DNA of 45,366 nt, taken from a virus. Position numbers and translations under genes: made by a program. Position 1 is the stretch's first letter, and each line of letters begins with the position of its first letter. The notes beneath the pieces were generated by a model. The model was not told where the DNA came from, searched no databases, and saw nothing but the letters and a program-made list of their open reading frames with translations. Shown piece after piece: positions 1-45,366 of the stretch. The stretch is from the IMG/VR virus record IMGVR_UViG_3300044628_000901, positions 1 to 45,366 of that record; one strand, given 5' to 3'.

Positions 1-260
1 ACTTGTCGCCGAACTTCACGACACGCGGATCTTCGAACTGCTCGTTCGGGTAGTTCGAGGTGAGCTGGAGGATCGACTTTTTTGTGGCTCGTAAATCTTT
101 ACTCAGCTCGAAGGCAACGATGTCGTTCTTCTCGGTGTAAACATCCTCGTCCTTCTCGCGCTTGTTGCGGCAGCGACGTGCGAAAAGCATGATTCGTCCA
201 TCTGCCTCCTGCATGATGGCTGGATTGAAGTAGTACGTCCCGGTTTCAGCCGGAAGAACG
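1..260. repeat. Left copy of the 260-bp terminal overlap
   Basis: Bases 1-260 repeat at 45107-45366. Three positions differ: 128 (C here, T at 45234), 143 (A, G at 45249) and 149 (G, A at 45255). The coding frame on the minus strand runs through both copies, so the repeat marks the join of a circular map of about 45,106 bp. It is most simply an assembly overlap of a circular or circularly permuted molecule. A physical terminal repeat cannot be excluded from sequence alone. Confidence 0.9.
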
Positions 261-544
261 ATTTTGCCAACCTCCCAATCAGTCTGTTCAGCCAGCTTGG
301 GGACATCATTTTTTGCGTAGCTCATTAGAAACTCGGCTGCGAATTTGACTTCGTCGTACAGTGAAAGCCAATGATCGCGCTCCTCGCGAACCTCGGTCAG
401 ATGTTCCTCATTCTCTTTGGTTCGAATTTCCAGCGTCTTGCGGAGGTCTTCGATCTGCATGAGAAGATCGGCATGACCATCGCCGCCATTGGCGAAGCGT
501 TTGAGTGCTTTGAGGCTGATGTCTCGGATGATGTCTCTCATCAT
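1..544 (-). CDS. GH130-like beta-propeller protein, N-terminal part (continues across the circle junction at 45106)
   Basis: This is the 5' part of a gene whose 3' part lies at 44292-45366. Joining position 1 to 45106 gives an uninterrupted protein of about 452 residues. The start is ATG at 544 or 541; both lie against the TGA (541-543) of the upstream GT25 gene, an ATGA overlap that implies translational coupling. The first 90 or so residues are charged and probably helical (RKTLEIRTKENEEHLTEVRE). The propeller-like part begins near VLPAETGTYYFNPAIM and runs into the right-hand segment. See 44292-45366 for the family argument. Confidence 0.8.
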   Translation of the reverse strand, partial: MMRDIIRDISLKALKRFANGGDGHADLLMQIEDLRKTLEIRTKENEEHLTEVREERDHWLSLYDEVKFAAEFLMSYAKNDVPKLAEQTDWEVGKIVLPAETGTYYFNPAIMQEADGRIMLFARRCRNKREKDEDVYTEKNDIVAFELSKDLRATKKSILQLTSNYPNEQFEDPRVVKFGDK

Positions 545-1170
545 GGATACAAGTTTGTGTTCTCCTGCGTCGCCAATCTTGGAAGAATTCCGTAAAAATT
601 CATCCTAGGCATCGAGTCAACCAGCATCTGAATGTCGATTGGACCCCAAACCTTTTGGTTCGTTTCGAGGAGCTTACAAGCCCCCTCATAGTTTACAAGA
701 TATGCGTGGGTACACATGCCCCGAACTAGCTTGTAAAGGTTGGCGGCAATGTAGCCATGATCCTCAATCGGATCAGCGCAGCAGCTTCCAAGGTAAACGA
801 CATGCCAGTCGTTCGGAACAAATTGAAGGTTATCGTTGGCCAACGCCTTCCAGCTCTTATCAAGAAACTCAACGTCGTCCTCAACGATCAGAAAGGTGCG
901 ATGATCGGTCAGTTTGGCCTCAACCATCCATTTAATGGCCGACCATGCAGCGAAGTGGCTGAGTCCGGCGACGATGGTTTTAACCTTCACCTTCTCCTTT
1001 TCCCGACTGTGGTAGTAGTCGGTCGAGATGCCGCAGTTATGCGAGCGAAAGCCATAGATCGGAACTGCATCAATTCCGAATGACTTCATGTATCTGACGC
1101 ATCGCTTCTCCTTCTCGCTCTCAGGTTTTGAGATGATGAAGGTCGGTGTGTTCTCGAAATCGACTCTCAT
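541..1170 (-). CDS. Glycosyltransferase family 25 (LPS biosynthesis type), copy 2
   Basis: A 209-residue GT-A-type transferase of the GT25 group, expected to move a sugar from a nucleotide donor in the cytoplasm. Visible marks are a strand ending in the acidic LIVEDDV motif (about residues 95-100), then YLGSCCADP, GMCTHAYLV and GPIDIQML, in the order seen in family 25. The start at 1170 is chosen because its ATG overlaps the TGA of the upstream methyltransferase gene; an earlier in-frame ATG at 1215 would overlap that gene by 49 bp. It is a clear paralogue of the gene at 1761-2363 (shared EDDV, GSCCA, CTH, PIDxQM). Acceptor and donor are unknown. The protein is short for the family, so it is probably a minimal catalytic domain. 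Confidence 0.85.
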   Translation of the reverse strand: MRVDFENTPTFIISKPESEKEKRCVRYMKSFGIDAVPIYGFRSHNCGISTDYYHSREKEKVKVKTIVAGLSHFAAWSAIKWMVEAKLTDHRTFLIVEDDVEFLDKSWKALANDNLQFVPNDWHVVYLGSCCADPIEDHGYIAANLYKLVRGMCTHAYLVNYEGACKLLETNQKVWGPIDIQMLVDSMPRMNFYGILPRLATQENTNLYP

Positions 1171-1757
1171 CGGTTTGGAAGGATGTAGATGATTCCACGC
1201 CGAGCGCCTATGCATCGGCTTGGGTGGTTGTAGTAGTAACTGTAGCCGTACTTTTGCGTCAGCGTCTTTGCTCGATAAATCGCGTCCAACTTCTCCTTGA
1301 TGTAGCCAAAGCAGATGTCATGGCCATTGTAACTGTCGTAACCAAGGTGTCCGGTTGGCTCTTTGAAGTCGTGGATAGCAATTACCGGATGCAGGTCGTA
1401 CCGATTGATTGCCTCAAGCTCTTCAAGCAACGGCAGATAGTCGTTCCAGTGCGCGTCGAGAAAGAAGATTGTGTCGTGTCCAACCCCGTGATGCGGGATG
1501 AACCAGTTCATGCAGGCATCGCTGCTACCCTCGAACATCTCGACATGGAGCTTTTCACGCTTAAACTTCTCCTTAGCTCTCTCAACCAAGTCGTGATTAA
1601 GCTCGCATGAGACGGTCTTCAGGAAGTTCTTGGCCAACCAAACGGTTGTGTCGGCTTCGTGCGTTCCGGTTTCAACCGCAGTGGTAAGTTCGAAGCGTTC
1701 CTTGAGGTAGAGAAACTCCTGCTCGATGAAAGTGTCTCCGTTGAATGGTGAACCCAT
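1167..1757 (-). CDS. Class I SAM-dependent methyltransferase-like protein
   Basis: A 196-residue protein with a Rossmann-type glycine motif near the N-terminus (AVETGTHEADTT, residues 27-38), then a strand and acidic residue (VSCELNHDLVERAKEKF) and a later FFLDAHWNDYLPLL segment. This order fits small class I methyltransferases found in glycan and surface-polymer clusters. It lies 3 bp after the upstream GT25 gene (stop at 1761) and overlaps the next GT25 gene by an ATGA. The DAHW segment also occurs in some sugar O-methyltransferase-like proteins, but the substrate is not readable. Function is inferred from fold marks and context. Confidence 0.7.
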   Translation of the reverse strand: MGSPFNGDTFIEQEFLYLKERFELTTAVETGTHEADTTVWLAKNFLKTVSCELNHDLVERAKEKFKREKLHVEMFEGSSDACMNWFIPHHGVGHDTIFFLDAHWNDYLPLLEELEAINRYDLHPVIAIHDFKEPTGHLGYDSYNGHDICFGYIKEKLDAIYRAKTLTQKYGYSYYYNHPSRCIGARRGIIYILPNR

Positions 1758-1760
1758 ATT

Positions 1761-2363
1761 TTAGTCGGCTAGAATCATACCCTCTTGATCGGCAACACGC
1801 GGAAAAATGGTGAAGCAGTTCAGGTGCTGCCTGCTGTTGAAATACATCTGCAAGTCAATCGGAGCATAAATCGCCTCGTTGGTTTCGATCAGCGTCTTCA
1901 GAGCTTTCTTTCTGACGATGTAACAGTGGGTGCAGAGAGGCATTCCTTCGAACAGATTGGAGTCATACTCGCGGCTAATCTTGCCATGCGCGCAGCATGA
2001 TCCTGGATAGAGCAAGTCCCAGTTCTCCGGCAGTTTTGTCAGCGCGCGTTCAACCGTCTCTCGCCAGTGCGGCCTGAAGAGAACGTCATCCTCAAGCACC
2101 ATCACCATGTCGGGGGTCTTTGGATCGAACTCTAGGGCGTTCCAGAGCATCCAATGTGACATTGTGCATCCGACATGCTTGGCGCAGATCAGATATCCTG
2201 AGCCGGGATTATCGACCTCGTACGGAATACTCGCCTTCAGGCCAGACTTCTTTCCATTCAGGCCGTAGAAGATCCGATAGTCCGAAATGCCAGCGGCATT
2301 CAGATTCTCTTTTAAACGCGGGATACGCGGCGAACCGCGCATCGTTATGACGACCGTTTCCAC
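1761..2363 (-). CDS. Glycosyltransferase family 25 (LPS biosynthesis type), copy 1
   Basis: A 200-residue GT25 protein. The N-terminus VVITMRGSPRIPRLKENL matches the usual first strand with a basic loop, GCTMSHW (about 65-71) is the family's conserved segment before the acidic motif, and VLEDDV (89-94) is the DxD-like metal site. PGSCCAHG, LCTHCYIV and APIDLQMYF follow. The Ala-Pro-Ile-Asp motif and flanking Cys residues are shared with the paralogue at 541-1170, so the pair arose by duplication or paired acquisition. It sits between two methyltransferase genes with 2-3 bp gaps. Likely role: adding a sugar to a phage or host glycan. Confidence 0.87.
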   Translation of the reverse strand: METVVITMRGSPRIPRLKENLNAAGISDYRIFYGLNGKKSGLKASIPYEVDNPGSGYLICAKHVGCTMSHWMLWNALEFDPKTPDMVMVLEDDVLFRPHWRETVERALTKLPENWDLLYPGSCCAHGKISREYDSNLFEGMPLCTHCYIVRKKALKTLIETNEAIYAPIDLQMYFNSRQHLNCFTIFPRVADQEGMILAD

Positions 2364-2365
2364 GG

Positions 2366-2995
2366 TTATTTCAGCTTCCGATAAACAGCAAAGCAGCTCT
2401 CGGCAAGGTCGTAACGGGCGACAAATTCACAGCGTTTCAGAACGAACTTGAGAGCGGTCTGGGTGGTTTCCCAGTTCACATCATCCATGACGATGTATCC
2501 GCCAACCTTGAGCTTCGGAAGCCAGTTGACGACATCGCTCGTAGAAGGCCATTCGGCGTGGTTGGCGTCGATATGAACCATGTCCATGTCGGGCAGAGAA
2601 CGTGAAGCATCCCAGCTCGACATGCGGCAGTATTGGATGTGCCGGACAACTTTCGCGCGAACAGTGTGTTCGACGAACGATTCGTAGTGCTTGTCCAGAT
2701 CGAGCGTCGCCCACCATTCCTGATTCGCGGCGGATTCGTCGTCGATGCAGTCCTCTTTCTTCCAAGAGTCGATGGCGTAGACGGTGCCGCTTCCGTTCAA
2801 TTTACAAGCGTAGGCAAGAGCGAGCGTTGACTTACCTTCGAAGACGCCTACCTCAGCAATTCGCTGCGGCTTGGTGTCGAGTACGAGCTTCGCAATTTCG
2901 AAGCCTTTGCGTTGATCGCACCAGCCGCCCATCTTGGGAAACTGATCTGCGATGAATTGAGAAACGAGTTCTTCGTTCTGGCTCATAAATTTCAT
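2366..2995 (-). CDS. Class I SAM-dependent methyltransferase (Methyltransf_24-like)
   Basis: A 209-residue protein with the SAM-binding signature RIAEVGVFEGKSTLALA (about residues 45-61), an acidic second strand end (VYAIDSW, about 72-78), and VHIDANH then GGYIVMDDVNW downstream. This is the order of the Methyltransf_24 group, common in surface polysaccharide clusters. The ATG at 2995 overlaps the portal stop (ATGA). An in-frame ATG at 2986 has AGGGA 7-8 nt upstream and is an equal candidate. It is the first gene of the five-gene glycan module after portal. The substrate is unknown. Confidence 0.8.
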   Translation of the reverse strand: MKFMSQNEELVSQFIADQFPKMGGWCDQRKGFEIAKLVLDTKPQRIAEVGVFEGKSTLALAYACKLNGSGTVYAIDSWKKEDCIDDESAANQEWWATLDLDKHYESFVEHTVRAKVVRHIQYCRMSSWDASRSLPDMDMVHIDANHAEWPSTSDVVNWLPKLKVGGYIVMDDVNWETTQTALKFVLKRCEFVARYDLAESCFAVYRKLK

Positions 2996-5241
2996 CCCTG
3001 ACGCGCCAAGTTAGACTCAGCAGTTGCGTTCGCTCGTTGAATATCCGCCGTCGTCTTCGCATTCCGGCGAGCCAAGTCGGCCATCGCCTTCGTGTTCTGA
3101 CGCTGAATGTTGGCCATAGTCTCGGCATTCTGGCGAGCGATTTTCGCCTGAACTTCCGCATTCATCACGGCGGTACGAGGATCGGAGCCTTGCTGGATGG
3201 CCATTGCCTGCTGCTGCTGCGCCATCGCTTGAGCTTGTTCCTGAATCAACTGTCCAAGCTGTTCAATAGTCTGACTAAGCATCTGCAACTGCTGTGTGTA
3301 AGCCTCGACCTGCGGTCTGCGCGTAGGATCGGTGGACAGGCGCTGGAGATGATCCTGAACGTGCTGACCGATGCCTTGGAGGAAGAGAACAATCTCCTGC
3401 GGATTGCCACCCTGCTGAAGCGATGAAGCAGCCTCGTTCGCAGCCGCAAGATGCGTGTCGATGTGGACGATGTGATTCTGCGTATCCGTGACGACCGCCA
3501 TGTTGCCCTGGCGCAGCGATGAGTGTTCGAGAACAGCAAGAGCGGTCTGATCTTGAATCTTCGAAGTCTGCAACTGACTCGGGAGATACCGATCAACCAT
3601 CTGCTGACCAACCTGAGCGGCGATGTAGTCCTGCAAGAGGTTAACCTTGCCACCCTCGGGGAGAGAACCAAGCAGGCCGAGGAGCGAACCGAGAAGTTGT
3701 TGTTTCGCGAACTGAGAACCTTGGCCAACCGTACGAGTCGCCTCGACGTAATCGATGTCGAGCATGGCCTGCTGCGGAACACCACGCTCACGGCAACGAC
3801 GCTGGAATTCAATCGCGTCCTTATCCGAGCGGGTAATCGGATTTAGGTTCGGATTGGAGGCGCGGCGATACCGTTCCTCAAAGAAAGAATCAAGCTGTGC
3901 GTAATACCGGCTCAACTGCGTCTTACCGATTGCCGATTGCTGCGAGACGATTGCCTGAACTTCGGTGGCAGTTCGGGGATTGCCGGACGGCTTGTTGAGC
4001 GATTGACGGTACTGAGAGAGATTGCCTTGAAGAACATTCTCAAGGTCCGCATTGACCGCCATAGGAGCATCCAGAACGCCAGCAATGTTCTGCTGGATGA
4101 CTTCGTAGTCGGGCGGGAGAATGGCATACGGTCCTTGCTGAACGACGCTCGTCTTGCTGAGCGCATTTGGGTTTAGCGGACGGAACAGGATCTGGGTGCG
4201 AGCGAACGCGCTATCGACCATTGAGCAGCGCAGGCGATTCTTCAGCTCCATCGCCTGGAGCATCTTGATTCCCAAACCCTTGACGCCGTGATGCTCGCCA
4301 TCACCACGGTCGTAGTACATCGGGTGAATCACTTGCTCCCACTTTTTGAAGCGGCGGAGCTTGCGATACATGAAGTTCTCGCTGTCACGCTCATCGATGA
4401 TGCAGTGGCTGATCTGACCATCGAATTCTTTGTAGAAAACGTGACACATCAGCACCACCTCGGAGCGAGCTGAGAAAGTGATATCGTTCGAGCGAAGCTG
4501 GCGCTGGAAGAACTCCCAGTCGTACTGAACACCAGAACGATACGGCTCGGGCATTGCGGCGCGAATCCGCTGACGGACATAATCGACGTTCCATCCAGCG
4601 GCTACCGCTGCCTTCTCGTCCTGAATCTTCTCGAACAGGTCATCAACACCCATGCGAGTGCGGACGCAGGCCACCTTCCAATCACTGACATTCGACTTGG
4701 TTCCATCGGGAACAAGAAGATCCGTCGCCATGATAGCTTTGCAGCGCCAGTTGGTGCTGTCTTCGAAGATCAGCGGACCATCGCCAATCAAAACCATCTC
4801 GCGCTGTGAGAGCTGAACGATGTAATCGAAATCCTTGTCGAGCTTCTGAAGCCGGTCGAACTCCTCGGTGATAACTTTCGACCAATCCTCCCGCTTATCC
4901 ATGTCATTGCCGTAAGCGGTACGGATGTTTGCGTAGGTCGGAACCTCGGCGAACACGTCGTAGAAGGCAGACATGGCCAACGTCAGAAACGCCTCCGACT
5001 CGCGGAAGTTTACATTGGTTCGGAACGCTTGGTTGTTACGGCGCAACTCGGCGGGATTGTACGGTGGATTGCCATCAACCAGACCGCGCAGCTTAGCCCG
5101 AGTGCTATTGCGAAGCTCGTCGGCCATGATGAGCTTCTGGAAGATTTCGCGCGCTGACGCCGCGTCGGCTATGCGCGTTTCTGGCGCTTTACCGTCTTCG
5201 TTGAGGGTTTCAAGCGGCAGTTGGGCTAGGTTTCCGTACAT
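2992..5241 (-). CDS. Portal protein (podovirus type)
   Basis: A 749-residue protein in the expected place just after the large terminase. Length, the acidic and aromatic-rich N-terminal half (NNQAFRTNVNFRESEAFL, GDGPLIFEDSTNWRCKA), and a middle region with HGVKGLGIKMLQAMELKNRL and SGNPRTATEVQAI fit the long portal proteins of podovirus-like phages. The last 150 or so residues are Gln/Ala-rich and helical, ending in a heptad-like repeat built on ARQNAETMA, RQNTKAMAD, RRNAKTTAD and RANATAESN. This resembles the C-terminal barrel of P22-type portals. The start at 5241 overlaps the previous gene by 16 bp. It should form the dodecameric ring at the packaging vertex. Confidence 0.85.
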   Translation of the reverse strand: MYGNLAQLPLETLNEDGKAPETRIADAASAREIFQKLIMADELRNSTRAKLRGLVDGNPPYNPAELRRNNQAFRTNVNFRESEAFLTLAMSAFYDVFAEVPTYANIRTAYGNDMDKREDWSKVITEEFDRLQKLDKDFDYIVQLSQREMVLIGDGPLIFEDSTNWRCKAIMATDLLVPDGTKSNVSDWKVACVRTRMGVDDLFEKIQDEKAAVAAGWNVDYVRQRIRAAMPEPYRSGVQYDWEFFQRQLRSNDITFSARSEVVLMCHVFYKEFDGQISHCIIDERDSENFMYRKLRRFKKWEQVIHPMYYDRGDGEHHGVKGLGIKMLQAMELKNRLRCSMVDSAFARTQILFRPLNPNALSKTSVVQQGPYAILPPDYEVIQQNIAGVLDAPMAVNADLENVLQGNLSQYRQSLNKPSGNPRTATEVQAIVSQQSAIGKTQLSRYYAQLDSFFEERYRRASNPNLNPITRSDKDAIEFQRRCRERGVPQQAMLDIDYVEATRTVGQGSQFAKQQLLGSLLGLLGSLPEGGKVNLLQDYIAAQVGQQMVDRYLPSQLQTSKIQDQTALAVLEHSSLRQGNMAVVTDTQNHIVHIDTHLAAANEAASSLQQGGNPQEIVLFLQGIGQHVQDHLQRLSTDPTRRPQVEAYTQQLQMLSQTIEQLGQLIQEQAQAMAQQQQAMAIQQGSDPRTAVMNAEVQAKIARQNAETMANIQRQNTKAMADLARRNAKTTADIQRANATAESNLARQG

Positions 5242-5858
5242 GGTCGTTTTTTCCAGCAGTGGGCCGGAAGGTTTTTGTTCTCTGTAGCGTCCGTAAATTT
5301 ATGGAGTGTTTCAATGGGAAACCACACCATGCTTCTGATAAAGCAACCGCAAAATTCGCAGCTTTGAAGGCTTTCGTCTAGCGGTGTACTTCCATGCTGG
5401 GAAAAGGTTTTGACCGCTTCTTTCAGCACACGAGCGTTACACCCCGTGCATCCAAGCGGCTTGCGATTGTAGGTGCAAGTTGAGCAGATTGACGCCCTGC
5501 GCGTGGCTTCTGCCTGATCAACCTTTCCACCACCCACGGTCAGACCATGGAGCAGACTCATGCTAAATCGGATTACATCGCCAATTTGTAGGGATTTACG
5601 GCCTTCTGGCTTACGGATTTCAACTTCGTTGTACATGCAGTCGGCACCGTTACGACACGAATACTCGGTGATTAATGTGTCGAGATTTTCGGGAATTTTA
5701 ATCGCATTGGCTGTGTAATGGTTACGAACAAACTCATGGAGCTGCGGCCATGATCCGCCCATGATTTCAATGCCGGTTTCGGGGACGCGGTAATGCCACC
5801 CGCCAGGGATGACCATGTGTTCGTTCAGTACTTTGTATCCGGTGACGTTACTGCTCAT
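5226..5858 (-). CDS. Cys-rich, probably zinc-binding conserved phage protein
   Basis: A 210-residue protein between terminase and portal. The N-terminal third contains VIPGGWHYRVPETGI and GGSWPQLHEFV. The C-terminal half has clustered cysteines: ICSTCTYN (CxxC), GCTGCNA (CxxC), SCEFCGCF (CxxCxC) and a final PAHCW, a pattern that suggests one or two structural zinc sites. The start overlaps the terminase stop as ATGA and the end overlaps portal, so it is probably made with the packaging proteins. Proteins of this build sit beside terminase or portal in other phages, but no activity is known to me. A role in packaging or head assembly is inferred from position only. Confidence 0.75.
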   Translation of the reverse strand: MSSNVTGYKVLNEHMVIPGGWHYRVPETGIEIMGGSWPQLHEFVRNHYTANAIKIPENLDTLITEYSCRNGADCMYNEVEIRKPEGRKSLQIGDVIRFSMSLLHGLTVGGGKVDQAEATRRASICSTCTYNRKPLGCTGCNARVLKEAVKTFSQHGSTPLDESLQSCEFCGCFIRSMVWFPIETLHKFTDATENKNLPAHCWKKRPCTET

Positions 5859-7531
5859 AAGTCGTCGTAATAAATTGAATCAGCATCTCGAACGAGCTTT
5901 TCCCAGACTTTATCCATTCTGCTTGCTCGCGGTTCGAATGAGGCGGTTTTGCGGACTAGATCAAGCAAGACTACAGCAGCGTCGGCCAAGTCAGGTGATT
6001 TTCCGGTTCGTTGCTTCATCACGGTCTTCGATTCGACCGATATCTTCCGCTTGGAATCGTCGAACATGCGTGAGCAGAACTCCTGCAATGTCTCGATATC
6101 CATACCGCCGACACGCTCCTCGACGACCCATTTCCGCATCGAGAACCAGAGTTCTGTCACCTTGCGGTCGTATGCCTCATTGCATGGCCGACTATCCTCG
6201 TCGCTTACGGGGATAGTTGACGGAGAACCGCCAAACTCAACGCGATGAACAACACCCCATTCGCGGGTCAGAATGTCGGCCAATCCGCCGCCTTCACCGC
6301 TAGAATCCAGAGCGAATTTGTCCGGCGCAACGCCGCGCTTGGCACATTCCTCTTTAACTCGATTGGCTATCTGGTAATGCACCGGCTCAGTCAGCGCGGC
6401 ATTCGGTGAGATTTGAACTACATCGCCAAAGAGTACGCTCGCCTTGTCGTTTGCGGTGCCAATCTTAGCAAAACGAAGAACGCATCTATCGCCACCAAAA
6501 CCCGGATCAAGTCCGGCGACAATTTGGACATTGGTTGTAAACACCAAGTTCCTTGTAGGTGTGTGCGTCTCAATCAGCGATTCTGACAACACTGTCTTGA
6601 CCATGCCGTCAGGACTCCAGAATCCGCGTGTGTACTTCCAGAATGTGGGGCTTTGCTCACCCTCATGCCTCATTGCCGACAAGACCTGATCGTGCGTGAT
6701 GAGATATGGGTACTTTGTTCGCCCTTCACTGATGTTCGGCGACTTCATGCCATCGAACCGCCGACACATGCCGCGCTCGGTCAGCCAATGCTGATCTTCA
6801 ATCGTGACGCTGCGCCAACCCTTTGCTGGTGTGCAGAATCGACCGTGTGGGTCGTACTTCGAGGCCGGGTTTCCGATGACCAACATTTTAAACTCGCGGC
6901 AACCCTTCGAAAGATTGGTGCAAGCCTCGAAAGCTGCTTCGGGCGTGTCCGTTGCTTCATCGATGATGACCATCACCCGCTCGGCGTGAATACCTTGGAT
7001 GTTGGCCACTGCCTTCGAAGTGTTTCCCTCGGCGACGGCAATGGCTGAAATCGAATGACGGTCGTCGCCTTTGATGGCCTGAAGCGCCATCTTTGAATCG
7101 ACCATGTTGCCTGGAAATCCTCGCGACTTACGAACCAGATCCTGAAGATTGGCCCACATACGCTTGCGGATCATCTTCGCGGTCGTCGATGTCAGGACAA
7201 CGGTTGTCTTGGAAGGGTTGGCCAACCACCAGACCGTAGCGAAAAGCGTTGCACCAAAGGTCTTTCCGCTCGCGCCGCATCCCGCCCACCCAACGTAATC
7301 GTGTTCGCAGAGACTTTCGACCTGAGCCTCAAGCCATGGATTCCAGCTCATCTTTGGCCAGAGCATTTTGGTGGCGTTAACAAAATGGTCGAAAGTACCC
7401 AGTCCGCCCTCATTGGGTTGGAGCCGGTTTCGGAATGCGTAAAGTTCCAGTTCTAGGTCTGGAATCTTGACGGGTGAACGAATCCCGTACTTATGCTGAA
7501 TCAATGGATGCTCGGACGCTTGCTCTGCCAT
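5855..7531 (-). CDS. terL: Terminase large subunit (packaging ATPase and nuclease)
   Basis: A 558-residue protein in which both terminase domains are visible. ATPase: Walker A GWAGCGASGKT (about residues 81-91) and Walker B VMVIIDEATD (about 186-195). RNase H-like nuclease: AGLDPGFGGDR (first Asp near 342), FALDSSGEGGG (Asp near 409) and SPDLADAAV (Asp near 514 and 517). It drives genome packaging at the portal and cuts the DNA. The start at 7531 (MAEQASEHP) is preferred because earlier in-frame ATGs (7546, 7597) reach towards or into the divergent plus-strand gene at 7586. Only 54 bp separate the two divergent starts, so both promoters, if present, lie there or overlap coding sequence. None stands out. 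Confidence 0.95.
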   Translation of the reverse strand: MAEQASEHPLIQHKYGIRSPVKIPDLELELYAFRNRLQPNEGGLGTFDHFVNATKMLWPKMSWNPWLEAQVESLCEHDYVGWAGCGASGKTFGATLFATVWWLANPSKTTVVLTSTTAKMIRKRMWANLQDLVRKSRGFPGNMVDSKMALQAIKGDDRHSISAIAVAEGNTSKAVANIQGIHAERVMVIIDEATDTPEAAFEACTNLSKGCREFKMLVIGNPASKYDPHGRFCTPAKGWRSVTIEDQHWLTERGMCRRFDGMKSPNISEGRTKYPYLITHDQVLSAMRHEGEQSPTFWKYTRGFWSPDGMVKTVLSESLIETHTPTRNLVFTTNVQIVAGLDPGFGGDRCVLRFAKIGTANDKASVLFGDVVQISPNAALTEPVHYQIANRVKEECAKRGVAPDKFALDSSGEGGGLADILTREWGVVHRVEFGGSPSTIPVSDEDSRPCNEAYDRKVTELWFSMRKWVVEERVGGMDIETLQEFCSRMFDDSKRKISVESKTVMKQRTGKSPDLADAAVVLLDLVRKTASFEPRASRMDKVWEKLVRDADSIYYDDL

Positions 7532-7585
7532 AGTTTGGCCTTGCATTAGTTGTCGTTGGACTTGAGGTTCTGCGAAAGGAAAATT

Positions 7586-8791
7586 ATGCCGTCGCAACTT
7601 GCTTCTTCATCCGGCTGTTGCCAGCCTTGCGACTCCGAGCCGGTAGTCGTGAATATCCCCGGCCCACAAGGTCCGGCTGGAACCAACGGCACCAATGGAA
7701 CGGATGGTATTGATTCGTTTACTTACACGACTGCGCCATTCTTTGTACCCGCTCTTGGTTCGAGTGTCCTCGTTTTCGTTGATAATACCGAATTTCTGCC
7801 AGAATCGGTTGCCGGTCAGTTCTTTGTCTCGATTCAAGGTCTTGGCTACATGCAGGTTACGTCGGTTGATGGCTTGCAACTGACGCTTCAAAACCCCGCT
7901 TCTGGAGTTCTCGGAATTGCCAACGCTGTTCCCACTACGCTGATTCCGACTGGCTCACTTATCACCCTTGCTGGAGCGATTGGTGCGACTGGCGCTCCCG
8001 GTGTATCCGGCGGCGCTCCGGTTGGTGCGTCTTACATTTGCCGCACTGCGGATGGAACGCTGACAAACGAGACTGCTCTCGATTCATTGGCCGCTGGATA
8101 CGTTAAAACTCAAGGGTCGAGCGGCTTTGGCGCGGTTTCGACGGTTGCCACGATTCCTATTGCCGATGTCACCGGCACGGTTCCGATTGCTCAAGGTGGC
8201 ACAAACCTGACGACCGCCCCCGCGAACAAGATTCTGGTCGGCGACGGAGCGGCTTATCTTCAGAAGGAGATTGTTGGAACGGCTCCGATTGTCGTTACGA
8301 ACAGCGCCGGAAACATCACGCTGTCAGCTCCGTCGATTGTCCCGTTCAGCTATGTCACGTTTACGCGGAGGGTGACTGGTCTTGGAGCGGCAAATGCGCC
8401 AAATGTCAGCCCAACTTCAGGAAGCAATCCGTACAGCACATCTGTTTACACCACGGCGTCTTACGTTGGGCTAGATTCAGCCTCAGGGTTCACGGCATCA
8501 AGTGGCCGATTTACGGTTCCGTACATTGGCTACTACAGGATAGACGCATACTTTAATCTTGATGCGGTATCAACAACCGCAACTGTGACTGTTTTTCTCA
8601 GAAAGAACGGATCTGATATTTTAGTTTCAAAACCATTCAATGTGACAAATAATGGATACCATCCACTATCTCTTACTTACATTGATCAGGCGACAGCTCT
8701 AACCGATTTTTACGAGGTGTTGGTTAGCACGGACCACAATCTCTACATCGATCAAGGCTCCTCATTCTCTGTCCAGCGTATTCAGGCTTAA
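7586..8791 (+). CDS. Virion fibre-like protein with short collagen-like repeats and a C-terminal globular domain
   Basis: A 401-residue secreted-looking structural protein without a signal peptide. Residues 26-40 form a short Gly-X-Y run (GPQGPAGTNGTNGTDG), and a second short one follows (GAIGATGAPGVSGGAP). The middle has the QGGTNLTT/ILVGDGAAYLQKE pattern common in tail fibres. The last 130 or so residues (FTRRVTGLG to the end) resemble a C1q/TNF-like beta-sandwich with GYYRIDAYFNLDA. The start at 7586 has AAGGAAAA upstream; the longer ORF start at 7550 has no SD and overlaps terL. It begins the plus-strand tail block. Likely a trimeric tail or head fibre that touches the host surface. Confidence 0.75.
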   Translation: MPSQLASSSGCCQPCDSEPVVVNIPGPQGPAGTNGTNGTDGIDSFTYTTAPFFVPALGSSVLVFVDNTEFLPESVAGQFFVSIQGLGYMQVTSVDGLQLTLQNPASGVLGIANAVPTTLIPTGSLITLAGAIGATGAPGVSGGAPVGASYICRTADGTLTNETALDSLAAGYVKTQGSSGFGAVSTVATIPIADVTGTVPIAQGGTNLTTAPANKILVGDGAAYLQKEIVGTAPIVVTNSAGNITLSAPSIVPFSYVTFTRRVTGLGAANAPNVSPTSGSNPYSTSVYTTASYVGLDSASGFTASSGRFTVPYIGYYRIDAYFNLDAVSTTATVTVFLRKNGSDILVSKPFNVTNNGYHPLSLTYIDQATALTDFYEVLVSTDHNLYIDQGSSFSVQRIQA

Positions 8792-8794
8792 ACC

Positions 8795-10657
8795 ATGAGC
8801 GAACGCGCACCACGGAGGTACACGGACGGAACTGTCACCTTTGAGGGTGGCATTGACGCTGGCGTGATGCCGTCTGAGGTGGACAAGAATCAGGTAGCGT
8901 TTGCGGTCAATGCCAACTTCCGACAGGGGTTTGTCTCATGCCGCCCCGGCTTCGTTCAAAAAGATTACGACCTGTGCGTCACCATCACGGCTGACAACGA
9001 TCAGATTACCGCTGACCAGACGAACGTCACCGCTGATGGCTGGTCGGAGGACTGCTATGGACCTCAGTCGCTAACCGGCACGTTCCAGTGTGCGCTGCCC
9101 TACATTGCCGACGATGGACGCACGTTCATACTGATGCTGATCAGTGGTAAAGTGTGGCTTTACAACTGCCTTCAGAACAATGCTCAGAGCCTCACAACTT
9201 CTCCTGACCTAGAGAATCCTTCCAACCTGCTAGATGGCTGGATGGTTCAAGCTGAGAACTTTGTTGTCATTCAGGATGGGTTTAGCAGGCCACTGATCTT
9301 TAACGGGACAAGTCTACGTCGAGCGAGCGACGACGAAATCAAGACCGGCAAGGTTATGGCCTACGTCAATGGCCGTATCTGGTACGCTCTTCCAGATGGG
9401 TTTTCATTCCGCGCTACCGACATCGTTTATGGGGATGGAACGCGAGCAAGTGTTCTCAAGGAAACCGAGAACACCTTCCTCAATGAAGGCGGAGACTTTG
9501 CGGTTCCGTCGGATTCAGGGGGTATCACAGCGATGGCTGTCCCAGGCGATCCTGACACCTCGCTCGGCCAAGGTCCGCTTCTAGTCTTCACGCCTCGATA
9601 CGTCTTCTCGGTTCAAGCGCCTGTTGATCGTGATGTTTGGAAGAACCTGAACTATCCGATTCAAGCCATCAGCTTGCTTACGAGCGGTGCGCTTGGTTCT
9701 CGGTCGGCCATCACCATCAATGGCGATGTCTTCTACCGCGCTGTCGATGGCGTCCGCTCGTTCATCATTGCTCGACGCTCGTTCACCGACTGGGGCAACA
9801 CCCCGATCAGCAGTGAGATGCTGAATGTCATCGAGAACGATCAAACGAATCTCTTGTGGGCCAGTTCTGCGGTTGTGTTCGACAATCGCCTCCTGATGAC
9901 CTGCCAGCCTCGGTACAATGCCGAGGGTGTCATTCACAAGGCGTTGGCTGTCTTGGACTTCGACCTGATTACGTCGATGCGGAAAAAGTTTCCGCCTGCG
10001 TGGTCGGGAATCTGGACCGGACTTGATGTGCTTCAGATCGTCAAGACTGAGAACGCTTATGGCGATCAGTGCTTCTGCATCGCTCGCGGATCGGATGACT
10101 CGATTCAAATCTGGGAAGTCACCAAGGCGGACAAGTTCGATAACAATATCCCGGATGGCAAGAAGGAGATTGAGTGGCAGGTGCAGACTCGCGCCTACAA
10201 CTTCGAAGTTCCGTTTGGATTGAAGCGACTGGATTCGGGCGACTTGTTCATCGACTCGCTTGAGGGTGATGTCTCCTTCAGCGTCACCTATCGGCCTGAT
10301 CAGTATCCTGGCTGGATTGAGTGGACTGACTTTTCTGAGTGCGCGACGACGACGCAGTGTTTGGATCTTTGCCCGATTCAAAACTTCAAGCCGCAGTATC
10401 GTCCGAAGATGCGTTTCCCGACGCCTTCAGATGCTCCGTGCAACGAGACGATCAGCACTCCGGCTCGGAATCTTTACGAGGTTCAGGTTGCGATGAACAT
10501 CATCGGATACTGCCGCATCAAGAGTCTTCGAGTTCACGCTTACGATATTCAGGAGCCGAGTGTTGGGGATTGCCGGACGGTGTTCCCTGCATGCACACCG
10601 ATCAGTGCGTGCGATATCAACCCGCTGACTTACACGTCGGAATCTGTCAACCCATAG
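8795..10657 (+). CDS. Tail hub/stabilisation-like protein (beta-propeller type), putative
   Basis: A 620-residue beta-rich protein with no signal peptide. It begins with a GGIDAGVMPSEVDKNQVAFA stretch, a pattern seen at the start of phage tail proteins with WD-like repeats, and later has strand-turn units (VYGDGTRASVL, TINGDVFYRAVDGVRSF, VVFDNRLLMTCQPRY). A Cys-rich C-terminal part (ECATTTQCLDLCPIQ, CRTVFPACTPISACD) could form disulphides in the particle. Residues 63-85 hold a small repeat, TITADND-QITADQT-NVTADG, that also occurs in the protein at 39792. Position between a fibre gene and a collar-type protein supports a tail role. The exact tail role is inferred. Confidence 0.6.
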   Translation: MSERAPRRYTDGTVTFEGGIDAGVMPSEVDKNQVAFAVNANFRQGFVSCRPGFVQKDYDLCVTITADNDQITADQTNVTADGWSEDCYGPQSLTGTFQCALPYIADDGRTFILMLISGKVWLYNCLQNNAQSLTTSPDLENPSNLLDGWMVQAENFVVIQDGFSRPLIFNGTSLRRASDDEIKTGKVMAYVNGRIWYALPDGFSFRATDIVYGDGTRASVLKETENTFLNEGGDFAVPSDSGGITAMAVPGDPDTSLGQGPLLVFTPRYVFSVQAPVDRDVWKNLNYPIQAISLLTSGALGSRSAITINGDVFYRAVDGVRSFIIARRSFTDWGNTPISSEMLNVIENDQTNLLWASSAVVFDNRLLMTCQPRYNAEGVIHKALAVLDFDLITSMRKKFPPAWSGIWTGLDVLQIVKTENAYGDQCFCIARGSDDSIQIWEVTKADKFDNNIPDGKKEIEWQVQTRAYNFEVPFGLKRLDSGDLFIDSLEGDVSFSVTYRPDQYPGWIEWTDFSECATTTQCLDLCPIQNFKPQYRPKMRFPTPSDAPCNETISTPARNLYEVQVAMNIIGYCRIKSLRVHAYDIQEPSVGDCRTVFPACTPISACDINPLTYTSESVNP

Positions 10658-10664
10658 AAACAGA

Positions 10665-11387
10665 ATGCCAAACCTTACGCTCATCACGCTGACGCCCCCG
10701 AGTTTGCCCATCGGGTACTGCCCGTCCAATTACCAGCAGTTGGCCAACGATGTCATCAGCGGCACCCAGGCGACGTTCAACAGTTCGATTGGAAACTCGT
10801 TCTTCAACTTCGGTGCATCTGTTCCGGCGCTAAACAATCAGGTTTACCCGTGGTTGGATAACAACGGCAACTGGTGGGTTTTTCAGGGAGGTTATTGGGC
10901 GAGACAAAACCCTGTTGCCGCCGGTGGAAGCGAGCGTCGCATCTTCGTGGGAACAAGTGCTGATGTCCTTTCATACGACGGCGGTGACGGAACCGTTTAT
11001 TCCGGCAATCCTTACGCCGGTTCGATGTGGGAAATTGACACAGCTTTCGAAGCTCGATTCCCGGTTGGAGTTGGCACGTTCGCGGCGAGTGGAGTTGTTA
11101 GCGTCAATGGAACAACCACATCGACCGCTGTTGCCGGTGAGGACAAGCACACGCTTGTCACCTCCGAGATGCCGTCGCATACGCATCAGATTCTCGACCA
11201 GTACATCAACCTCGCCCAGCGCGGATCGGCTGATACGAGTTTGTTCAGCGCAACGAACCGTACAGAAGGTGTCGCCAACTTGTTGCCGACCACTTCGTCC
11301 GGCGGCGATGCGGCCCACAACAATCTTCCGCCGTTCTACGGTGTTTACTTCATCAAGCGAACTGGCCGAGTCTACTACACCAAATGA
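10665..11387 (+). CDS. Tail collar / microcystin-dependent-protein-like receptor-binding domain protein
   Basis: A 240-residue protein. The C-terminal half carries the tail-collar pattern: GEDKHTLVTSEMPSHTHQI, a His-x-His site, a variable loop, then GGDAAHNNLPPFYGVYFIKR. In this family the His residues bind metal in a trimeric fibre tip. The N-terminal half is Trp/Asn-rich (YPWLDNNGNWWVFQGGYWARQN) and probably attaches to the tail. It overlaps the next gene by ATGA. No SD is seen before the ATG (context ACAGAATG). Likely a short tail fibre or adhesin. Confidence 0.75.
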   Translation: MPNLTLITLTPPSLPIGYCPSNYQQLANDVISGTQATFNSSIGNSFFNFGASVPALNNQVYPWLDNNGNWWVFQGGYWARQNPVAAGGSERRIFVGTSADVLSYDGGDGTVYSGNPYAGSMWEIDTAFEARFPVGVGTFAASGVVSVNGTTTSTAVAGEDKHTLVTSEMPSHTHQILDQYINLAQRGSADTSLFSATNRTEGVANLLPTTSSGGDAAHNNLPPFYGVYFIKRTGRVYYTK

Positions 11388-12355
11388 AGCTGATCGTCCA
11401 AGATATCAGGTCAACGATTGCTCGGGCTATCGGCGTTTGCGTCGATGACGCTCGCGTTTACGAGTACATCAATCAGGCGTGCCGACGACTGCTTCACAAG
11501 GGTTTGTGGGCTGGCGCGTACGGACGCTTCACGATTCACACGGTCGGAGGCTGCATCACTTGGCCGCGTCAGATCGAGACGATTGAAGCTGTTGCCGATT
11601 GCTGCGGGGTTGGAACGGTTCGCAATCAATGGTTCGAGTTTCAGGAAACCGGATACGGACTTCTCAATGGAAACCAAGTGTGCGTCGGCAAGCAGCTTAT
11701 TGACCGTGGCACTGTGGTTTCTTACCGCGACATGTCTGGCGGTACTAACAGTTATCTTCGAGTCTACCCTGGCGACGCTTCGGATGTTGGCAAAACCATC
11801 ACGCTGCAAGGTGTTGATCAAAACGGTCAATGGATTCGAACGCAATCCGGAGGCGTCTGGATCGACGGTGAAAAGCTAACGCTTGCTTTGCCGTACACTC
11901 AATCGACCAAGAAGTTCACCACTCTGACCGGCGTCATCCGCGAAGCCACGAACACGGCAAGCCGTTTGTACGAGTACGATGCGACGACGCTGCTAGAGTT
12001 GGATCTGGCAGTTTACGACCCTGATGAAACTCTGCCGCAGTATCGTCGCAGTTACCTCGCTGATCGCTGCAACAACGAGGATGACAAGCCGGTAACGGTG
12101 ATGGCGAAGATGCGCCACATCAACGCGACGAGCGTCAATGACTACCTCATTCCCCCGTGTCCCGACGCCATCAAGCTGATGGTCATGGCGATTCGCAAGG
12201 AGGAGAACGATTTGATTCAGGAAGCAGTGGCCTACGAAGCCAAAGCTGTTCAAGCTGTGCAGGAGCAGACGATGCAGTATTTGGGCGACGCTGTGGCAAC
12301 CATCCGAATGGTCGGAGTCGGGTTGAATGGCGGAGGGTTTTCTCAATGGTTCTGA
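11384..12355 (+). CDS. Putative head-tail connector / tail adaptor protein
   Basis: A 323-residue protein of mixed helix and strand. It opens with LIVQDIRSTIARAIGV and INQACRRLLHKGLWAG, an arrangement in which an N-terminal helical pair follows tail genes in podovirus-like phages. A long beta-rich middle follows (SYLRVYPGDASDVGKTITLQG) and a helical C-terminus (AIRKEENDLIQEAVAYEAKA). It sits between a collar-type protein and the ejection proteins. I do not recognise a named family with certainty, and a gatekeeper or adaptor role is inferred from order and length. Confidence 0.5.
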   Translation: MKLIVQDIRSTIARAIGVCVDDARVYEYINQACRRLLHKGLWAGAYGRFTIHTVGGCITWPRQIETIEAVADCCGVGTVRNQWFEFQETGYGLLNGNQVCVGKQLIDRGTVVSYRDMSGGTNSYLRVYPGDASDVGKTITLQGVDQNGQWIRTQSGGVWIDGEKLTLALPYTQSTKKFTTLTGVIREATNTASRLYEYDATTLLELDLAVYDPDETLPQYRRSYLADRCNNEDDKPVTVMAKMRHINATSVNDYLIPPCPDAIKLMVMAIRKEENDLIQEAVAYEAKAVQAVQEQTMQYLGDAVATIRMVGVGLNGGGFSQWF

Positions 12356-12371
12356 ACCTAAAGGATAATTT

Positions 12372-13241
12372 ATGATCGACCCGGGAACGGCAATTTTGGG
12401 CGGAGCGGCAATCTCCGGCGTTGGGAGCTTGCTCGGTGGGCTTTTCGGCGGACGTAAGCCGAAGGTTCCTGAGCTGAAGCCGATTGATTTTGCGCGTGAG
12501 CAGCAACAGGCAATTCAGCAGAACATTGCTTCGCTTGAACCTGCCACCCAACTTGCTCAGCGGACGACAGCAGCCGAACAGTCATTGCTTGAAACTCAGC
12601 TTCGACGTGCGATTCCTGGCTATGACCAGATCGTTCAGCAGGCTGGTCAGAATATCGGCGCAGCGTTGCGCGGTGAGCTTTCGCCCGAGGTTTCCGCTCA
12701 GGTTCAACGCTCGACTGCTGGACGAGCTTTGTCTGGAGGATTCGGTGCTGGCTCTGGATTTGGTCGTTCGCTTACTGCGCGCGACTTGGGTCTGACATCA
12801 ATGCAGATTCAGAATCAGGGTCTTGCTCAGGCTCAGAACTTTATCCAGCAGCAGCGAGCATTTGGAATGGCCCAACCGTTCTCAGTGAGCAGCATGTTCA
12901 TCACACCCGCTCAACGGATCGGCGCGATTCAAGAACAGCAGGCTAGAATGTACGGGCGTGATTTGACTGCTGCTCAGGTTGCTGCTGCTCCGTCGCCGAT
13001 GCAGCAGGCGGCACAGACTGCGCTTACCAACTTTGGCGGTGTTGCCGGTGGCGCGCTGTCGCAGTACGGAATGTATCAGGGGTTGATGGCTGGCCAACGT
13101 GGGCCGTCACCATCGTACAATCCTCAGAACGATCCTGAGATTTATCCGAATCTCTATGCGCCGACTCCAACGAGGTCGGATATCACACCGCTTTCTACGA
13201 GCCTATTCCCGGAGTACGGCTCTTCAAACTACGGACGCTAA
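12372..13241 (+). CDS. Internal virion (DNA ejection) protein with an N-terminal glycine-rich hydrophobic segment
   Basis: A 289-residue protein that starts with a hydrophobic Gly-rich stretch (GTAILGGAAISGVGSLLGGL, residues 5-24) able to insert in a membrane, followed by long Gln/Ala-rich helices (FAREQQQAIQQNIASLEPA, MQIQNQGLAQAQNFIQQQRA) and a Pro-rich tail. This build, and its place as the first of three large helical genes after tail genes, fits ejection proteins such as T7 gp14 or P22 gp7. An AAAGGA SD lies 9-10 nt before the ATG. It probably leaves the head with the DNA and helps form a channel in the cell envelope. Confidence 0.65.
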   Translation: MIDPGTAILGGAAISGVGSLLGGLFGGRKPKVPELKPIDFAREQQQAIQQNIASLEPATQLAQRTTAAEQSLLETQLRRAIPGYDQIVQQAGQNIGAALRGELSPEVSAQVQRSTAGRALSGGFGAGSGFGRSLTARDLGLTSMQIQNQGLAQAQNFIQQQRAFGMAQPFSVSSMFITPAQRIGAIQEQQARMYGRDLTAAQVAAAPSPMQQAAQTALTNFGGVAGGALSQYGMYQGLMAGQRGPSPSYNPQNDPEIYPNLYAPTPTRSDITPLSTSLFPEYGSSNYGR

Positions 13242-13245
13242 TCTT

Positions 13246-14589
13246 ATGGCCGACCAATCTCTTCAAGCATTTCAGCTAGGTGCAAACCTGTTCGACCGCG
13301 CACAGACGCAGGCGCGGATGATGGAGCAGTTTCAGATTCAGACGGCTGATCAGATCATGCGCCAGCGTCAGGCGGATCTTCAGAATAAGATTCAGTCGAA
13401 GGCGTATGCCGATGCGCTGGCAGAGTCGGAGGCGCAGAATCTGGAATACGACGCTTTTCAGAACTTCAATCAGCAAGTTTCAGACTTTTTGAACAGCACG
13501 ACAGAGGGTGCTGCAATGCCTGCGCTTCCTCGGTTTAAATCAAAGCAGTTCAATCAGGAGGCTACTCGACTCATCAACGGCCTTGAGCCGTATTCTGCTC
13601 GCGCAGAGCTGTTGAAGAAGCAGGCAAAACTTGCCGCTTTTACTGATCAGCTTGAGGGAAAACGAATTGATGACGCTCGAAAATATGGTGCATTAACGCG
13701 AACCGCTGACGGAAAGTACGTCATTGATGATGCGTTAATTGCTAAAAAGCGCACAGAAGAAGAGCAGCTCGGAAAGGCTGCTAAAATTTCTTCGGTTGCA
13801 GGTCTTGCAAGTGAAGATTCGATTAGGGCGCTTGGACTTGCTCCTGAAATTGAACTTCAAGCAATTCAGACAATGCGCGCAAAACAAGCGCAAAAGTCCC
13901 CCTTGACAGCTGCACTTGCTGATTGGCAGCAATCTGCTGAAGACCAAAAGGACGCCAAGTTTCAGGTTCTTAAAGCTGCGGCGGCTAAGAGTGGTCAGGA
14001 CATTATCGTCGGCCCTTCTGGAGAATTTGAGTTCAAGAAGGCGCTTCCGCAGCAACTTCAGACCCAGTTGTTCAATGGAATCAAATCGGCCAATGCCGCG
14101 ATTGAATTAATAGACAGCATAAATGATTCAGAACTTAAGAACGCATTTAATGTCAAAGGTGCTGCTAGAAGTTTGGGGCAAAAAATACCGCTGGTTCCAA
14201 AATTTGGAGGCGGATTAAACCAATCCCAATTAGACGTAAATCAAAAATTTGGCATACTAACTGGATTGTCTGCAAGAGGATTGCTTTCTGAAACCGGACG
14301 ACTTACGGAAGGTGATGCAAAAAGAGCAGAACGATTGCTTTCTTATGGTTTTGCAACATCTAGCCCAGAGCAGGTAAGGAAAAGTTTGAATGGGCTAAAA
14401 TCGCTTTTCCAAGAGGCTAAAGATAGGATGAAATCTCCGTTTGAGGGAATCATTGGCGAACAGGAGATTTTGAAAATTGAAGGTCAGCCTAAACCCGCAG
14501 CGCCTAAAAATCCAAAGCGTGTTAGGCAGGGCGGTAAAATCTATCAGCTAGACGAATCAACCAACACTTACGTTGAGGTTGCTCAATAA
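13246..14589 (+). CDS. Internal virion protein, helical (second ejection protein candidate)
   Basis: A 447-residue protein, almost wholly helical and rich in Gln, Ala and Lys (RMMEQFQIQTADQIMRQRQA, DALAESEAQNLEYDAFQ). The start at 13246 follows the previous stop by 4 bp; the longer ORF from 13099 overlaps the upstream gene by about 140 bp and is rejected. A conserved-looking patch is GLSARGLLSETGRLTEGDAK, seen in other phage internal proteins. The C-terminus is basic and Pro-rich. From about 13.6 kb the DNA becomes visibly richer in A/T than the tail genes before it, which may point to a different origin for this gene and the next. Confidence 0.6.
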   Translation: MADQSLQAFQLGANLFDRAQTQARMMEQFQIQTADQIMRQRQADLQNKIQSKAYADALAESEAQNLEYDAFQNFNQQVSDFLNSTTEGAAMPALPRFKSKQFNQEATRLINGLEPYSARAELLKKQAKLAAFTDQLEGKRIDDARKYGALTRTADGKYVIDDALIAKKRTEEEQLGKAAKISSVAGLASEDSIRALGLAPEIELQAIQTMRAKQAQKSPLTAALADWQQSAEDQKDAKFQVLKAAAAKSGQDIIVGPSGEFEFKKALPQQLQTQLFNGIKSANAAIELIDSINDSELKNAFNVKGAARSLGQKIPLVPKFGGGLNQSQLDVNQKFGILTGLSARGLLSETGRLTEGDAKRAERLLSYGFATSSPEQVRKSLNGLKSLFQEAKDRMKSPFEGIIGEQEILKIEGQPKPAAPKNPKRVRQGGKIYQLDESTNTYVEVAQ

Positions 14590-14591
14590 TT

Positions 14592-17330
14592 ATGCCATTC
14601 GATCCGAATCAACCTTTTGAGGTGCTTGACGAGGCTTCTGCAAAGCCAGTCCAAGCTGTTGAAACTGTTGCCGCTGTTGGCTCAACCGCTCAACTTGCTA
14701 AAGCTGTAAATCAATCGGCAACCATTGGCGAGATGCGCCGCCGTGAAGAGCAGGGCCTTGTTTCCGCACTAACACCCGAACAGGTTAAGCAGGCCACCAT
14801 GAGCGATGCTGCTCGCATGGGTCAGGTGATGCAGGAGGAAGAGGCTCGGCTTGCTGCGGCGGGTGCGCCGTCGATGTTTGACGAAACGGTTCCAGAAGGT
14901 GCAGCATCAATAGCCCTTGGTTTTGCCGCTCCAGAAATGGCTGCTGCTAGATTCCCGGCTCTTGCTCGCGCAGCAATGGCTGGAAAACTGCTCCAAAGAA
15001 CTGGCGGTCAAGCTACTCTTGGTGGAATTAGCGGTGCAGGTGCTTCAATCCCAAAAGCCGCAGAACTTGCAACTGAAGGCAAGCCAGCGGAAGCGGTTGG
15101 CGAAGTTGCTAAACAAACCGCAATCGGAGGTGTCCTTGGCCCTGTTATTGGAGAGCCGCTTCGGGTTGGCATGGCAGGATTAAAGGCTCTTGGTGGTAAA
15201 CTTGGGTTGATCAACGAGACTGTTGCGAATCTTTTTCGACCCGTTGATTTGACTCCAGATCAACTCAAAACATTGAGGTCTGTTCAGACCATTGAAAGCG
15301 CAAGTGGCCAACAGGTTCCAATCTCGCTTGCTGAGGCGATAAATTCTAAATCGATTTCTAGGAAAATGGCGCTTGAGGGTGCAGAGCCTGACCCTGAAGC
15401 GATGACGCAGATTTACGAACTTGCGTTGCATCGAGCCGCTAACACGCCGAGAGGAAACCGTACCCCCCAAGAAATTAGCAGGCAGGTTTTTGATGTTCTT
15501 GATCCGCAGCGTCAGGGGCTTGGTAAGCAAGCGGAAATGGCTGTGAACGACTTTGCCTCAAGAGCCGCAAACTCCGTGAACAACGCTGAACAACGTGTGC
15601 TTCAGGTTGGAAAGTCATTTTTTGCGCCAGGAAGAAGCGTTGCTTCAATTGGAAACGATCTTAAAGACCTCGCTGAAAACTCCCTTGAGTCGGCTAGGAC
15701 ATCTTGGAATGCGGCATACACCAAGGCAAAATCGCTTCCAGAATACTCTCAAACTGCCGTTGATCTTCAGCCGCTGATTGATTACGCCAACTCGGCAGGA
15801 TTAAATCTCGCAAAAACCACCGGAGGAAATATTTCGGTAATTGCCGCGCCTGCTGGCCAACGTGCAGCACTTGCAGCGGTCGAAGATCTTGTCAGCACCG
15901 CAACGCTTGAAGAAGCTAGAAATCTTGCTTCCAACCTTTCTCGACAGATTCGGCAATCCGGCGTTTTGCCGGGGGTTGATGTCAGGACAAAAGCTCAGCT
16001 TGCTGAGATTGCTGCCAATCAGATCAATCAGGCTGTCTCGCAAACGCCAGCTCTCCAGCAAGCGCTTGGTGCTGCAAACCAAAACTACGCCCAAAATATC
16101 ACACGTTTCAGGGGAAACCTTAGCGAGGGTATTCTAAAGGAGATTGGAGAAGGCGGAGGACTGTCTGGAGAGGCGATTATCTCGCGTCTAACCGGATCAA
16201 ATGCCGAGACTAATCTTGGTATGTTGACGGATCTTCTTGGTTCATCAAACGCACAAAAAGGGTTGGACCTTGTTAAAGAGGCGATTGTAAGCACCGCGTC
16301 TCAAGCTGGAAGAAAAGGCGCTGGAATCAATGTCGGAGAAATGTTCAGCAAGATTAACGGGTTGCCGGAGCCGGTTAGAAACAAGCTGTTTCCAAACTAT
16401 GCAAACCTGAGAAGCGCGTTCATTTCTGAATCGCGTTTGGGTGATATCAGAAATGCAGTTAAATCTCCAGAAGCGTATCTTTCTTCTGTTAATGCTGATC
16501 CTAGATTTGTTGAGCAGATGCTTGGCACGACCGATAAAAACGCTCTTCAGCAGCTTGCTAAACGGGCTGTTCAGGAAGATGCGTCGGTAAAGGCGGAGCT
16601 TTCAAAACTCGGTTTGGACAAACTTGTAGAGAGGAATTCGTTCGATATTTCAAAGTTTGTTTCAGATCCAAACAATCAACCAAAGATCGCAAATCTTGTT
16701 TCACGACTTTCCTCCAGAAAGCCCGATGTGCTGCGCGATGTTCAATCGCTCTTCATTGATGATCTGTTGAGTCAGTCGAAAACGGGAGATATCATCGATG
16801 GTCAAAAGCTGTTGAATTTGGTTTCTGCCGGTGTACCTGCTGGCCCTGGAACCGCAGGAAGAGTGGCCAGCCCATTCTTTGAAACTGCCAACACGCTGCT
16901 TGGAACCAACGGGCGGCAGGAGCTTGAAAAAGTTGCTCGGGCAATAGCAGAAACCCCTGTTCCAGCCAAAACTGCGTCCGATGTAAATCGTGGTCTGATC
17001 AATTACATTTTTGTCGGATATCAAGGTGGAAACATTGCTCAAGGAACTCTTCCGGCTGCGCTTTCATTTTTGTCCCGTGTGGTTACCAGCGCGCCAGCGG
17101 TAAGGTACAAGTTTGCGTCAAAATTTTTGACCAACCCAGAGCTTCGAAAAATTGCGATGACTCCGATCAAAGACATCGACGCCGGAAGGTTTGTCACCTT
17201 TTCAAATCCTCAGACACTCGATCTGTTTCGAGACGTTACGTCTCAAACTGTTAAATCCATCAGGCAAGAGTTTGGGAAAAACTCCGAAGAGTACAGACAG
17301 GCGCTTGAGGTTGAAAACGAACTGCCATGA
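14592..17330 (+). CDS. Large internal virion protein (third ejection protein candidate)
   Basis: A 912-residue protein, the longest of the genome, in the place of the large ejection protein (compare T7 gp15/gp16 or P22 gp16). A hydrophobic, Gly/Ala-rich region at about residues 95-205 (ASIALGFAAPEMAAARFP, GGVLGPVIGEPLRVGMAG) could insert in membranes. The rest is helical with repeated Ala/Gln/Asn-rich segments. No lysozyme or transglycosylase catalytic motif could be identified in it, so wall cutting during entry is not supported here. It overlaps the next gene by ATGA. A/T-rich codon use continues from the previous gene. Confidence 0.6.
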   Translation: MPFDPNQPFEVLDEASAKPVQAVETVAAVGSTAQLAKAVNQSATIGEMRRREEQGLVSALTPEQVKQATMSDAARMGQVMQEEEARLAAAGAPSMFDETVPEGAASIALGFAAPEMAAARFPALARAAMAGKLLQRTGGQATLGGISGAGASIPKAAELATEGKPAEAVGEVAKQTAIGGVLGPVIGEPLRVGMAGLKALGGKLGLINETVANLFRPVDLTPDQLKTLRSVQTIESASGQQVPISLAEAINSKSISRKMALEGAEPDPEAMTQIYELALHRAANTPRGNRTPQEISRQVFDVLDPQRQGLGKQAEMAVNDFASRAANSVNNAEQRVLQVGKSFFAPGRSVASIGNDLKDLAENSLESARTSWNAAYTKAKSLPEYSQTAVDLQPLIDYANSAGLNLAKTTGGNISVIAAPAGQRAALAAVEDLVSTATLEEARNLASNLSRQIRQSGVLPGVDVRTKAQLAEIAANQINQAVSQTPALQQALGAANQNYAQNITRFRGNLSEGILKEIGEGGGLSGEAIISRLTGSNAETNLGMLTDLLGSSNAQKGLDLVKEAIVSTASQAGRKGAGINVGEMFSKINGLPEPVRNKLFPNYANLRSAFISESRLGDIRNAVKSPEAYLSSVNADPRFVEQMLGTTDKNALQQLAKRAVQEDASVKAELSKLGLDKLVERNSFDISKFVSDPNNQPKIANLVSRLSSRKPDVLRDVQSLFIDDLLSQSKTGDIIDGQKLLNLVSAGVPAGPGTAGRVASPFFETANTLLGTNGRQELEKVARAIAETPVPAKTASDVNRGLINYIFVGYQGGNIAQGTLPAALSFLSRVVTSAPAVRYKFASKFLTNPELRKIAMTPIKDIDAGRFVTFSNPQTLDLFRDVTSQTVKSIRQEFGKNSEEYRQALEVENELP

Positions 17331-17638
17331 AAACCTCTCTCTCCAAAAAAGGTAACACCTACAAGGGTCGTAAGGTGACGCTCAACAAGCCGTTCTACAC
17401 TCCTGGCGAGCGGAAGAAGAGCGCGGTGTACGTCAAGAATCCGGCTGGCAAGGTTGTCATCGTTCGGTTCGGCGATCCGAACATGAAGATCAAACGCGAC
17501 AATCCTGAGCGTCGTAAGAACTTCCGCGCGCGGCATAACTGCGCGACGGCGAAGGACAAGACGACGCCCAAGTATTGGAGCTGCGCTGCATGGATTTTGG
17601 TGATTGCTCTGTCGGTTTTAACCTCAAACCCTATTTGA
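17327..17638 (+). CDS. Small basic conserved phage protein with an RHxC...YWSC motif
   Basis: A 103-residue basic protein. The segment VRFGDPNMKIKRDNPERRKN, followed by FRARHNC and PKYWSCAAW, is a pattern I recognise from many phage and virion-associated proteins, sometimes as the C-terminal part of larger head proteins. Its function is unknown to me. Here a hydrophobic 15-residue tail (ILVIALSVLTSNPI) follows the Trp at which such proteins usually end. This could be a membrane anchor or a frameshifted end. The ATG overlaps the upstream stop. Confidence 0.7.
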   Translation: MKTSLSKKGNTYKGRKVTLNKPFYTPGERKKSAVYVKNPAGKVVIVRFGDPNMKIKRDNPERRKNFRARHNCATAKDKTTPKYWSCAAWILVIALSVLTSNPI

Positions 17639-17642
17639 ATTT

Positions 17643-17831
17643 ATGGACAAGATGAAACTTGGCGGTGGCGGTCGTTACGAGAAGCTGGTTGGTCAGCTTG
17701 AGAAGAAGGGTGTGAGAGAGCCGAAGGCTCTTGCCGCCGCAATCGGCATGAAAAAATACGGCAAGAAGCGGTTTTTGTCTCTTGCCGCCAAAGGTCGTCG
17801 CCGTGCCGAGCGTGAGAAGGCTAACGCCTAG
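17643..17831 (+). CDS. Small basic conserved phage protein
   Basis: A 62-residue, strongly basic protein (LGGGGRYEKLVGQLEKKG, AIGMKKYGKKRFLSLAAKG). The Gly-rich start with the AAxIGxKKYGKKxF motif recurs in small phage proteins near the previous gene's family. It could bind nucleic acid or pack in the virion, but no activity is known to me. Its stop overlaps the convergent primase-helicase gene's stop by 11 bp, so the two operons meet tail to tail without room for a separate terminator. Confidence 0.65.
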   Translation: MDKMKLGGGGRYEKLVGQLEKKGVREPKALAAAIGMKKYGKKRFLSLAAKGRRRAEREKANA

Positions 17832-19659
17832 GATATCGGCCTTTGGAGTACGGTTTCTTAGCCGACTCCTTATCAACGACAAACTTCTCAGGCTCTGCGT
17901 AGTTCCATGAGATGTCGCCGCCTGTACCACGCTGGATCATAATCGATCCGGTGACTTTTCCTTCCTTGTCAGTCATGCCGGAACGGTCGGCCCGTTTCGC
18001 CATGCCGAGCATGAACTTGCGCGGATTGTTGAAGCCAACCTCCTTCATCACAATCACCTCGCGCGCCCAGTTCGTCAGATCCGACGATCCGAATCCTGAG
18101 TAGGCCAAATCTGCCACGCTCTCCGGTTTGTCGTCCTTACCCTTCGGCTTCGGGAAGTGATGGACAAGTACCAGGACAACGCCTGTCTCCATCATAATCG
18201 GCTGGAGCAGATGCCGTGTGAAGTTCGCGCAGACCTCGATGTCCGCAGGATTGCCACCCATGTAGGAGAGCAGTGGATCAATGTAAACCACGTCAGCCTT
18301 GGTCTTGCGAACAAGACGACGGAGCATTGTGGCAAAGTCTGTTCCGGTTCGAACCGTTTCGCGGAAGAAGAGCATGTCAACACTCCGCAATCCTCGCTCC
18401 CAGTTCTCCTTTCCAAACGTCATCTGAGCCGCACCCTTGAGAGCGTCATGCTGATCGGCGATGTCGTTTTCCGCCTGGATGTAAGCCACTTTTAACGCCC
18501 GGACGGGCTTTACGCCAAACCACGCTTCACCGGACGCCCACTTCATCCCCTGATACGCGGCCATCGAGCTTTTGCCGCAACCACTTTGGCCTACGAAGAG
18601 AAGCGATGAACCGCGACGTAACCATCTGTCGCCGATCAGATTGTCAGGATCATTCTTCGGGTCGTACTCGATGATGCTATCGAGCGAGAACTCCTGAGGC
18701 ATGTCCTGCGACTCCAGATAGTCCGTGAACGCATCCCAGTTCACGACACCCACATTGATGGCCAACAGCTTCTGCTCTTTGCCATCGCGCATCACACCGG
18801 CCAACCGGCTGAACCTGCTCGCGTTCTTATTCTTTGGATCGATGCCGAGAGCTTCTAGCTGGCGATAGACGACATCACGACGCTCGCTCCATTCCTCCTT
18901 GTTCGCCGCATCGACTCGTACCCAGCCGTGCAAGCTCTTGCCACCAGAATCAATGACGACGGACATCGGCAGCTTCGATTCTTTGAGGATTGTCCATTGC
19001 TCGTCCTTGGTCTTCTCGTCCATCTCGACCAGCACATGGCGGAACGCTGCCACGCCGGAATCAGAACCGCTCTCATCGAAGCACGGGTTGACGCGGACGT
19101 ATGCGCCACGGCTGTCAGGACCGTTCCACATGGCGCTGATGGGCGGCGTGAAGTGGCTCTTAATCCATTCGTCGCGCTTGAGGAATGTACCCTTGGAGTT
19201 TGGCCGAGTCCGACCTTCGTCGTCGCTTACGATGTCATTGCAGATGCAGACAACTTCATCTGGTTCAAAGCAGGCTTTTAAGAAATCTATGGTTGAAAAT
19301 CGAAAGTCCGATTGCGGAATTGCTTGGATCTTTCGCACCACGAACTTGCCGGTGGGTGATACTGGAGTTCCGCCCTGCACCATGCCGGAATTCGATTCGA
19401 GAAGCCATCCACGCGGCTTGTCGTGCGCAACCTTGGACGCCTGATCGAGCTTATGCGCCAACTCGTTCGGCTTCCATGGTGGGAGGCATTTCGAGTTGTA
19501 CTCATGCAGGAGCGTCTCCGCATCCCCCGCATTCAGCTCAAAACCGTGTATGAGCGCGGTTGCTACTGCGAAGGTTGCGTTATGACCGCCCTGTCCGCTG
19601 ACGGCTCCTGGCGTGTTTCTAATCCACGCACGCGCACGGTCGATCTTTGATTGATTCAT
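17821..19659 (-). CDS. Primase-helicase (archaeo-eukaryotic-type primase domain plus RepA-like ATPase), putative
   Basis: A 612-residue replication protein. The N-terminus (GGHNATFAVATALIHGFEL, to CLPPW) looks like a PriCT-type helical domain. Residues 205-295 carry an archaeo-eukaryotic primase pattern: VLVEMDE (acidic pair near 212/214), SGGKSLHGWVRVD (His near 244) and RFSRLAGVMRD. A RecA-fold ATPase follows: Walker A VGQSGCGKSS (356-365), Walker B ADVVYIDPLL (Asp near 461) and LVLVHHFPKP (His 500-501). It should make primers and unwind DNA. Proteins of this layout can also polymerise DNA, which matters because no separate DNA polymerase was found. It is the last gene of the minus-strand metabolism operon. 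Confidence 0.8.
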   Translation of the reverse strand: MNQSKIDRARAWIRNTPGAVSGQGGHNATFAVATALIHGFELNAGDAETLLHEYNSKCLPPWKPNELAHKLDQASKVAHDKPRGWLLESNSGMVQGGTPVSPTGKFVVRKIQAIPQSDFRFSTIDFLKACFEPDEVVCICNDIVSDDEGRTRPNSKGTFLKRDEWIKSHFTPPISAMWNGPDSRGAYVRVNPCFDESGSDSGVAAFRHVLVEMDEKTKDEQWTILKESKLPMSVVIDSGGKSLHGWVRVDAANKEEWSERRDVVYRQLEALGIDPKNKNASRFSRLAGVMRDGKEQKLLAINVGVVNWDAFTDYLESQDMPQEFSLDSIIEYDPKNDPDNLIGDRWLRRGSSLLFVGQSGCGKSSMAAYQGMKWASGEAWFGVKPVRALKVAYIQAENDIADQHDALKGAAQMTFGKENWERGLRSVDMLFFRETVRTGTDFATMLRRLVRKTKADVVYIDPLLSYMGGNPADIEVCANFTRHLLQPIMMETGVVLVLVHHFPKPKGKDDKPESVADLAYSGFGSSDLTNWAREVIVMKEVGFNNPRKFMLGMAKRADRSGMTDKEGKVTGSIMIQRGTGGDISWNYAEPEKFVVDKESAKKPYSKGRYPRR

Positions 19660-19880
19660 TCGATTCCAAGTTGTTTTCTCGCTAATTCCCCGCTTTGGCC
19701 GAGATCAGTCTTGGCTATCTCGCGAAGAACAGAATTTGATTTCTCTAATTTCTGAAAAAGGAGAGCAAGCTCTTTGGGAGTCATCAGGTACTTGCTCCAA
19801 TGCTGGATGGCGATGGAGCGTGACTGAAACTTCGCAAAGAGCTGCTCTTGTGCGGCGATGTAGAGGTTAGGGCTTCGCAT
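19656..19880 (-). CDS. Small hypothetical protein
   Basis: A 74-residue, mostly helical protein (YIAAQEQLFAKFQSRS, LFQKLEKSNSVLREIAK). It overlaps the primase-helicase start by 4 bp and the upstream gene by 14 bp. No SD is seen. The tight overlap with the primase-helicase suggests co-translation and perhaps a replication accessory role, but the family is not recognised. Confidence 0.6.
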   Translation of the reverse strand: MRSPNLYIAAQEQLFAKFQSRSIAIQHWSKYLMTPKELALLFQKLEKSNSVLREIAKTDLGQSGELARKQLGIE

Positions 19881-20052
19881 CGACCAGAACGAACTTGGCC
19901 TTGAATTCGGCTTTGGTTCGAACGTAGACCTTGCTCTTGCCTTCGCGCATGTAGGCCACGCCTGCCCACTTGGTTTCCCCGATCCGTATTTCTACGTCGT
20001 CGGAGAGGAGTTCAACCTCCACCGAGCTTTTTGCGGAGTTCCTGTATTTCAT
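19867..20052 (-). CDS. Small beta-rich hypothetical protein
   Basis: About 61 residues from the ATG at 20052. The core is strand-rich: VEVELLSDDVEIRIGETKWA, then SKVYVRTKAEFKAKFVLVD. The start is uncertain: ATG at 20103 or 20052, or GTG at 20022, which would limit the overlap with the upstream gene to 11 bp. The family is not recognised. It lies in a run of very short overlapping genes between the resolvase and primase-helicase genes. Confidence 0.5.
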   Translation of the reverse strand: MKYRNSAKSSVEVELLSDDVEIRIGETKWAGVAYMREGKSKVYVRTKAEFKAKFVLVDAKP

Positions 20053-20206
20053 CGTCTGAAGCGTCGTCGAGATGTCCTGATCCACTGCAATGCCAAGCGT
20101 CATCAGATTTTGGTTTGGGCTTAGTCATCCAGCCGCGAAGAATGGCATACTCGATCAGCCGAGGCGCTTCCTTCAACAGTTGTTCTCGCGTAATTTCAGA
20201 TTTCAT
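20012..20206 (-). CDS. Small hypothetical protein
   Basis: A 64-residue protein starting at ATG 20206, which overlaps the upstream gene's end by 11 bp. An in-frame ATG at 20284 would overlap that gene by 89 bp and is less likely. It has a helical N-terminus (TREQLLKEAPRLIEYAILRG) and an acidic, His-containing C-terminus (AWHCSGSGHLDDASDDEIQE). The family is not recognised. Confidence 0.5.
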   Translation of the reverse strand: MKSEITREQLLKEAPRLIEYAILRGWMTKPKPKSDDAWHCSGSGHLDDASDDEIQELRKKLGGG

Positions 20207-20393
20207 CAGGGTCAATTCGTTTGCCACGTCGTCCGTTTGGCCTTCGCATTCCAAGTTCGTTTCCAAGTTCATTGGAAAATCCACGGCGAACCAGCCATTC
20301 CTTGTACTTCTTGTCGATGTAGGCGAAGTCTATTCTTGGCGTGGATTCATCTGCGTCTGCCACTCGGATTGTCTGTTGTTTAATTGCGCTCAT
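20196..20393 (-). CDS. Small hypothetical protein
   Basis: A 65-residue protein with an acidic N-terminal half and a basic C-terminus (GMRRPNGRRGKRIDPDE). The start codon overlaps the upstream stop as TAATG. No SD and no recognised domain. It is supported by the end-to-end packing of the operon rather than by similarity. Confidence 0.5.
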   Translation of the reverse strand: MSAIKQQTIRVADADESTPRIDFAYIDKKYKEWLVRRGFSNELGNELGMRRPNGRRGKRIDPDEI

Positions 20394-20590
20394 TATTTGT
20401 ATGTCTCGGTTGTGTGTTTGTAGTGTCTCTCAGCTTGGGTGCAGTTGTAGCAGAGGTCATGTCCTCCGTAGCATCCGCACCCCAAAGATTTGAATAAGGT
20501 CTTGGCCAACCATTGGTACTCTGCGATGGCCGCTCGAAGCGTCTCAACGTCCGTCTCCTCTGCGAGAGGTTTGATGTCGCTCTCGCTCAT
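20393..20590 (-). CDS. Small Cys-rich, possibly zinc-binding protein
   Basis: A 65-residue protein from ATG 20590, whose ATGA overlaps the stop of the 39-residue membrane protein gene upstream. The C-terminal half has LGCGCYGGHDLCYNC, a CxC...CxxC cluster with a nearby His that could hold one zinc. The N-terminal half is helical (DVETLRAAIAEYQWLAKTLF). The longer ORF to 20725 is in another frame from the membrane gene and is not needed. Function unknown. Confidence 0.55.
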   Translation of the reverse strand: MSESDIKPLAEETDVETLRAAIAEYQWLAKTLFKSLGCGCYGGHDLCYNCTQAERHYKHTTETYK

Positions 20591-20706
20591 TTGAGGATGA
20601 ACAGGATGAAGTACGCGGACGTGATAATCATGCCCATGCAGAAGGCCGCGATGAGCATTTGCTTTATCTCGCTCTCCGTTGGAGGGCGATTGGATCTGCG
20701 GATCAT
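20587..20706 (-). CDS. Very small single-span membrane protein (39 residues)
   Basis: The frame from ATG 20706 to TGA 20587 encodes 39 residues: a basic, hydrophilic start (MIRRSNRPPTESEIKQ), then a strongly hydrophobic helix (LIAAFCMGMIITSAYFILF) and a short LK end. The ATG overlaps the resolvase stop and the TGA overlaps the next ATG, both as ATGA, which fits the operon's coupled style and makes it a likely real gene. The charge pattern predicts the N-terminus inside the cell. Function unknown. Confidence 0.6.
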   Translation of the reverse strand: MIRRSNRPPTESEIKQMLIAAFCMGMIITSAYFILFILK

Positions 20707-21167
20707 CTGCCGCCTCCCATGGCATAGTGCAGAATCAGCAGGGCGTCGCAGTTCTTAAGCGTCACATCTAGGTGTGGATACAATTCCTGGGCCTTCGCCT
20801 TAAGCTTGCGCTTCCAATCGGAATAATCCTTGCACGATGCTTTCCCGCCGAGTCCTAACGGAGCCTGCCACGCTTTTGGAGCTGCTCTGTGAAGAGCGTA
20901 TCCGTATGCGTATGCAGCAGCTTCAACCCGACCAAGGTTTCTGTGAAGCACGGCCATCGACGAGCTTTTCGTCATGGGGGACACAAAGTTTGGAAGCTCC
21001 TCGATCCATAACTCTGAGTTGGCCACCTTTAGCTGATTGATCAGCGCGCAGATGTCCGGCAGTGATTCCGGCATTTTTAACAGGACGATTCCGTCCGGTG
21101 TGTTGACTGCGAATCCGCCGCCGACACCAGGGTCAACGGCAACGATGGGTTTGTTTGATTTACTCAT
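20703..21167 (-). CDS. RuvC-like Holliday junction resolvase
   Basis: A 154-residue RNase H-fold nuclease. Motif I is IVAVDPGVGGGFAV (Asp12), motif II is ELWIEELP (Glu56/57), and the C-terminal acidic motif is LKNCDALLILHYAM (Asp141), with VEAAAYAYGY between them as in phage RuvC-like proteins. It should cleave four-way and branched DNA formed by recombination and replication before packaging. It lies between SSB and a tiny membrane protein gene, with a 1-bp gap to SSB. Confidence 0.85.
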   Translation of the reverse strand: MSKSNKPIVAVDPGVGGGFAVNTPDGIVLLKMPESLPDICALINQLKVANSELWIEELPNFVSPMTKSSSMAVLHRNLGRVEAAAYAYGYALHRAAPKAWQAPLGLGGKASCKDYSDWKRKLKAKAQELYPHLDVTLKNCDALLILHYAMGGGR

Positions 21168-21168
21168 T

Positions 21169-21531
21169 TTAGTAGCACAGAACCGTTATTTGTTCCGCCG
21201 CGATACGCACGGCGCTCTTGGTTTCACCGCCATCGCTCCATTTCTCAACCTTCACACGGCCTTTGACACGCACCAAAGCGCCGTTCTGAATCTCGATAAT
21301 CTTCTCCGCAACTTGTCCCCATGAGGACAGTTCGAATTCATCGTAATCTTCGTGGAATCGGCCATCCGCATCCGTCCAATGGCGAGCGACGGATATAACG
21401 CGGCGCACCATAAGCGCACCTGTCTTGGTTTCTGTTTGACGGCTGATACCTCGAAGTTCGCCGATCAGATAAACCACGTTCTCTGTGGGCGTGGCTGTTT
21501 CGTTTGTTTTCGTTGTAATTGATGCACTCAT
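21169..21531 (-). CDS. ssb: Single-stranded DNA-binding protein (OB fold)
   Basis: A 120-residue OB-fold protein. ENVVYLIGELRGISRQTETKT, VRRVISVARHWTDADGR, DEFELSSWGQVAEKI and LVRVKGRVKVEKWSDGG follow the order of bacterial SSB strands. The acidic C-terminal tip that recruits host partners in bacterial SSB is missing: the protein ends AAEQITVLCY. The start at 21531 overlaps the helicase stop (ATGA). It covers single strands during replication and recombination. Confidence 0.85.
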   Translation of the reverse strand: MSASITTKTNETATPTENVVYLIGELRGISRQTETKTGALMVRRVISVARHWTDADGRFHEDYDEFELSSWGQVAEKIIEIQNGALVRVKGRVKVEKWSDGGETKSAVRIAAEQITVLCY

Positions 21532-22607
21532 TGGAGGAAGACGCAACCGAGTTGACGGTAGCATGCCATGCGCTTTTTCGCGTGATACGCTCCGATGGGG
21601 TGGAACTTGTCAGAAAAGTCCACGATTGTCGCACAGTTTTTGGAATCTGTTTTCCGTAGTGCGCGACTCGCTCGTTGGATTGTCTTCTGTGATGACCGAC
21701 CGCCGCTCACCATGATGAGCAGCTCGACGTTGGGAAGATCCAACCCTTCGTCGGCCAGTGATGTGGCAATCATGGTCCGCAGGTTACCGGCCTTAAATTC
21801 TTCCATCGCGGCCTTGCGCTGCTTCTTGCCGATCTTCGAATGGACGAGCCGAGAATTCAAAATGCACTTTTCGTATTCCTCACCCAGCGTGATGCGCGGG
21901 ATGAGGATGAGCGTCTGCATGTCGAGGTGGCCCAGCGCGTAGTTGATGGCGTAATCGTTGCGTTCACGGTTCTCGCAGATGCCGATTTCAACGAGCGATT
22001 CCCAGGCGCACATGCGTTTCAATTCGTCGTCACTTATCCGCATGTACCGCCGTCTTGTTACAAAAAGCCGGTCGATGTTGTCGTCGATCTTCCGATGGAT
22101 GTTGAGGTCGGTAGCATCGCTGATTTCGAGATAAGCGTCGGCCAATGAATCGCCGATGTCGCTGCGCTTGATTTCGTAGGTGCGGTTGTGAAAGAGCGTT
22201 CGAGTCACCGTGTTCCGGTCTGGGTCATCGCACCAGGGAGTTGCGTCAAAGCCATAACGCAGTCCGTTACAGGACTCGATGATTCCTCTCAGAACGCGAG
22301 CAGGGCTGTGTTTGCACTCATCGATTACAAGAAGCTGCTTCTTGCTGAAGTCCACTGACTCATGCGGACAGCGGACATCGACGACGCTTTCAGGTACACC
22401 GGCAACGCGAAGAGACACTCTAGCTTGCTGACAGGTTTCTCTGGTCGGCGCTGTCCATCCGAACGTCCACGTTGGATTCAGCGCTGCGTAATGTTTGATG
22501 ATGCTCGCGGCAATCCAGGTCTTGCCGCTGCCTGCCGGTGCGATGATCAGACCATCGTTAGTTTTGGCCCACTCTACTGCTTTCTGTTGGTATTCTCTTA
22601 GATTCAT
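21528..22607 (-). CDS. Superfamily 2 DNA/RNA helicase
   Basis: A 359-residue SF2 helicase with a Q-like start (LREYQQKAVEWA), Walker A IIAPAGSGKT (21-30), a DEAD-box-like motif II LLVIDECKH (Asp-Glu-Cys-Lys instead of DEAD/DEAH), motif III-like GFDATPW (119-125), a second RecA domain with SKIGKKQRKAAMEEFKAG and IATSLADEGLDLP, and motif VI QRASRALRK. It is compact, with no accessory domain. Likely roles are branch migration or recombination-dependent replication, like phage UvsW-type helicases. It is the first gene after an 82-bp gap with a hairpin at 22675-22690. Confidence 0.88.
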   Translation of the reverse strand: MNLREYQQKAVEWAKTNDGLIIAPAGSGKTWIAASIIKHYAALNPTWTFGWTAPTRETCQQARVSLRVAGVPESVVDVRCPHESVDFSKKQLLVIDECKHSPARVLRGIIESCNGLRYGFDATPWCDDPDRNTVTRTLFHNRTYEIKRSDIGDSLADAYLEISDATDLNIHRKIDDNIDRLFVTRRRYMRISDDELKRMCAWESLVEIGICENRERNDYAINYALGHLDMQTLILIPRITLGEEYEKCILNSRLVHSKIGKKQRKAAMEEFKAGNLRTMIATSLADEGLDLPNVELLIMVSGGRSSQKTIQRASRALRKTDSKNCATIVDFSDKFHPIGAYHAKKRMACYRQLGCVFLQ

Positions 22608-22674
22608 AGTTTTAGGAAATTTGTCCCTCCGACCGCCGCTTCATGGTGGCCGAAGGGTGTTGTCCGTACCACAC

Positions 22675-22690
22675 GGTACGAATCGCTTAC
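22675..22690. other. Inverted repeat CGTACC-ACAC-GGTACG in the gap before the helicase gene
   Basis: A perfect 6-bp inverted repeat with a 4-base spacer lies just after the stop of the RHH-like gene, in the 82-bp gap upstream of the helicase gene. No T-run follows on either strand, so it looks more like a protein-binding operator or RNA hairpin than an intrinsic terminator. No good promoter was found near it. Confidence 0.4.
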
Positions 22691-22875
22691 TAATGGGTGA
22701 CTGCCGTCAATGATGCGCTTACTTGCGTCGTATTGCTCATCTTTGCCAGCAGTTCTCTCACCGCTTTTTCAGCGAGAAATCCGATCTTGATTCCATGCTT
22801 TTCGCTAACAGCGCGCAGCTCGGAATGAAGTTCTGAGTCGATTGTGATGACTGTGCTTTTCTTTTTGGTTTTCAT
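22690..22875 (-). CDS. Small ribbon-helix-helix-like DNA-binding protein
   Basis: A 61-residue protein: a basic N-terminus (KTKKKS), one strand (TVITIDSELHSEL) and two helices (LRAVSEKHGI, FLAEKAVRELLAKM), the layout of the MetJ/Arc ribbon-helix-helix fold. The start at 22875 overlaps the upstream stop (ATGA). It resembles the small protein at 25819-25980 (strand-H-x-x-L, then AVxExL), so the two may be paralogues on either side of the coiled-coil array. Likely a regulator or DNA-binding accessory protein. Confidence 0.65.
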   Translation of the reverse strand: MKTKKKSTVITIDSELHSELRAVSEKHGIKIGFLAEKAVRELLAKMSNTTQVSASLTAVTH

Positions 22876-23417
22876 TCGCAGGTGTAGATTTTGTCGGTGG
22901 TTCGCAGGCCGGTGGGCCATTGAGGTTCGGTGAATGACTTCTCGATGAAGATGACCTTGTCGGTGGGCTGGATGGTGAGTCGTTCGCCATCGGTTCGGAT
23001 GAACATGAATTCCTTGGCTTGGTTGGGTTGTCGGCTCCAGCTATCTCCGATGGGAGCGGCGGTGAAGAGGTAGTCGCCGGTGATGATTTGATCGGCGCAT
23101 TTGACCTGGCATTCGAGTCCTCGGAGGAAGGTGTACTCGATGGTGGTGAAGTCGGTGCCGTAGCAGTCCCATCGCTGGGCTTGCTGAGGTGTCCATTCAA
23201 GCTCTGGATCGGAGCTGAATGTTATGGCGTGCGGTGGCACCGCCCGGTAAACCGCGCCGCACTCAAGCATGATGGTGCAGCCCCACATCCGACCTGGGAT
23301 GGATACTAGGCCGAACCAGACGCAAGGGATAAATGCTGCCCCGGATAATCCGAGGAAGGATGCTTCGACGAAGCAGTACTGATGGTGAGGCAATTGGCCT
23401 GCTTGTGAGTAGGTCAT
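22872..23417 (-). CDS. Hypothetical protein with a hydrophobic central segment
   Basis: A 181-residue protein. Residues 19-45 are hydrophobic (ASFLGLSGAAFIPCVWFGLV) and may be a membrane segment. The rest is strand-rich and polar with several Cys and Trp. It overlaps neighbours on both sides by ATGA. I do not recognise the family. It follows the coiled-coil array in the same transcript and has a different composition. Confidence 0.6.
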   Translation of the reverse strand: MTYSQAGQLPHHQYCFVEASFLGLSGAAFIPCVWFGLVSIPGRMWGCTIMLECGAVYRAVPPHAITFSSDPELEWTPQQAQRWDCYGTDFTTIEYTFLRGLECQVKCADQIITGDYLFTAAPIGDSWSRQPNQAKEFMFIRTDGERLTIQPTDKVIFIEKSFTEPQWPTGLRTTDKIYTCE

Positions 23418-23587
23418 GGTTTCAACGCCTCAACAGCGATCTGAGATTCGGTCGAGCGGTTGCCGCGATAGTCTTGGTTGGCGATCTTTCGGAGCGCAGC
23501 CTCCAGGTGCGCGATCCTGGCACGGGCCTCCTCCAATTCCTTCCAAGTCTTGACGGCGTCGATGGTTCTCATTTCTTCGATGGTCAT
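23414..23587 (-). CDS. Small coiled-coil protein of the overlapping array
   Basis: The frame from ATG 23587 to TGA 23414 gives 57 residues: MTIEEMRTIDAVKTWKELEE, then ARARIAHLEAALRKIANQD and a C-terminal VEALKP. The middle has heptad spacing typical of a short coiled coil. Both ends overlap neighbours as ATGA. The C-terminal EALKP and the embedded GAGG match the pattern of the other array genes, where the end of one gene supplies the SD for the next. Confidence 0.65.
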   Translation of the reverse strand: MTIEEMRTIDAVKTWKELEEARARIAHLEAALRKIANQDYRGNRSTESQIAVEALKP

Positions 23588-23802
23588 GGTTTCTCCGTAA
23601 GTGACTTGATGTATCGTTTCCTCTCAGCCGGTTTGGCGTCGATGATGTACTGCAAAGCTCCGCAAGCATTCACGCTCGCAGTATGTTCCCAGTCCTCCTT
23701 TTTGTCGTAGTACTCATGCCACCGCTCGCTGGGTGCGACGACAATCTGGCCGGTTCGATTGTGACGGAACACGAATGCGGCAGGGCCGATGGGTACGATC
23801 AT
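23584..23802 (-). CDS. Small hypothetical protein in the overlapping array
   Basis: A 72-residue protein from ATG 23802 (ATGA overlap with the upstream stop). IVPIGPAAFVFRHNRTGQIV looks strand-rich, while the C-terminal half is helical and charged (DAKPAERKRYIKSLTEKP). It does not share the coiled-coil motif of its neighbours but ends in EKP like several of them. Function unknown. Confidence 0.6.
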   Translation of the reverse strand: MIVPIGPAAFVFRHNRTGQIVVAPSERWHEYYDKKEDWEHTASVNACGALQYIIDAKPAERKRYIKSLTEKP

Positions 23803-24026
23803 CTTCCCTCCAACCATTTTTCGAGGTCATGGAGTTCATCCAATTTGGCTTCGAGTTCTTTGATGCGGTCGTTGGCCGCGTTGAGTTCGCGTTCGAGTTT
23901 CTTACAGAAATCGGATTCCACAAAGTCTCCAGATCCATCCTTGTAATGTTCTCTCCCAATGTGCGCGTCTCCGCGTTTCACAACTACGTCAAACGTCTGC
24001 TCATCCGTCCTAGGTGTATCGCTCAC
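23799..24026 (-). CDS. Small coiled-coil protein starting MSDTP
   Basis: A 75-residue protein. MSDTPRTDEQ at the start and FCKKLERELNAANDRIKELE, followed by AKLDELHDLEKWLEG, match the beginning of the larger array gene at 25113-25616 (MSDTP, then LCRRLERELTAAN). The two are therefore paralogues. The C-terminal half is a coiled coil. MSDTPRTD starts are common in small phage proteins of unknown function. It overlaps the upstream stop at 24023. Confidence 0.7.
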   Translation of the reverse strand: MSDTPRTDEQTFDVVVKRGDAHIGREHYKDGSGDFVESDFCKKLERELNAANDRIKELEAKLDELHDLEKWLEGR

Positions 24027-24304
24027 AACTTCACCTCCTTCACCTTGCCGGTGTCTCGGTCAACGACACCCAATGCAATGGCGTTGAACAACACGGTATA
24101 TCCACAGTTGTTGCACTTGACTTGTATCAGGGGGGTGATGGCTGCGCCGGGGCAGTGATTACCTTCGTTAAACTCTCGGACCTCAACGAGGGTTCCAATG
24201 CTCCAAACGGTGGTGGGGATGCAGATCGGGCATTCGCGCTTTCCCTTCCAAACAGTGGAAATGCTGTTGGTGATGAGCTTGCGCTGGGAATCGTTGAGGT
24301 TCAC
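24023..24304 (-). CDS. Small zinc-ribbon-like protein
   Basis: A 93-residue protein from a GTG at 24304 that overlaps the upstream TGA as GTGA; GGAGG lies 7 nt before the GTG, inside the upstream gene's end. RECPICIP (CxxC) and VKCNNCGYTVLF (CxxC), with EGNHCPGAA between them, fit a zinc ribbon. The start is helical (NLNDSQRKLITNSI). It is the only zinc-ribbon member of the run and may be a regulator, but nothing more can be said. Confidence 0.65.
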   Translation of the reverse strand: MNLNDSQRKLITNSISTVWKGKRECPICIPTTVWSIGTLVEVREFNEGNHCPGAAITPLIQVKCNNCGYTVLFNAIALGVVDRDTGKVKEVKL

Positions 24305-24510
24305 GGCTTGGCCTCCGTAGTAAATCCGATGCCAGCTTTGTCCCACAGCAGCAGATCCGCTCGCAATGCGTCGTTCTCTCGCTCTAGTTGGGTGATGCGC
24401 TCTTGAAGCTCACGCTTCTCTTCCGACAGCTTGAGGCATGTCTGCTCCCACGTTGGCGGTGGTGTTCCGCGCATCATCTCAAGCATACCTGTATTGTTGA
24501 GTTGGCTCAC
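24301..24510 (-). CDS. Small coiled-coil array protein, GTG start
   Basis: A 69-residue protein from GTG 24510, overlapping the upstream TGA as GTGA, with GGAGG 7 nt upstream. The core, CLKLSEEKRELQERITQLER followed by ENDALRADLLLWDKAG, is a coiled coil with a motif shared with the gene at 24725 (EQENDAMRADLLLWNE). The C-terminus TEAKP carries the next gene's SD. An upstream ATG at 24531 exists but has no SD and overlaps more. Confidence 0.65.
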   Translation of the reverse strand: MSQLNNTGMLEMMRGTPPPTWEQTCLKLSEEKRELQERITQLERENDALRADLLLWDKAGIGFTTEAKP

Positions 24511-24728
24511 GGCTTGGCCTCCTTGTCCCACGATTGAATGGCTTCTTGAGTACGACGAATTACTGAACCTTCTCCAGAGGCAACTGTTCCGATGTATGAG
24601 GCGCAGTTGCGGAGTTCATTGCCAGCAGTCTCCAGCCGCTTAATACGTTCACGAAGCTCTGATTTGTCCCGATCAAGTTCGCTTATCGTTTTGCAGTAGG
24701 CCACATGGGCATCGACTATATGGTTCAC
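24507..24728 (-). CDS. Small coiled-coil array protein, GTG start
   Basis: A 73-residue protein from GTG 24728 (GTGA overlap, GGAGG 7 nt upstream). It contains SELDRDKSELRERIKRLETA then GNELRNCASYIG, sharing the RIKRLExAG motif with the genes at 24937 and 25113. It ends SWDKEAKP, whose codons include the SD of the next gene. Probably a small oligomerising protein; function unknown. Confidence 0.65.
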   Translation of the reverse strand: MNHIVDAHVAYCKTISELDRDKSELRERIKRLETAGNELRNCASYIGTVASGEGSVIRRTQEAIQSWDKEAKP

Positions 24729-24940
24729 AGCTTGGCCTCCTTCTCGTTCCACAGCAGCAGATCGGCGCGCATGGCGTCGTTCTCCTGCTCTAGTTGGGCG
24801 ATGCGGTCGTTGAGACGATTGAGTTCTTTGACGATGCCGCGTGGTTGAGTATCAAACAGCGTTTTTCCGGTTGGTGTTTGAATCAGGAAACCTTTGGCAG
24901 GGGGAGCGATTCTGATTGGGTCGAGTTTGTAGCGTTTCAC
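24725..24940 (-). CDS. Small coiled-coil array protein, GTG start
   Basis: A 71-residue protein from GTG 24940 (GTGA overlap, GGAGG 7 nt upstream). The N-terminal half is basic and strand-like (KLDPIRIAPPAKGFLIQTPT). The C-terminal half is a coiled coil, LNRLNDRIAQLEQENDAMRA then DLLLWNEKEAKL, nearly repeating the end of the gene at 24301. The shared C-terminal block suggests that recombination moved tails between array members. Confidence 0.65.
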   Translation of the reverse strand: MKRYKLDPIRIAPPAKGFLIQTPTGKTLFDTQPRGIVKELNRLNDRIAQLEQENDAMRADLLLWNEKEAKL

Positions 24941-25116
24941 GGCTTGGCCTCCTTGGCTTTGCGCCATTTTGAAACAGTGTGCTGCACGGCATCCAACCGC
25001 TCATCGCGCAGCCATGCCTCCATCTTATCCCCCGCCTCCTCAAGCCGCTTGATGCGGTCTTTGGCTACTTTCAGATCCCATTGAGTGGAGATCAGTTCAT
25101 GTTCAATATCGGTCAT
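24937..25116 (-). CDS. Small coiled-coil array protein
   Basis: A 59-residue protein from ATG 25116 (ATGA overlap, GGAGG embedded in the upstream end). It is almost wholly helical: MTDIEHELISTQWDLKVAKD, then RIKRLEEAGDKMEAWLRDE. It ends WRKAKEAKP, with the SD of the next gene inside. The RIKRLEEAGD motif is shared with its neighbours and reads on the plus strand as the exact 13-mer CCGCTTGATGCGG. Confidence 0.65.
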   Translation of the reverse strand: MTDIEHELISTQWDLKVAKDRIKRLEEAGDKMEAWLRDERLDAVQHTVSKWRKAKEAKP

Positions 25117-25467
25117 GGCTTGGCCTCCTTGGCTTCTGTCCAAATTCTCACTCTGGCCGCATATTCAAAGGGGCAGATTGCTTCATCCCCAGCTGCCTCC
25201 AGCCGCTTGATGCGGACATTCGAGTCATGCCGCTCTTGAGACACTTTGAGATTTATCTCGCATATTTTATTATTTAATGATTTCAATTGCTGCGAGGACT
25301 TCTCCAACCGCTTGATGCGTTTTAAAAGTAGAGGCACTTCGCGCTGAATCACTTTGCGCTGAGACTCTCCGAGTTTTGCTCCGAGCAGTGTTGCGATGGC
25401 GTTGGCGTCCCATTCGCGTTCAACCTCCAATGCCGACTCCTTCCATTCCTCCAGCCGCTTGATGCGG
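25045..25467. repeat. Dispersed 13-mer CCGCTTGATGCGG inside array genes
   Basis: Exact copies lie at 25045-25057, 25203-25215 and 25455-25467; a 12-base match at 25308-25319; and a diverged copy at 24636-24647. On the coding (minus) strand it encodes the RIKRL part of the coiled-coil motif. It is also an inverted repeat (CCGC...GCGG). It may be a hotspot for recombination between array genes, or just the trace of their duplication. Confidence 0.7.
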
Positions 25468-25616
25468 TCTTGAAGCCGCAGGTTCTCCTCATCAAGCAAT
25501 TGCTGCTGACGGATGATTGTATTGGCTGCGGTGAGTTCGCGTTCCAGCCTCCTGCACAGCATGCCGAGATCGGCTACGTTGTGCGGAGTGCTGTCTGATA
25601 TTGGGGTGTCGCTCAT
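25113..25616 (-). CDS. Large coiled-coil member of the array with three RIKRLE units
   Basis: A 167-residue helical protein from ATG 25616 (ATGA overlap). It begins MSDTPISDSTPHN and LCRRLERELTAAN like the gene at 23799, then contains three units: DRIKRLEEWKESA, LKRIKRLEKSSQQL and VRIKRLEAAGDEA, and ends TEAKEAKP. The last unit plus tail looks like a complete small array gene fused on. This suggests unequal recombination between the repeats. Function unknown; a rod-like oligomer is likely. Confidence 0.7.
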   Translation of the reverse strand: MSDTPISDSTPHNVADLGMLCRRLERELTAANTIIRQQQLLDEENLRLQDRIKRLEEWKESALEVEREWDANAIATLLGAKLGESQRKVIQREVPLLLKRIKRLEKSSQQLKSLNNKICEINLKVSQERHDSNVRIKRLEAAGDEAICPFEYAARVRIWTEAKEAKP

Positions 25617-25822
25617 TTCGCCTCCCTCGCTTTGAGCATCGCGTCGGCTATTTCGTAAGCCATAATCGCGCTCTGGTTTATGTTGTTGTACCATCCCACT
25701 TCATTGATTGCCTTCGCCGCGAAGTAGTCGCGAATGCTCATCCCGATTTGTGGACTCGTATGTCCATCGGCTCCAGTTCTTGCAAACGCCGGTCCTCCGT
25801 CGTTGATTGGTTGGTTGGTCAT
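25613..25822 (-). CDS. Conserved small phage protein (NDGGPAFA...GMSIRDYFA type)
   Basis: A 69-residue protein. INDGGPAFARTG, PQIGMSIRDYFAAKAI and AYEIADAMLKARE form a pattern common in small phage proteins (GG.AFP.....GMTLRDYFAAKA...). Function unknown to me. It overlaps both neighbours by ATGA and ends in EAK with an embedded GGGAGG that serves the MSDTP gene downstream. Confidence 0.75.
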   Translation of the reverse strand: MTNQPINDGGPAFARTGADGHTSPQIGMSIRDYFAAKAINEVGWYNNINQSAIMAYEIADAMLKAREAK

Positions 25823-25980
25823 TTTGCCTCCTGTCTCTTTAGATATTCACTGACCGCTTCGTCGGCCACAAACTGTAGCTTGTAGCCCTTCTTGGTTGCG
25901 TAGTCCTTCAGCTTCTTGTGAGTGTCGTCACTAACGACAAACATCTTGGCAACGGGACGTTTGGGTTTGGGTTTGTTCAT
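25819..25980 (-). CDS. Small basic ribbon-helix-helix-like protein
   Basis: A 53-residue protein from ATG 25980: basic tail (NKPKPKRPVAK), one strand (MFVVSDDTHKKL) and two helices (DYATKKGYKL, FVADEAVSEYLKRQ), the layout of a ribbon-helix-helix protein. It resembles the protein at 22690-22875. It is the first gene after thyX, 1 bp from its stop, and ends RQEAK with GGAGG for the next gene. Probably a regulator. Confidence 0.65.
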   Translation of the reverse strand: MNKPKPKRPVAKMFVVSDDTHKKLKDYATKKGYKLQFVADEAVSEYLKRQEAK

Positions 25981-25981
25981 T

Positions 25982-26626
25982 TTATTCGCTCGTAATCGCT
26001 TCGTGAATGACCTTGAAATGCTCGGCAAAAATGCCGTCTCGAATGGCCAGCGCGATCTGGCGATGCTCCTTCTGCGTACCCTTCGCACACCGCTGCTCGA
26101 AGTAATGAATCCATGATCGGATGTTTCCAGTCATGTAGAGTGTCGTCTGAGTGCAGAGCGGAAGAACCATGCGAGCGGTTTCGCGGCTCACACCCTCTTG
26201 GAGGAGCTGGCGATAGGTCTTGAATGCAAGATCGACAGACTTGGCCACCGCGTCGTACGCCCAGTCTTGATCGAAAGTGTCGCCACTTCCCTGGCGGTTG
26301 ACTCGATCCTGAGTGCGAAGTTCGACCGGCTCCGGCGAATCACTCGGCGCATACCGTTGTGAAAATTCTTGGAAGCAGAACGAGCGATGGCGAATGATCT
26401 GAGCGGAGATGGCGCGGCTGGTCTGAATCTCGACTGTCATACTGGCCTGTTCGAAAATGCTCCAGTGGCCGTTCTTGATGCAGTAGGCCAGTAGTTTTGG
26501 AGCGGTGAGCAGGCTCATCTGGTTCGACGGATTGCTGACTCGCGCTGCGAACGTGATGAAGTCGGATGCGGTCATGTTACCGTCGCCGACAAGTGGTTTT
26601 GTGATTGCTGCGATTTTAACTTTCAT
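25982..26626 (-). CDS. thyX: FAD-dependent thymidylate synthase ThyX
   Basis: A 214-residue protein, normal length for ThyX. The family signature is at residues 79-92, RHRSFCFQEFSQRY, against the usual RHRxxSxxExSxRY, so Cys stands where Ser is common. Upstream is HWSIFEQASMTVEIQTSRAI and downstream SRETARMVLPLCTQTTLYMT and HYFEQRCAKGTQKEHRQIA, all in the expected order. It makes dTMP from dUMP with methylene-tetrahydrofolate and FAD. The 70-bp gap before it (26627-26696) holds a G-rich run on the coding strand and no clear SD. Confidence 0.97.
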   Translation of the reverse strand: MKVKIAAITKPLVGDGNMTASDFITFAARVSNPSNQMSLLTAPKLLAYCIKNGHWSIFEQASMTVEIQTSRAISAQIIRHRSFCFQEFSQRYAPSDSPEPVELRTQDRVNRQGSGDTFDQDWAYDAVAKSVDLAFKTYRQLLQEGVSRETARMVLPLCTQTTLYMTGNIRSWIHYFEQRCAKGTQKEHRQIALAIRDGIFAEHFKVIHEAITSE

Positions 26627-26696
26627 GGATGCGAATTGAATTCTTAGGTTTGAGCGTTAACTAGGAATGCGCTCCCCTCCCCCCGTCTTCCTTAGT

Positions 26697-27134
26697 TTAG
26701 AACGGCTTTTCTTCGTCAGAATCGGGAGCAGTCGGCGCAGGAGCTGCCTTCATGTTCTTGATGCGATACGCCTTCTTCTTCTCTCCATTCGATTCGTACT
26801 CTTCAGCACGGACAGTGATGGCCAACTCTAAGCCAATCATCGACTTCAGGAAGTTCGCGTAACTGCCCTTCACGCCGAGGAAGTCAACCTGCGTACCGTC
26901 CGGCACATTGTGATTCGTCGCGGCGACGAGCGAATTGACGCGCCACCAGACGTTCTCCTGGTTCAGGAATCGGTCGGAGATGCTCGCGCCATCCTCGGTG
27001 CGGAACGTGAGCTTGCAGACCTCGCGGCCCTTCGGATCGAGATTCTCCTCAACCTTGATGAGCGTGACTTGGAAATCGCCCTCGGTGTCGATGTAGCGTC
27101 CACCTGCGGCTTCTTTACGGTTTACTTGGAACAT
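26697..27134 (-). CDS. DUF669-like protein, probable single-strand-binding recombination partner
   Basis: A 145-residue protein: MFQVNRKEAAGGRYIDTEGD, FQVTLIKVEENLDPKGRE, FLNQENVWWRVNSLVAATNH, LELAITVRAEEYESNGEKK and an acidic end SDEEKPF. The order (short start, strand, PKG, later LELAITV and an acidic tail) matches DUF669-type proteins next to phage recombination genes, thought to bind single strands. The acidic tail resembles that of SSB proteins, which the SSB at 21169 lacks. It is followed by thyX and preceded by the exonuclease. Confidence 0.65.
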   Translation of the reverse strand: MFQVNRKEAAGGRYIDTEGDFQVTLIKVEENLDPKGREVCKLTFRTEDGASISDRFLNQENVWWRVNSLVAATNHNVPDGTQVDFLGVKGSYANFLKSMIGLELAITVRAEEYESNGEKKKAYRIKNMKAAPAPTAPDSDEEKPF

Positions 27135-27157
27135 AATGTGTAGGTTTCGATTTTGGT

Positions 27158-27952
27158 TTAGTTCTCGGATTTATTCAGCACCCATTTTGGGCATGAAAGT
27201 GTGATGGTCGTCGTTGGGTAGGATGGCCAACTGTCTAGTGCGCGGCACTCGTGGAGCGTCGAGATGGCCTTCCTGCGAAGGTTCTCACCGGCCTGAAGCC
27301 ACTCGATGTCCAGCTTGTAGATACCAACGGCATACGGTGCTTTGCGTTCGACGGCGACGAAGATGAAGTTCTCCGCTCCGGTCATCGCCAGATAGTGAGC
27401 GGCTTGAATGTGGTAGCCGAACGAGGTGATTGTGCGGCTGAACGCTTCAGGCGATGCGTCGTCCGTTGTTTTCACATCGACCAGGGTGTGGTCCTCGACC
27501 CAAAGATCAGGGCGAGCTTTCAGAGGTAGGCCAGTCTCCTCATCTTGAGCGAAGACACTTGCCTCAATCTTGTGCGGCAGGTTGATGATGTCCCAGAATG
27601 GATGGCGGCGGACGCTGTTCGCGACGCCCTGGACATCGATGTCCTCAGCATGAGTCAGGTGGATGCGGCTCTTGTGCTGCTCTTTCCACGCTTTGCCCTC
27701 CTTGTTCCGACCGTCGATGTCCGGCGGAATCACGGCGACGACCTGCGAGTACAGATGCGGTTCGAGAACAGCGGTATGAATCGCCGTCCCAAGCTGCATG
27801 GCTTTCGTCGGCTCCTGATGCTCGTCCAGCGCGGCTTTGTAGTGCGCCGGTGACTTGAGGATCTTGGTCATCATCGACTTTGAGAGAGCATCAACGGCGT
27901 GATACTTCTCGGCTGGCATGTCGTAATTGATGTGGCGGTTTTGAATGCTCAT
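27158..27952 (-). CDS. PD-(D/E)XK exonuclease, RecE/exonuclease VIII-like
   Basis: A 264-residue nuclease. Catalytic pattern: MQLGTAIHTAVLEP (His59), PHKIEASVFA (Glu130), LKARPDLWVED (Asp149) and LVDVKTTDDA (Asp159-x-Lys161), then a Gln/Tyr motif GYHIQAAHYLAM. This is the RecE/PDDEXK exonuclease set that chews one strand to make 3' tails for the annealase encoded upstream. It overlaps the 72-residue gene by ATGA. The pair with the RecT-like gene makes a complete single-strand annealing system. Confidence 0.88.
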   Translation of the reverse strand: MSIQNRHINYDMPAEKYHAVDALSKSMMTKILKSPAHYKAALDEHQEPTKAMQLGTAIHTAVLEPHLYSQVVAVIPPDIDGRNKEGKAWKEQHKSRIHLTHAEDIDVQGVANSVRRHPFWDIINLPHKIEASVFAQDEETGLPLKARPDLWVEDHTLVDVKTTDDASPEAFSRTITSFGYHIQAAHYLAMTGAENFIFVAVERKAPYAVGIYKLDIEWLQAGENLRRKAISTLHECRALDSWPSYPTTTITLSCPKWVLNKSEN

Positions 27953-28167
27953 TTGTCTGCCTCACATTGGCCTTCGTAATTTCTCATTCCATCTACCGCT
28001 ACTGCCACGGCAACGATCCGTTCAATGACTTCCATGTCATCTTCTGACACCTTCTCATTCCATCTAAGGTTTAAGTTGCCACGTTCGACAGCACCTTGAA
28101 GCAAGGCGGCGATGTAAATGTCGATTCGGGTTGGAGACTCTTCGTATGCAAGTAGTTTAGGGTTCAT
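27949..28167 (-). CDS. Small hypothetical protein between annealase and exonuclease
   Basis: A 72-residue protein, acidic and mainly helical (TRIDIYIAALLQGAVERGNL, DDMEVIERIVAVAVAVDGMR). It overlaps both neighbours by ATGA, so it is made in step with RecT-like and exonuclease proteins. No family is recognised. A role in recombination is possible only by position. Confidence 0.6.
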   Translation of the reverse strand: MNPKLLAYEESPTRIDIYIAALLQGAVERGNLNLRWNEKVSEDDMEVIERIVAVAVAVDGMRNYEGQCEADK

Positions 28168-28976
28168 TCGAGTGTAGGAGCTGAAAATGCCTTAGCCTTG
28201 ATGAGGAAGCTGTCAGGATCGGATACGATCATGTTGGCCACCTTGGTCGAGACATCGCGGAAGTTCTGACCTTCCTTGATGAGGTTCTTGCTGATGAGGA
28301 ACGCATTGGCGATGTCGCTGTGCGGTTCGAGGATTTGCTCCAGCTTGTCTGTCAGCGAGAAGGTCGATTCCGGCGTCACATTGACCGTCTGGCGCGTCGG
28401 AGTGGGTTGGGCGGGTGTTGATGGGGTGTTGAAGTCGGCCACTTCCTCGGGGGTGTATCGGCCTTGCGTGATTCGCGGATCGAGCATGCGAGTCGCCTTG
28501 CTGATAACTCGCGCACGAAGCATCTCAGCGGGGAACTTCGCCCATCCACTGCCCGGCTTTGCGGGGATTAGACCGGCAATCTTCGCATCATCTGCGGTGA
28601 ATGAGACGCGAACCTTCTTCACACCCTTGCTGAAGTCGGCAATCGCCGCCACCGTGTCGAACTGAATCCAGTCGATGTCCCATCCGGCATTCATCAGACC
28701 GGAGAGCATCGACTCGCTCTTCATCGTGATGTTGCCATTGATCAAATGGTTCTCGCGCTTCCAGGAAAGCGGGGTCATCCGGCTGGCGATGCATTCCAAA
28801 GCGAGGACATAGCCCTGCTCAGGTTTGACACATCCGAACATGCCGGAGTGTGCGATCCAATCGCCCATAGTCTTCACCGCATCCATCGGACTGTCGATGC
28901 GGTCGTAGAAGTCAGGACTGGCTGGACTCAGAGGTTGCGGTGCTGTCAATGGAACTAGGTTGTTGTTGCTGATCAT
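28164..28976 (-). CDS. recT: RecT-family single-strand annealing protein
   Basis: A 270-residue protein. The central part, GYVLALECIASRMTPLSWKR then ENHLINGNITMKSESMLSGL, followed by SGWAKFPAEMLRARVISKAT and RMLDPRITQGRYTPEEV, is characteristic of RecT-like annealases in phages. The C-terminal third is Pro/Thr-rich then helical. It anneals complementary strands after exonuclease digestion. The start at 28976 overlaps the HTH gene by 65 bp; a later start is possible but would trim a Pro-rich, probably disordered segment. Confidence 0.85.
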   Translation of the reverse strand: MISNNNLVPLTAPQPLSPASPDFYDRIDSPMDAVKTMGDWIAHSGMFGCVKPEQGYVLALECIASRMTPLSWKRENHLINGNITMKSESMLSGLMNAGWDIDWIQFDTVAAIADFSKGVKKVRVSFTADDAKIAGLIPAKPGSGWAKFPAEMLRARVISKATRMLDPRITQGRYTPEEVADFNTPSTPAQPTPTRQTVNVTPESTFSLTDKLEQILEPHSDIANAFLISKNLIKEGQNFRDVSTKVANMIVSDPDSFLIKAKAFSAPTLE

Positions 28977-29232
28977 TTGTATTCTCGTTGTTCTGCGGTT
29001 TTGGTTTCTTGGCTGCGTACGGATTCACAGCTCCGGTCATTGCTCGACTCTCAAGAATCGCCGCGATGTCGGACTCGGTGAAAAGGATTCGTCGGCCAAT
29101 TCTCCTGTGCTGGATGCCGTCATTGCGAACGATTCGCCTTAGCGTCTCGGTGCAAATCTGGAGCATCGCTGCTGTGGCTTTGGCGGTGTAGACTTTCAAG
29201 TTTGAAAAGGGGAATGGCAACTGGGTGTTCAA
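28912..29232 (-). CDS. Helix-turn-helix DNA-binding protein (excisionase/MerR-like)
   Basis: About 106 residues. LKVYTAKATAAMLQICTETL and RRIVRNDGIQHRRIGRRILF, then TESDIAAILES, fit the HTH_17/excisionase pattern (turn, recognition helix, wing, strand). The C-terminal 40 residues are Gln/Ser/Thr-rich and disordered. The only upstream start is TTG at 29232, preceded at once by a stop, so a TTG start is likely. It is probably a regulator of the metabolism operon rather than an excisionase, since no integrase was found. Confidence 0.7.
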   Translation of the reverse strand: MNTQLPFPFSNLKVYTAKATAAMLQICTETLRRIVRNDGIQHRRIGRRILFTESDIAAILESRAMTGAVNPYAAKKPKPQNNENTNDQQQQPSSIDSTATSESSQS

Positions 29233-29336
29233 TCACGGGCAGAAAATCCAATAAAGCCCTGTCGCGCCACCTCGACGCGCTCTATGCCCAGTTGCCAAAA
29301 AATTGTCATCGTTGCGGACGTAGTGTTGCAGTTGTC

Positions 29337-29786
29337 TCAAGTCGTTGCAAGAGGATTTTCAAAAATTTTTCGGCCTAGTCGTGCCTCGATTCTTTGGAGG
29401 TAGGCCACTTGCTCTGGAGTTCCGTTCTGACCGCTGCCATTGAGGAACGTCACGCGCTGGTCCATGAGATGATCTTTGCGCCGTTGCCATTCCTTGTCGG
29501 ATTCGCCGTCGTCGCGTCGGATCGTGTACGGGCCGTTGCGGAGTTCCAGGGTGTACGTTTCGGCGTTTGGATTGAACGGCTGACACTCTGGCTTTGGCCC
29601 GAAGCCTTCCCAGGTGTCATCGTCGTCAACGTCCTGATAAGATGAACGCTTCAACGCTTCATCGATCTTGCGTTCATGCTCCTTCAAGGTTTTTTCGATC
29701 CTGCCTAAACTCTTGGTTGCTCGCTCGACGAAACCGGCAAGCGTTGCAAAATTTTGTTCAAGTTGTGTGAGTTTATCGGTTTCCAT
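29337..29786 (-). CDS. Hypothetical protein with an N-terminal coiled coil
   Basis: A 149-residue protein. Residues 1-46 form a helical, heptad-spaced region (KLTQLEQNFATLAGFVERAT, SLGRIEKTLKEHERKIDEAL). An acidic linker (YQDVDDDDTWEG) leads to a polar C-terminal domain with YTIRRDDGESDKEWQRRKD. A 104-bp gap (29233-29336) separates it from the next gene; there I see a GC-rich inverted repeat and no convincing promoter. Function unknown. Confidence 0.6.
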   Translation of the reverse strand: METDKLTQLEQNFATLAGFVERATKSLGRIEKTLKEHERKIDEALKRSSYQDVDDDDTWEGFGPKPECQPFNPNAETYTLELRNGPYTIRRDDGESDKEWQRRKDHLMDQRVTFLNGSGQNGTPEQVAYLQRIEARLGRKIFENPLATT

Positions 29787-29804
29787 AGTCTGTTGGTTTC
29801 TGGG

Positions 29805-30308
29805 TTATTTCGAAGAATACTGCGGAAAGAGTCGTGCAAACTCGTCTGCCAAAGAAGGTTCGGTTGATTCCACGGGTTGCTCTTCAGCGGGTTCGTCGGC
29901 TGGCTCACCCACTTTCCTGTCATCGCCCCTTTTGCCCTTGGTTCGCTTTGCAGTCTTCCGCTTGAGGCCTTCAACATCATCTTGCAAACGCCGCACCGTG
30001 GACTTCAGAACGGCTAGCTGCCGCTCAAAAGCGCGATGCTCACGGATGATCGACAGCTCGCTTGTCTCCGCATCGCTCGGTCGGAATTCGCAGCCCTTCC
30101 ACTGCCGCTCAATCTTGTCGAACACCAGCACCCGACACTTCGGATGCCGCATCGAATTGAACGCCCGTATCGCCGCCGCCAAGTCGCAACCCATCTCCTG
30201 TCCGATGTAGGCCAGAACTTCCGACTTACTCGGGTCCAGATCATGCCGCTTCGGGGGCATCTGGCTGAACATGGTTCGTGGTGTTTTTCCTGATGGCAAA
30301 TAGCTCAT
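29805..30308 (-). CDS. First gene of the metabolism operon; hypothetical, possible replication or control protein
   Basis: About 167 residues from ATG 30308. The N-terminal half (SEVLAYIGQEMGCDLAAAIR, FNSMRHPKCRVLVFDKIERQ) looks like a compact helical domain followed by strands. The C-terminal half is a coiled coil (ERQLAVLKSTVRRLQDDVEG) and an acidic tail. The start is uncertain (ATG at 30308, 30272 or 30260). The 30308 start lies only about 4 nt from the predicted transcription start. Iteron-like repeats stand directly upstream, so an initiator or autoregulator is an attractive but unproven idea. Confidence 0.6.
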   Translation of the reverse strand: MSYLPSGKTPRTMFSQMPPKRHDLDPSKSEVLAYIGQEMGCDLAAAIRAFNSMRHPKCRVLVFDKIERQWKGCEFRPSDAETSELSIIREHRAFERQLAVLKSTVRRLQDDVEGLKRKTAKRTKGKRGDDRKVGEPADEPAEEQPVESTEPSLADEFARLFPQYSSK

Positions 30309-30318
30309 AACGAACTCT

Positions 30319-30347
30319 AGTCTGCGGTTCATACCGACCCTTGTCAA
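30319..30347 (-). promoter_or_regulatory. Promoter of the metabolism operon with an overlapping palindrome
   Basis: On the minus strand TTGACA (30347-30342), 17 bases, then CAGACT (30324-30319). The -35 is perfect and the -10 weak. Transcription should start near 30312, about 4 nt before ATG 30308, so the mRNA would be almost leaderless. The -35 lies in an imperfect palindrome, GACCCTTG-T-CAAGGTC, a good place for a repressor. Confidence 0.6.
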
Positions 30348-30356
30348 GGTCCAGTA

Positions 30357-30417
30357 GTTAGATTTCCATTTTCTCGGTTAGATTCAACTCTTCCACGGTT
30401 AGCTACACACGTTATCT
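30357..30417. repeat. Three direct repeats (iteron-like) with about 20-21-bp period
   Basis: Units start at 30357 (GTTAGATTTCCATTTTCTCG), 30377 (GTTAGATTCAACTCTTCCAC) and 30398 (GTTAGCTACACACG). The GTTAG(A/C)T core recurs every 20-21 bp, that is, on the same face of the helix. They lie between the promoter at 30319-30347 and the large hairpins at 30431-30533, in an A/T-rich stretch. Possible roles are replication-initiator iterons or operators of a cooperative regulator. The 407-bp gap 30309-30715 holds no certain gene. Confidence 0.65.
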
Positions 30418-30430
30418 ATTTCACTAAAAT

Positions 30431-30472
30431 GAAACCCCCCTTGGGATTAAAAACCCAAGGAGGGGTGGTTTC
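30431..30472 (-). terminator. Strong hairpin, likely terminator of the 30.7-35.4 kb operon
   Basis: GAAACC plus a C-run and TTGGG pair with CCCAAGG, a G-run and GGTTTC around an A-rich 8-base loop (30446-30453). On the minus strand the stem is followed by TTTCATTTTAG, so it can end transcription coming from the genes at 30716-35408. On the plus strand no T-run follows. It lies next to a second, larger fold at 30472-30533. Confidence 0.6.
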
Positions 30473-30533
30473 ATCCCGAAAACGGTATGCTTGCTCCCCG
30501 CCTTTGAGGGCGGTGTCGCAACCGTTCGGGATG
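30472..30533. other. Large nested inverted repeat
   Basis: CATCCCGAA (30472-30480) pairs with TTCGGGATG (30525-30533). CGGT (30483-30486) pairs with ACCG (30521-30524), and inside, CCGCC (30498-30502) pairs with GGCGG (30509-30513). The result is a 62-base two-level hairpin abutting the terminator-like hairpin on the left. It may be an RNA structure or a secondary-structure origin element. No T-run follows on either strand. Confidence 0.6.
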
Positions 30534-30629
30534 AAAAAGATGAAGATGCGTCGCTCAATCGCTCGACTTGAATGCCGCGCAAACGCTCTAAACGACGCGC
30601 TGATGCGTTTTGATTGCTGGATGGTGTGA
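30531..30629 (+). CDS. Possible tiny basic protein (32 residues), weak call
   Basis: A plus-strand frame of 32 residues, beginning MKKMKMRRSIARLECRANAL, starts in the right arm of the nested hairpin. It is basic and helical. There is no SD and no clear promoter, and the flanking genes are all on the minus strand, so it may be chance. It is listed because the 407-bp gap otherwise has no gene. From 30630 to 30715 I see nothing clear. Confidence 0.25.
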   Translation: MKKMKMRRSIARLECRANALNDALMRFDCWMV

Positions 30630-30715
30630 TGACAGCGGACATGGGTTTGGGTGCGCTAGAATCGAATCGGTCGGACGACCTAGTTTTGGCAGTGGAATGG
30701 TGGCCGACGGGACAT

Positions 30716-30973
30716 CTAACTTTCTACGCGGTGAATGAACACCGGAGTCTGCTCGCCGACGTATGCTCCGGCTTGGTTGAATTCATGGTACTCGACTGCT
30801 TCCTCGTAGGTCATACCGCTCGCTTGAAGGTTGGCCAACACCCTTTCGTAATCGTAGGCGACGACCGGGACGCCCCCGAACGACTCGCAGATGCCGATGA
30901 TGCAGTCATCGAATCCGTCCATGAGAAGCAGGTCAGGATCGATTTCGGCCAGTCTATCTCGAATGTCGCTCAT
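30716..30973 (-). CDS. Conserved small phage protein (DDCIIGI...FNQAGAYVGE type)
   Basis: An 85-residue acidic protein. LLLMDGFDDCIIGICESFGG, VPVVAYDYERVLANLQAS, GMTYEEAVEYHEFNQAGAYV and GEQTPVFI form a pattern I recognise from many small phage proteins of unknown function. It is the last gene of the operon, followed by hairpins. The start overlaps the upstream stop (ATGA), and AGGTCC upstream resembles the embedded SD of the coiled-coil array. Confidence 0.75.
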   Translation of the reverse strand: MSDIRDRLAEIDPDLLLMDGFDDCIIGICESFGGVPVVAYDYERVLANLQASGMTYEEAVEYHEFNQAGAYVGEQTPVFIHRVES

Positions 30974-31215
30974 GGCTTGGACCTTTCGGGCGTCGGATAA
31001 ACATCGTAGTCCTCCGCCATCTCGAACGGCACGACCCGAATCCGACCTTGCGTGTACTCGCCGGGGTTGAGTTCCTTTGCCGCTCGATCCGCCTCCTTGC
31101 GCGAGGCGAATTCGACCGTCTGGTAGCTGACGACCTTCTCCTTCATGTCGGACCAGCCAATCGCGCCGCTGATCTGGATCTTGAATTTGGGCGGGGCGAA
31201 TTGATTGCGGATCAT
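30970..31215 (-). CDS. Small hypothetical protein
   Basis: An 81-residue protein from ATG 31215 (ATGA overlap; GGGAGGG 6-7 nt upstream inside the previous gene). FKIQISGAIGWSDMKEKV, then YQTVEFASRKEADRAAKELN and RIRVVPFEMAEDYDVYP suggest a small alpha/beta fold, like phage proteins that mimic a swivelling strand-helix-strand unit. Ends ERSKP. Function unknown. Confidence 0.65.
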   Translation of the reverse strand: MIRNQFAPPKFKIQISGAIGWSDMKEKVVSYQTVEFASRKEADRAAKELNPGEYTQGRIRVVPFEMAEDYDVYPTPERSKP

Positions 31216-31517
31216 TGGCACCCTCCCTTTCGGATTATCGAGCAAACCGTCTCCGCATCGTCGATCAACATTCTCCGCCGATTATCGCCCTCGATGGTCG
31301 TGTCGCGGTACATCCGCGCGTAGAAAAGCGAGTCCTCCAGTATTGTCGCCGCGCAATCAGCGTTGCGAAGCCGGTTCGCCGCCTCGCGGAGCATTGGTGA
31401 ATGCATCATGTGCGCGACTGATTCGAGATTCTCGATCAACTCCTTAAGCGGCATCGTACTAGCCTGCACAAGAGCCGTTTCGGATAGGTTTCGGTAGAAT
31501 TGTTTGCGGTCGATCAT
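31212..31517 (-). CDS. Small helical hypothetical protein
   Basis: A 101-residue protein, nearly all helix (IDRKQFYRNLSETALVQAST, LKELIENLESVAHMMHSPML, MLIDDAETVCSIIRKGG). GGGAGG at its 3' end serves the next gene. The ATG overlaps the upstream stop and has GGAGACG upstream as an embedded SD. Family not recognised. Confidence 0.6.
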   Translation of the reverse strand: MIDRKQFYRNLSETALVQASTMPLKELIENLESVAHMMHSPMLREAANRLRNADCAATILEDSLFYARMYRDTTIEGDNRRRMLIDDAETVCSIIRKGGCQ

Positions 31518-31747
31518 TGCAGCGTCTCCGGTTCGCCGGTTTGAACCAATTTGTCGCCAATCTCGCGTTCGATGATCAGTTCCAGAATCTGGTGGTCATC
31601 CGCGTCTATGAGGGAGCAAATGTGCCGGTCGTCGTCGTAGATCGAGAGCGGGGTGACTCCTGGCGTCTCGCATTCGCCGTTGATGATTGCGTTGAACAGG
31701 TCAACGATGGTTTGGGCGTTGGTTTTGGACTGAATGGTTAGTTTCAT
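31514..31747 (-). CDS. Small hypothetical protein
   Basis: A 77-residue acidic protein (KTNAQTIVDLFNAIINGECE, SIYDDDRHICSLIDADDHQI). No motif is recognised. It lies 14 bp downstream of the endolysin gene and its end carries the GGAGACG SD for the next gene. Probably real because it fills the operon without gaps. Confidence 0.6.
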   Translation of the reverse strand: MKLTIQSKTNAQTIVDLFNAIINGECETPGVTPLSIYDDDRHICSLIDADDHQILELIIEREIGDKLVQTGEPETLQ

Positions 31748-31761
31748 TGAATTGGTTGGTT

Positions 31762-32163
31762 TTACCGTCCGGTGAAAGTAGGGTTTTTACTGTCGAGTTT
31801 GTTTCGAGTCGCAACTTGCAAGGATTCTTTGGCGGTTTGTTTCTCAAGCTCGCGCATGACACGTCGGCCATACGCGCGTGATGATGATTTTCTAAGGGCT
31901 TTTGGCCCACCTTGCCAGAGCCGAGCTAAAGATTCGTCGCTGAGGTGTTGGCCATAGTGCGCGAAATAAGACTCCGCGATGAAGATCGAGACGGCGCGGT
32001 TGGTTACCTGCGCGTGCGCGTAGTGCGTTCCCATGATCCGATTCACGTCGCGGACCATGATCGATTTGATTTGTAGCGCGCCGAGTTCGCCGTGCTTGCC
32101 GCGCGCATGATCGTTTCCACCGGATTCGACCTGAATGAGAGCGGATAAAAGCAATGGATGCAT
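31762..32163 (-). CDS. Endolysin-like lytic transglycosylase / lysozyme-fold protein
   Basis: A 133-residue protein from ATG 32163. LSALIQVESGGNDHARGKHG then ELGALQIKSIMVRDVNRI is the SLT/lysozyme start, with the catalytic Glu at residue 13 in VESGG and the GALQI motif after it. FIAESYFAHYGQHLSDESLA and LWQGGPKAL follow. It would cut the glycan strand of peptidoglycan at the end of infection, or be used in the virion. It has no signal peptide, so it needs the holin-like proteins encoded at 41972-42357. Unusually it sits in the operon of small early-type genes. The longer ORF upstream is rejected as antisense to gene order. Confidence 0.8.
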   Translation of the reverse strand: MHPLLLSALIQVESGGNDHARGKHGELGALQIKSIMVRDVNRIMGTHYAHAQVTNRAVSIFIAESYFAHYGQHLSDESLARLWQGGPKALRKSSSRAYGRRVMRELEKQTAKESLQVATRNKLDSKNPTFTGR

Positions 32164-32237
32164 GATTTGATGCGGTTTTGAGTGGTTTTCGTTGGATTTG
32201 TTGCGCGTGGAACGGATGCGCGCACCCCCGGTTTGAA

Positions 32238-32504
32238 TCACTGGCCTTTCGCCTTCCTGATTACCTCGCGAGCGTGGTCTAGGTCGTCGTCGTCGGCCAT
32301 GGGGTGCGTGAGACGTTCCAGCGCGGAGAGAAGATCGGGGGCGGAGGCGATTAGGCGAGCATCCTCGGGCAATATGTCGCCAGCGATAAACGCCGGATTC
32401 CATTCGCCAGTCGTCGTTACAATGTCCATTCGCAGGCTGTCAGGGTTGCGTGAAATGGCTGTCGTGGGTGTTGCAAGCCAAGGGCCGGGGGTATGGGTTT
32501 TCAT
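32238..32504 (-). CDS. Conserved small phage protein (TPGPW...DARLIASAPDLL type)
   Basis: An 88-residue protein. It starts MKTHTPGPWLATPTTAISRN and has DARLIASAPDLLSALERL, a pattern very common in phage and prophage genomes, function unknown. It ends with TGATTC at the stop, like the genes before the structured intergenic elements. The 74-bp gap to the endolysin gene (32164-32237) holds a GCGCG hairpin and the near-start motif ATCAAATC-ATG. Confidence 0.8.
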   Translation of the reverse strand: MKTHTPGPWLATPTTAISRNPDSLRMDIVTTTGEWNPAFIAGDILPEDARLIASAPDLLSALERLTHPMADDDDLDHAREVIRKAKGQ

Positions 32505-32526
32505 TGGGTTCTCAGGTGCGTAGGGT

Positions 32527-33120
32527 TCAGGCAATCGTCTTAATCCACTCAAGATATTCCCGCGCCTCGGCTTCACCTTGACGGTAACCACCAAGTTCCA
32601 AGCGGTCAGATTCTCTGGATGATTGGCAAAACTGATACCAGCGCTCGCGAGCGTCGCAGTGCGGAATTCCGCAATCACGATGGAGAACATGCGCGAAGGC
32701 ACCGAAAAAGTCGTCTCGGACTTCATCGACATGATCGTCCATTCCGATTGCGCGGAGAAGATCCGCATCCATTCGGTCCAGGCGCATCAGCGGAAGAATG
32801 GATTCGACCGCGAAATCACGCGCGTCCGCCCAGATTTGCTGATATGCGTTGGTTTTAATCCACAAAGAGCCGTCGTCAAAAAGGTGATAAATCGATGCGT
32901 CACCGCCTGATCCTTCACGGAATGACTCGCTGATGTTGTCCGCGAACGGTGGGAGAGTTTCGATCAGGTCTTGCTCCTCCCATGACAGGCTGCGACACAT
33001 AGCGTAGGTATGGCGCACATAGGCGAGCGCGGACTGCGGGAGGTTGTCCGCGTGGAATGATTGCAGGATCGTCTCGCGTGCAATGATGCGTTCGAGGATG
33101 GGAATAAGTTTTGGATTCAT
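32527..33120 (-). CDS. Hypothetical protein
   Basis: A 197-residue protein from ATG 33120, helical and acidic (PKLIPILERIIARETILQSF, AYVRHTYAMCRSLSWEEQDL, RERWYQFCQSSRESDRLELG). Family not recognised. The 80-bp gap upstream (33121-33200) contains a nested hairpin (CCTAC...GTAGG around GCCGCAAGGC) and CAAATCAAATC close to the ATG, a looser version of the start context of the genes further upstream. Confidence 0.6.
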   Translation of the reverse strand: MNPKLIPILERIIARETILQSFHADNLPQSALAYVRHTYAMCRSLSWEEQDLIETLPPFADNISESFREGSGGDASIYHLFDDGSLWIKTNAYQQIWADARDFAVESILPLMRLDRMDADLLRAIGMDDHVDEVRDDFFGAFAHVLHRDCGIPHCDARERWYQFCQSSRESDRLELGGYRQGEAEAREYLEWIKTIA

Positions 33121-33200
33121 GATTCGTGATTTGATTTGAGGAAGGACTTGTGGCCTACCCTTTCGCAGCACGCCTTGCGGCATGATGCGCGTAGGATGGG

Positions 33201-33482
33201 TCAAACCTCAAAGGTAACCAGCCGGTAGCCCTTGCGCGGTTCAATCTTGGCTGTCATTCGCTCCTTTCGCGTCGCGTCGCGCATTGCCTGATTCCAGTCT
33301 ACCTTGTCGCGGAAAGAGCCGTTGCCAATCTTCACCGAGACATTGCGCGGCATTTCATGCGCGAGGAATTGCGCGCGTTCGAGTTGTGACAGCGGGGAGC
33401 GATTGAGAAAGGCCGGGATTGAATCGCCAAAGCCATTCCAGAATTCATCGGATAAATCGCGGAAGATTGCGGTGATTTTCAT
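33201..33482 (-). CDS. Hypothetical protein
   Basis: A 93-residue protein from ATG 33482: KITAIFRDLSDEFWNGFGDS, LSQLERAQFLAHEMPRNVSV and WNQAMRDATRKERMTAKIEP. Mixed helix and strand with a basic C-terminal half. The start lies 19 bp after the upstream stop and has no SD. Family not recognised. Confidence 0.6.
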   Translation of the reverse strand: MKITAIFRDLSDEFWNGFGDSIPAFLNRSPLSQLERAQFLAHEMPRNVSVKIGNGSFRDKVDWNQAMRDATRKERMTAKIEPRKGYRLVTFEV

Positions 33483-33501
33483 TGTATGCGCGGGGTATGG
33501 G

Positions 33502-33828
33502 TTAGAACAACTGAATGACGATTCCGCCTTCGAATTCGACGACTTGCGTGTGTTCGCGGAGCCATTCCAGAGCCTCCGGTTCGCAGTCCGCGTCATTTCC
33601 GCAGACTTCCTTGAATCCGAAGTCATTTGCGGCCTTCAGCGCGGAGGGATATTCGGCCCATTCGCAGCAGATACCGATCGGGTCTAGCTCAAGCTCCACT
33701 CCGCAATCGTCCTCGTAAGATTCAAGGTAATCGAAGAGAGCGAACAGAGCGGCGCGGGTAAATTGACTCTCGCGGCCAGCGGCGCGGAAAGAGTCGACGA
33801 ATTGATAGGACGTGACGGTTTGCTTCAT
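33502..33828 (-). CDS. Conserved phage protein (FDYLESYEDD...ICCEWAEY type)
   Basis: A 108-residue acidic protein. YQFVDSFRAAGRESQFTRAA, LFALFDYLESYEDDCGVELE, LDPIGICCEWAEYPSALKAA and EALEWLREHTQVVEFEGGIV are a conserved pattern in phages (LEEYEE...ELDVIAICC.Y.EY). Function unknown to me. The start follows the structured element at 33829-33902 and has TCCC directly before ATG instead of an SD. Confidence 0.8.
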   Translation of the reverse strand: MKQTVTSYQFVDSFRAAGRESQFTRAALFALFDYLESYEDDCGVELELDPIGICCEWAEYPSALKAANDFGFKEVCGNDADCEPEALEWLREHTQVVEFEGGIVIQLF

Positions 33829-33902
33829 GGGATTTTATGCTTTTGATTCGGGTTTGATTACCCGCACAACCCACGGTTTCCCATGGGCTGGCCGGGGAAT
33901 CA
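33829..33902 (-). ncRNA. Structured intergenic element 1 (three-way junction-like)
   Basis: In mRNA sense the element starts at the stop codon (TTTGATTC), then hairpin A CCCA-[10 nt TGGGAAACCG]-TGGG (33887-33870), hairpin B CGGGT-[6 nt]-ACCCG (33864-33849), then AATCAAA, which can pair with TTTGATT, and TCCC before the ATG. Two sister elements (34245-34312, 34845-34922) have the same order and a 10-base loop with GAAA at the same place but different stems, which supports a real RNA structure. Confidence 0.6.
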
Positions 33903-34244
33903 AATCTTGGTGATTTGATGCAATGCGGATTCAATGTCACGCCGGAGGCCGGAACGAATCGAATCGGCCAGTTTCAACGCGGCGTCCATGATTCGTTCCG
34001 ATTCGTTGCGCGCATCCAAGATAATCTTGTCACGCTCACGCAGGGAATCGGCGCGCATTTCCGCGCAACGGCGCGCGCAGTCTTGGATTGAGGCGGAGGC
34101 CAAGATTCCCGGTTCAATGTCGGATCGAATGTCGCTTTCGATGAATGGGATTTGCTCGCGGAGCCAAGCGCCGCAGTAGCTGTCGGAACCGAGACTATCG
34201 GCGGCGGCGGTTAGGATTTGGATTTCTTCGGACTTGGATTTCAT
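33900..34244 (-). CDS. Conserved small phage protein (LGSDSYCGAWLREQIPFIESDI type)
   Basis: A 114-residue protein. ILTAAADSLGSDSYCGAWLR then EQIPFIESDIRSDIEPG is a pattern I recognise from phages of unknown function. The rest is a long, charged helix (RADSLRERDKIILDARNESE). Its stop codon is part of element 1 and its start follows element 2, with TCCC right before ATG and no SD. Confidence 0.75.
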   Translation of the reverse strand: MKSKSEEIQILTAAADSLGSDSYCGAWLREQIPFIESDIRSDIEPGILASASIQDCARRCAEMRADSLRERDKIILDARNESERIMDAALKLADSIRSGLRRDIESALHQITKI

Positions 34245-34312
34245 GGGATTTGATTCGGCGACTCATTCGCCGCTGCAATCCACTCTTTCGAATGGATTGG
34301 CGCGGGGAATCA
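34245..34312 (-). ncRNA. Structured intergenic element 2 (three-way junction-like)
   Basis: mRNA order: stop TTGATTCCCC, hairpin A CAATCCA-[TTCGAAAGAG]-TGGATTG (34299-34276), 3 nt, hairpin B CGGCGA-[5 nt]-TCGCCG (34272-34256), then AATCAA that can close on TTGATT, then ATCCC-ATG. The 7-bp stem A differs from those of elements 1 and 3 while the 10-nt loop with GAAA is kept, as expected from compensatory change. Confidence 0.65.
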
Positions 34313-34630
34313 ATGGCGAACACGGATTCCGGCGGCGCGCATAGCTTTCCGCCAGTACTTGTCACGCGACGGCGGATTCGATTTGTCAAAGTGAAGGGAT
34401 TCCGTCCGGTTAGAGCAATCGCGGAAGTTTTCCTCAGGATAGGACGAAAGCCAATCCCATCGGGAACCGGCGCAAGGGGACGAGGAAGGGATGGGATGCG
34501 CGCGCATCAATTCGACCAGCTCGCGGAACGTGACAGGCTCCGATTGACAGATAAATCCGGCGTCGTCGGATTCGCCGAATTCGGCGGATTCAGGCGTGAC
34601 GGTTTCAAAGGTGCGGGAGATTAGAATCAT
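34310..34630 (-). CDS. Conserved phage protein (MILISRTFE...TPESAEFGE type)
   Basis: A 106-residue protein from ATG 34630. It begins MILISRTFETVTPESAEFGE and continues SDDAGFICQSEPVTFRELVE, a start I recognise from small phage proteins of unknown function; RDKYWRKAMRAAGIRVRH near the end is also typical. The start lies 7 bp after the upstream stop in the context AACTCCC-ATG. Its stop is inside element 2. Confidence 0.75.
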   Translation of the reverse strand: MILISRTFETVTPESAEFGESDDAGFICQSEPVTFRELVELMRAHPIPSSSPCAGSRWDWLSSYPEENFRDCSNRTESLHFDKSNPPSRDKYWRKAMRAAGIRVRH

Positions 34631-34637
34631 GGGAGTT

Positions 34638-34844
34638 TTACTTTGAGAGATTGATGCGGGGACGGAATTCAAGGCATGGGCCGGAAACGGAAGCGGAAAC
34701 ATAATAGTCTGACAGGTTGAAAGCGGCGATGCGTTCCGAATCGGGGAACGGAAGGATAGCGTGGCATTCGTGGGGTTTTCCTTCGTTTCGAACACGGGGA
34801 GTTCTATCTATACGGAGGCAGAATTCGGAGAATGTTTCTTTCAT
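34638..34844 (-). CDS. Small conserved-looking hypothetical protein
   Basis: A 68-residue protein: MKETFSEFCLRIDRTPRVRN, then LPFPDSERIAAFNLSDYYVS and CLEFRPRINL, strand-rich. No family is recognised with confidence. The start follows element 3 with AATCAAATCCC-ATG and no SD. Confidence 0.6.
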   Translation of the reverse strand: MKETFSEFCLRIDRTPRVRNEGKPHECHAILPFPDSERIAAFNLSDYYVSASVSGPCLEFRPRINLSK

Positions 34845-34922
34845 GGGATTTGATTGGCTTTGGATTCGGCGTGATTGCCGATTGCAGGCTTCCGTTTCCG
34901 AAAGCCTGTCTATCGAGAATCA
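34845..34922 (-). ncRNA. Structured intergenic element 3 (three-way junction-like)
   Basis: mRNA order: stop TTTGATTCTC, hairpin A CAGGCTT-[TCGGAAACGG]-AAGCCTG (34908-34885), 4 nt, hairpin B CGGC-[6 nt]-GCCG (34880-34867), an 11-nt insert, AATCAAA that pairs with TTTGATT, then TCCC-ATG. The layout and loop match elements 1 and 2. The insert before the closing strand is unique to this copy. Confidence 0.6.
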
Positions 34923-35291
34923 AACCAATTCGGCGTACGAATAGGATTTCAAATCGTTGCGGATTGAATCGGCGACGCCGGATTCGAAAGCTTCCCATAG
35001 TTCGTTGGCGTCATCGCTTTCGTTGAATTCATGGGCGATGAATTCGAATGGGGAATACTCACGGGAATTGATTTCAGCAGCGTAACAAATGCATTCATGG
35101 TATTCTGCGATATTTTCCGGCGTGACGGTTTTGCCAAGTCCAATCCAATCGATCGATCGATCGATGGCGTCGCCGATTGACGGGACATTATGGCAAGCGA
35201 TGCCATGGCCATGATTCCAACCTAGGCGATAGGCACGCTCTAAGGTTGAATCGGAGGCGAATGCGGCGGGGATAGTTTCGGGATAGTTCAT
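34920..35291 (-). CDS. Conserved phage protein (AYRLGWNHGHGIACHNVP type)
   Basis: A 123-residue acidic protein. ERAYRLGWNHGHGIACHNVP is a strong motif shared by small phage proteins of unknown function, and SPFEFIAHEFNESDDANELW with ESGVADSIRNDL fits the same family. It starts 9 bp after the 35-residue membrane gene in the context ACAAATCCC-ATG. A short ATCG repeat at 35148-35165 lies inside the gene. Confidence 0.75.
   Translation of the reverse strand: MNYPETIPAAFASDSTLERAYRLGWNHGHGIACHNVPSIGDAIDRSIDWIGLGKTVTPENIAEYHECICYAAEINSREYSPFEFIAHEFNESDDANELWEAFESGVADSIRNDLKSYSYAELV
35148..35165. repeat. Tetranucleotide repeat (ATCG)4 plus AT
   Basis: Four and a half copies of ATCG inside the conserved gene at 34920-35291 (coding for the IDRSID part). 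It creates overlapping GATC and TCGA sites. Probably codon-driven chance or a small slippage product. Confidence 0.6.
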
Positions 35292-35300
35292 GGGATTTGT

Positions 35301-35408
35301 TTAATGGTTGGGAGTGAAGTTGAGAGACGTTTCAAGGTACGCTTGGAATAGGACGAAAGCGATGATTGCCAAGGCAATGGCGATGCGTTTCAGGGTTGAG
35401 CGTTTCAT
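35301..35408 (-). CDS. Very small membrane protein (35 residues), first gene of its operon
   Basis: The frame from ATG 35408 to TAA 35301 encodes MKRSTLKRIAIALAIIAFVL followed by FQAYLETSLNFTPNH: a basic start, one hydrophobic helix of about 18 residues and a polar tail. A good promoter ends 8 bp before its ATG, so the mRNA would be nearly leaderless. It could be a signal-anchor protein acting in the inner membrane; function unknown. Confidence 0.65.
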   Translation of the reverse strand: MKRSTLKRIAIALAIIAFVLFQAYLETSLNFTPNH

Positions 35409-35416
35409 GTTGGGAC

Positions 35417-35445
35417 AGACTAGAGTGGACGTGGCGGGGAGTCAA
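35417..35445 (-). promoter_or_regulatory. Promoter of the 30.7-35.4 kb operon, near-leaderless
   Basis: On the minus strand TTGACT (35445-35440), a 17-base spacer, then TAGTCT (35422-35417). Start of transcription is expected near 35410, two bases before ATG 35408. The rest of the 170-bp divergent gap (35446-35578) is purine-rich on the plus strand with repeated AAAGTTT and GAAAA motifs and no strong plus-strand promoter. Confidence 0.65.
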
Positions 35446-35578
35446 AGAAAAAGTTTGAAAAAGTTTAGAAAGGGGGAAAAGGCCTGATTTTACAGGGGAA
35501 AACGAGGGAAAACGAAAAGCGAAAAGGCGACGAAGGCGACGTTGAACGATTCACGACGACAGGCTAAGGTGACGGGAA

Positions 35579-36028
35579 ATGAGGATTGGAAAACAAGCTT
35601 GGGAAAAGGCGAAGGCGCTTTACTTTGCGGGGCAAAGTTGGGAGACAATTGCAAACGATTTGCAACTGAACAAGGCGACGTTGACGAACAAGGCCAGTAT
35701 TGAAGGGATTACGAAAGTGAAGGCTCAAATGCAAACGGTTTGCATTGAAAAGAAAACCCAATCGTTGGAAGCGTTGTCCGCAATCGTCCGCAGCAAACTA
35801 GCTGCCGATGCAGCCAGCACGTTGGAACGCATAGACAGCTATTCGTTGGACGGGATAAAGGATGAAAGCGTGCGCGAGACTATTCTTGGTTCCGTCGCCA
35901 AGCGTAGCGCGCTGGTTTTCGGATGGAGTGAACAAGGCGAAAGCGCCAGCGTGAGCATCAACTTGCTCGGTTCAATGCCTGATCGAATCGCTGAGATTCA
36001 AGTCACGGGAGAATCCGATTCGAAGTAA
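35579..36028 (+). CDS. Small terminase subunit-like HTH protein, putative
   Basis: A 149-residue protein. The N-terminus EKAKALYFAGQSWETIANDL then QLNKATLTNKASIEGITK is a helix-turn-helix of the kind found in small terminase subunits. The middle is helical (LEALSAIVRSKLAADAASTL), and the C-terminus (VSINLLGSMPDRIAEIQVTG) is strand-like, as in oligomerising terminase small subunits. AAGGTGA upstream is a good SD. It lies upstream of the capsid gene but far from terL, which is unusual. A transcription regulator is the alternative. Confidence 0.6.
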   Translation: MRIGKQAWEKAKALYFAGQSWETIANDLQLNKATLTNKASIEGITKVKAQMQTVCIEKKTQSLEALSAIVRSKLAADAASTLERIDSYSLDGIKDESVRETILGSVAKRSALVFGWSEQGESASVSINLLGSMPDRIAEIQVTGESDSK

Positions 36029-36055
36029 ATATAACACACATTGTGCGTCTCAGGG

Positions 36056-36087
36056 AAACTTATGATCAGCATAAGTTTTGCTTATGA
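36056..36087. promoter_or_regulatory. Operator-like cluster of CTTATGA half-sites
   Basis: AAACTTATG-ATCAG-CATAAGTTT (36056-36078) is a perfect 9-bp inverted repeat, followed at 36081 by a third half-site CTTATGA. A/T-rich stems with no long T-run argue for a protein-binding site more than for a terminator. The rest of the 176-bp gap to 36204 holds a GC-rich imperfect hairpin near 36137-36162 and C- and T-runs. Confidence 0.5.
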
Positions 36088-36204
36088 CAGAAAAGGATTG
36101 TTTTCTTAGGGGTTGGCACGATTGTTGACGTAGGACCTGGCACCCCCTTTGCGGGTGGGCTTCGTTTACGATACCCCCCTCAAAAATTTTCCACCTTTTT
36201 GACC

Positions 36205-36732
36205 ATGCTAAACAAAATCAAAATTGGTCAAACTGTATCTTTAACAACCGCTGAGAGGAAGTTGGCCCACTTCATCGCCAAGAATCGCAACGGCAATAAT
36301 CGTCATTTCAACATTACCAACCTGAAGATCAGCGCGCAGGATTCTGCGACTGTGGATTTGGAGGGTATATGCGGCGAGATAGCGTTCTGTAAGTTGTTCA
36401 ACGTGTATCCTGATCTGGATACCGACCGCGATCCTCCGCATCCGCTCTACGACGCGACAATCCCGCCACCGCCAGGATATCGCATCGATGTCAAAACGAC
36501 CAAGTACGAGACTGGAAAGCTACTAGTCGATGCGCGCAAAGGCCCGAAAACCGATAGCGTTGATTTCTATGTACTGATGACCGGCTCATTCCCAGGTCCG
36601 TACACTTACCGTGGCATGATAGCGCGGGAGACGATCATCGCACCTCATCGGATCGAGACAATTAAGGGTTATCGCTCATACGCCGCCATCCAATCGGAGT
36701 TGGTGGCCAACCCTATGGACGACACATTTTAA
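36205..36732 (+). CDS. PD-(D/E)XK nuclease-like protein
   Basis: A 175-residue protein from ATG 36205. The catalytic set reads GICGEIAFCKLF (Glu), YDATIPPPPGYRIDVKTTKY (Asp, then Asp-Val-Lys) and later VDFYVLMTGSFPG, the layout of small PD-(D/E)XK nucleases carried by many phages. It may cut host or rival DNA or work in packaging. The substrate is unknown. It stands alone between two structured gaps. Confidence 0.7.
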   Translation: MLNKIKIGQTVSLTTAERKLAHFIAKNRNGNNRHFNITNLKISAQDSATVDLEGICGEIAFCKLFNVYPDLDTDRDPPHPLYDATIPPPPGYRIDVKTTKYETGKLLVDARKGPKTDSVDFYVLMTGSFPGPYTYRGMIARETIIAPHRIETIKGYRSYAAIQSELVANPMDDTF

Positions 36733-36923
36733 TTGACGCGATAAGCATTTCTATCGCTCCATCCCGCGTAACGACCTTAAGAGTTGCATTCAACTGGTCA
36801 TTGAATGCCCCCGTCTAAGCGGCAATGACACTCCGCATCGGAAGCGGTTGGATAATCAGCCACCGTGTGGTGGATGGATAACCAGCCATAACGCAGATAA
36901 CGTCGGTTTACATTTTTCATCTC
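36733..36923 (+). promoter_or_regulatory. Leader of the capsid gene with several inverted and direct repeats
   Basis: The 191-bp gap holds GCGATA...TATCGC (36738-36757), a perfect 8-bp repeat GCATTCAA-7-TTGAATGC (36786-36808), CCACC-GTGT-GGTGG (36860-36873), and a direct repeat TTGGATAATCAGCCA / ATGGATAACCAGCCA (36848-36862, 36874-36888) that flanks this last hairpin. No SD lies before the capsid ATG. TTGACG at 36734 has no fitting -10. It is probably a structured mRNA leader or processing site for the most abundant protein. Confidence 0.5.
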
Positions 36924-38162
36924 ATGTCTTGTCCTAATGTCTTCAACGCCTTTGCGGTGGCTACCGAGTCGCTCGCTCAGGACGTTTATAAACGCGCCTC
37001 GTACCGCTCGATGTGGCTCAACATGATTGAGCGCGGCGAGTATCCTCAGGGTACTGGTCTGACCCAGACCTCGTTCACCACCACCTCCATCGAGCCGACT
37101 GCGGCTGAGGAGTGGTCGGCCATCACGCTCGCCAGCGGCGAGAACGGTGGCGCTTGCGATGTCACCTACAATGACGTTCCGGTCGGCTACAATGCCGTCA
37201 CCTGGAGTCCTGAGCGTTTCGCCCTCAAAGGTCCGCTCCTGTGTAAGGACGATCTGACCTTCGACCATCGCGTCGAGGCGTTCCTGCGCGTGTACTTGGA
37301 GAAGCTCTCGATCCGCGCTCAGCGTTCTTGGGAGACTCGTTATCAGAACACCTTCGCCAAGTTCGCCATCAAGGCTGTGGCCGACTCGTCCTTCACTCAG
37401 GTTGAGACGATTCCGTCTGGCGTGAATGAGTTCCCCTGGATTCAGACCGGATCGGTCGGTCAGGCGCTCAATCAGTCCACCTCCGAGCTGACTCAGGAGA
37501 TGCTTGATGTGGCCGCCGCCACGCTGATCCGTAACGGCGCGACGAATCCTGATAGCTCCGGCTTCATCAGTTACTCCAGCGATGGTCCGATCTTCCCGCT
37601 GTACATCGGCTTGGAGGCTTCGCAGCGCATCGCTCAGAACAACCCCGCGTTCCGCGATGACTTGCGCTTCGCTGATCAGGGCAGTGGCGCTGGTGCGGAG
37701 TTGCTCAAGCGCATTGGCGCGAATCGGGTCATCAAGAACTTCCGGCATGTGCCGAATCTGTTCCCGCCCCGGTTTACCTATGCCGGTGGCAAGTACACGC
37801 TGGTTCAGCCGTTCACCAGCTCCAGCGGCACGAAGGGTACGGTGTTCAGCGTCAACCCGAGCTGGACGACCGCTCCGTACGAGGCCGCGTTCATCGTTAC
37901 CCCGTACGTCTTCAAGTCGCATATCGTGCGTCCTGTGAACCGCGTTGGCGACTTGAGCTGGATGCCGACCAACTACATGGGTGAGTGGCAGTGGGTAACG
38001 GGTGCCTACAAGCTCGATGTGGATTGCGCCGATCCGCTGGAGAAGAAGGGTCAGCACTACGCTGAGTTCGTGCATGCGTCGGAGCCAATCTTCCCGTCGC
38101 AGGGAATGACTATTATCTTTAGGCGTTGCACCGGCGCTCTGACCCAGGTAATTTGTTCCTGA
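36924..38162 (+). CDS. Major capsid protein, putative
   Basis: A 412-residue protein: the length, the N-terminal helix (ESLAQDVYKRASYRSMWLNM), the strand-rich middle (ITLASGENGGACDVTYNDVP, FALKGPLLCKDDLTFDHRVE) and C-terminal IFRRCTGALTQVICS fit an HK97-fold capsid protein of a podovirus-like phage. It is followed by a strong terminator, as expected for a highly expressed gene, and the codons are regular. The ATG has no SD. The scaffold-like gene is on the other strand at 42865-44019. Confidence 0.8.
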   Translation: MSCPNVFNAFAVATESLAQDVYKRASYRSMWLNMIERGEYPQGTGLTQTSFTTTSIEPTAAEEWSAITLASGENGGACDVTYNDVPVGYNAVTWSPERFALKGPLLCKDDLTFDHRVEAFLRVYLEKLSIRAQRSWETRYQNTFAKFAIKAVADSSFTQVETIPSGVNEFPWIQTGSVGQALNQSTSELTQEMLDVAAATLIRNGATNPDSSGFISYSSDGPIFPLYIGLEASQRIAQNNPAFRDDLRFADQGSGAGAELLKRIGANRVIKNFRHVPNLFPPRFTYAGGKYTLVQPFTSSSGTKGTVFSVNPSWTTAPYEAAFIVTPYVFKSHIVRPVNRVGDLSWMPTNYMGEWQWVTGAYKLDVDCADPLEKKGQHYAEFVHASEPIFPSQGMTIIFRRCTGALTQVICS

Positions 38163-38187
38163 GGTAGTTAATACCTAATCCATGCAG

Positions 38188-38220
38188 CCTCGGCAGCGAA
38201 AGTTGCCGGGGCTTTTTCTT
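38188..38220 (+). terminator. Rho-independent terminator after the capsid gene
   Basis: CCTCGGCA-[GCGAAAGT]-TGCCGGGG followed by CTTTTTCTTT. The 8-bp stem has one G-T pair. A small hairpin AGGTA-GTTAA-TACCT (38163-38177) precedes it. Confidence 0.85.
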
Positions 38221-38232
38221 TGCCTCAACGTC

Positions 38233-38261
38233 TTGACGAATCAACGTTGATTGGTTAAGAT
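38233..38261 (+). promoter_or_regulatory. Promoter of the HNH gene with an internal palindromic operator
   Basis: TTGACG (38233-38238), 17 bases, TAAGAT (38256-38261), then 8 bases to ATG 38270, so the mRNA is near-leaderless. The spacer holds the perfect 12-bp palindrome ATCAACGTTGAT (38240-38251), a classical place for repressor binding. Confidence 0.7.
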
Positions 38262-38269
38262 TTCAGCGC

Positions 38270-39025
38270 ATGGAAAAACTGAAACGTGGCGACGTACGCG
38301 AAAGTGACGGGAAGAAATTCTGGTTCTACGGCCCGAAGCTGGCCAACGGTGAACGCTCGGAATATTGGGTTTCGCCTGAAAGGTATGAATACCTGCTCCT
38401 GAAATCGGCTGAGAAACTTAAGCGGTACGCTGAAAAAAATCCAGACAAGCTAAAGGAGGGTGCAGCCAGGAGATATCAAGAAAATCGAGAGCAAAGGCTT
38501 GAAAAAGCGCGCGAGTATTACGCTCAGAACAAGGAGCAGATTAACAAGCGGAACAGCGAGTACGGAAAGAAGAACGCTGAACACCTGAAGAAAAAGTCGA
38601 ACGAATACCGCGCTGCCAATCGCGAGCGAGCGCGTCAATGGAATAGGAAATACACCAAAGCCAACCGCCAACTTTTGACGGACAAACTCCGCGAACGCCG
38701 CCGCAACGACCCGCTTATGCGCCTCAAAGACGCTATTCGCGGCTCAGTTCGTGCATATCTCGGAAGCAAGAAAACGCGACGGTCGGCCACGTTCGAGATT
38801 GTCGGATGTACGCCTGATTTCCTGCGCTCTCATCTGGAAAAACAATTCAAGCCGGGAATGACCTGGGAGAATTACGGCAGTCATTGGCATGTCGATCATC
38901 GCATTCCATTGGCCAGTGGAACGACGCACGAGGAGGTTATGGGCTTGAGTCATTGGACGAATCTGCAACCGCTTGAGGCGCTAGAAAATATGATGAAGAG
39001 CGACAAGCTCCCAACATCGCATTAG
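38270..39025 (+). CDS. HNH homing-type endonuclease
   Basis: A 251-residue free-standing HNH nuclease. Residues 30-140 are a very basic coiled coil (NKEQINKRNSEYGKKNAEHL, YRAANRERARQWNRKYTKAN) likely to hold DNA. The C-terminal domain has YGSHWHVDHRIPLAS (Asp-His near 209-210), SHWTNLQPLEALEN (Asn near 231 and 240) and a last Lys in MKSDK. Such genes move as homing elements next to conserved genes. Here it sits right after the capsid terminator with its own promoter and operator. Confidence 0.88.
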   Translation: MEKLKRGDVRESDGKKFWFYGPKLANGERSEYWVSPERYEYLLLKSAEKLKRYAEKNPDKLKEGAARRYQENREQRLEKAREYYAQNKEQINKRNSEYGKKNAEHLKKKSNEYRAANRERARQWNRKYTKANRQLLTDKLRERRRNDPLMRLKDAIRGSVRAYLGSKKTRRSATFEIVGCTPDFLRSHLEKQFKPGMTWENYGSHWHVDHRIPLASGTTHEEVMGLSHWTNLQPLEALENMMKSDKLPTSH

Positions 39026-39029
39026 CCTC

Positions 39030-39057
39030 TTGACACTAATGCCCACAAAGTGATGCT
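39030..39057 (+). promoter_or_regulatory. Weak promoter-like site after the HNH gene
   Basis: TTGACA (39030-39035), 16 bases, GATGCT (39052-39057), 6 bases, ATG 39064. The -35 is perfect and the -10 poor. The geometry is like the other near-leaderless promoters of this genome. Without it, the genes from 39064 on would need read-through from the HNH gene's promoter. Confidence 0.4.
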
Positions 39058-39063
39058 CCCCGT

Positions 39064-39348
39064 ATGCCGGTATTTACCATCCCCGAAGGCGTTGAAATCC
39101 CCGAGAATCTGAAGGAAGGCGAGGCTTTCCAGACGATGGCGACTATCGTTCTTGGCAAGGGCGGCAAGGCTGAGGTCATCGAGATTGATGGCATGGTCAT
39201 CCCAGGCTACGAGAGTAAGTCGAAGGGCAAGAAGATGGCTGAGCGTGGTGAGGAGGAGTACGAGGAGGAGGAGGAGGTTGCTGAGGGCGGCGGCGGGGAG
39301 GGTTTCGTCGCTGAGGTGATGCGCCGTGGTTCTGGTCCGATGGCCTAA
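39064..39348 (+). CDS. Small acidic hypothetical protein
   Basis: A 94-residue protein. The N-terminal half is strand-like (TIPEGVEIPENLKEGEAFQT, KAEVIEIDGMVIPGYE). A basic patch (KSKGKKM) is followed by a very acidic Glu-rich and Gly-rich tail (EEEYEEEEEVAEGGGGEG). It may be a minor capsid or assembly protein, judged only from position after the capsid block. Confidence 0.6.
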   Translation: MPVFTIPEGVEIPENLKEGEAFQTMATIVLGKGGKAEVIEIDGMVIPGYESKSKGKKMAERGEEEYEEEEEVAEGGGGEGFVAEVMRRGSGPMA

Positions 39349-39361
39349 ATTGTAAATCGAT

Positions 39362-39790
39362 ATGCCAAACATCACATGCGACGAGGCGGAGACGCTGATC
39401 AATGAGGCGGCGTCGCTGGGATGTCGTTCTCCATGGGAGGTTGAGCTGGCCAAGCTCGCCCTTGAGAATCGCATTGCCGCGTATCTTCAGGGTGGTGGCG
39501 CGACGCGCGGAACGTATCGGAGCGTGAGCGCGACGGGGAATGTCACGAGTGGTGATTATCTTCTGCTCTGCGATTCAACCGCTGGCGCGGTGACGGTTAC
39601 GCTGCCACCCGCTGCGCTTGTTCCGGGTCGGATCTATGTGTTCAAGCGAATCAATGCCGGTGCGAACAACGTGGTTGTTGACGGCTATGCGTCGGAGACG
39701 ATTGACGGGGCGACGACGTACACACTGAGTTCTCAGTGGGCTGGCGTGACGGTTATGAGCAACGGAACCGCTTGGTTCATCATCATCTGA
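39362..39790 (+). CDS. Virion protein candidate with a shared N-terminal module and a C-terminal beta domain
   Basis: A 142-residue protein. Residues 1-42 (MPNITCDEAETLINEAASLG, CRSPWEVELAKLALENRIAA) match the N-terminus of the next gene's product. The C-terminal domain, TSGDYLLLCDSTAGAVTVTL then VFKRINAGANNVVVDGYASE and TYTLSSQWAGVTVMSNGTAW, is a beta-rich domain frequent in phage fibres and decoration proteins. It is probably attached to the head or tail through the shared module. Confidence 0.65.
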   Translation: MPNITCDEAETLINEAASLGCRSPWEVELAKLALENRIAAYLQGGGATRGTYRSVSATGNVTSGDYLLLCDSTAGAVTVTLPPAALVPGRIYVFKRINAGANNVVVDGYASETIDGATTYTLSSQWAGVTVMSNGTAWFIII

Positions 39791-39791
39791 T

Positions 39792-40001
39792 ATGGCTAAC
39801 ATCTCCTGCGCGGAAGCTGCTAATCTGATCGCCGAGGCTTACGGCGCTTCGTGCAAGAGTCCGCGCGAGCGTAATCTGCTGGAGATTGGCCTACTCTGGG
39901 AGGCTGCGACGCTTGGCGGAACGGCTGACATCACGGCGGACAACACGGTGATTACGGCTGACAGCACGATCATCACGGCGGACATGACCGAATTTCTGTA
40001 A
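39792..40001 (+). CDS. Short protein with the shared N-terminal module and ITAD repeats
   Basis: A 69-residue protein. MANISCAEAANLIAEAYGAS with CKSPRERNLLEIGLLWEAAT aligns with the start of the product of 39362-39790. Then come ADITADN, TVITADS, TIITADM repeats of seven residues. The same type of repeat stands in the tail protein at 8795 (TITADND, QITADQT, NVTADG). The two short modules suggest a linker or a small beta structure. Confidence 0.65.
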   Translation: MANISCAEAANLIAEAYGASCKSPRERNLLEIGLLWEAATLGGTADITADNTVITADSTIITADMTEFL

Positions 40002-40027
40002 CCCGAAACCAAACCATTTAATTCGAT

Positions 40028-41311
40028 ATGGCACAGCAAACCATCAATGTCGGAACGTCCCCCAATGACGGGACGGGAACGCCGCTGCGTACGGCTTTCC
40101 AGTACACGAACAGCAACTTCAGCGAGCTGTACACGGCTGTTGGGCCGAGCGGCAATAACATCGTTGTTCCTGGTACCGCCACCATCACCGGCGATCTGAC
40201 GGTGGCAACTAATCGGTTGAGTGTCAGTTCCACCGGAGTTCAGATTGGTACAACTACAAATAAAACCACGGCATTTACCGGAAACGGAACAGGCCTAACG
40301 ATTGGTGCGGCTTTGGCACCAACTATTGCTTTGTGGGATACTACGAATGCTTCGTATGTTGGGAGCATAAGTCAGATTGATGCTGATATGTATCTGACGA
40401 ACACTGCTGTCGGGCAGATGGTGTTCTCAACTGATAATACATCGCGTTACACAATCTCATCCACCGGCGTAGCAACATGGTCGAACGTCGGCGGAGTCGC
40501 TGGCACCGCCATGACCCTGAACTCCACGGGGCTGGGCGTGGGGGTTACGCCTAGTGCGTGGGCTGCTGGATTTAAAGTGGTTCAATTTGGACCCGGTTCC
40601 GCCATTTCGTGCAATACAAACGCATCACGATGCGATATTAGCGCAAACTACTTTTACGACGGAGCGAACAAGTTCATTACCGCGAGTGGGTATGCTACAA
40701 ATCTAACTCAGGAAAACGGTAATTTCTATTTCTATCGAAGCACTGCTACTTCTGGAGGTGCCGGTGCTGCGTGCACCTTCACCCAAGCGATGACGCTCGA
40801 CGCGAGTGGGAATCTGTTGGTGGGGAAGACGTCGCTTGGTGATTCAAATGTTGGCGTTCAGTTGATGCCGACCGCTGGTCTGTCGATGAGTTTGGCTTCG
40901 CAGATTGATGCTCAAACCACTTGCGCTGTTTATTCAACTACAGCCGCTGCCTATCGGTTTTACATTGGAATGGGTGGCACCGTGTTCGCAACCAACACGA
41001 CCATCTCGGCCATCTCCGATGCCCGACTGAAGGAGAACGTGCAGGATATTGACGTTGGCCTCAGCGCAATTCTCTCCCTCAAGCCGCGCAAGTTCGATTG
41101 GAAGGAAGGTAAGGGCAAAAACATCAAAGGTGACAGGGGCTTCATCGCTCAGGAGTTTGAGCAGGTGTTCCCGCAGCTTGTGGACGAGTGGAAAGACCCT
41201 GCCCCCGAAGGCGAAGCTCCCTACAAGTCCGTCCGCCAAGACCTCATTCCTGTGCTGGTGAAAGCCATTCAGGAACTGGCCGCTGAAGTCAACGCTCTGA
41301 AGAACGCCTAA
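40028..41311 (+). CDS. Tail fibre/spike with a C-terminal S74 intramolecular chaperone
   Basis: A 427-residue protein. The N-terminus TINVGTSPNDGTGTPLRTAF is typical of phage fibre attachment. The middle is Thr/Ser/Gly-rich and strand-like. The last 100 residues are a Peptidase_S74 domain: ISDARLKENVQDIDVGLSAI, LSLKPRKFDWKEGKG, RGFIAQEFEQVFPQLVDEW and KSVRQDLIPVLVKAIQELAA. This domain helps trimer folding and is then cut off in known cases at a Ser; here the Ser is in ISDARLKE. It is likely a receptor-binding fibre. Confidence 0.9.
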   Translation: MAQQTINVGTSPNDGTGTPLRTAFQYTNSNFSELYTAVGPSGNNIVVPGTATITGDLTVATNRLSVSSTGVQIGTTTNKTTAFTGNGTGLTIGAALAPTIALWDTTNASYVGSISQIDADMYLTNTAVGQMVFSTDNTSRYTISSTGVATWSNVGGVAGTAMTLNSTGLGVGVTPSAWAAGFKVVQFGPGSAISCNTNASRCDISANYFYDGANKFITASGYATNLTQENGNFYFYRSTATSGGAGAACTFTQAMTLDASGNLLVGKTSLGDSNVGVQLMPTAGLSMSLASQIDAQTTCAVYSTTAAAYRFYIGMGGTVFATNTTISAISDARLKENVQDIDVGLSAILSLKPRKFDWKEGKGKNIKGDRGFIAQEFEQVFPQLVDEWKDPAPEGEAPYKSVRQDLIPVLVKAIQELAAEVNALKNA

Positions 41312-41312
41312 T

Positions 41313-41804
41313 ATGAACATCTCCATCAACTGGATCATCGAACGCCTTCTCGTTAAGCCGACCGAAGGCACCTACTCCGATGTCGTAATCACCGCCGACT
41401 GGAGGTGCAACGGCACCGAAACCATCGGCACCGGCGACGACGCAAAGACCTACAGCGGCACCTGCTACGGCAGCGCGTCGTTCGCTCCGCCGAGCGAGAA
41501 CTTCACGCCGTACGAGGATTTGACGCAGGATCAAGTCCTCGGATGGTGCTACGCTTCTGGAGTCGATCAGACCGCCATCGAGGCGAACGTCTCCGCGCAG
41601 ATCGAGAACCAGATCAACCCTCCGGTCATCGCTCCGCCGTTGCCGTGGGTGCCGGTGGTTCCTCCGCCCCAACCCGAGATGATCGTGCCTCCGATGCTGC
41701 CTCAGGTTGAGCCGGTTTTGGTGACGCAGGCCGATTCCAAGCCGTCTTCGGCGCAGGAAATCGTTGCGCCAGTTCAGGATGTCACCGATGCTCCGGCGGC
41801 ATGA
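41313..41804 (+). CDS. Small virion-associated-type protein (DUF7936-like), putative
   Basis: A 163-residue protein. NISINWIIERLLVKPTEGTY, VVITADWRCNGTE, CYGSASFAPPSENFTPYEDL, TQDQVLGWCYASGVDQTAIE and ANVSAQIENQINPPV with PPLPW resemble a domain found as stand-alone proteins next to phage fibres, which I believe is DUF7936. The C-terminal 55 residues are Pro-rich. Function unknown; probably expressed with the fibre. Confidence 0.65.
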   Translation: MNISINWIIERLLVKPTEGTYSDVVITADWRCNGTETIGTGDDAKTYSGTCYGSASFAPPSENFTPYEDLTQDQVLGWCYASGVDQTAIEANVSAQIENQINPPVIAPPLPWVPVVPPPQPEMIVPPMLPQVEPVLVTQADSKPSSAQEIVAPVQDVTDAPAA

Positions 41805-41959
41805 TTAAAATTGAACTGACACTCGAACAAACGAACACCCTGCTGCAACTCGTAGAAATCGCGATGAAGGCTGGCAACATCAACAATGTGAAAGCCGGAC
41901 TTCCTCTCTACGATCTGATCCTTGATTCAGCCAAGCAGCAGGCTCCTGCCGCTAACTAA
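41801..41959 (+). CDS. Small hypothetical protein
   Basis: A 52-residue protein from ATG 41801, overlapping the upstream stop (ATGA): MIKIELTLEQTNTLLQLVEI, AMKAGNINNVKAGLPLYDLI, LDSAKQQAPAAN. The helical pattern with TLEQ...LL..AL is common in short phage proteins near fibre genes. Function unknown. Confidence 0.7.
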   Translation: MIKIELTLEQTNTLLQLVEIAMKAGNINNVKAGLPLYDLILDSAKQQAPAAN

Positions 41960-41971
41960 CAGCCACGCACG

Positions 41972-42166
41972 ATGACGGACCACCACGCTTTTATCAGAGA
42001 CATATCAATAGGCGTCGGTGGTCCGGCCATCGGCATTCTGGGGAACGCGGTATTTACCGATCCGAATCTCAAGACTGCCTCATTGGCACTTGGCGCGTTC
42101 GCCGCGCTTCTTACATGCGCCGTGAAAGCAGTCGAACTCTATCGCAAACTCAAAAACGACAAATGA
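41972..42166 (+). CDS. Small membrane protein, holin candidate 1
   Basis: A 64-residue protein with two hydrophobic segments (ISIGVGGPAIGILGNAVF, about 10-28; LALGAFAALLTCAVKAVELY, about 38-57) and a basic end RKLKNDK. This is like a class II holin. It overlaps the next holin-like gene by ATGA. It may act with the Pam3-gp28-type protein as a pair or as an antiholin. Confidence 0.65.
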   Translation: MTDHHAFIRDISIGVGGPAIGILGNAVFTDPNLKTASLALGAFAALLTCAVKAVELYRKLKNDK

Positions 42167-42357
42167 ACGCCAATATTTCATCCCTCCTCCGCCACGGTCT
42201 TAGCGCGCTCGGCGGTTTCCTCGTAGCCAAAGGGTTGGCCAGTGCTGATCAGGTTGCCGAGATTGCTGGCGCGACTGTCACTTTGCTCGGTGCTGTATGG
42301 TCGATCTGGAAGAACAAGCAATCAGCCGCTGCCGCACCCGTCAAACAGACGGAATGA
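42163..42357 (+). CDS. Holin, Pam3-gp28-like family, putative
   Basis: A 64-residue protein: SLLRHGLSALGGFLVAKGLA, SADQVAEIAGATVTLLGAVW, SIWKNKQ. The RHGLxALGGFLVAKGLA...VAEIAGA pattern is one I recognise from holin-like phage proteins called Pam3-gp28 family. It should form membrane lesions at lysis. It overlaps both neighbours by ATGA. Confidence 0.8.
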   Translation: MNANISSLLRHGLSALGGFLVAKGLASADQVAEIAGATVTLLGAVWSIWKNKQSAAAAPVKQTE

Positions 42358-42533
42358 ACTTCCTGGCCGACTTGGTGATGAAGCTGGTCATCTGGATTCA
42401 TTCGCTGACGACCAGGGACACGACGAGTGAAGACGCCAAGAAACAGCCTGATCTTAAGCGCGGTCTTCTTGATCGTGTGCGCGAGCATGAGCGTGAGCTG
42501 CGCGAGCCGGGTGATTTACGTCCCCCACGGTGA
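42354..42533 (+). CDS. Inner-membrane spanin-like protein (short), putative
   Basis: A 59-residue protein from ATG 42354 (ATGA overlap). FLADLVMKLVIWIHSLTT is a probable N-terminal membrane anchor, followed by a charged helix (DLKRGLLDRVREHERELREP). The o-spanin-like lipoprotein gene starts inside it in another frame, the usual Rz/Rz1 arrangement. It is shorter than known i-spanins, so the role is tentative. Confidence 0.5.
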   Translation: MNFLADLVMKLVIWIHSLTTRDTTSEDAKKQPDLKRGLLDRVREHERELREPGDLRPPR

Positions 42534-42657
42534 GCCTGTGCGCCTCGCTGAGGATGTTGAAGCAAAGGTTTGGACTGTTGACGCCACCGGCAAAACGGTG
42601 CGTAGTAAGAACCGTATTACCATCCATGAGGGCTGGTACGCACTCCCAAAGGAATGA
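42427..42657 (+). CDS. Small lipoprotein, Rz1-like o-spanin candidate
   Basis: A 76-residue protein from GTG 42427. The N-terminus (SLILSAVFLIVCASMSVSC) is a lipoprotein signal with a lipobox ending in Cys25. The mature part (VIYVPHGEPVRLAEDVEAKV, TVRSKNRITIHEGWYALP) is strand-like. It overlaps the i-spanin-like frame by 107 bp in another frame. It would sit in the outer membrane and join the two membranes at lysis. A host-acting lipoprotein is the alternative. Confidence 0.6.
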   Translation: MKTPRNSLILSAVFLIVCASMSVSCASRVIYVPHGEPVRLAEDVEAKVWTVDATGKTVRSKNRITIHEGWYALPKE

Positions 42658-42800
42658 GCAATAACGCACCATATAAAGGTTCTCCCGCTGTCCGATCATC
42701 CGGCAGCGGACCTTACAGGCAGTCTCCGCCGCCCAAGCCGCCGGTTAAGCCGAAGCCGCAGCCGGTTCCGAGTGGCAGCGGACCGTATCGAGGTAAGTGA
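42654..42800 (+). CDS. Very small Pro-rich protein with SGSGPYR repeats
   Basis: A 48-residue protein from ATG 42654 (ATGA overlap). It has SGSGPYRQ near residue 16 and SGSGPYRG at the end, around a Pro/Lys-rich stretch (PPPKPPVKPKPQPVP). Such repeats suggest a disordered linker or binding peptide. It ends right before the bidirectional terminator. Confidence 0.6.
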   Translation: MSNNAPYKGSPAVRSSGSGPYRQSPPPKPPVKPKPQPVPSGSGPYRGK

Positions 42801-42811
42801 TTTAAACGAAA

Positions 42812-42844
42812 ATCCCCCGGTGGTAATGAAAACCATCGGGGGAT
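42812..42844. terminator. Bidirectional terminator between the two late operons
   Basis: ATCCCCCGGTGGT-[AATGAAA]-ACCATCGGGGGAT, a 13-bp stem with one G-T pair. On the plus strand it is followed by AATTGTTTTGG; on the minus strand by TTTTCGTTTAAA. It serves both the plus-strand lysis operon and the minus-strand head operon. Confidence 0.85.
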
Positions 42845-42864
42845 AATTGTTTTGGAGAGTAGGT

Positions 42865-44019
42865 TCAGCGTCCGAGCGACTTCATCACGCTGGCGACGAA
42901 GTCTTCACTCTTCGCGGCATTCGCATTTGCCGGTCGATAACCTCCAGATGTCGCCTTCGAGGTAACGCCAGGTTCGCTTCCTCGATACTTCGTTAGCTCG
43001 GCCTGTAAGCGCTTGTTCACCTCAACCTGAGCATAGAGAAGCTCGCGGTACTTTGGCGCAGCAGCAGCCCAAAGAGCAGCCTTGGCAAGATCCTCCTCGC
43101 TGTTCTCACCATTGAAGATTTGCTGGGCAAGGCTAAGTCGGCCATTCAGCTCGGTGTTCCATTCATCATCGTTCTCACGCGGCTCAAAGATTTCGAGCGA
43201 GCGAGCATCGGTGGAAACCTTCTGCCAGGTCTTATTGGCCGACTCCAGTGCAGCCTTTGTTCCCTCCTCATTGTCCTGCTTGTACTTGGAGATGACCGCA
43301 TCGTAATCAGCCTTTGCCTCGGTCAACTCTGAAGACCGTTCGCCATTAATTTCGTCGTACTTAACAATTAACGCACCGAGCTTGGCCTTCTTGGACGGAG
43401 AAAGACCCTCAACGATGTCGTCGATCTGCGAGTTGCGATAGTCGCTATCGGGTGATTTCAGGAGCGAAACAAGCCGCTCGCCATCGGTTCCGACAAGGTT
43501 CTTCACCGAATCGAACACGCCGGTAATCTTGCCCTCGTACTTCTTGATGAAGTCAGGATGACGCTCGATGTCCAACAATCGGACACGCTCGGAAAGCGCG
43601 TCACGCTCCTCCTGCAATGTCTTGAGCTGCGATTCGAATTGAGGGTTGGTAGACTTACCAGCCTTCAGCTCGTCCAATTGCTTGGCCAACTGCGCCTTCT
43701 CCTCCTTGATCTTGCGGAAAGCGTCAGCCGCTTTCGTGGACTTGATTGTCTCAGGAATGTCCGCGTCGTCCGGCGCTGCTGGGGCGGCGGCGCTGGGTTC
43801 AGCAGCGGTCTTTTTGGAGAACATCCGCTCAATATCCATCTCGGATTTACTGAGCTTGGGCGGTGTATTGTCAGTCTTCTGCGGAGCGGCGGTAACTGCT
43901 GGCTTCTCAGCGGGAGTCGCGTTATCAGCGCCGATTGCCTTGAAAGCATCGATAAACGAGCTTCCAAAGTCTGGAGTCTGGCCGTTACTGACGATGGGTG
44001 AGTTCAGGGGTTCGTCCAT
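42865..44019 (-). CDS. Scaffold-like head assembly protein, putative
   Basis: A 384-residue acidic protein, no signal peptide. The N-terminal third is disordered and Ala/Pro-rich (AEKPAVTAAPQKTDNTPPKL, AEPSAAAPAAPDDADIPE). Then comes a long coiled coil (ADAFRKIKEEKAQLAKQLDE, LKTLQEERDALSERVRLLDI) and a helical C-terminus with AALWAAAAPKYRELLYAQVE and NKRLQAELTKYRGSEPGVTS. Length and build fit a scaffold. It is the last gene of the packaging operon and lies on the opposite strand to the capsid gene. This separation is unusual. Confidence 0.65.
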   Translation of the reverse strand: MDEPLNSPIVSNGQTPDFGSSFIDAFKAIGADNATPAEKPAVTAAPQKTDNTPPKLSKSEMDIERMFSKKTAAEPSAAAPAAPDDADIPETIKSTKAADAFRKIKEEKAQLAKQLDELKAGKSTNPQFESQLKTLQEERDALSERVRLLDIERHPDFIKKYEGKITGVFDSVKNLVGTDGERLVSLLKSPDSDYRNSQIDDIVEGLSPSKKAKLGALIVKYDEINGERSSELTEAKADYDAVISKYKQDNEEGTKAALESANKTWQKVSTDARSLEIFEPRENDDEWNTELNGRLSLAQQIFNGENSEEDLAKAALWAAAAPKYRELLYAQVEVNKRLQAELTKYRGSEPGVTSKATSGGYRPANANAAKSEDFVASVMKSLGR

Positions 44020-44029
44020 ATTTTAAGAT

Positions 44030-44362
44030 TTAATACTGTTTTTCAAAAGTTGCTTCAGGTTCTTTCGCTGTTTCAATTACGGCCAATTTGCGGAGGTTTT
44101 CAAGACAATGCGCGTAGCCAGCGGTTACACCGGCAGCGAAAATAATATCCGATTCCTTGCTACCATGAGACGGCATCGGCACCGGGATTGATTCCGACAC
44201 GATGCGAATGGCCATGCGAAGGATCGGATTTCGCATAATCGCAGCAAGTTCTGCCTGCTGGCCCTCGTTCTGCCAATCGCTCAGGTTTACCTCAGGCAGA
44301 TTCAGTAGGTCCTGCTTCGCCTGTTTGCTCGGGTTCTTCGTCAAGCCTCTTAGCCAGTTCAT
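44030..44362 (-). CDS. Small conserved-looking hypothetical protein
   Basis: A 110-residue protein: MNWLRGLTKNPSKQAKQDLL, LPEVNLSDWQNEGQQAELAA, IMRNPILRMAIRIVSESIPV and AAGVTAGYAHCLENLRKLAV. Helical and uncharged in the second half. It overlaps the GH130-like gene's end by 71 bp in another frame and precedes the scaffold-like gene by 10 bp. It may be a minor head protein, only by position. Confidence 0.6.
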   Translation of the reverse strand: MNWLRGLTKNPSKQAKQDLLNLPEVNLSDWQNEGQQAELAAIMRNPILRMAIRIVSESIPVPMPSHGSKESDIIFAAGVTAGYAHCLENLRKLAVIETAKEPEATFEKQY

Positions 44363-45366
44363 TGTACTTTGATTTCTTGTTTCGTTTCAGTTTATGCCGC
44401 TCGGGAATCGGATCGAGAACGTCAGTCAGCTTTGGAGGGTTCTCCTTGTTGACGACATCGCGCTTCGGTCGAATCACCTTTGTCACCTCAAGCAAGTCGG
44501 CCAGTGGCAGCTTCATGTAGCCGCAATCCACATCGTTGATGCCGTATGAGATGACGAAATTGTTCTTCGCGCTGTCGAAGAAAGCGCCGCACGGGAACAC
44601 GACCGCAGGCAGTCCAGGCCACCAGTCCTGCTGATTGGTGCCGGTAAGAAGCGGCAGTGTCGTCATGCGAGCAATGCGGAATGGAGCCTTAGCTTCGAAA
44701 GCGTACGCACCCATGTAATAGCGGCGCTTGCCGTTGATCCAGGGCAGCGAGCTGTGGAAGAAGGTCCAGTACAAGCCGTCCGCGTAAATGGGATTCGTTC
44801 CACCGCGAACCTCTCCGAATTTCCAGAGCGGATTGAACTCCTCGGTGACATATTCGGCATCCTTCTCTAGCCGCCCATTAAGGCGCACAACGACATGGGG
44901 ATTGGCCGAATACACCATGTGTGGCGCATTATCGTGGACGAAGTAGAGCCAGTTCTTCTCATGGCCATCGTTGATCATGGCCTGCGCGTAGTTGTTGCCG
45001 TAGATCGGATCGAACCGACCCACGTTCAGGAACTGCTTATCGAGCAGGAACATCGCCTGATGCGCGTAGCTCTTGAACGGAACGAACGTGCAGCAGCTCA
45101 CACCGTACTTGTCGCCGAACTTCACGACACGCGGATCTTCGAACTGCTCGTTCGGGTAGTTCGAGGTGAGCTGGAGGATCGACTTTTTTGTGGCTCGTAA
45201 ATCTTTACTCAGCTCGAAGGCAACGATGTCGTTTTTCTCGGTGTAAACGTCCTCATCCTTCTCGCGCTTGTTGCGGCAGCGACGTGCGAAAAGCATGATT
45301 CGTCCATCTGCCTCCTGCATGATGGCTGGATTGAAGTAGTACGTCCCGGTTTCAGCCGGAAGAACG
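44292..45366 (-). CDS. GH130-like beta-propeller protein, main part (runs off the window and joins 1..544)
   Basis: This is the 3' part of the gene that starts at 544 and crosses the circle junction. Propeller-like marks are SNYPNEQFEDPRVVKFGDKY, GVSCCTFVPFKSYAHQAMFL, EVRGGTNPIYADGLYWTFFH, MGAYAFEAKAPFRIARMTTL and AVVFPCGAFFDSAKNNFVIS with YGINDVDCGYMKLPLADLLE at the end. This order fits GH130-type five-bladed propellers (mannoside phosphorylases and related sugar enzymes). The last 60 residues are basic then acidic and disordered. Catalysis is not proven; it may bind or trim the sugar made by the GT25 pair. The frame stays open to 45366. Confidence 0.7.
   Translation of the reverse strand, partial: VLPAETGTYYFNPAIMQEADGRIMLFARRCRNKREKDEDVYTEKNDIVAFELSKDLRATKKSILQLTSNYPNEQFEDPRVVKFGDKYGVSCCTFVPFKSYAHQAMFLLDKQFLNVGRFDPIYGNNYAQAMINDGHEKNWLYFVHDNAPHMVYSANPHVVVRLNGRLEKDAEYVTEEFNPLWKFGEVRGGTNPIYADGLYWTFFHSSLPWINGKRRYYMGAYAFEAKAPFRIARMTTLPLLTGTNQQDWWPGLPAVVFPCGAFFDSAKNNFVISYGINDVDCGYMKLPLADLLEVTKVIRPKRDVVNKENPPKLTDVLDPIPERHKLKRNKKSKYNELAKRLDEEPEQTGEAGPTESA
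45107..45366. repeat. Right copy of the 260-bp terminal overlap
   Basis: It repeats 1-260 with three differences (45234, 45249, 45255). All three fall at third codon positions of the GH130-like gene and are silent (AAG/AAA, GAT/GAC, GAC/GAT). This points to two closely related genomes in the sample, or population variation, rather than sequencing error. Confidence 0.9.

Follow-up and report, generated by a model that had tools for sequence, protein, structure and literature searches.

What are the structured gaps between the small genes of this phage, and do they act on the step from one gene to the next? The window, by which we mean the whole 45,366-bp stretch that was analysed, is a viral record with phage terminase, primase/helicase and tail-fibre genes. 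Its terminase and primase have remote relatives only, and no tRNAs were found in the window. The genes around the three gaps are small, all lie on the minus strand in a co-directional cluster, and few have known families. No Pfam family was found for the product of the 114-aa gene that lies among them. No Shine-Dalgarno-like motif was seen by eye 5' of the window genes, which suggests that the host does not use such motifs. Elsewhere in the window, a row of small ORFs at 24301-25694 (minus strand) has repeated segments, with a 23-nt motif near the ends and a 36-nt motif inside, and looks like a tandem gene duplication. Two glycosyltransferase family 25-related genes and one GH130-like gene were seen at 1761-2342, 541-1215 and 44292-45320 (all minus strand); the match of 541-1215 to glycosyltransferase family 25 falls below the curated cut-off.

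An earlier note had described one plan for the gaps at 33829-33899, 34245-34309 and 34845-34919, and this plan is present there on the minus strand: (T)TTGATTC with the stop codon, hairpin A with GAAA, hairpin B, AATCAA and ATCCC-ATG. Among 200 dinucleotide shuffles of each gap, none folds as well (z about -3.8 to -5.7). The main fold in all three gaps is a hairpin of about 50 nt on the mRNA strand whose first bases are the TGA stop codon. The idea that the stop codon lies inside a stem was thus correct, as TGA is the first base-paired triplet of the long hairpin. The hairpin consists of a lower arm a of 11 nt that is interrupted by a pyrimidine mismatch (TGATT-C-CCCG(C), and TGATT-C-TCGAT in copy 3), a 2x2 or 3x2 internal loop, a 10-bp GNRA stem (stem A), and arm a' ((G)CGGG-T-AATCA or a variant). 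It is followed 3' by strand b (ACCCG, TCGCC or CGCCG), an A-rich leader and ATCCC-ATG.

Other parts of the earlier description had to be redrawn. Hairpin A was given a 10-nt loop with GAAA at positions 4-7; the GAAA is there, but three more base pairs, one of them a conserved U.G, close it into a tetraloop, and stem A has 10 bp with these loop-side pairs counted. The proposed three-way junction is the minimum free energy (MFE) fold of gap 2 if the gap is cut at the stop codon (-28.5 kcal/mol), while with upstream sequence the MFE fold of this gap is the long hairpin. As the main fold of gaps 1 and 3 the junction was rejected, being non-MFE and weaker by about 1-9 kcal/mol; there TTGATT and CCCG/TCGAT pair with CGGG/ATCGG...AATCA after stem A to give one long hairpin. 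Hairpin B is not a junction arm but is retained as an alternative pairing of the 3' arm a', backed by the co-variation of b and a'. The three copies do belong to a family of related structured RNAs, but the count missed a fourth related element at 33203-33151. The features are as follows.

33900..34244, minus strand: the 114-aa gene, function unassigned, between elements 2 and 1; used as the query for relatives.
33855..33902, minus strand: element 1, a long hairpin from the TGA (33902-33900) of the 114-aa gene, from covariance model R1 and folding; in the fold, arm a leads through a 2x2 internal loop into stem A (33890-33867), which a GAAA tetraloop closes, and arm a' comes last.
33849..33854, minus strand: strand b of element 1, AACCCG (hairpin B of the earlier note), an alternative partner of a', from the fold with arm a blocked and from co-variation in the family.
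33829..33848, minus strand: leader of element 1, AATCAAAAGCATAAAATCCC, before the ATG at 33828, from the sequence.
34263..34312, minus strand: element 2, a hairpin from the TGA (34312-34310) of a 106-aa gene, stem A at 34299-34276 with GAAA, from model R1.
34256..34262, minus strand: strand b of element 2, GTCGCCG; with arm a blocked, it forms GGCGA/TCGCC with a'.
34245..34255, minus strand: leader of element 2, AATCAAATCCC, before the ATG at 34244, from the sequence.
34872..34922, minus strand: element 3, a hairpin from the TGA (34922-34920) of a 123-aa gene, stem A at 34908-34885 with GAAA, from model R1.
34867..34871, minus strand: strand b of element 3, CGCCG; with arm a blocked, it forms CGGC/GCCG with a'.
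34845..34866, minus strand: leader of element 3, AATCCAAAGCCAATCAAATCCC, before the ATG at 34844, from the sequence.
33151..33203, minus strand: element 4, a class D hairpin, TGACCCATCC..GCAA..GGGTAGGCCA, from the TGA at 33203-33201 and before the ATG at 33120, from sequence and fold.

Model R1 scored element 1 at 60.0 bits (E 1.8e-14) on the coding strand and 21.8 bits on the opposite strand, element 2 at 63.8 bits (E 1.5e-15) and element 3, which is of sequence class 2 with a 3x2 internal loop, at 47.6 bits (E 6.6e-11). On the coding strand the window copies scored 60-64 bits, with copy 3 lower at 47.6, against 14-22 on the opposite strand, and the two best copies (60-64 against 20-22 bits) show a preference for the coding strand. 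Element 1 has a predicted fold of -31.9 kcal/mol, CGGGU/ACCCG forms when its arm a is blocked in folding, and its leader is A-rich and G-poor with no Shine-Dalgarno-like motif. Element 4 has a different lower arm from elements 1-3. Model R1 did not detect it in the window, and its fold, judged from the window sequence alone, is only modestly better than that of shuffles (z -2.0; 8 of 200 shuffles fold as well). It was included because class D recurs in the viral collection and the hairpin sits at a stop codon.

How far does this RNA extend beyond the window? Relatives of the 114-aa protein were found at 51 viral loci; nearly all have the hairpin at the end of the gene, and many also have one before it. 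Lower-arm patterns scanned against viral_contigs matched 72 stretches for class A and 28 for class C. The class-2 pattern matched 46 stretches, part of which are plain palindromes matched on both strands, and the class-D pattern matched more than 119, outnumbering the class that the earlier note saw. A structural descriptor that left the lower-arm sequence and the stop codon free and allowed any 4-nt loop gave 129 candidates, and in 100 of these the loop was GAAA, GCAA, GTAA or GCGA. The final set holds 121 non-redundant elements from the window and uncultivated phage contigs. All copies have a GNRA loop, and in 106 of 121, across all sequence classes, the third pair from the loop is U.G. Model R1 found elements in all 20 phage records picked from the match list, although one (86.9 kb) was at chance level (22.8 bits); a typical record has 2-5 elements.

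In bacterial chromosomes, the outer-arm pattern matched 49 times in genome_contigs, but no match exceeded 32 bits when scored by the model. Whole genomes of two phyla gave no match (0 of 388 and 0 of 395) in a weak search that scored few candidates per genome, and no elements were found in named phages and plasmids. As far as these tools show, the elements form a defined RNA family confined, by these searches, to a group of uncultivated phages. The family is real and widespread, and it is apparently previously undescribed. In Rfam 15 there is no match to the window at the gathering score, in agreement with the earlier note, and at E<=5 there are two unrelated weak matches.

Several other hairpins were seen in the collection. 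A further stop-anchored class, E (TTGAAGGTGCGCGT...GTGTCTTCAAT), shares the 10-bp GNRA stem and the U.G pair and is found in L108, L247, L264 and L284. A further hairpin type follows TGA, with GGTGAACGGTTCACC as an alternative hairpin, and another, some 18 nt past a TAA, is part of a longer helix (CCAGGA/TCCTGG) and has the alternative GTAAA/TTTAC. These two types are located in L046 (+3334, +6044), L048, L072, L116, L223, L232, L266 and L284.

Covariation was measured in an alignment (A2) of 57 ungapped class-A sequences and is very strong, as judged from the sequences. Paired bases fill 99.0% of the cells, compared to 80.7% after shuffling, and sliding the structure along the alignment lowers the figure to 26-52%. 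Thirteen of the 19 pairs have changed on both sides, and cells with double changes number 197 against 58 +/- 7 in shuffles. The compensatory change that the earlier note saw in the three A stems is therefore far above shuffles in the family alignment. That note had staked its claim on finding more covarying copies in related phages; both copies and covariation were found, and the claim survived. Some positions depart from Watson-Crick pairing in a constant way, and these are just as informative. Pair 12/39 is always G.G or G.A, pair 13/38 is mismatched except in two sequences, the lower helix is broken by one mismatch (usually C.C or C.T) at either of two positions, and in 52 of 57 the third pair from the loop is U.G.

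The hairpins are set on the stop codon in a narrow register. In a set of 101 elements, 97 had an in-frame TGA; it coincided with the 5' base of the hairpin in 61 and lay one nt further in in 24. An ORF that starts with ATG began 17-42 nt 3' of the hairpin in all 101. In classes A, 2 and C, the stop of the upstream ORF was found in 97 of 99 (95 TGA, 2 TAA). The two TAA cases, L005 and L225, have TTA instead of TCA as the partner, a compensatory change within the stop codon itself. Since part of the loci were collected by patterns containing TGA, the stop-codon figure is somewhat biased for those loci, but the loci derived from relatives of the 114-aa protein show the placement without this bias. 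The distance from the stop to stem A is 10 nt in most class-A elements and 9 nt in a variant with a short arm; it is 11 nt in classes 2 and C and varies more in class D (11 or 15-16 nt). A ribosome with a stop codon in its A site shields about 10 nt more. From this spacing, arm a would lie under the terminating ribosome and stem A at its leading edge.

What would a' do while arm a is covered? In most copies strand b, 3' of the hairpin, is able to replace arm a as the partner of a'. When b was swapped between elements, the a'+b fold weakened from -8.34 to -6.67 +/- 0.23 kcal/mol, and none of 2000 permutations reached the observed value, with relatedness uncorrected. The sharpest test is the a' base that is mismatched in a:a', because C or U there is neutral for the main hairpin. 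This base is C with G in b in 14 distinct cases and U with A in 7 or with G in 4, and C with A was never seen (Fisher P = 0.0007; 4 more cases have T in b; relatedness uncorrected). The mutually exclusive pairings a:a' and a':b that define a two-state switch are thus what the b-swap and Fisher tests find, again with relatedness uncorrected. A second kind of b (GATTCCCG) copies arm a and pairs with a' over about 8 bp, part of the class D members have CTATCC, a copy of their own arm a, and two further classes have GGTGAA/TTCACC and GTAAA/TTTAC. Classes C and E are without a clear b. In folds with the ribosome-covered part blocked, at least 4 bp of a':b formed in 97% of real sequences, 87% with the leader swapped and 78% with the leader shuffled. 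This pair count discriminates poorly, so the case for a switch rests on the b-swap and mismatched-base tests. Judged from these comparisons, the alternative pairing a':b is likely to be real.

The hairpins stand beside many different genes. Clustering of the flanking proteins gave 62 combinations of upstream and downstream family among the 121 elements. Family 0, that of the 114-aa gene, always has a class-A hairpin and is then followed by six different downstream families; family 3 has mostly class 2 or C, and families 10 and 14 have class D. One class-D copy lies behind a family that otherwise has class A, which indicates that hairpin replacement happens. The same A-stem sequence types also occur behind unrelated genes. 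It appears from these patterns that the hairpins largely move with the upstream gene and that stems are also swapped between sites. Selection against identical A stems within a genome was considered and dropped (0 of 55 pairs identical, 1.6 expected, not significant).

Among the functions that the earlier note suggested, the analogy with ribosome termination structures (RTSs), which have been studied by experiment, speaks most for control of re-initiation (PMC7518266). Structure after stop codons was seen to lower re-initiation in a synthetic operon of E. coli (RTS, PMC7518266; review PMC12548453). The RTS signal is strongest where the mRNA stretch covered by the terminating ribosome ends, and in bacterial operons RTSs are depleted in the interior and enriched at the ends (Chemla et al. 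2020, PMC7518266). The elements resemble RTSs in being stable mRNA structures directly 3' of the stop, at the edge of the terminating ribosome's footprint, and in the proposed insulation against re-initiation. All 117 of 117 elements pass the RTS energy threshold (40-nt window <= -6 kcal/mol at or just after the stop), the weakest at -16.4. Against the RTS condition of being more stable than randomised sequence, the three window gaps have z -3.8 to -5.7, although from dinucleotide shuffles and not the randomisation of that paper. By this analogy, the elements may work like RTSs, and they fit the computable part of the RTS definition. They also differ from RTSs, which are defined by folding energy only, without conserved sequence or shape. 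The elements here are a defined family, with the stop codon in a helix, a fixed 10-bp GNRA stem, a conserved U.G and mismatches, and strand b; they occur in several copies per phage and lie inside a gene cluster, not at operon ends.

Because the elements pass the RTS threshold, are built on the stop codon and resemble structures that affect re-initiation, the best-supported reading, which we hold tentatively and at somewhat less than even confidence, is that they are translational insulators of the RTS type between co-directional small genes of tailed phages without Shine-Dalgarno motifs. A ribosome terminating at the TGA would cover about the next 10 nt, that is, arm a, and would meet the stable stem A at its leading edge. 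It would then be released there instead of scanning on and re-initiating, and the next gene would be started independently on its unstructured A-rich leader. With arm a occupied at termination, a' would pair with b, so that the barrier would remain folded whichever pairing forms. With no Shine-Dalgarno motif seen by eye, and with 45% A and 4% G in the leaders, the start regions should rely on lack of structure. Since the hairpin largely travels with the upstream gene, genes could be swapped without new read-through coupling. Several points count against insulation: RTSs are depleted within operons, yet these elements lie inside a gene cluster; classes C and E have no clear b; and stop-anchored hairpins are found at only about half of the neighbouring junctions in the gene cluster of the window.

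The same strands could couple the genes instead of insulating them. It is doubtful, but conceivable, that the footprint on arm a makes a' swap to b and so sets the translation of the next gene, as a module reused behind many unrelated genes. The specific form of this, a termination-sensing switch whose output would be positive or timed, in which a ribosome on the TGA frees a' and a':b turns the downstream gene on or off, we consider unlikely. The exclusive pairings are laid out as in an attenuator, arm a is the stretch expected under the terminating ribosome, the co-variation of b and a' involves a base that plays no part in a:a', and sequence classes have their own b. However, the start codon and leader are visibly hidden in neither predicted state, leader accessibility is little changed by the hairpin (0.696 vs 0.673), and the lack of a clear b in classes C and E bears on this reading too. 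Attenuators of the trp-leader and erm type (also in PMC12548453) likewise have competing strands, one of which can be covered by a ribosome at a defined codon. Unlike them, the elements here have no terminator or hidden ribosome-binding site in either state and no stalling peptide, and they are repeated between many unrelated genes.

A stable hairpin with a GNRA cap right behind a gene is a classic form of protective or processing structure. The hairpins here are stable, GNRA-capped and directly 3' of genes, and their conserved internal loops (G.R and Y.Y mismatches) could position a nuclease. A role in RNA stability or processing, as a barrier to 3'-end exonucleases or as an endonuclease site that splits the polycistronic mRNA, is nevertheless distinctly unlikely, since it leaves the exact stop-codon register, the compensatory change in the stop codon and strand b unexplained.

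A plain insulator needs no GNRA loop, conserved U.G pair or conserved internal loop, which also counts against insulation; these features suggest a binding partner. They could mark an operator bound by an RNA-binding protein of the phage or the host, or a boxB-like or put-like antitermination signal: the loop is GNRA in all copies, the U.G is kept in all classes, and the loop stands at a fixed 10-bp spacing from the conserved internal loop. However, the Pfam and PHROG scans that were made gave no candidate protein, and the stop-codon register is not explained, so we regard this reading as improbable.

T4-type PeSLs are phage intergenic stem-loops tied to modular shuffling of small genes, and they carry early promoters. 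The elements here are alike in being intergenic phage stem-loops between small genes shuffled as modules. No promoter is predicted at them, which may set them apart from PeSLs; no sigma-70-like promoter was found in 32000-36000, where the promoters of the host may differ from the sigma-70 model. Integron attC sites, including those of phage CALINs (PMC9892861), are also imperfect hairpins directly 3' of each arrayed ORF, with structure kept while sequence varies and with neighbours reshuffled. A DNA-level recombination site that makes gene and hairpin a mobile cassette of the attC or PeSL kind would suit the 62 family combinations, the hairpin class that tracks the upstream gene while neighbours vary, and the A-stem types shared behind unrelated genes, but it is very improbable: the attC boxes RYYYAAC...GTTRRRY are absent in 121 of 121 elements, which rejects attC identity, no integrase was found among the window proteins scanned against Pfam (part of the ORFs), the GNRA loops, G.U pairs and b covariation indicate RNA, and ordinary homologous recombination at the repeated TGATTCCCCGCG would yield the same shuffling.

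Two other identities were rejected. The gaps have no T run or terminator-like site on the gene strand, and the leaders are A- and C-rich, so the elements are not intrinsic (Rho-independent) terminators. A SECIS or programmed read-through signal would have no common read-through product, because an in-frame TAA closes the frame in gap 1, and in gap 2 the frame meets a TGA ahead of the next gene. Related phages, among them L016, L028 and L135, do have intrinsic terminators whose loop is of the GAAA type and which end in a T run (e.g. AATCCGCAGATCCGAAAGGGTTTGCGGATTTTTT); these are separate from the hairpins set on stop codons.

The independent translation of neighbouring genes on one mRNA still awaits an agreed explanation. 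The RTS proposal of 2020 was built on averaged folding energies and one synthetic operon, and native examples were called for by its authors (PMC7518266). The family described here provides many natural variants of one structure with their own compensatory mutations, and thus the RTS idea becomes directly testable. If the exchange between a:a' and a':b matters, the element would be an RNA that reads out termination itself. The hairpin may also serve as a compact natural part for gene separation in synthetic operons.
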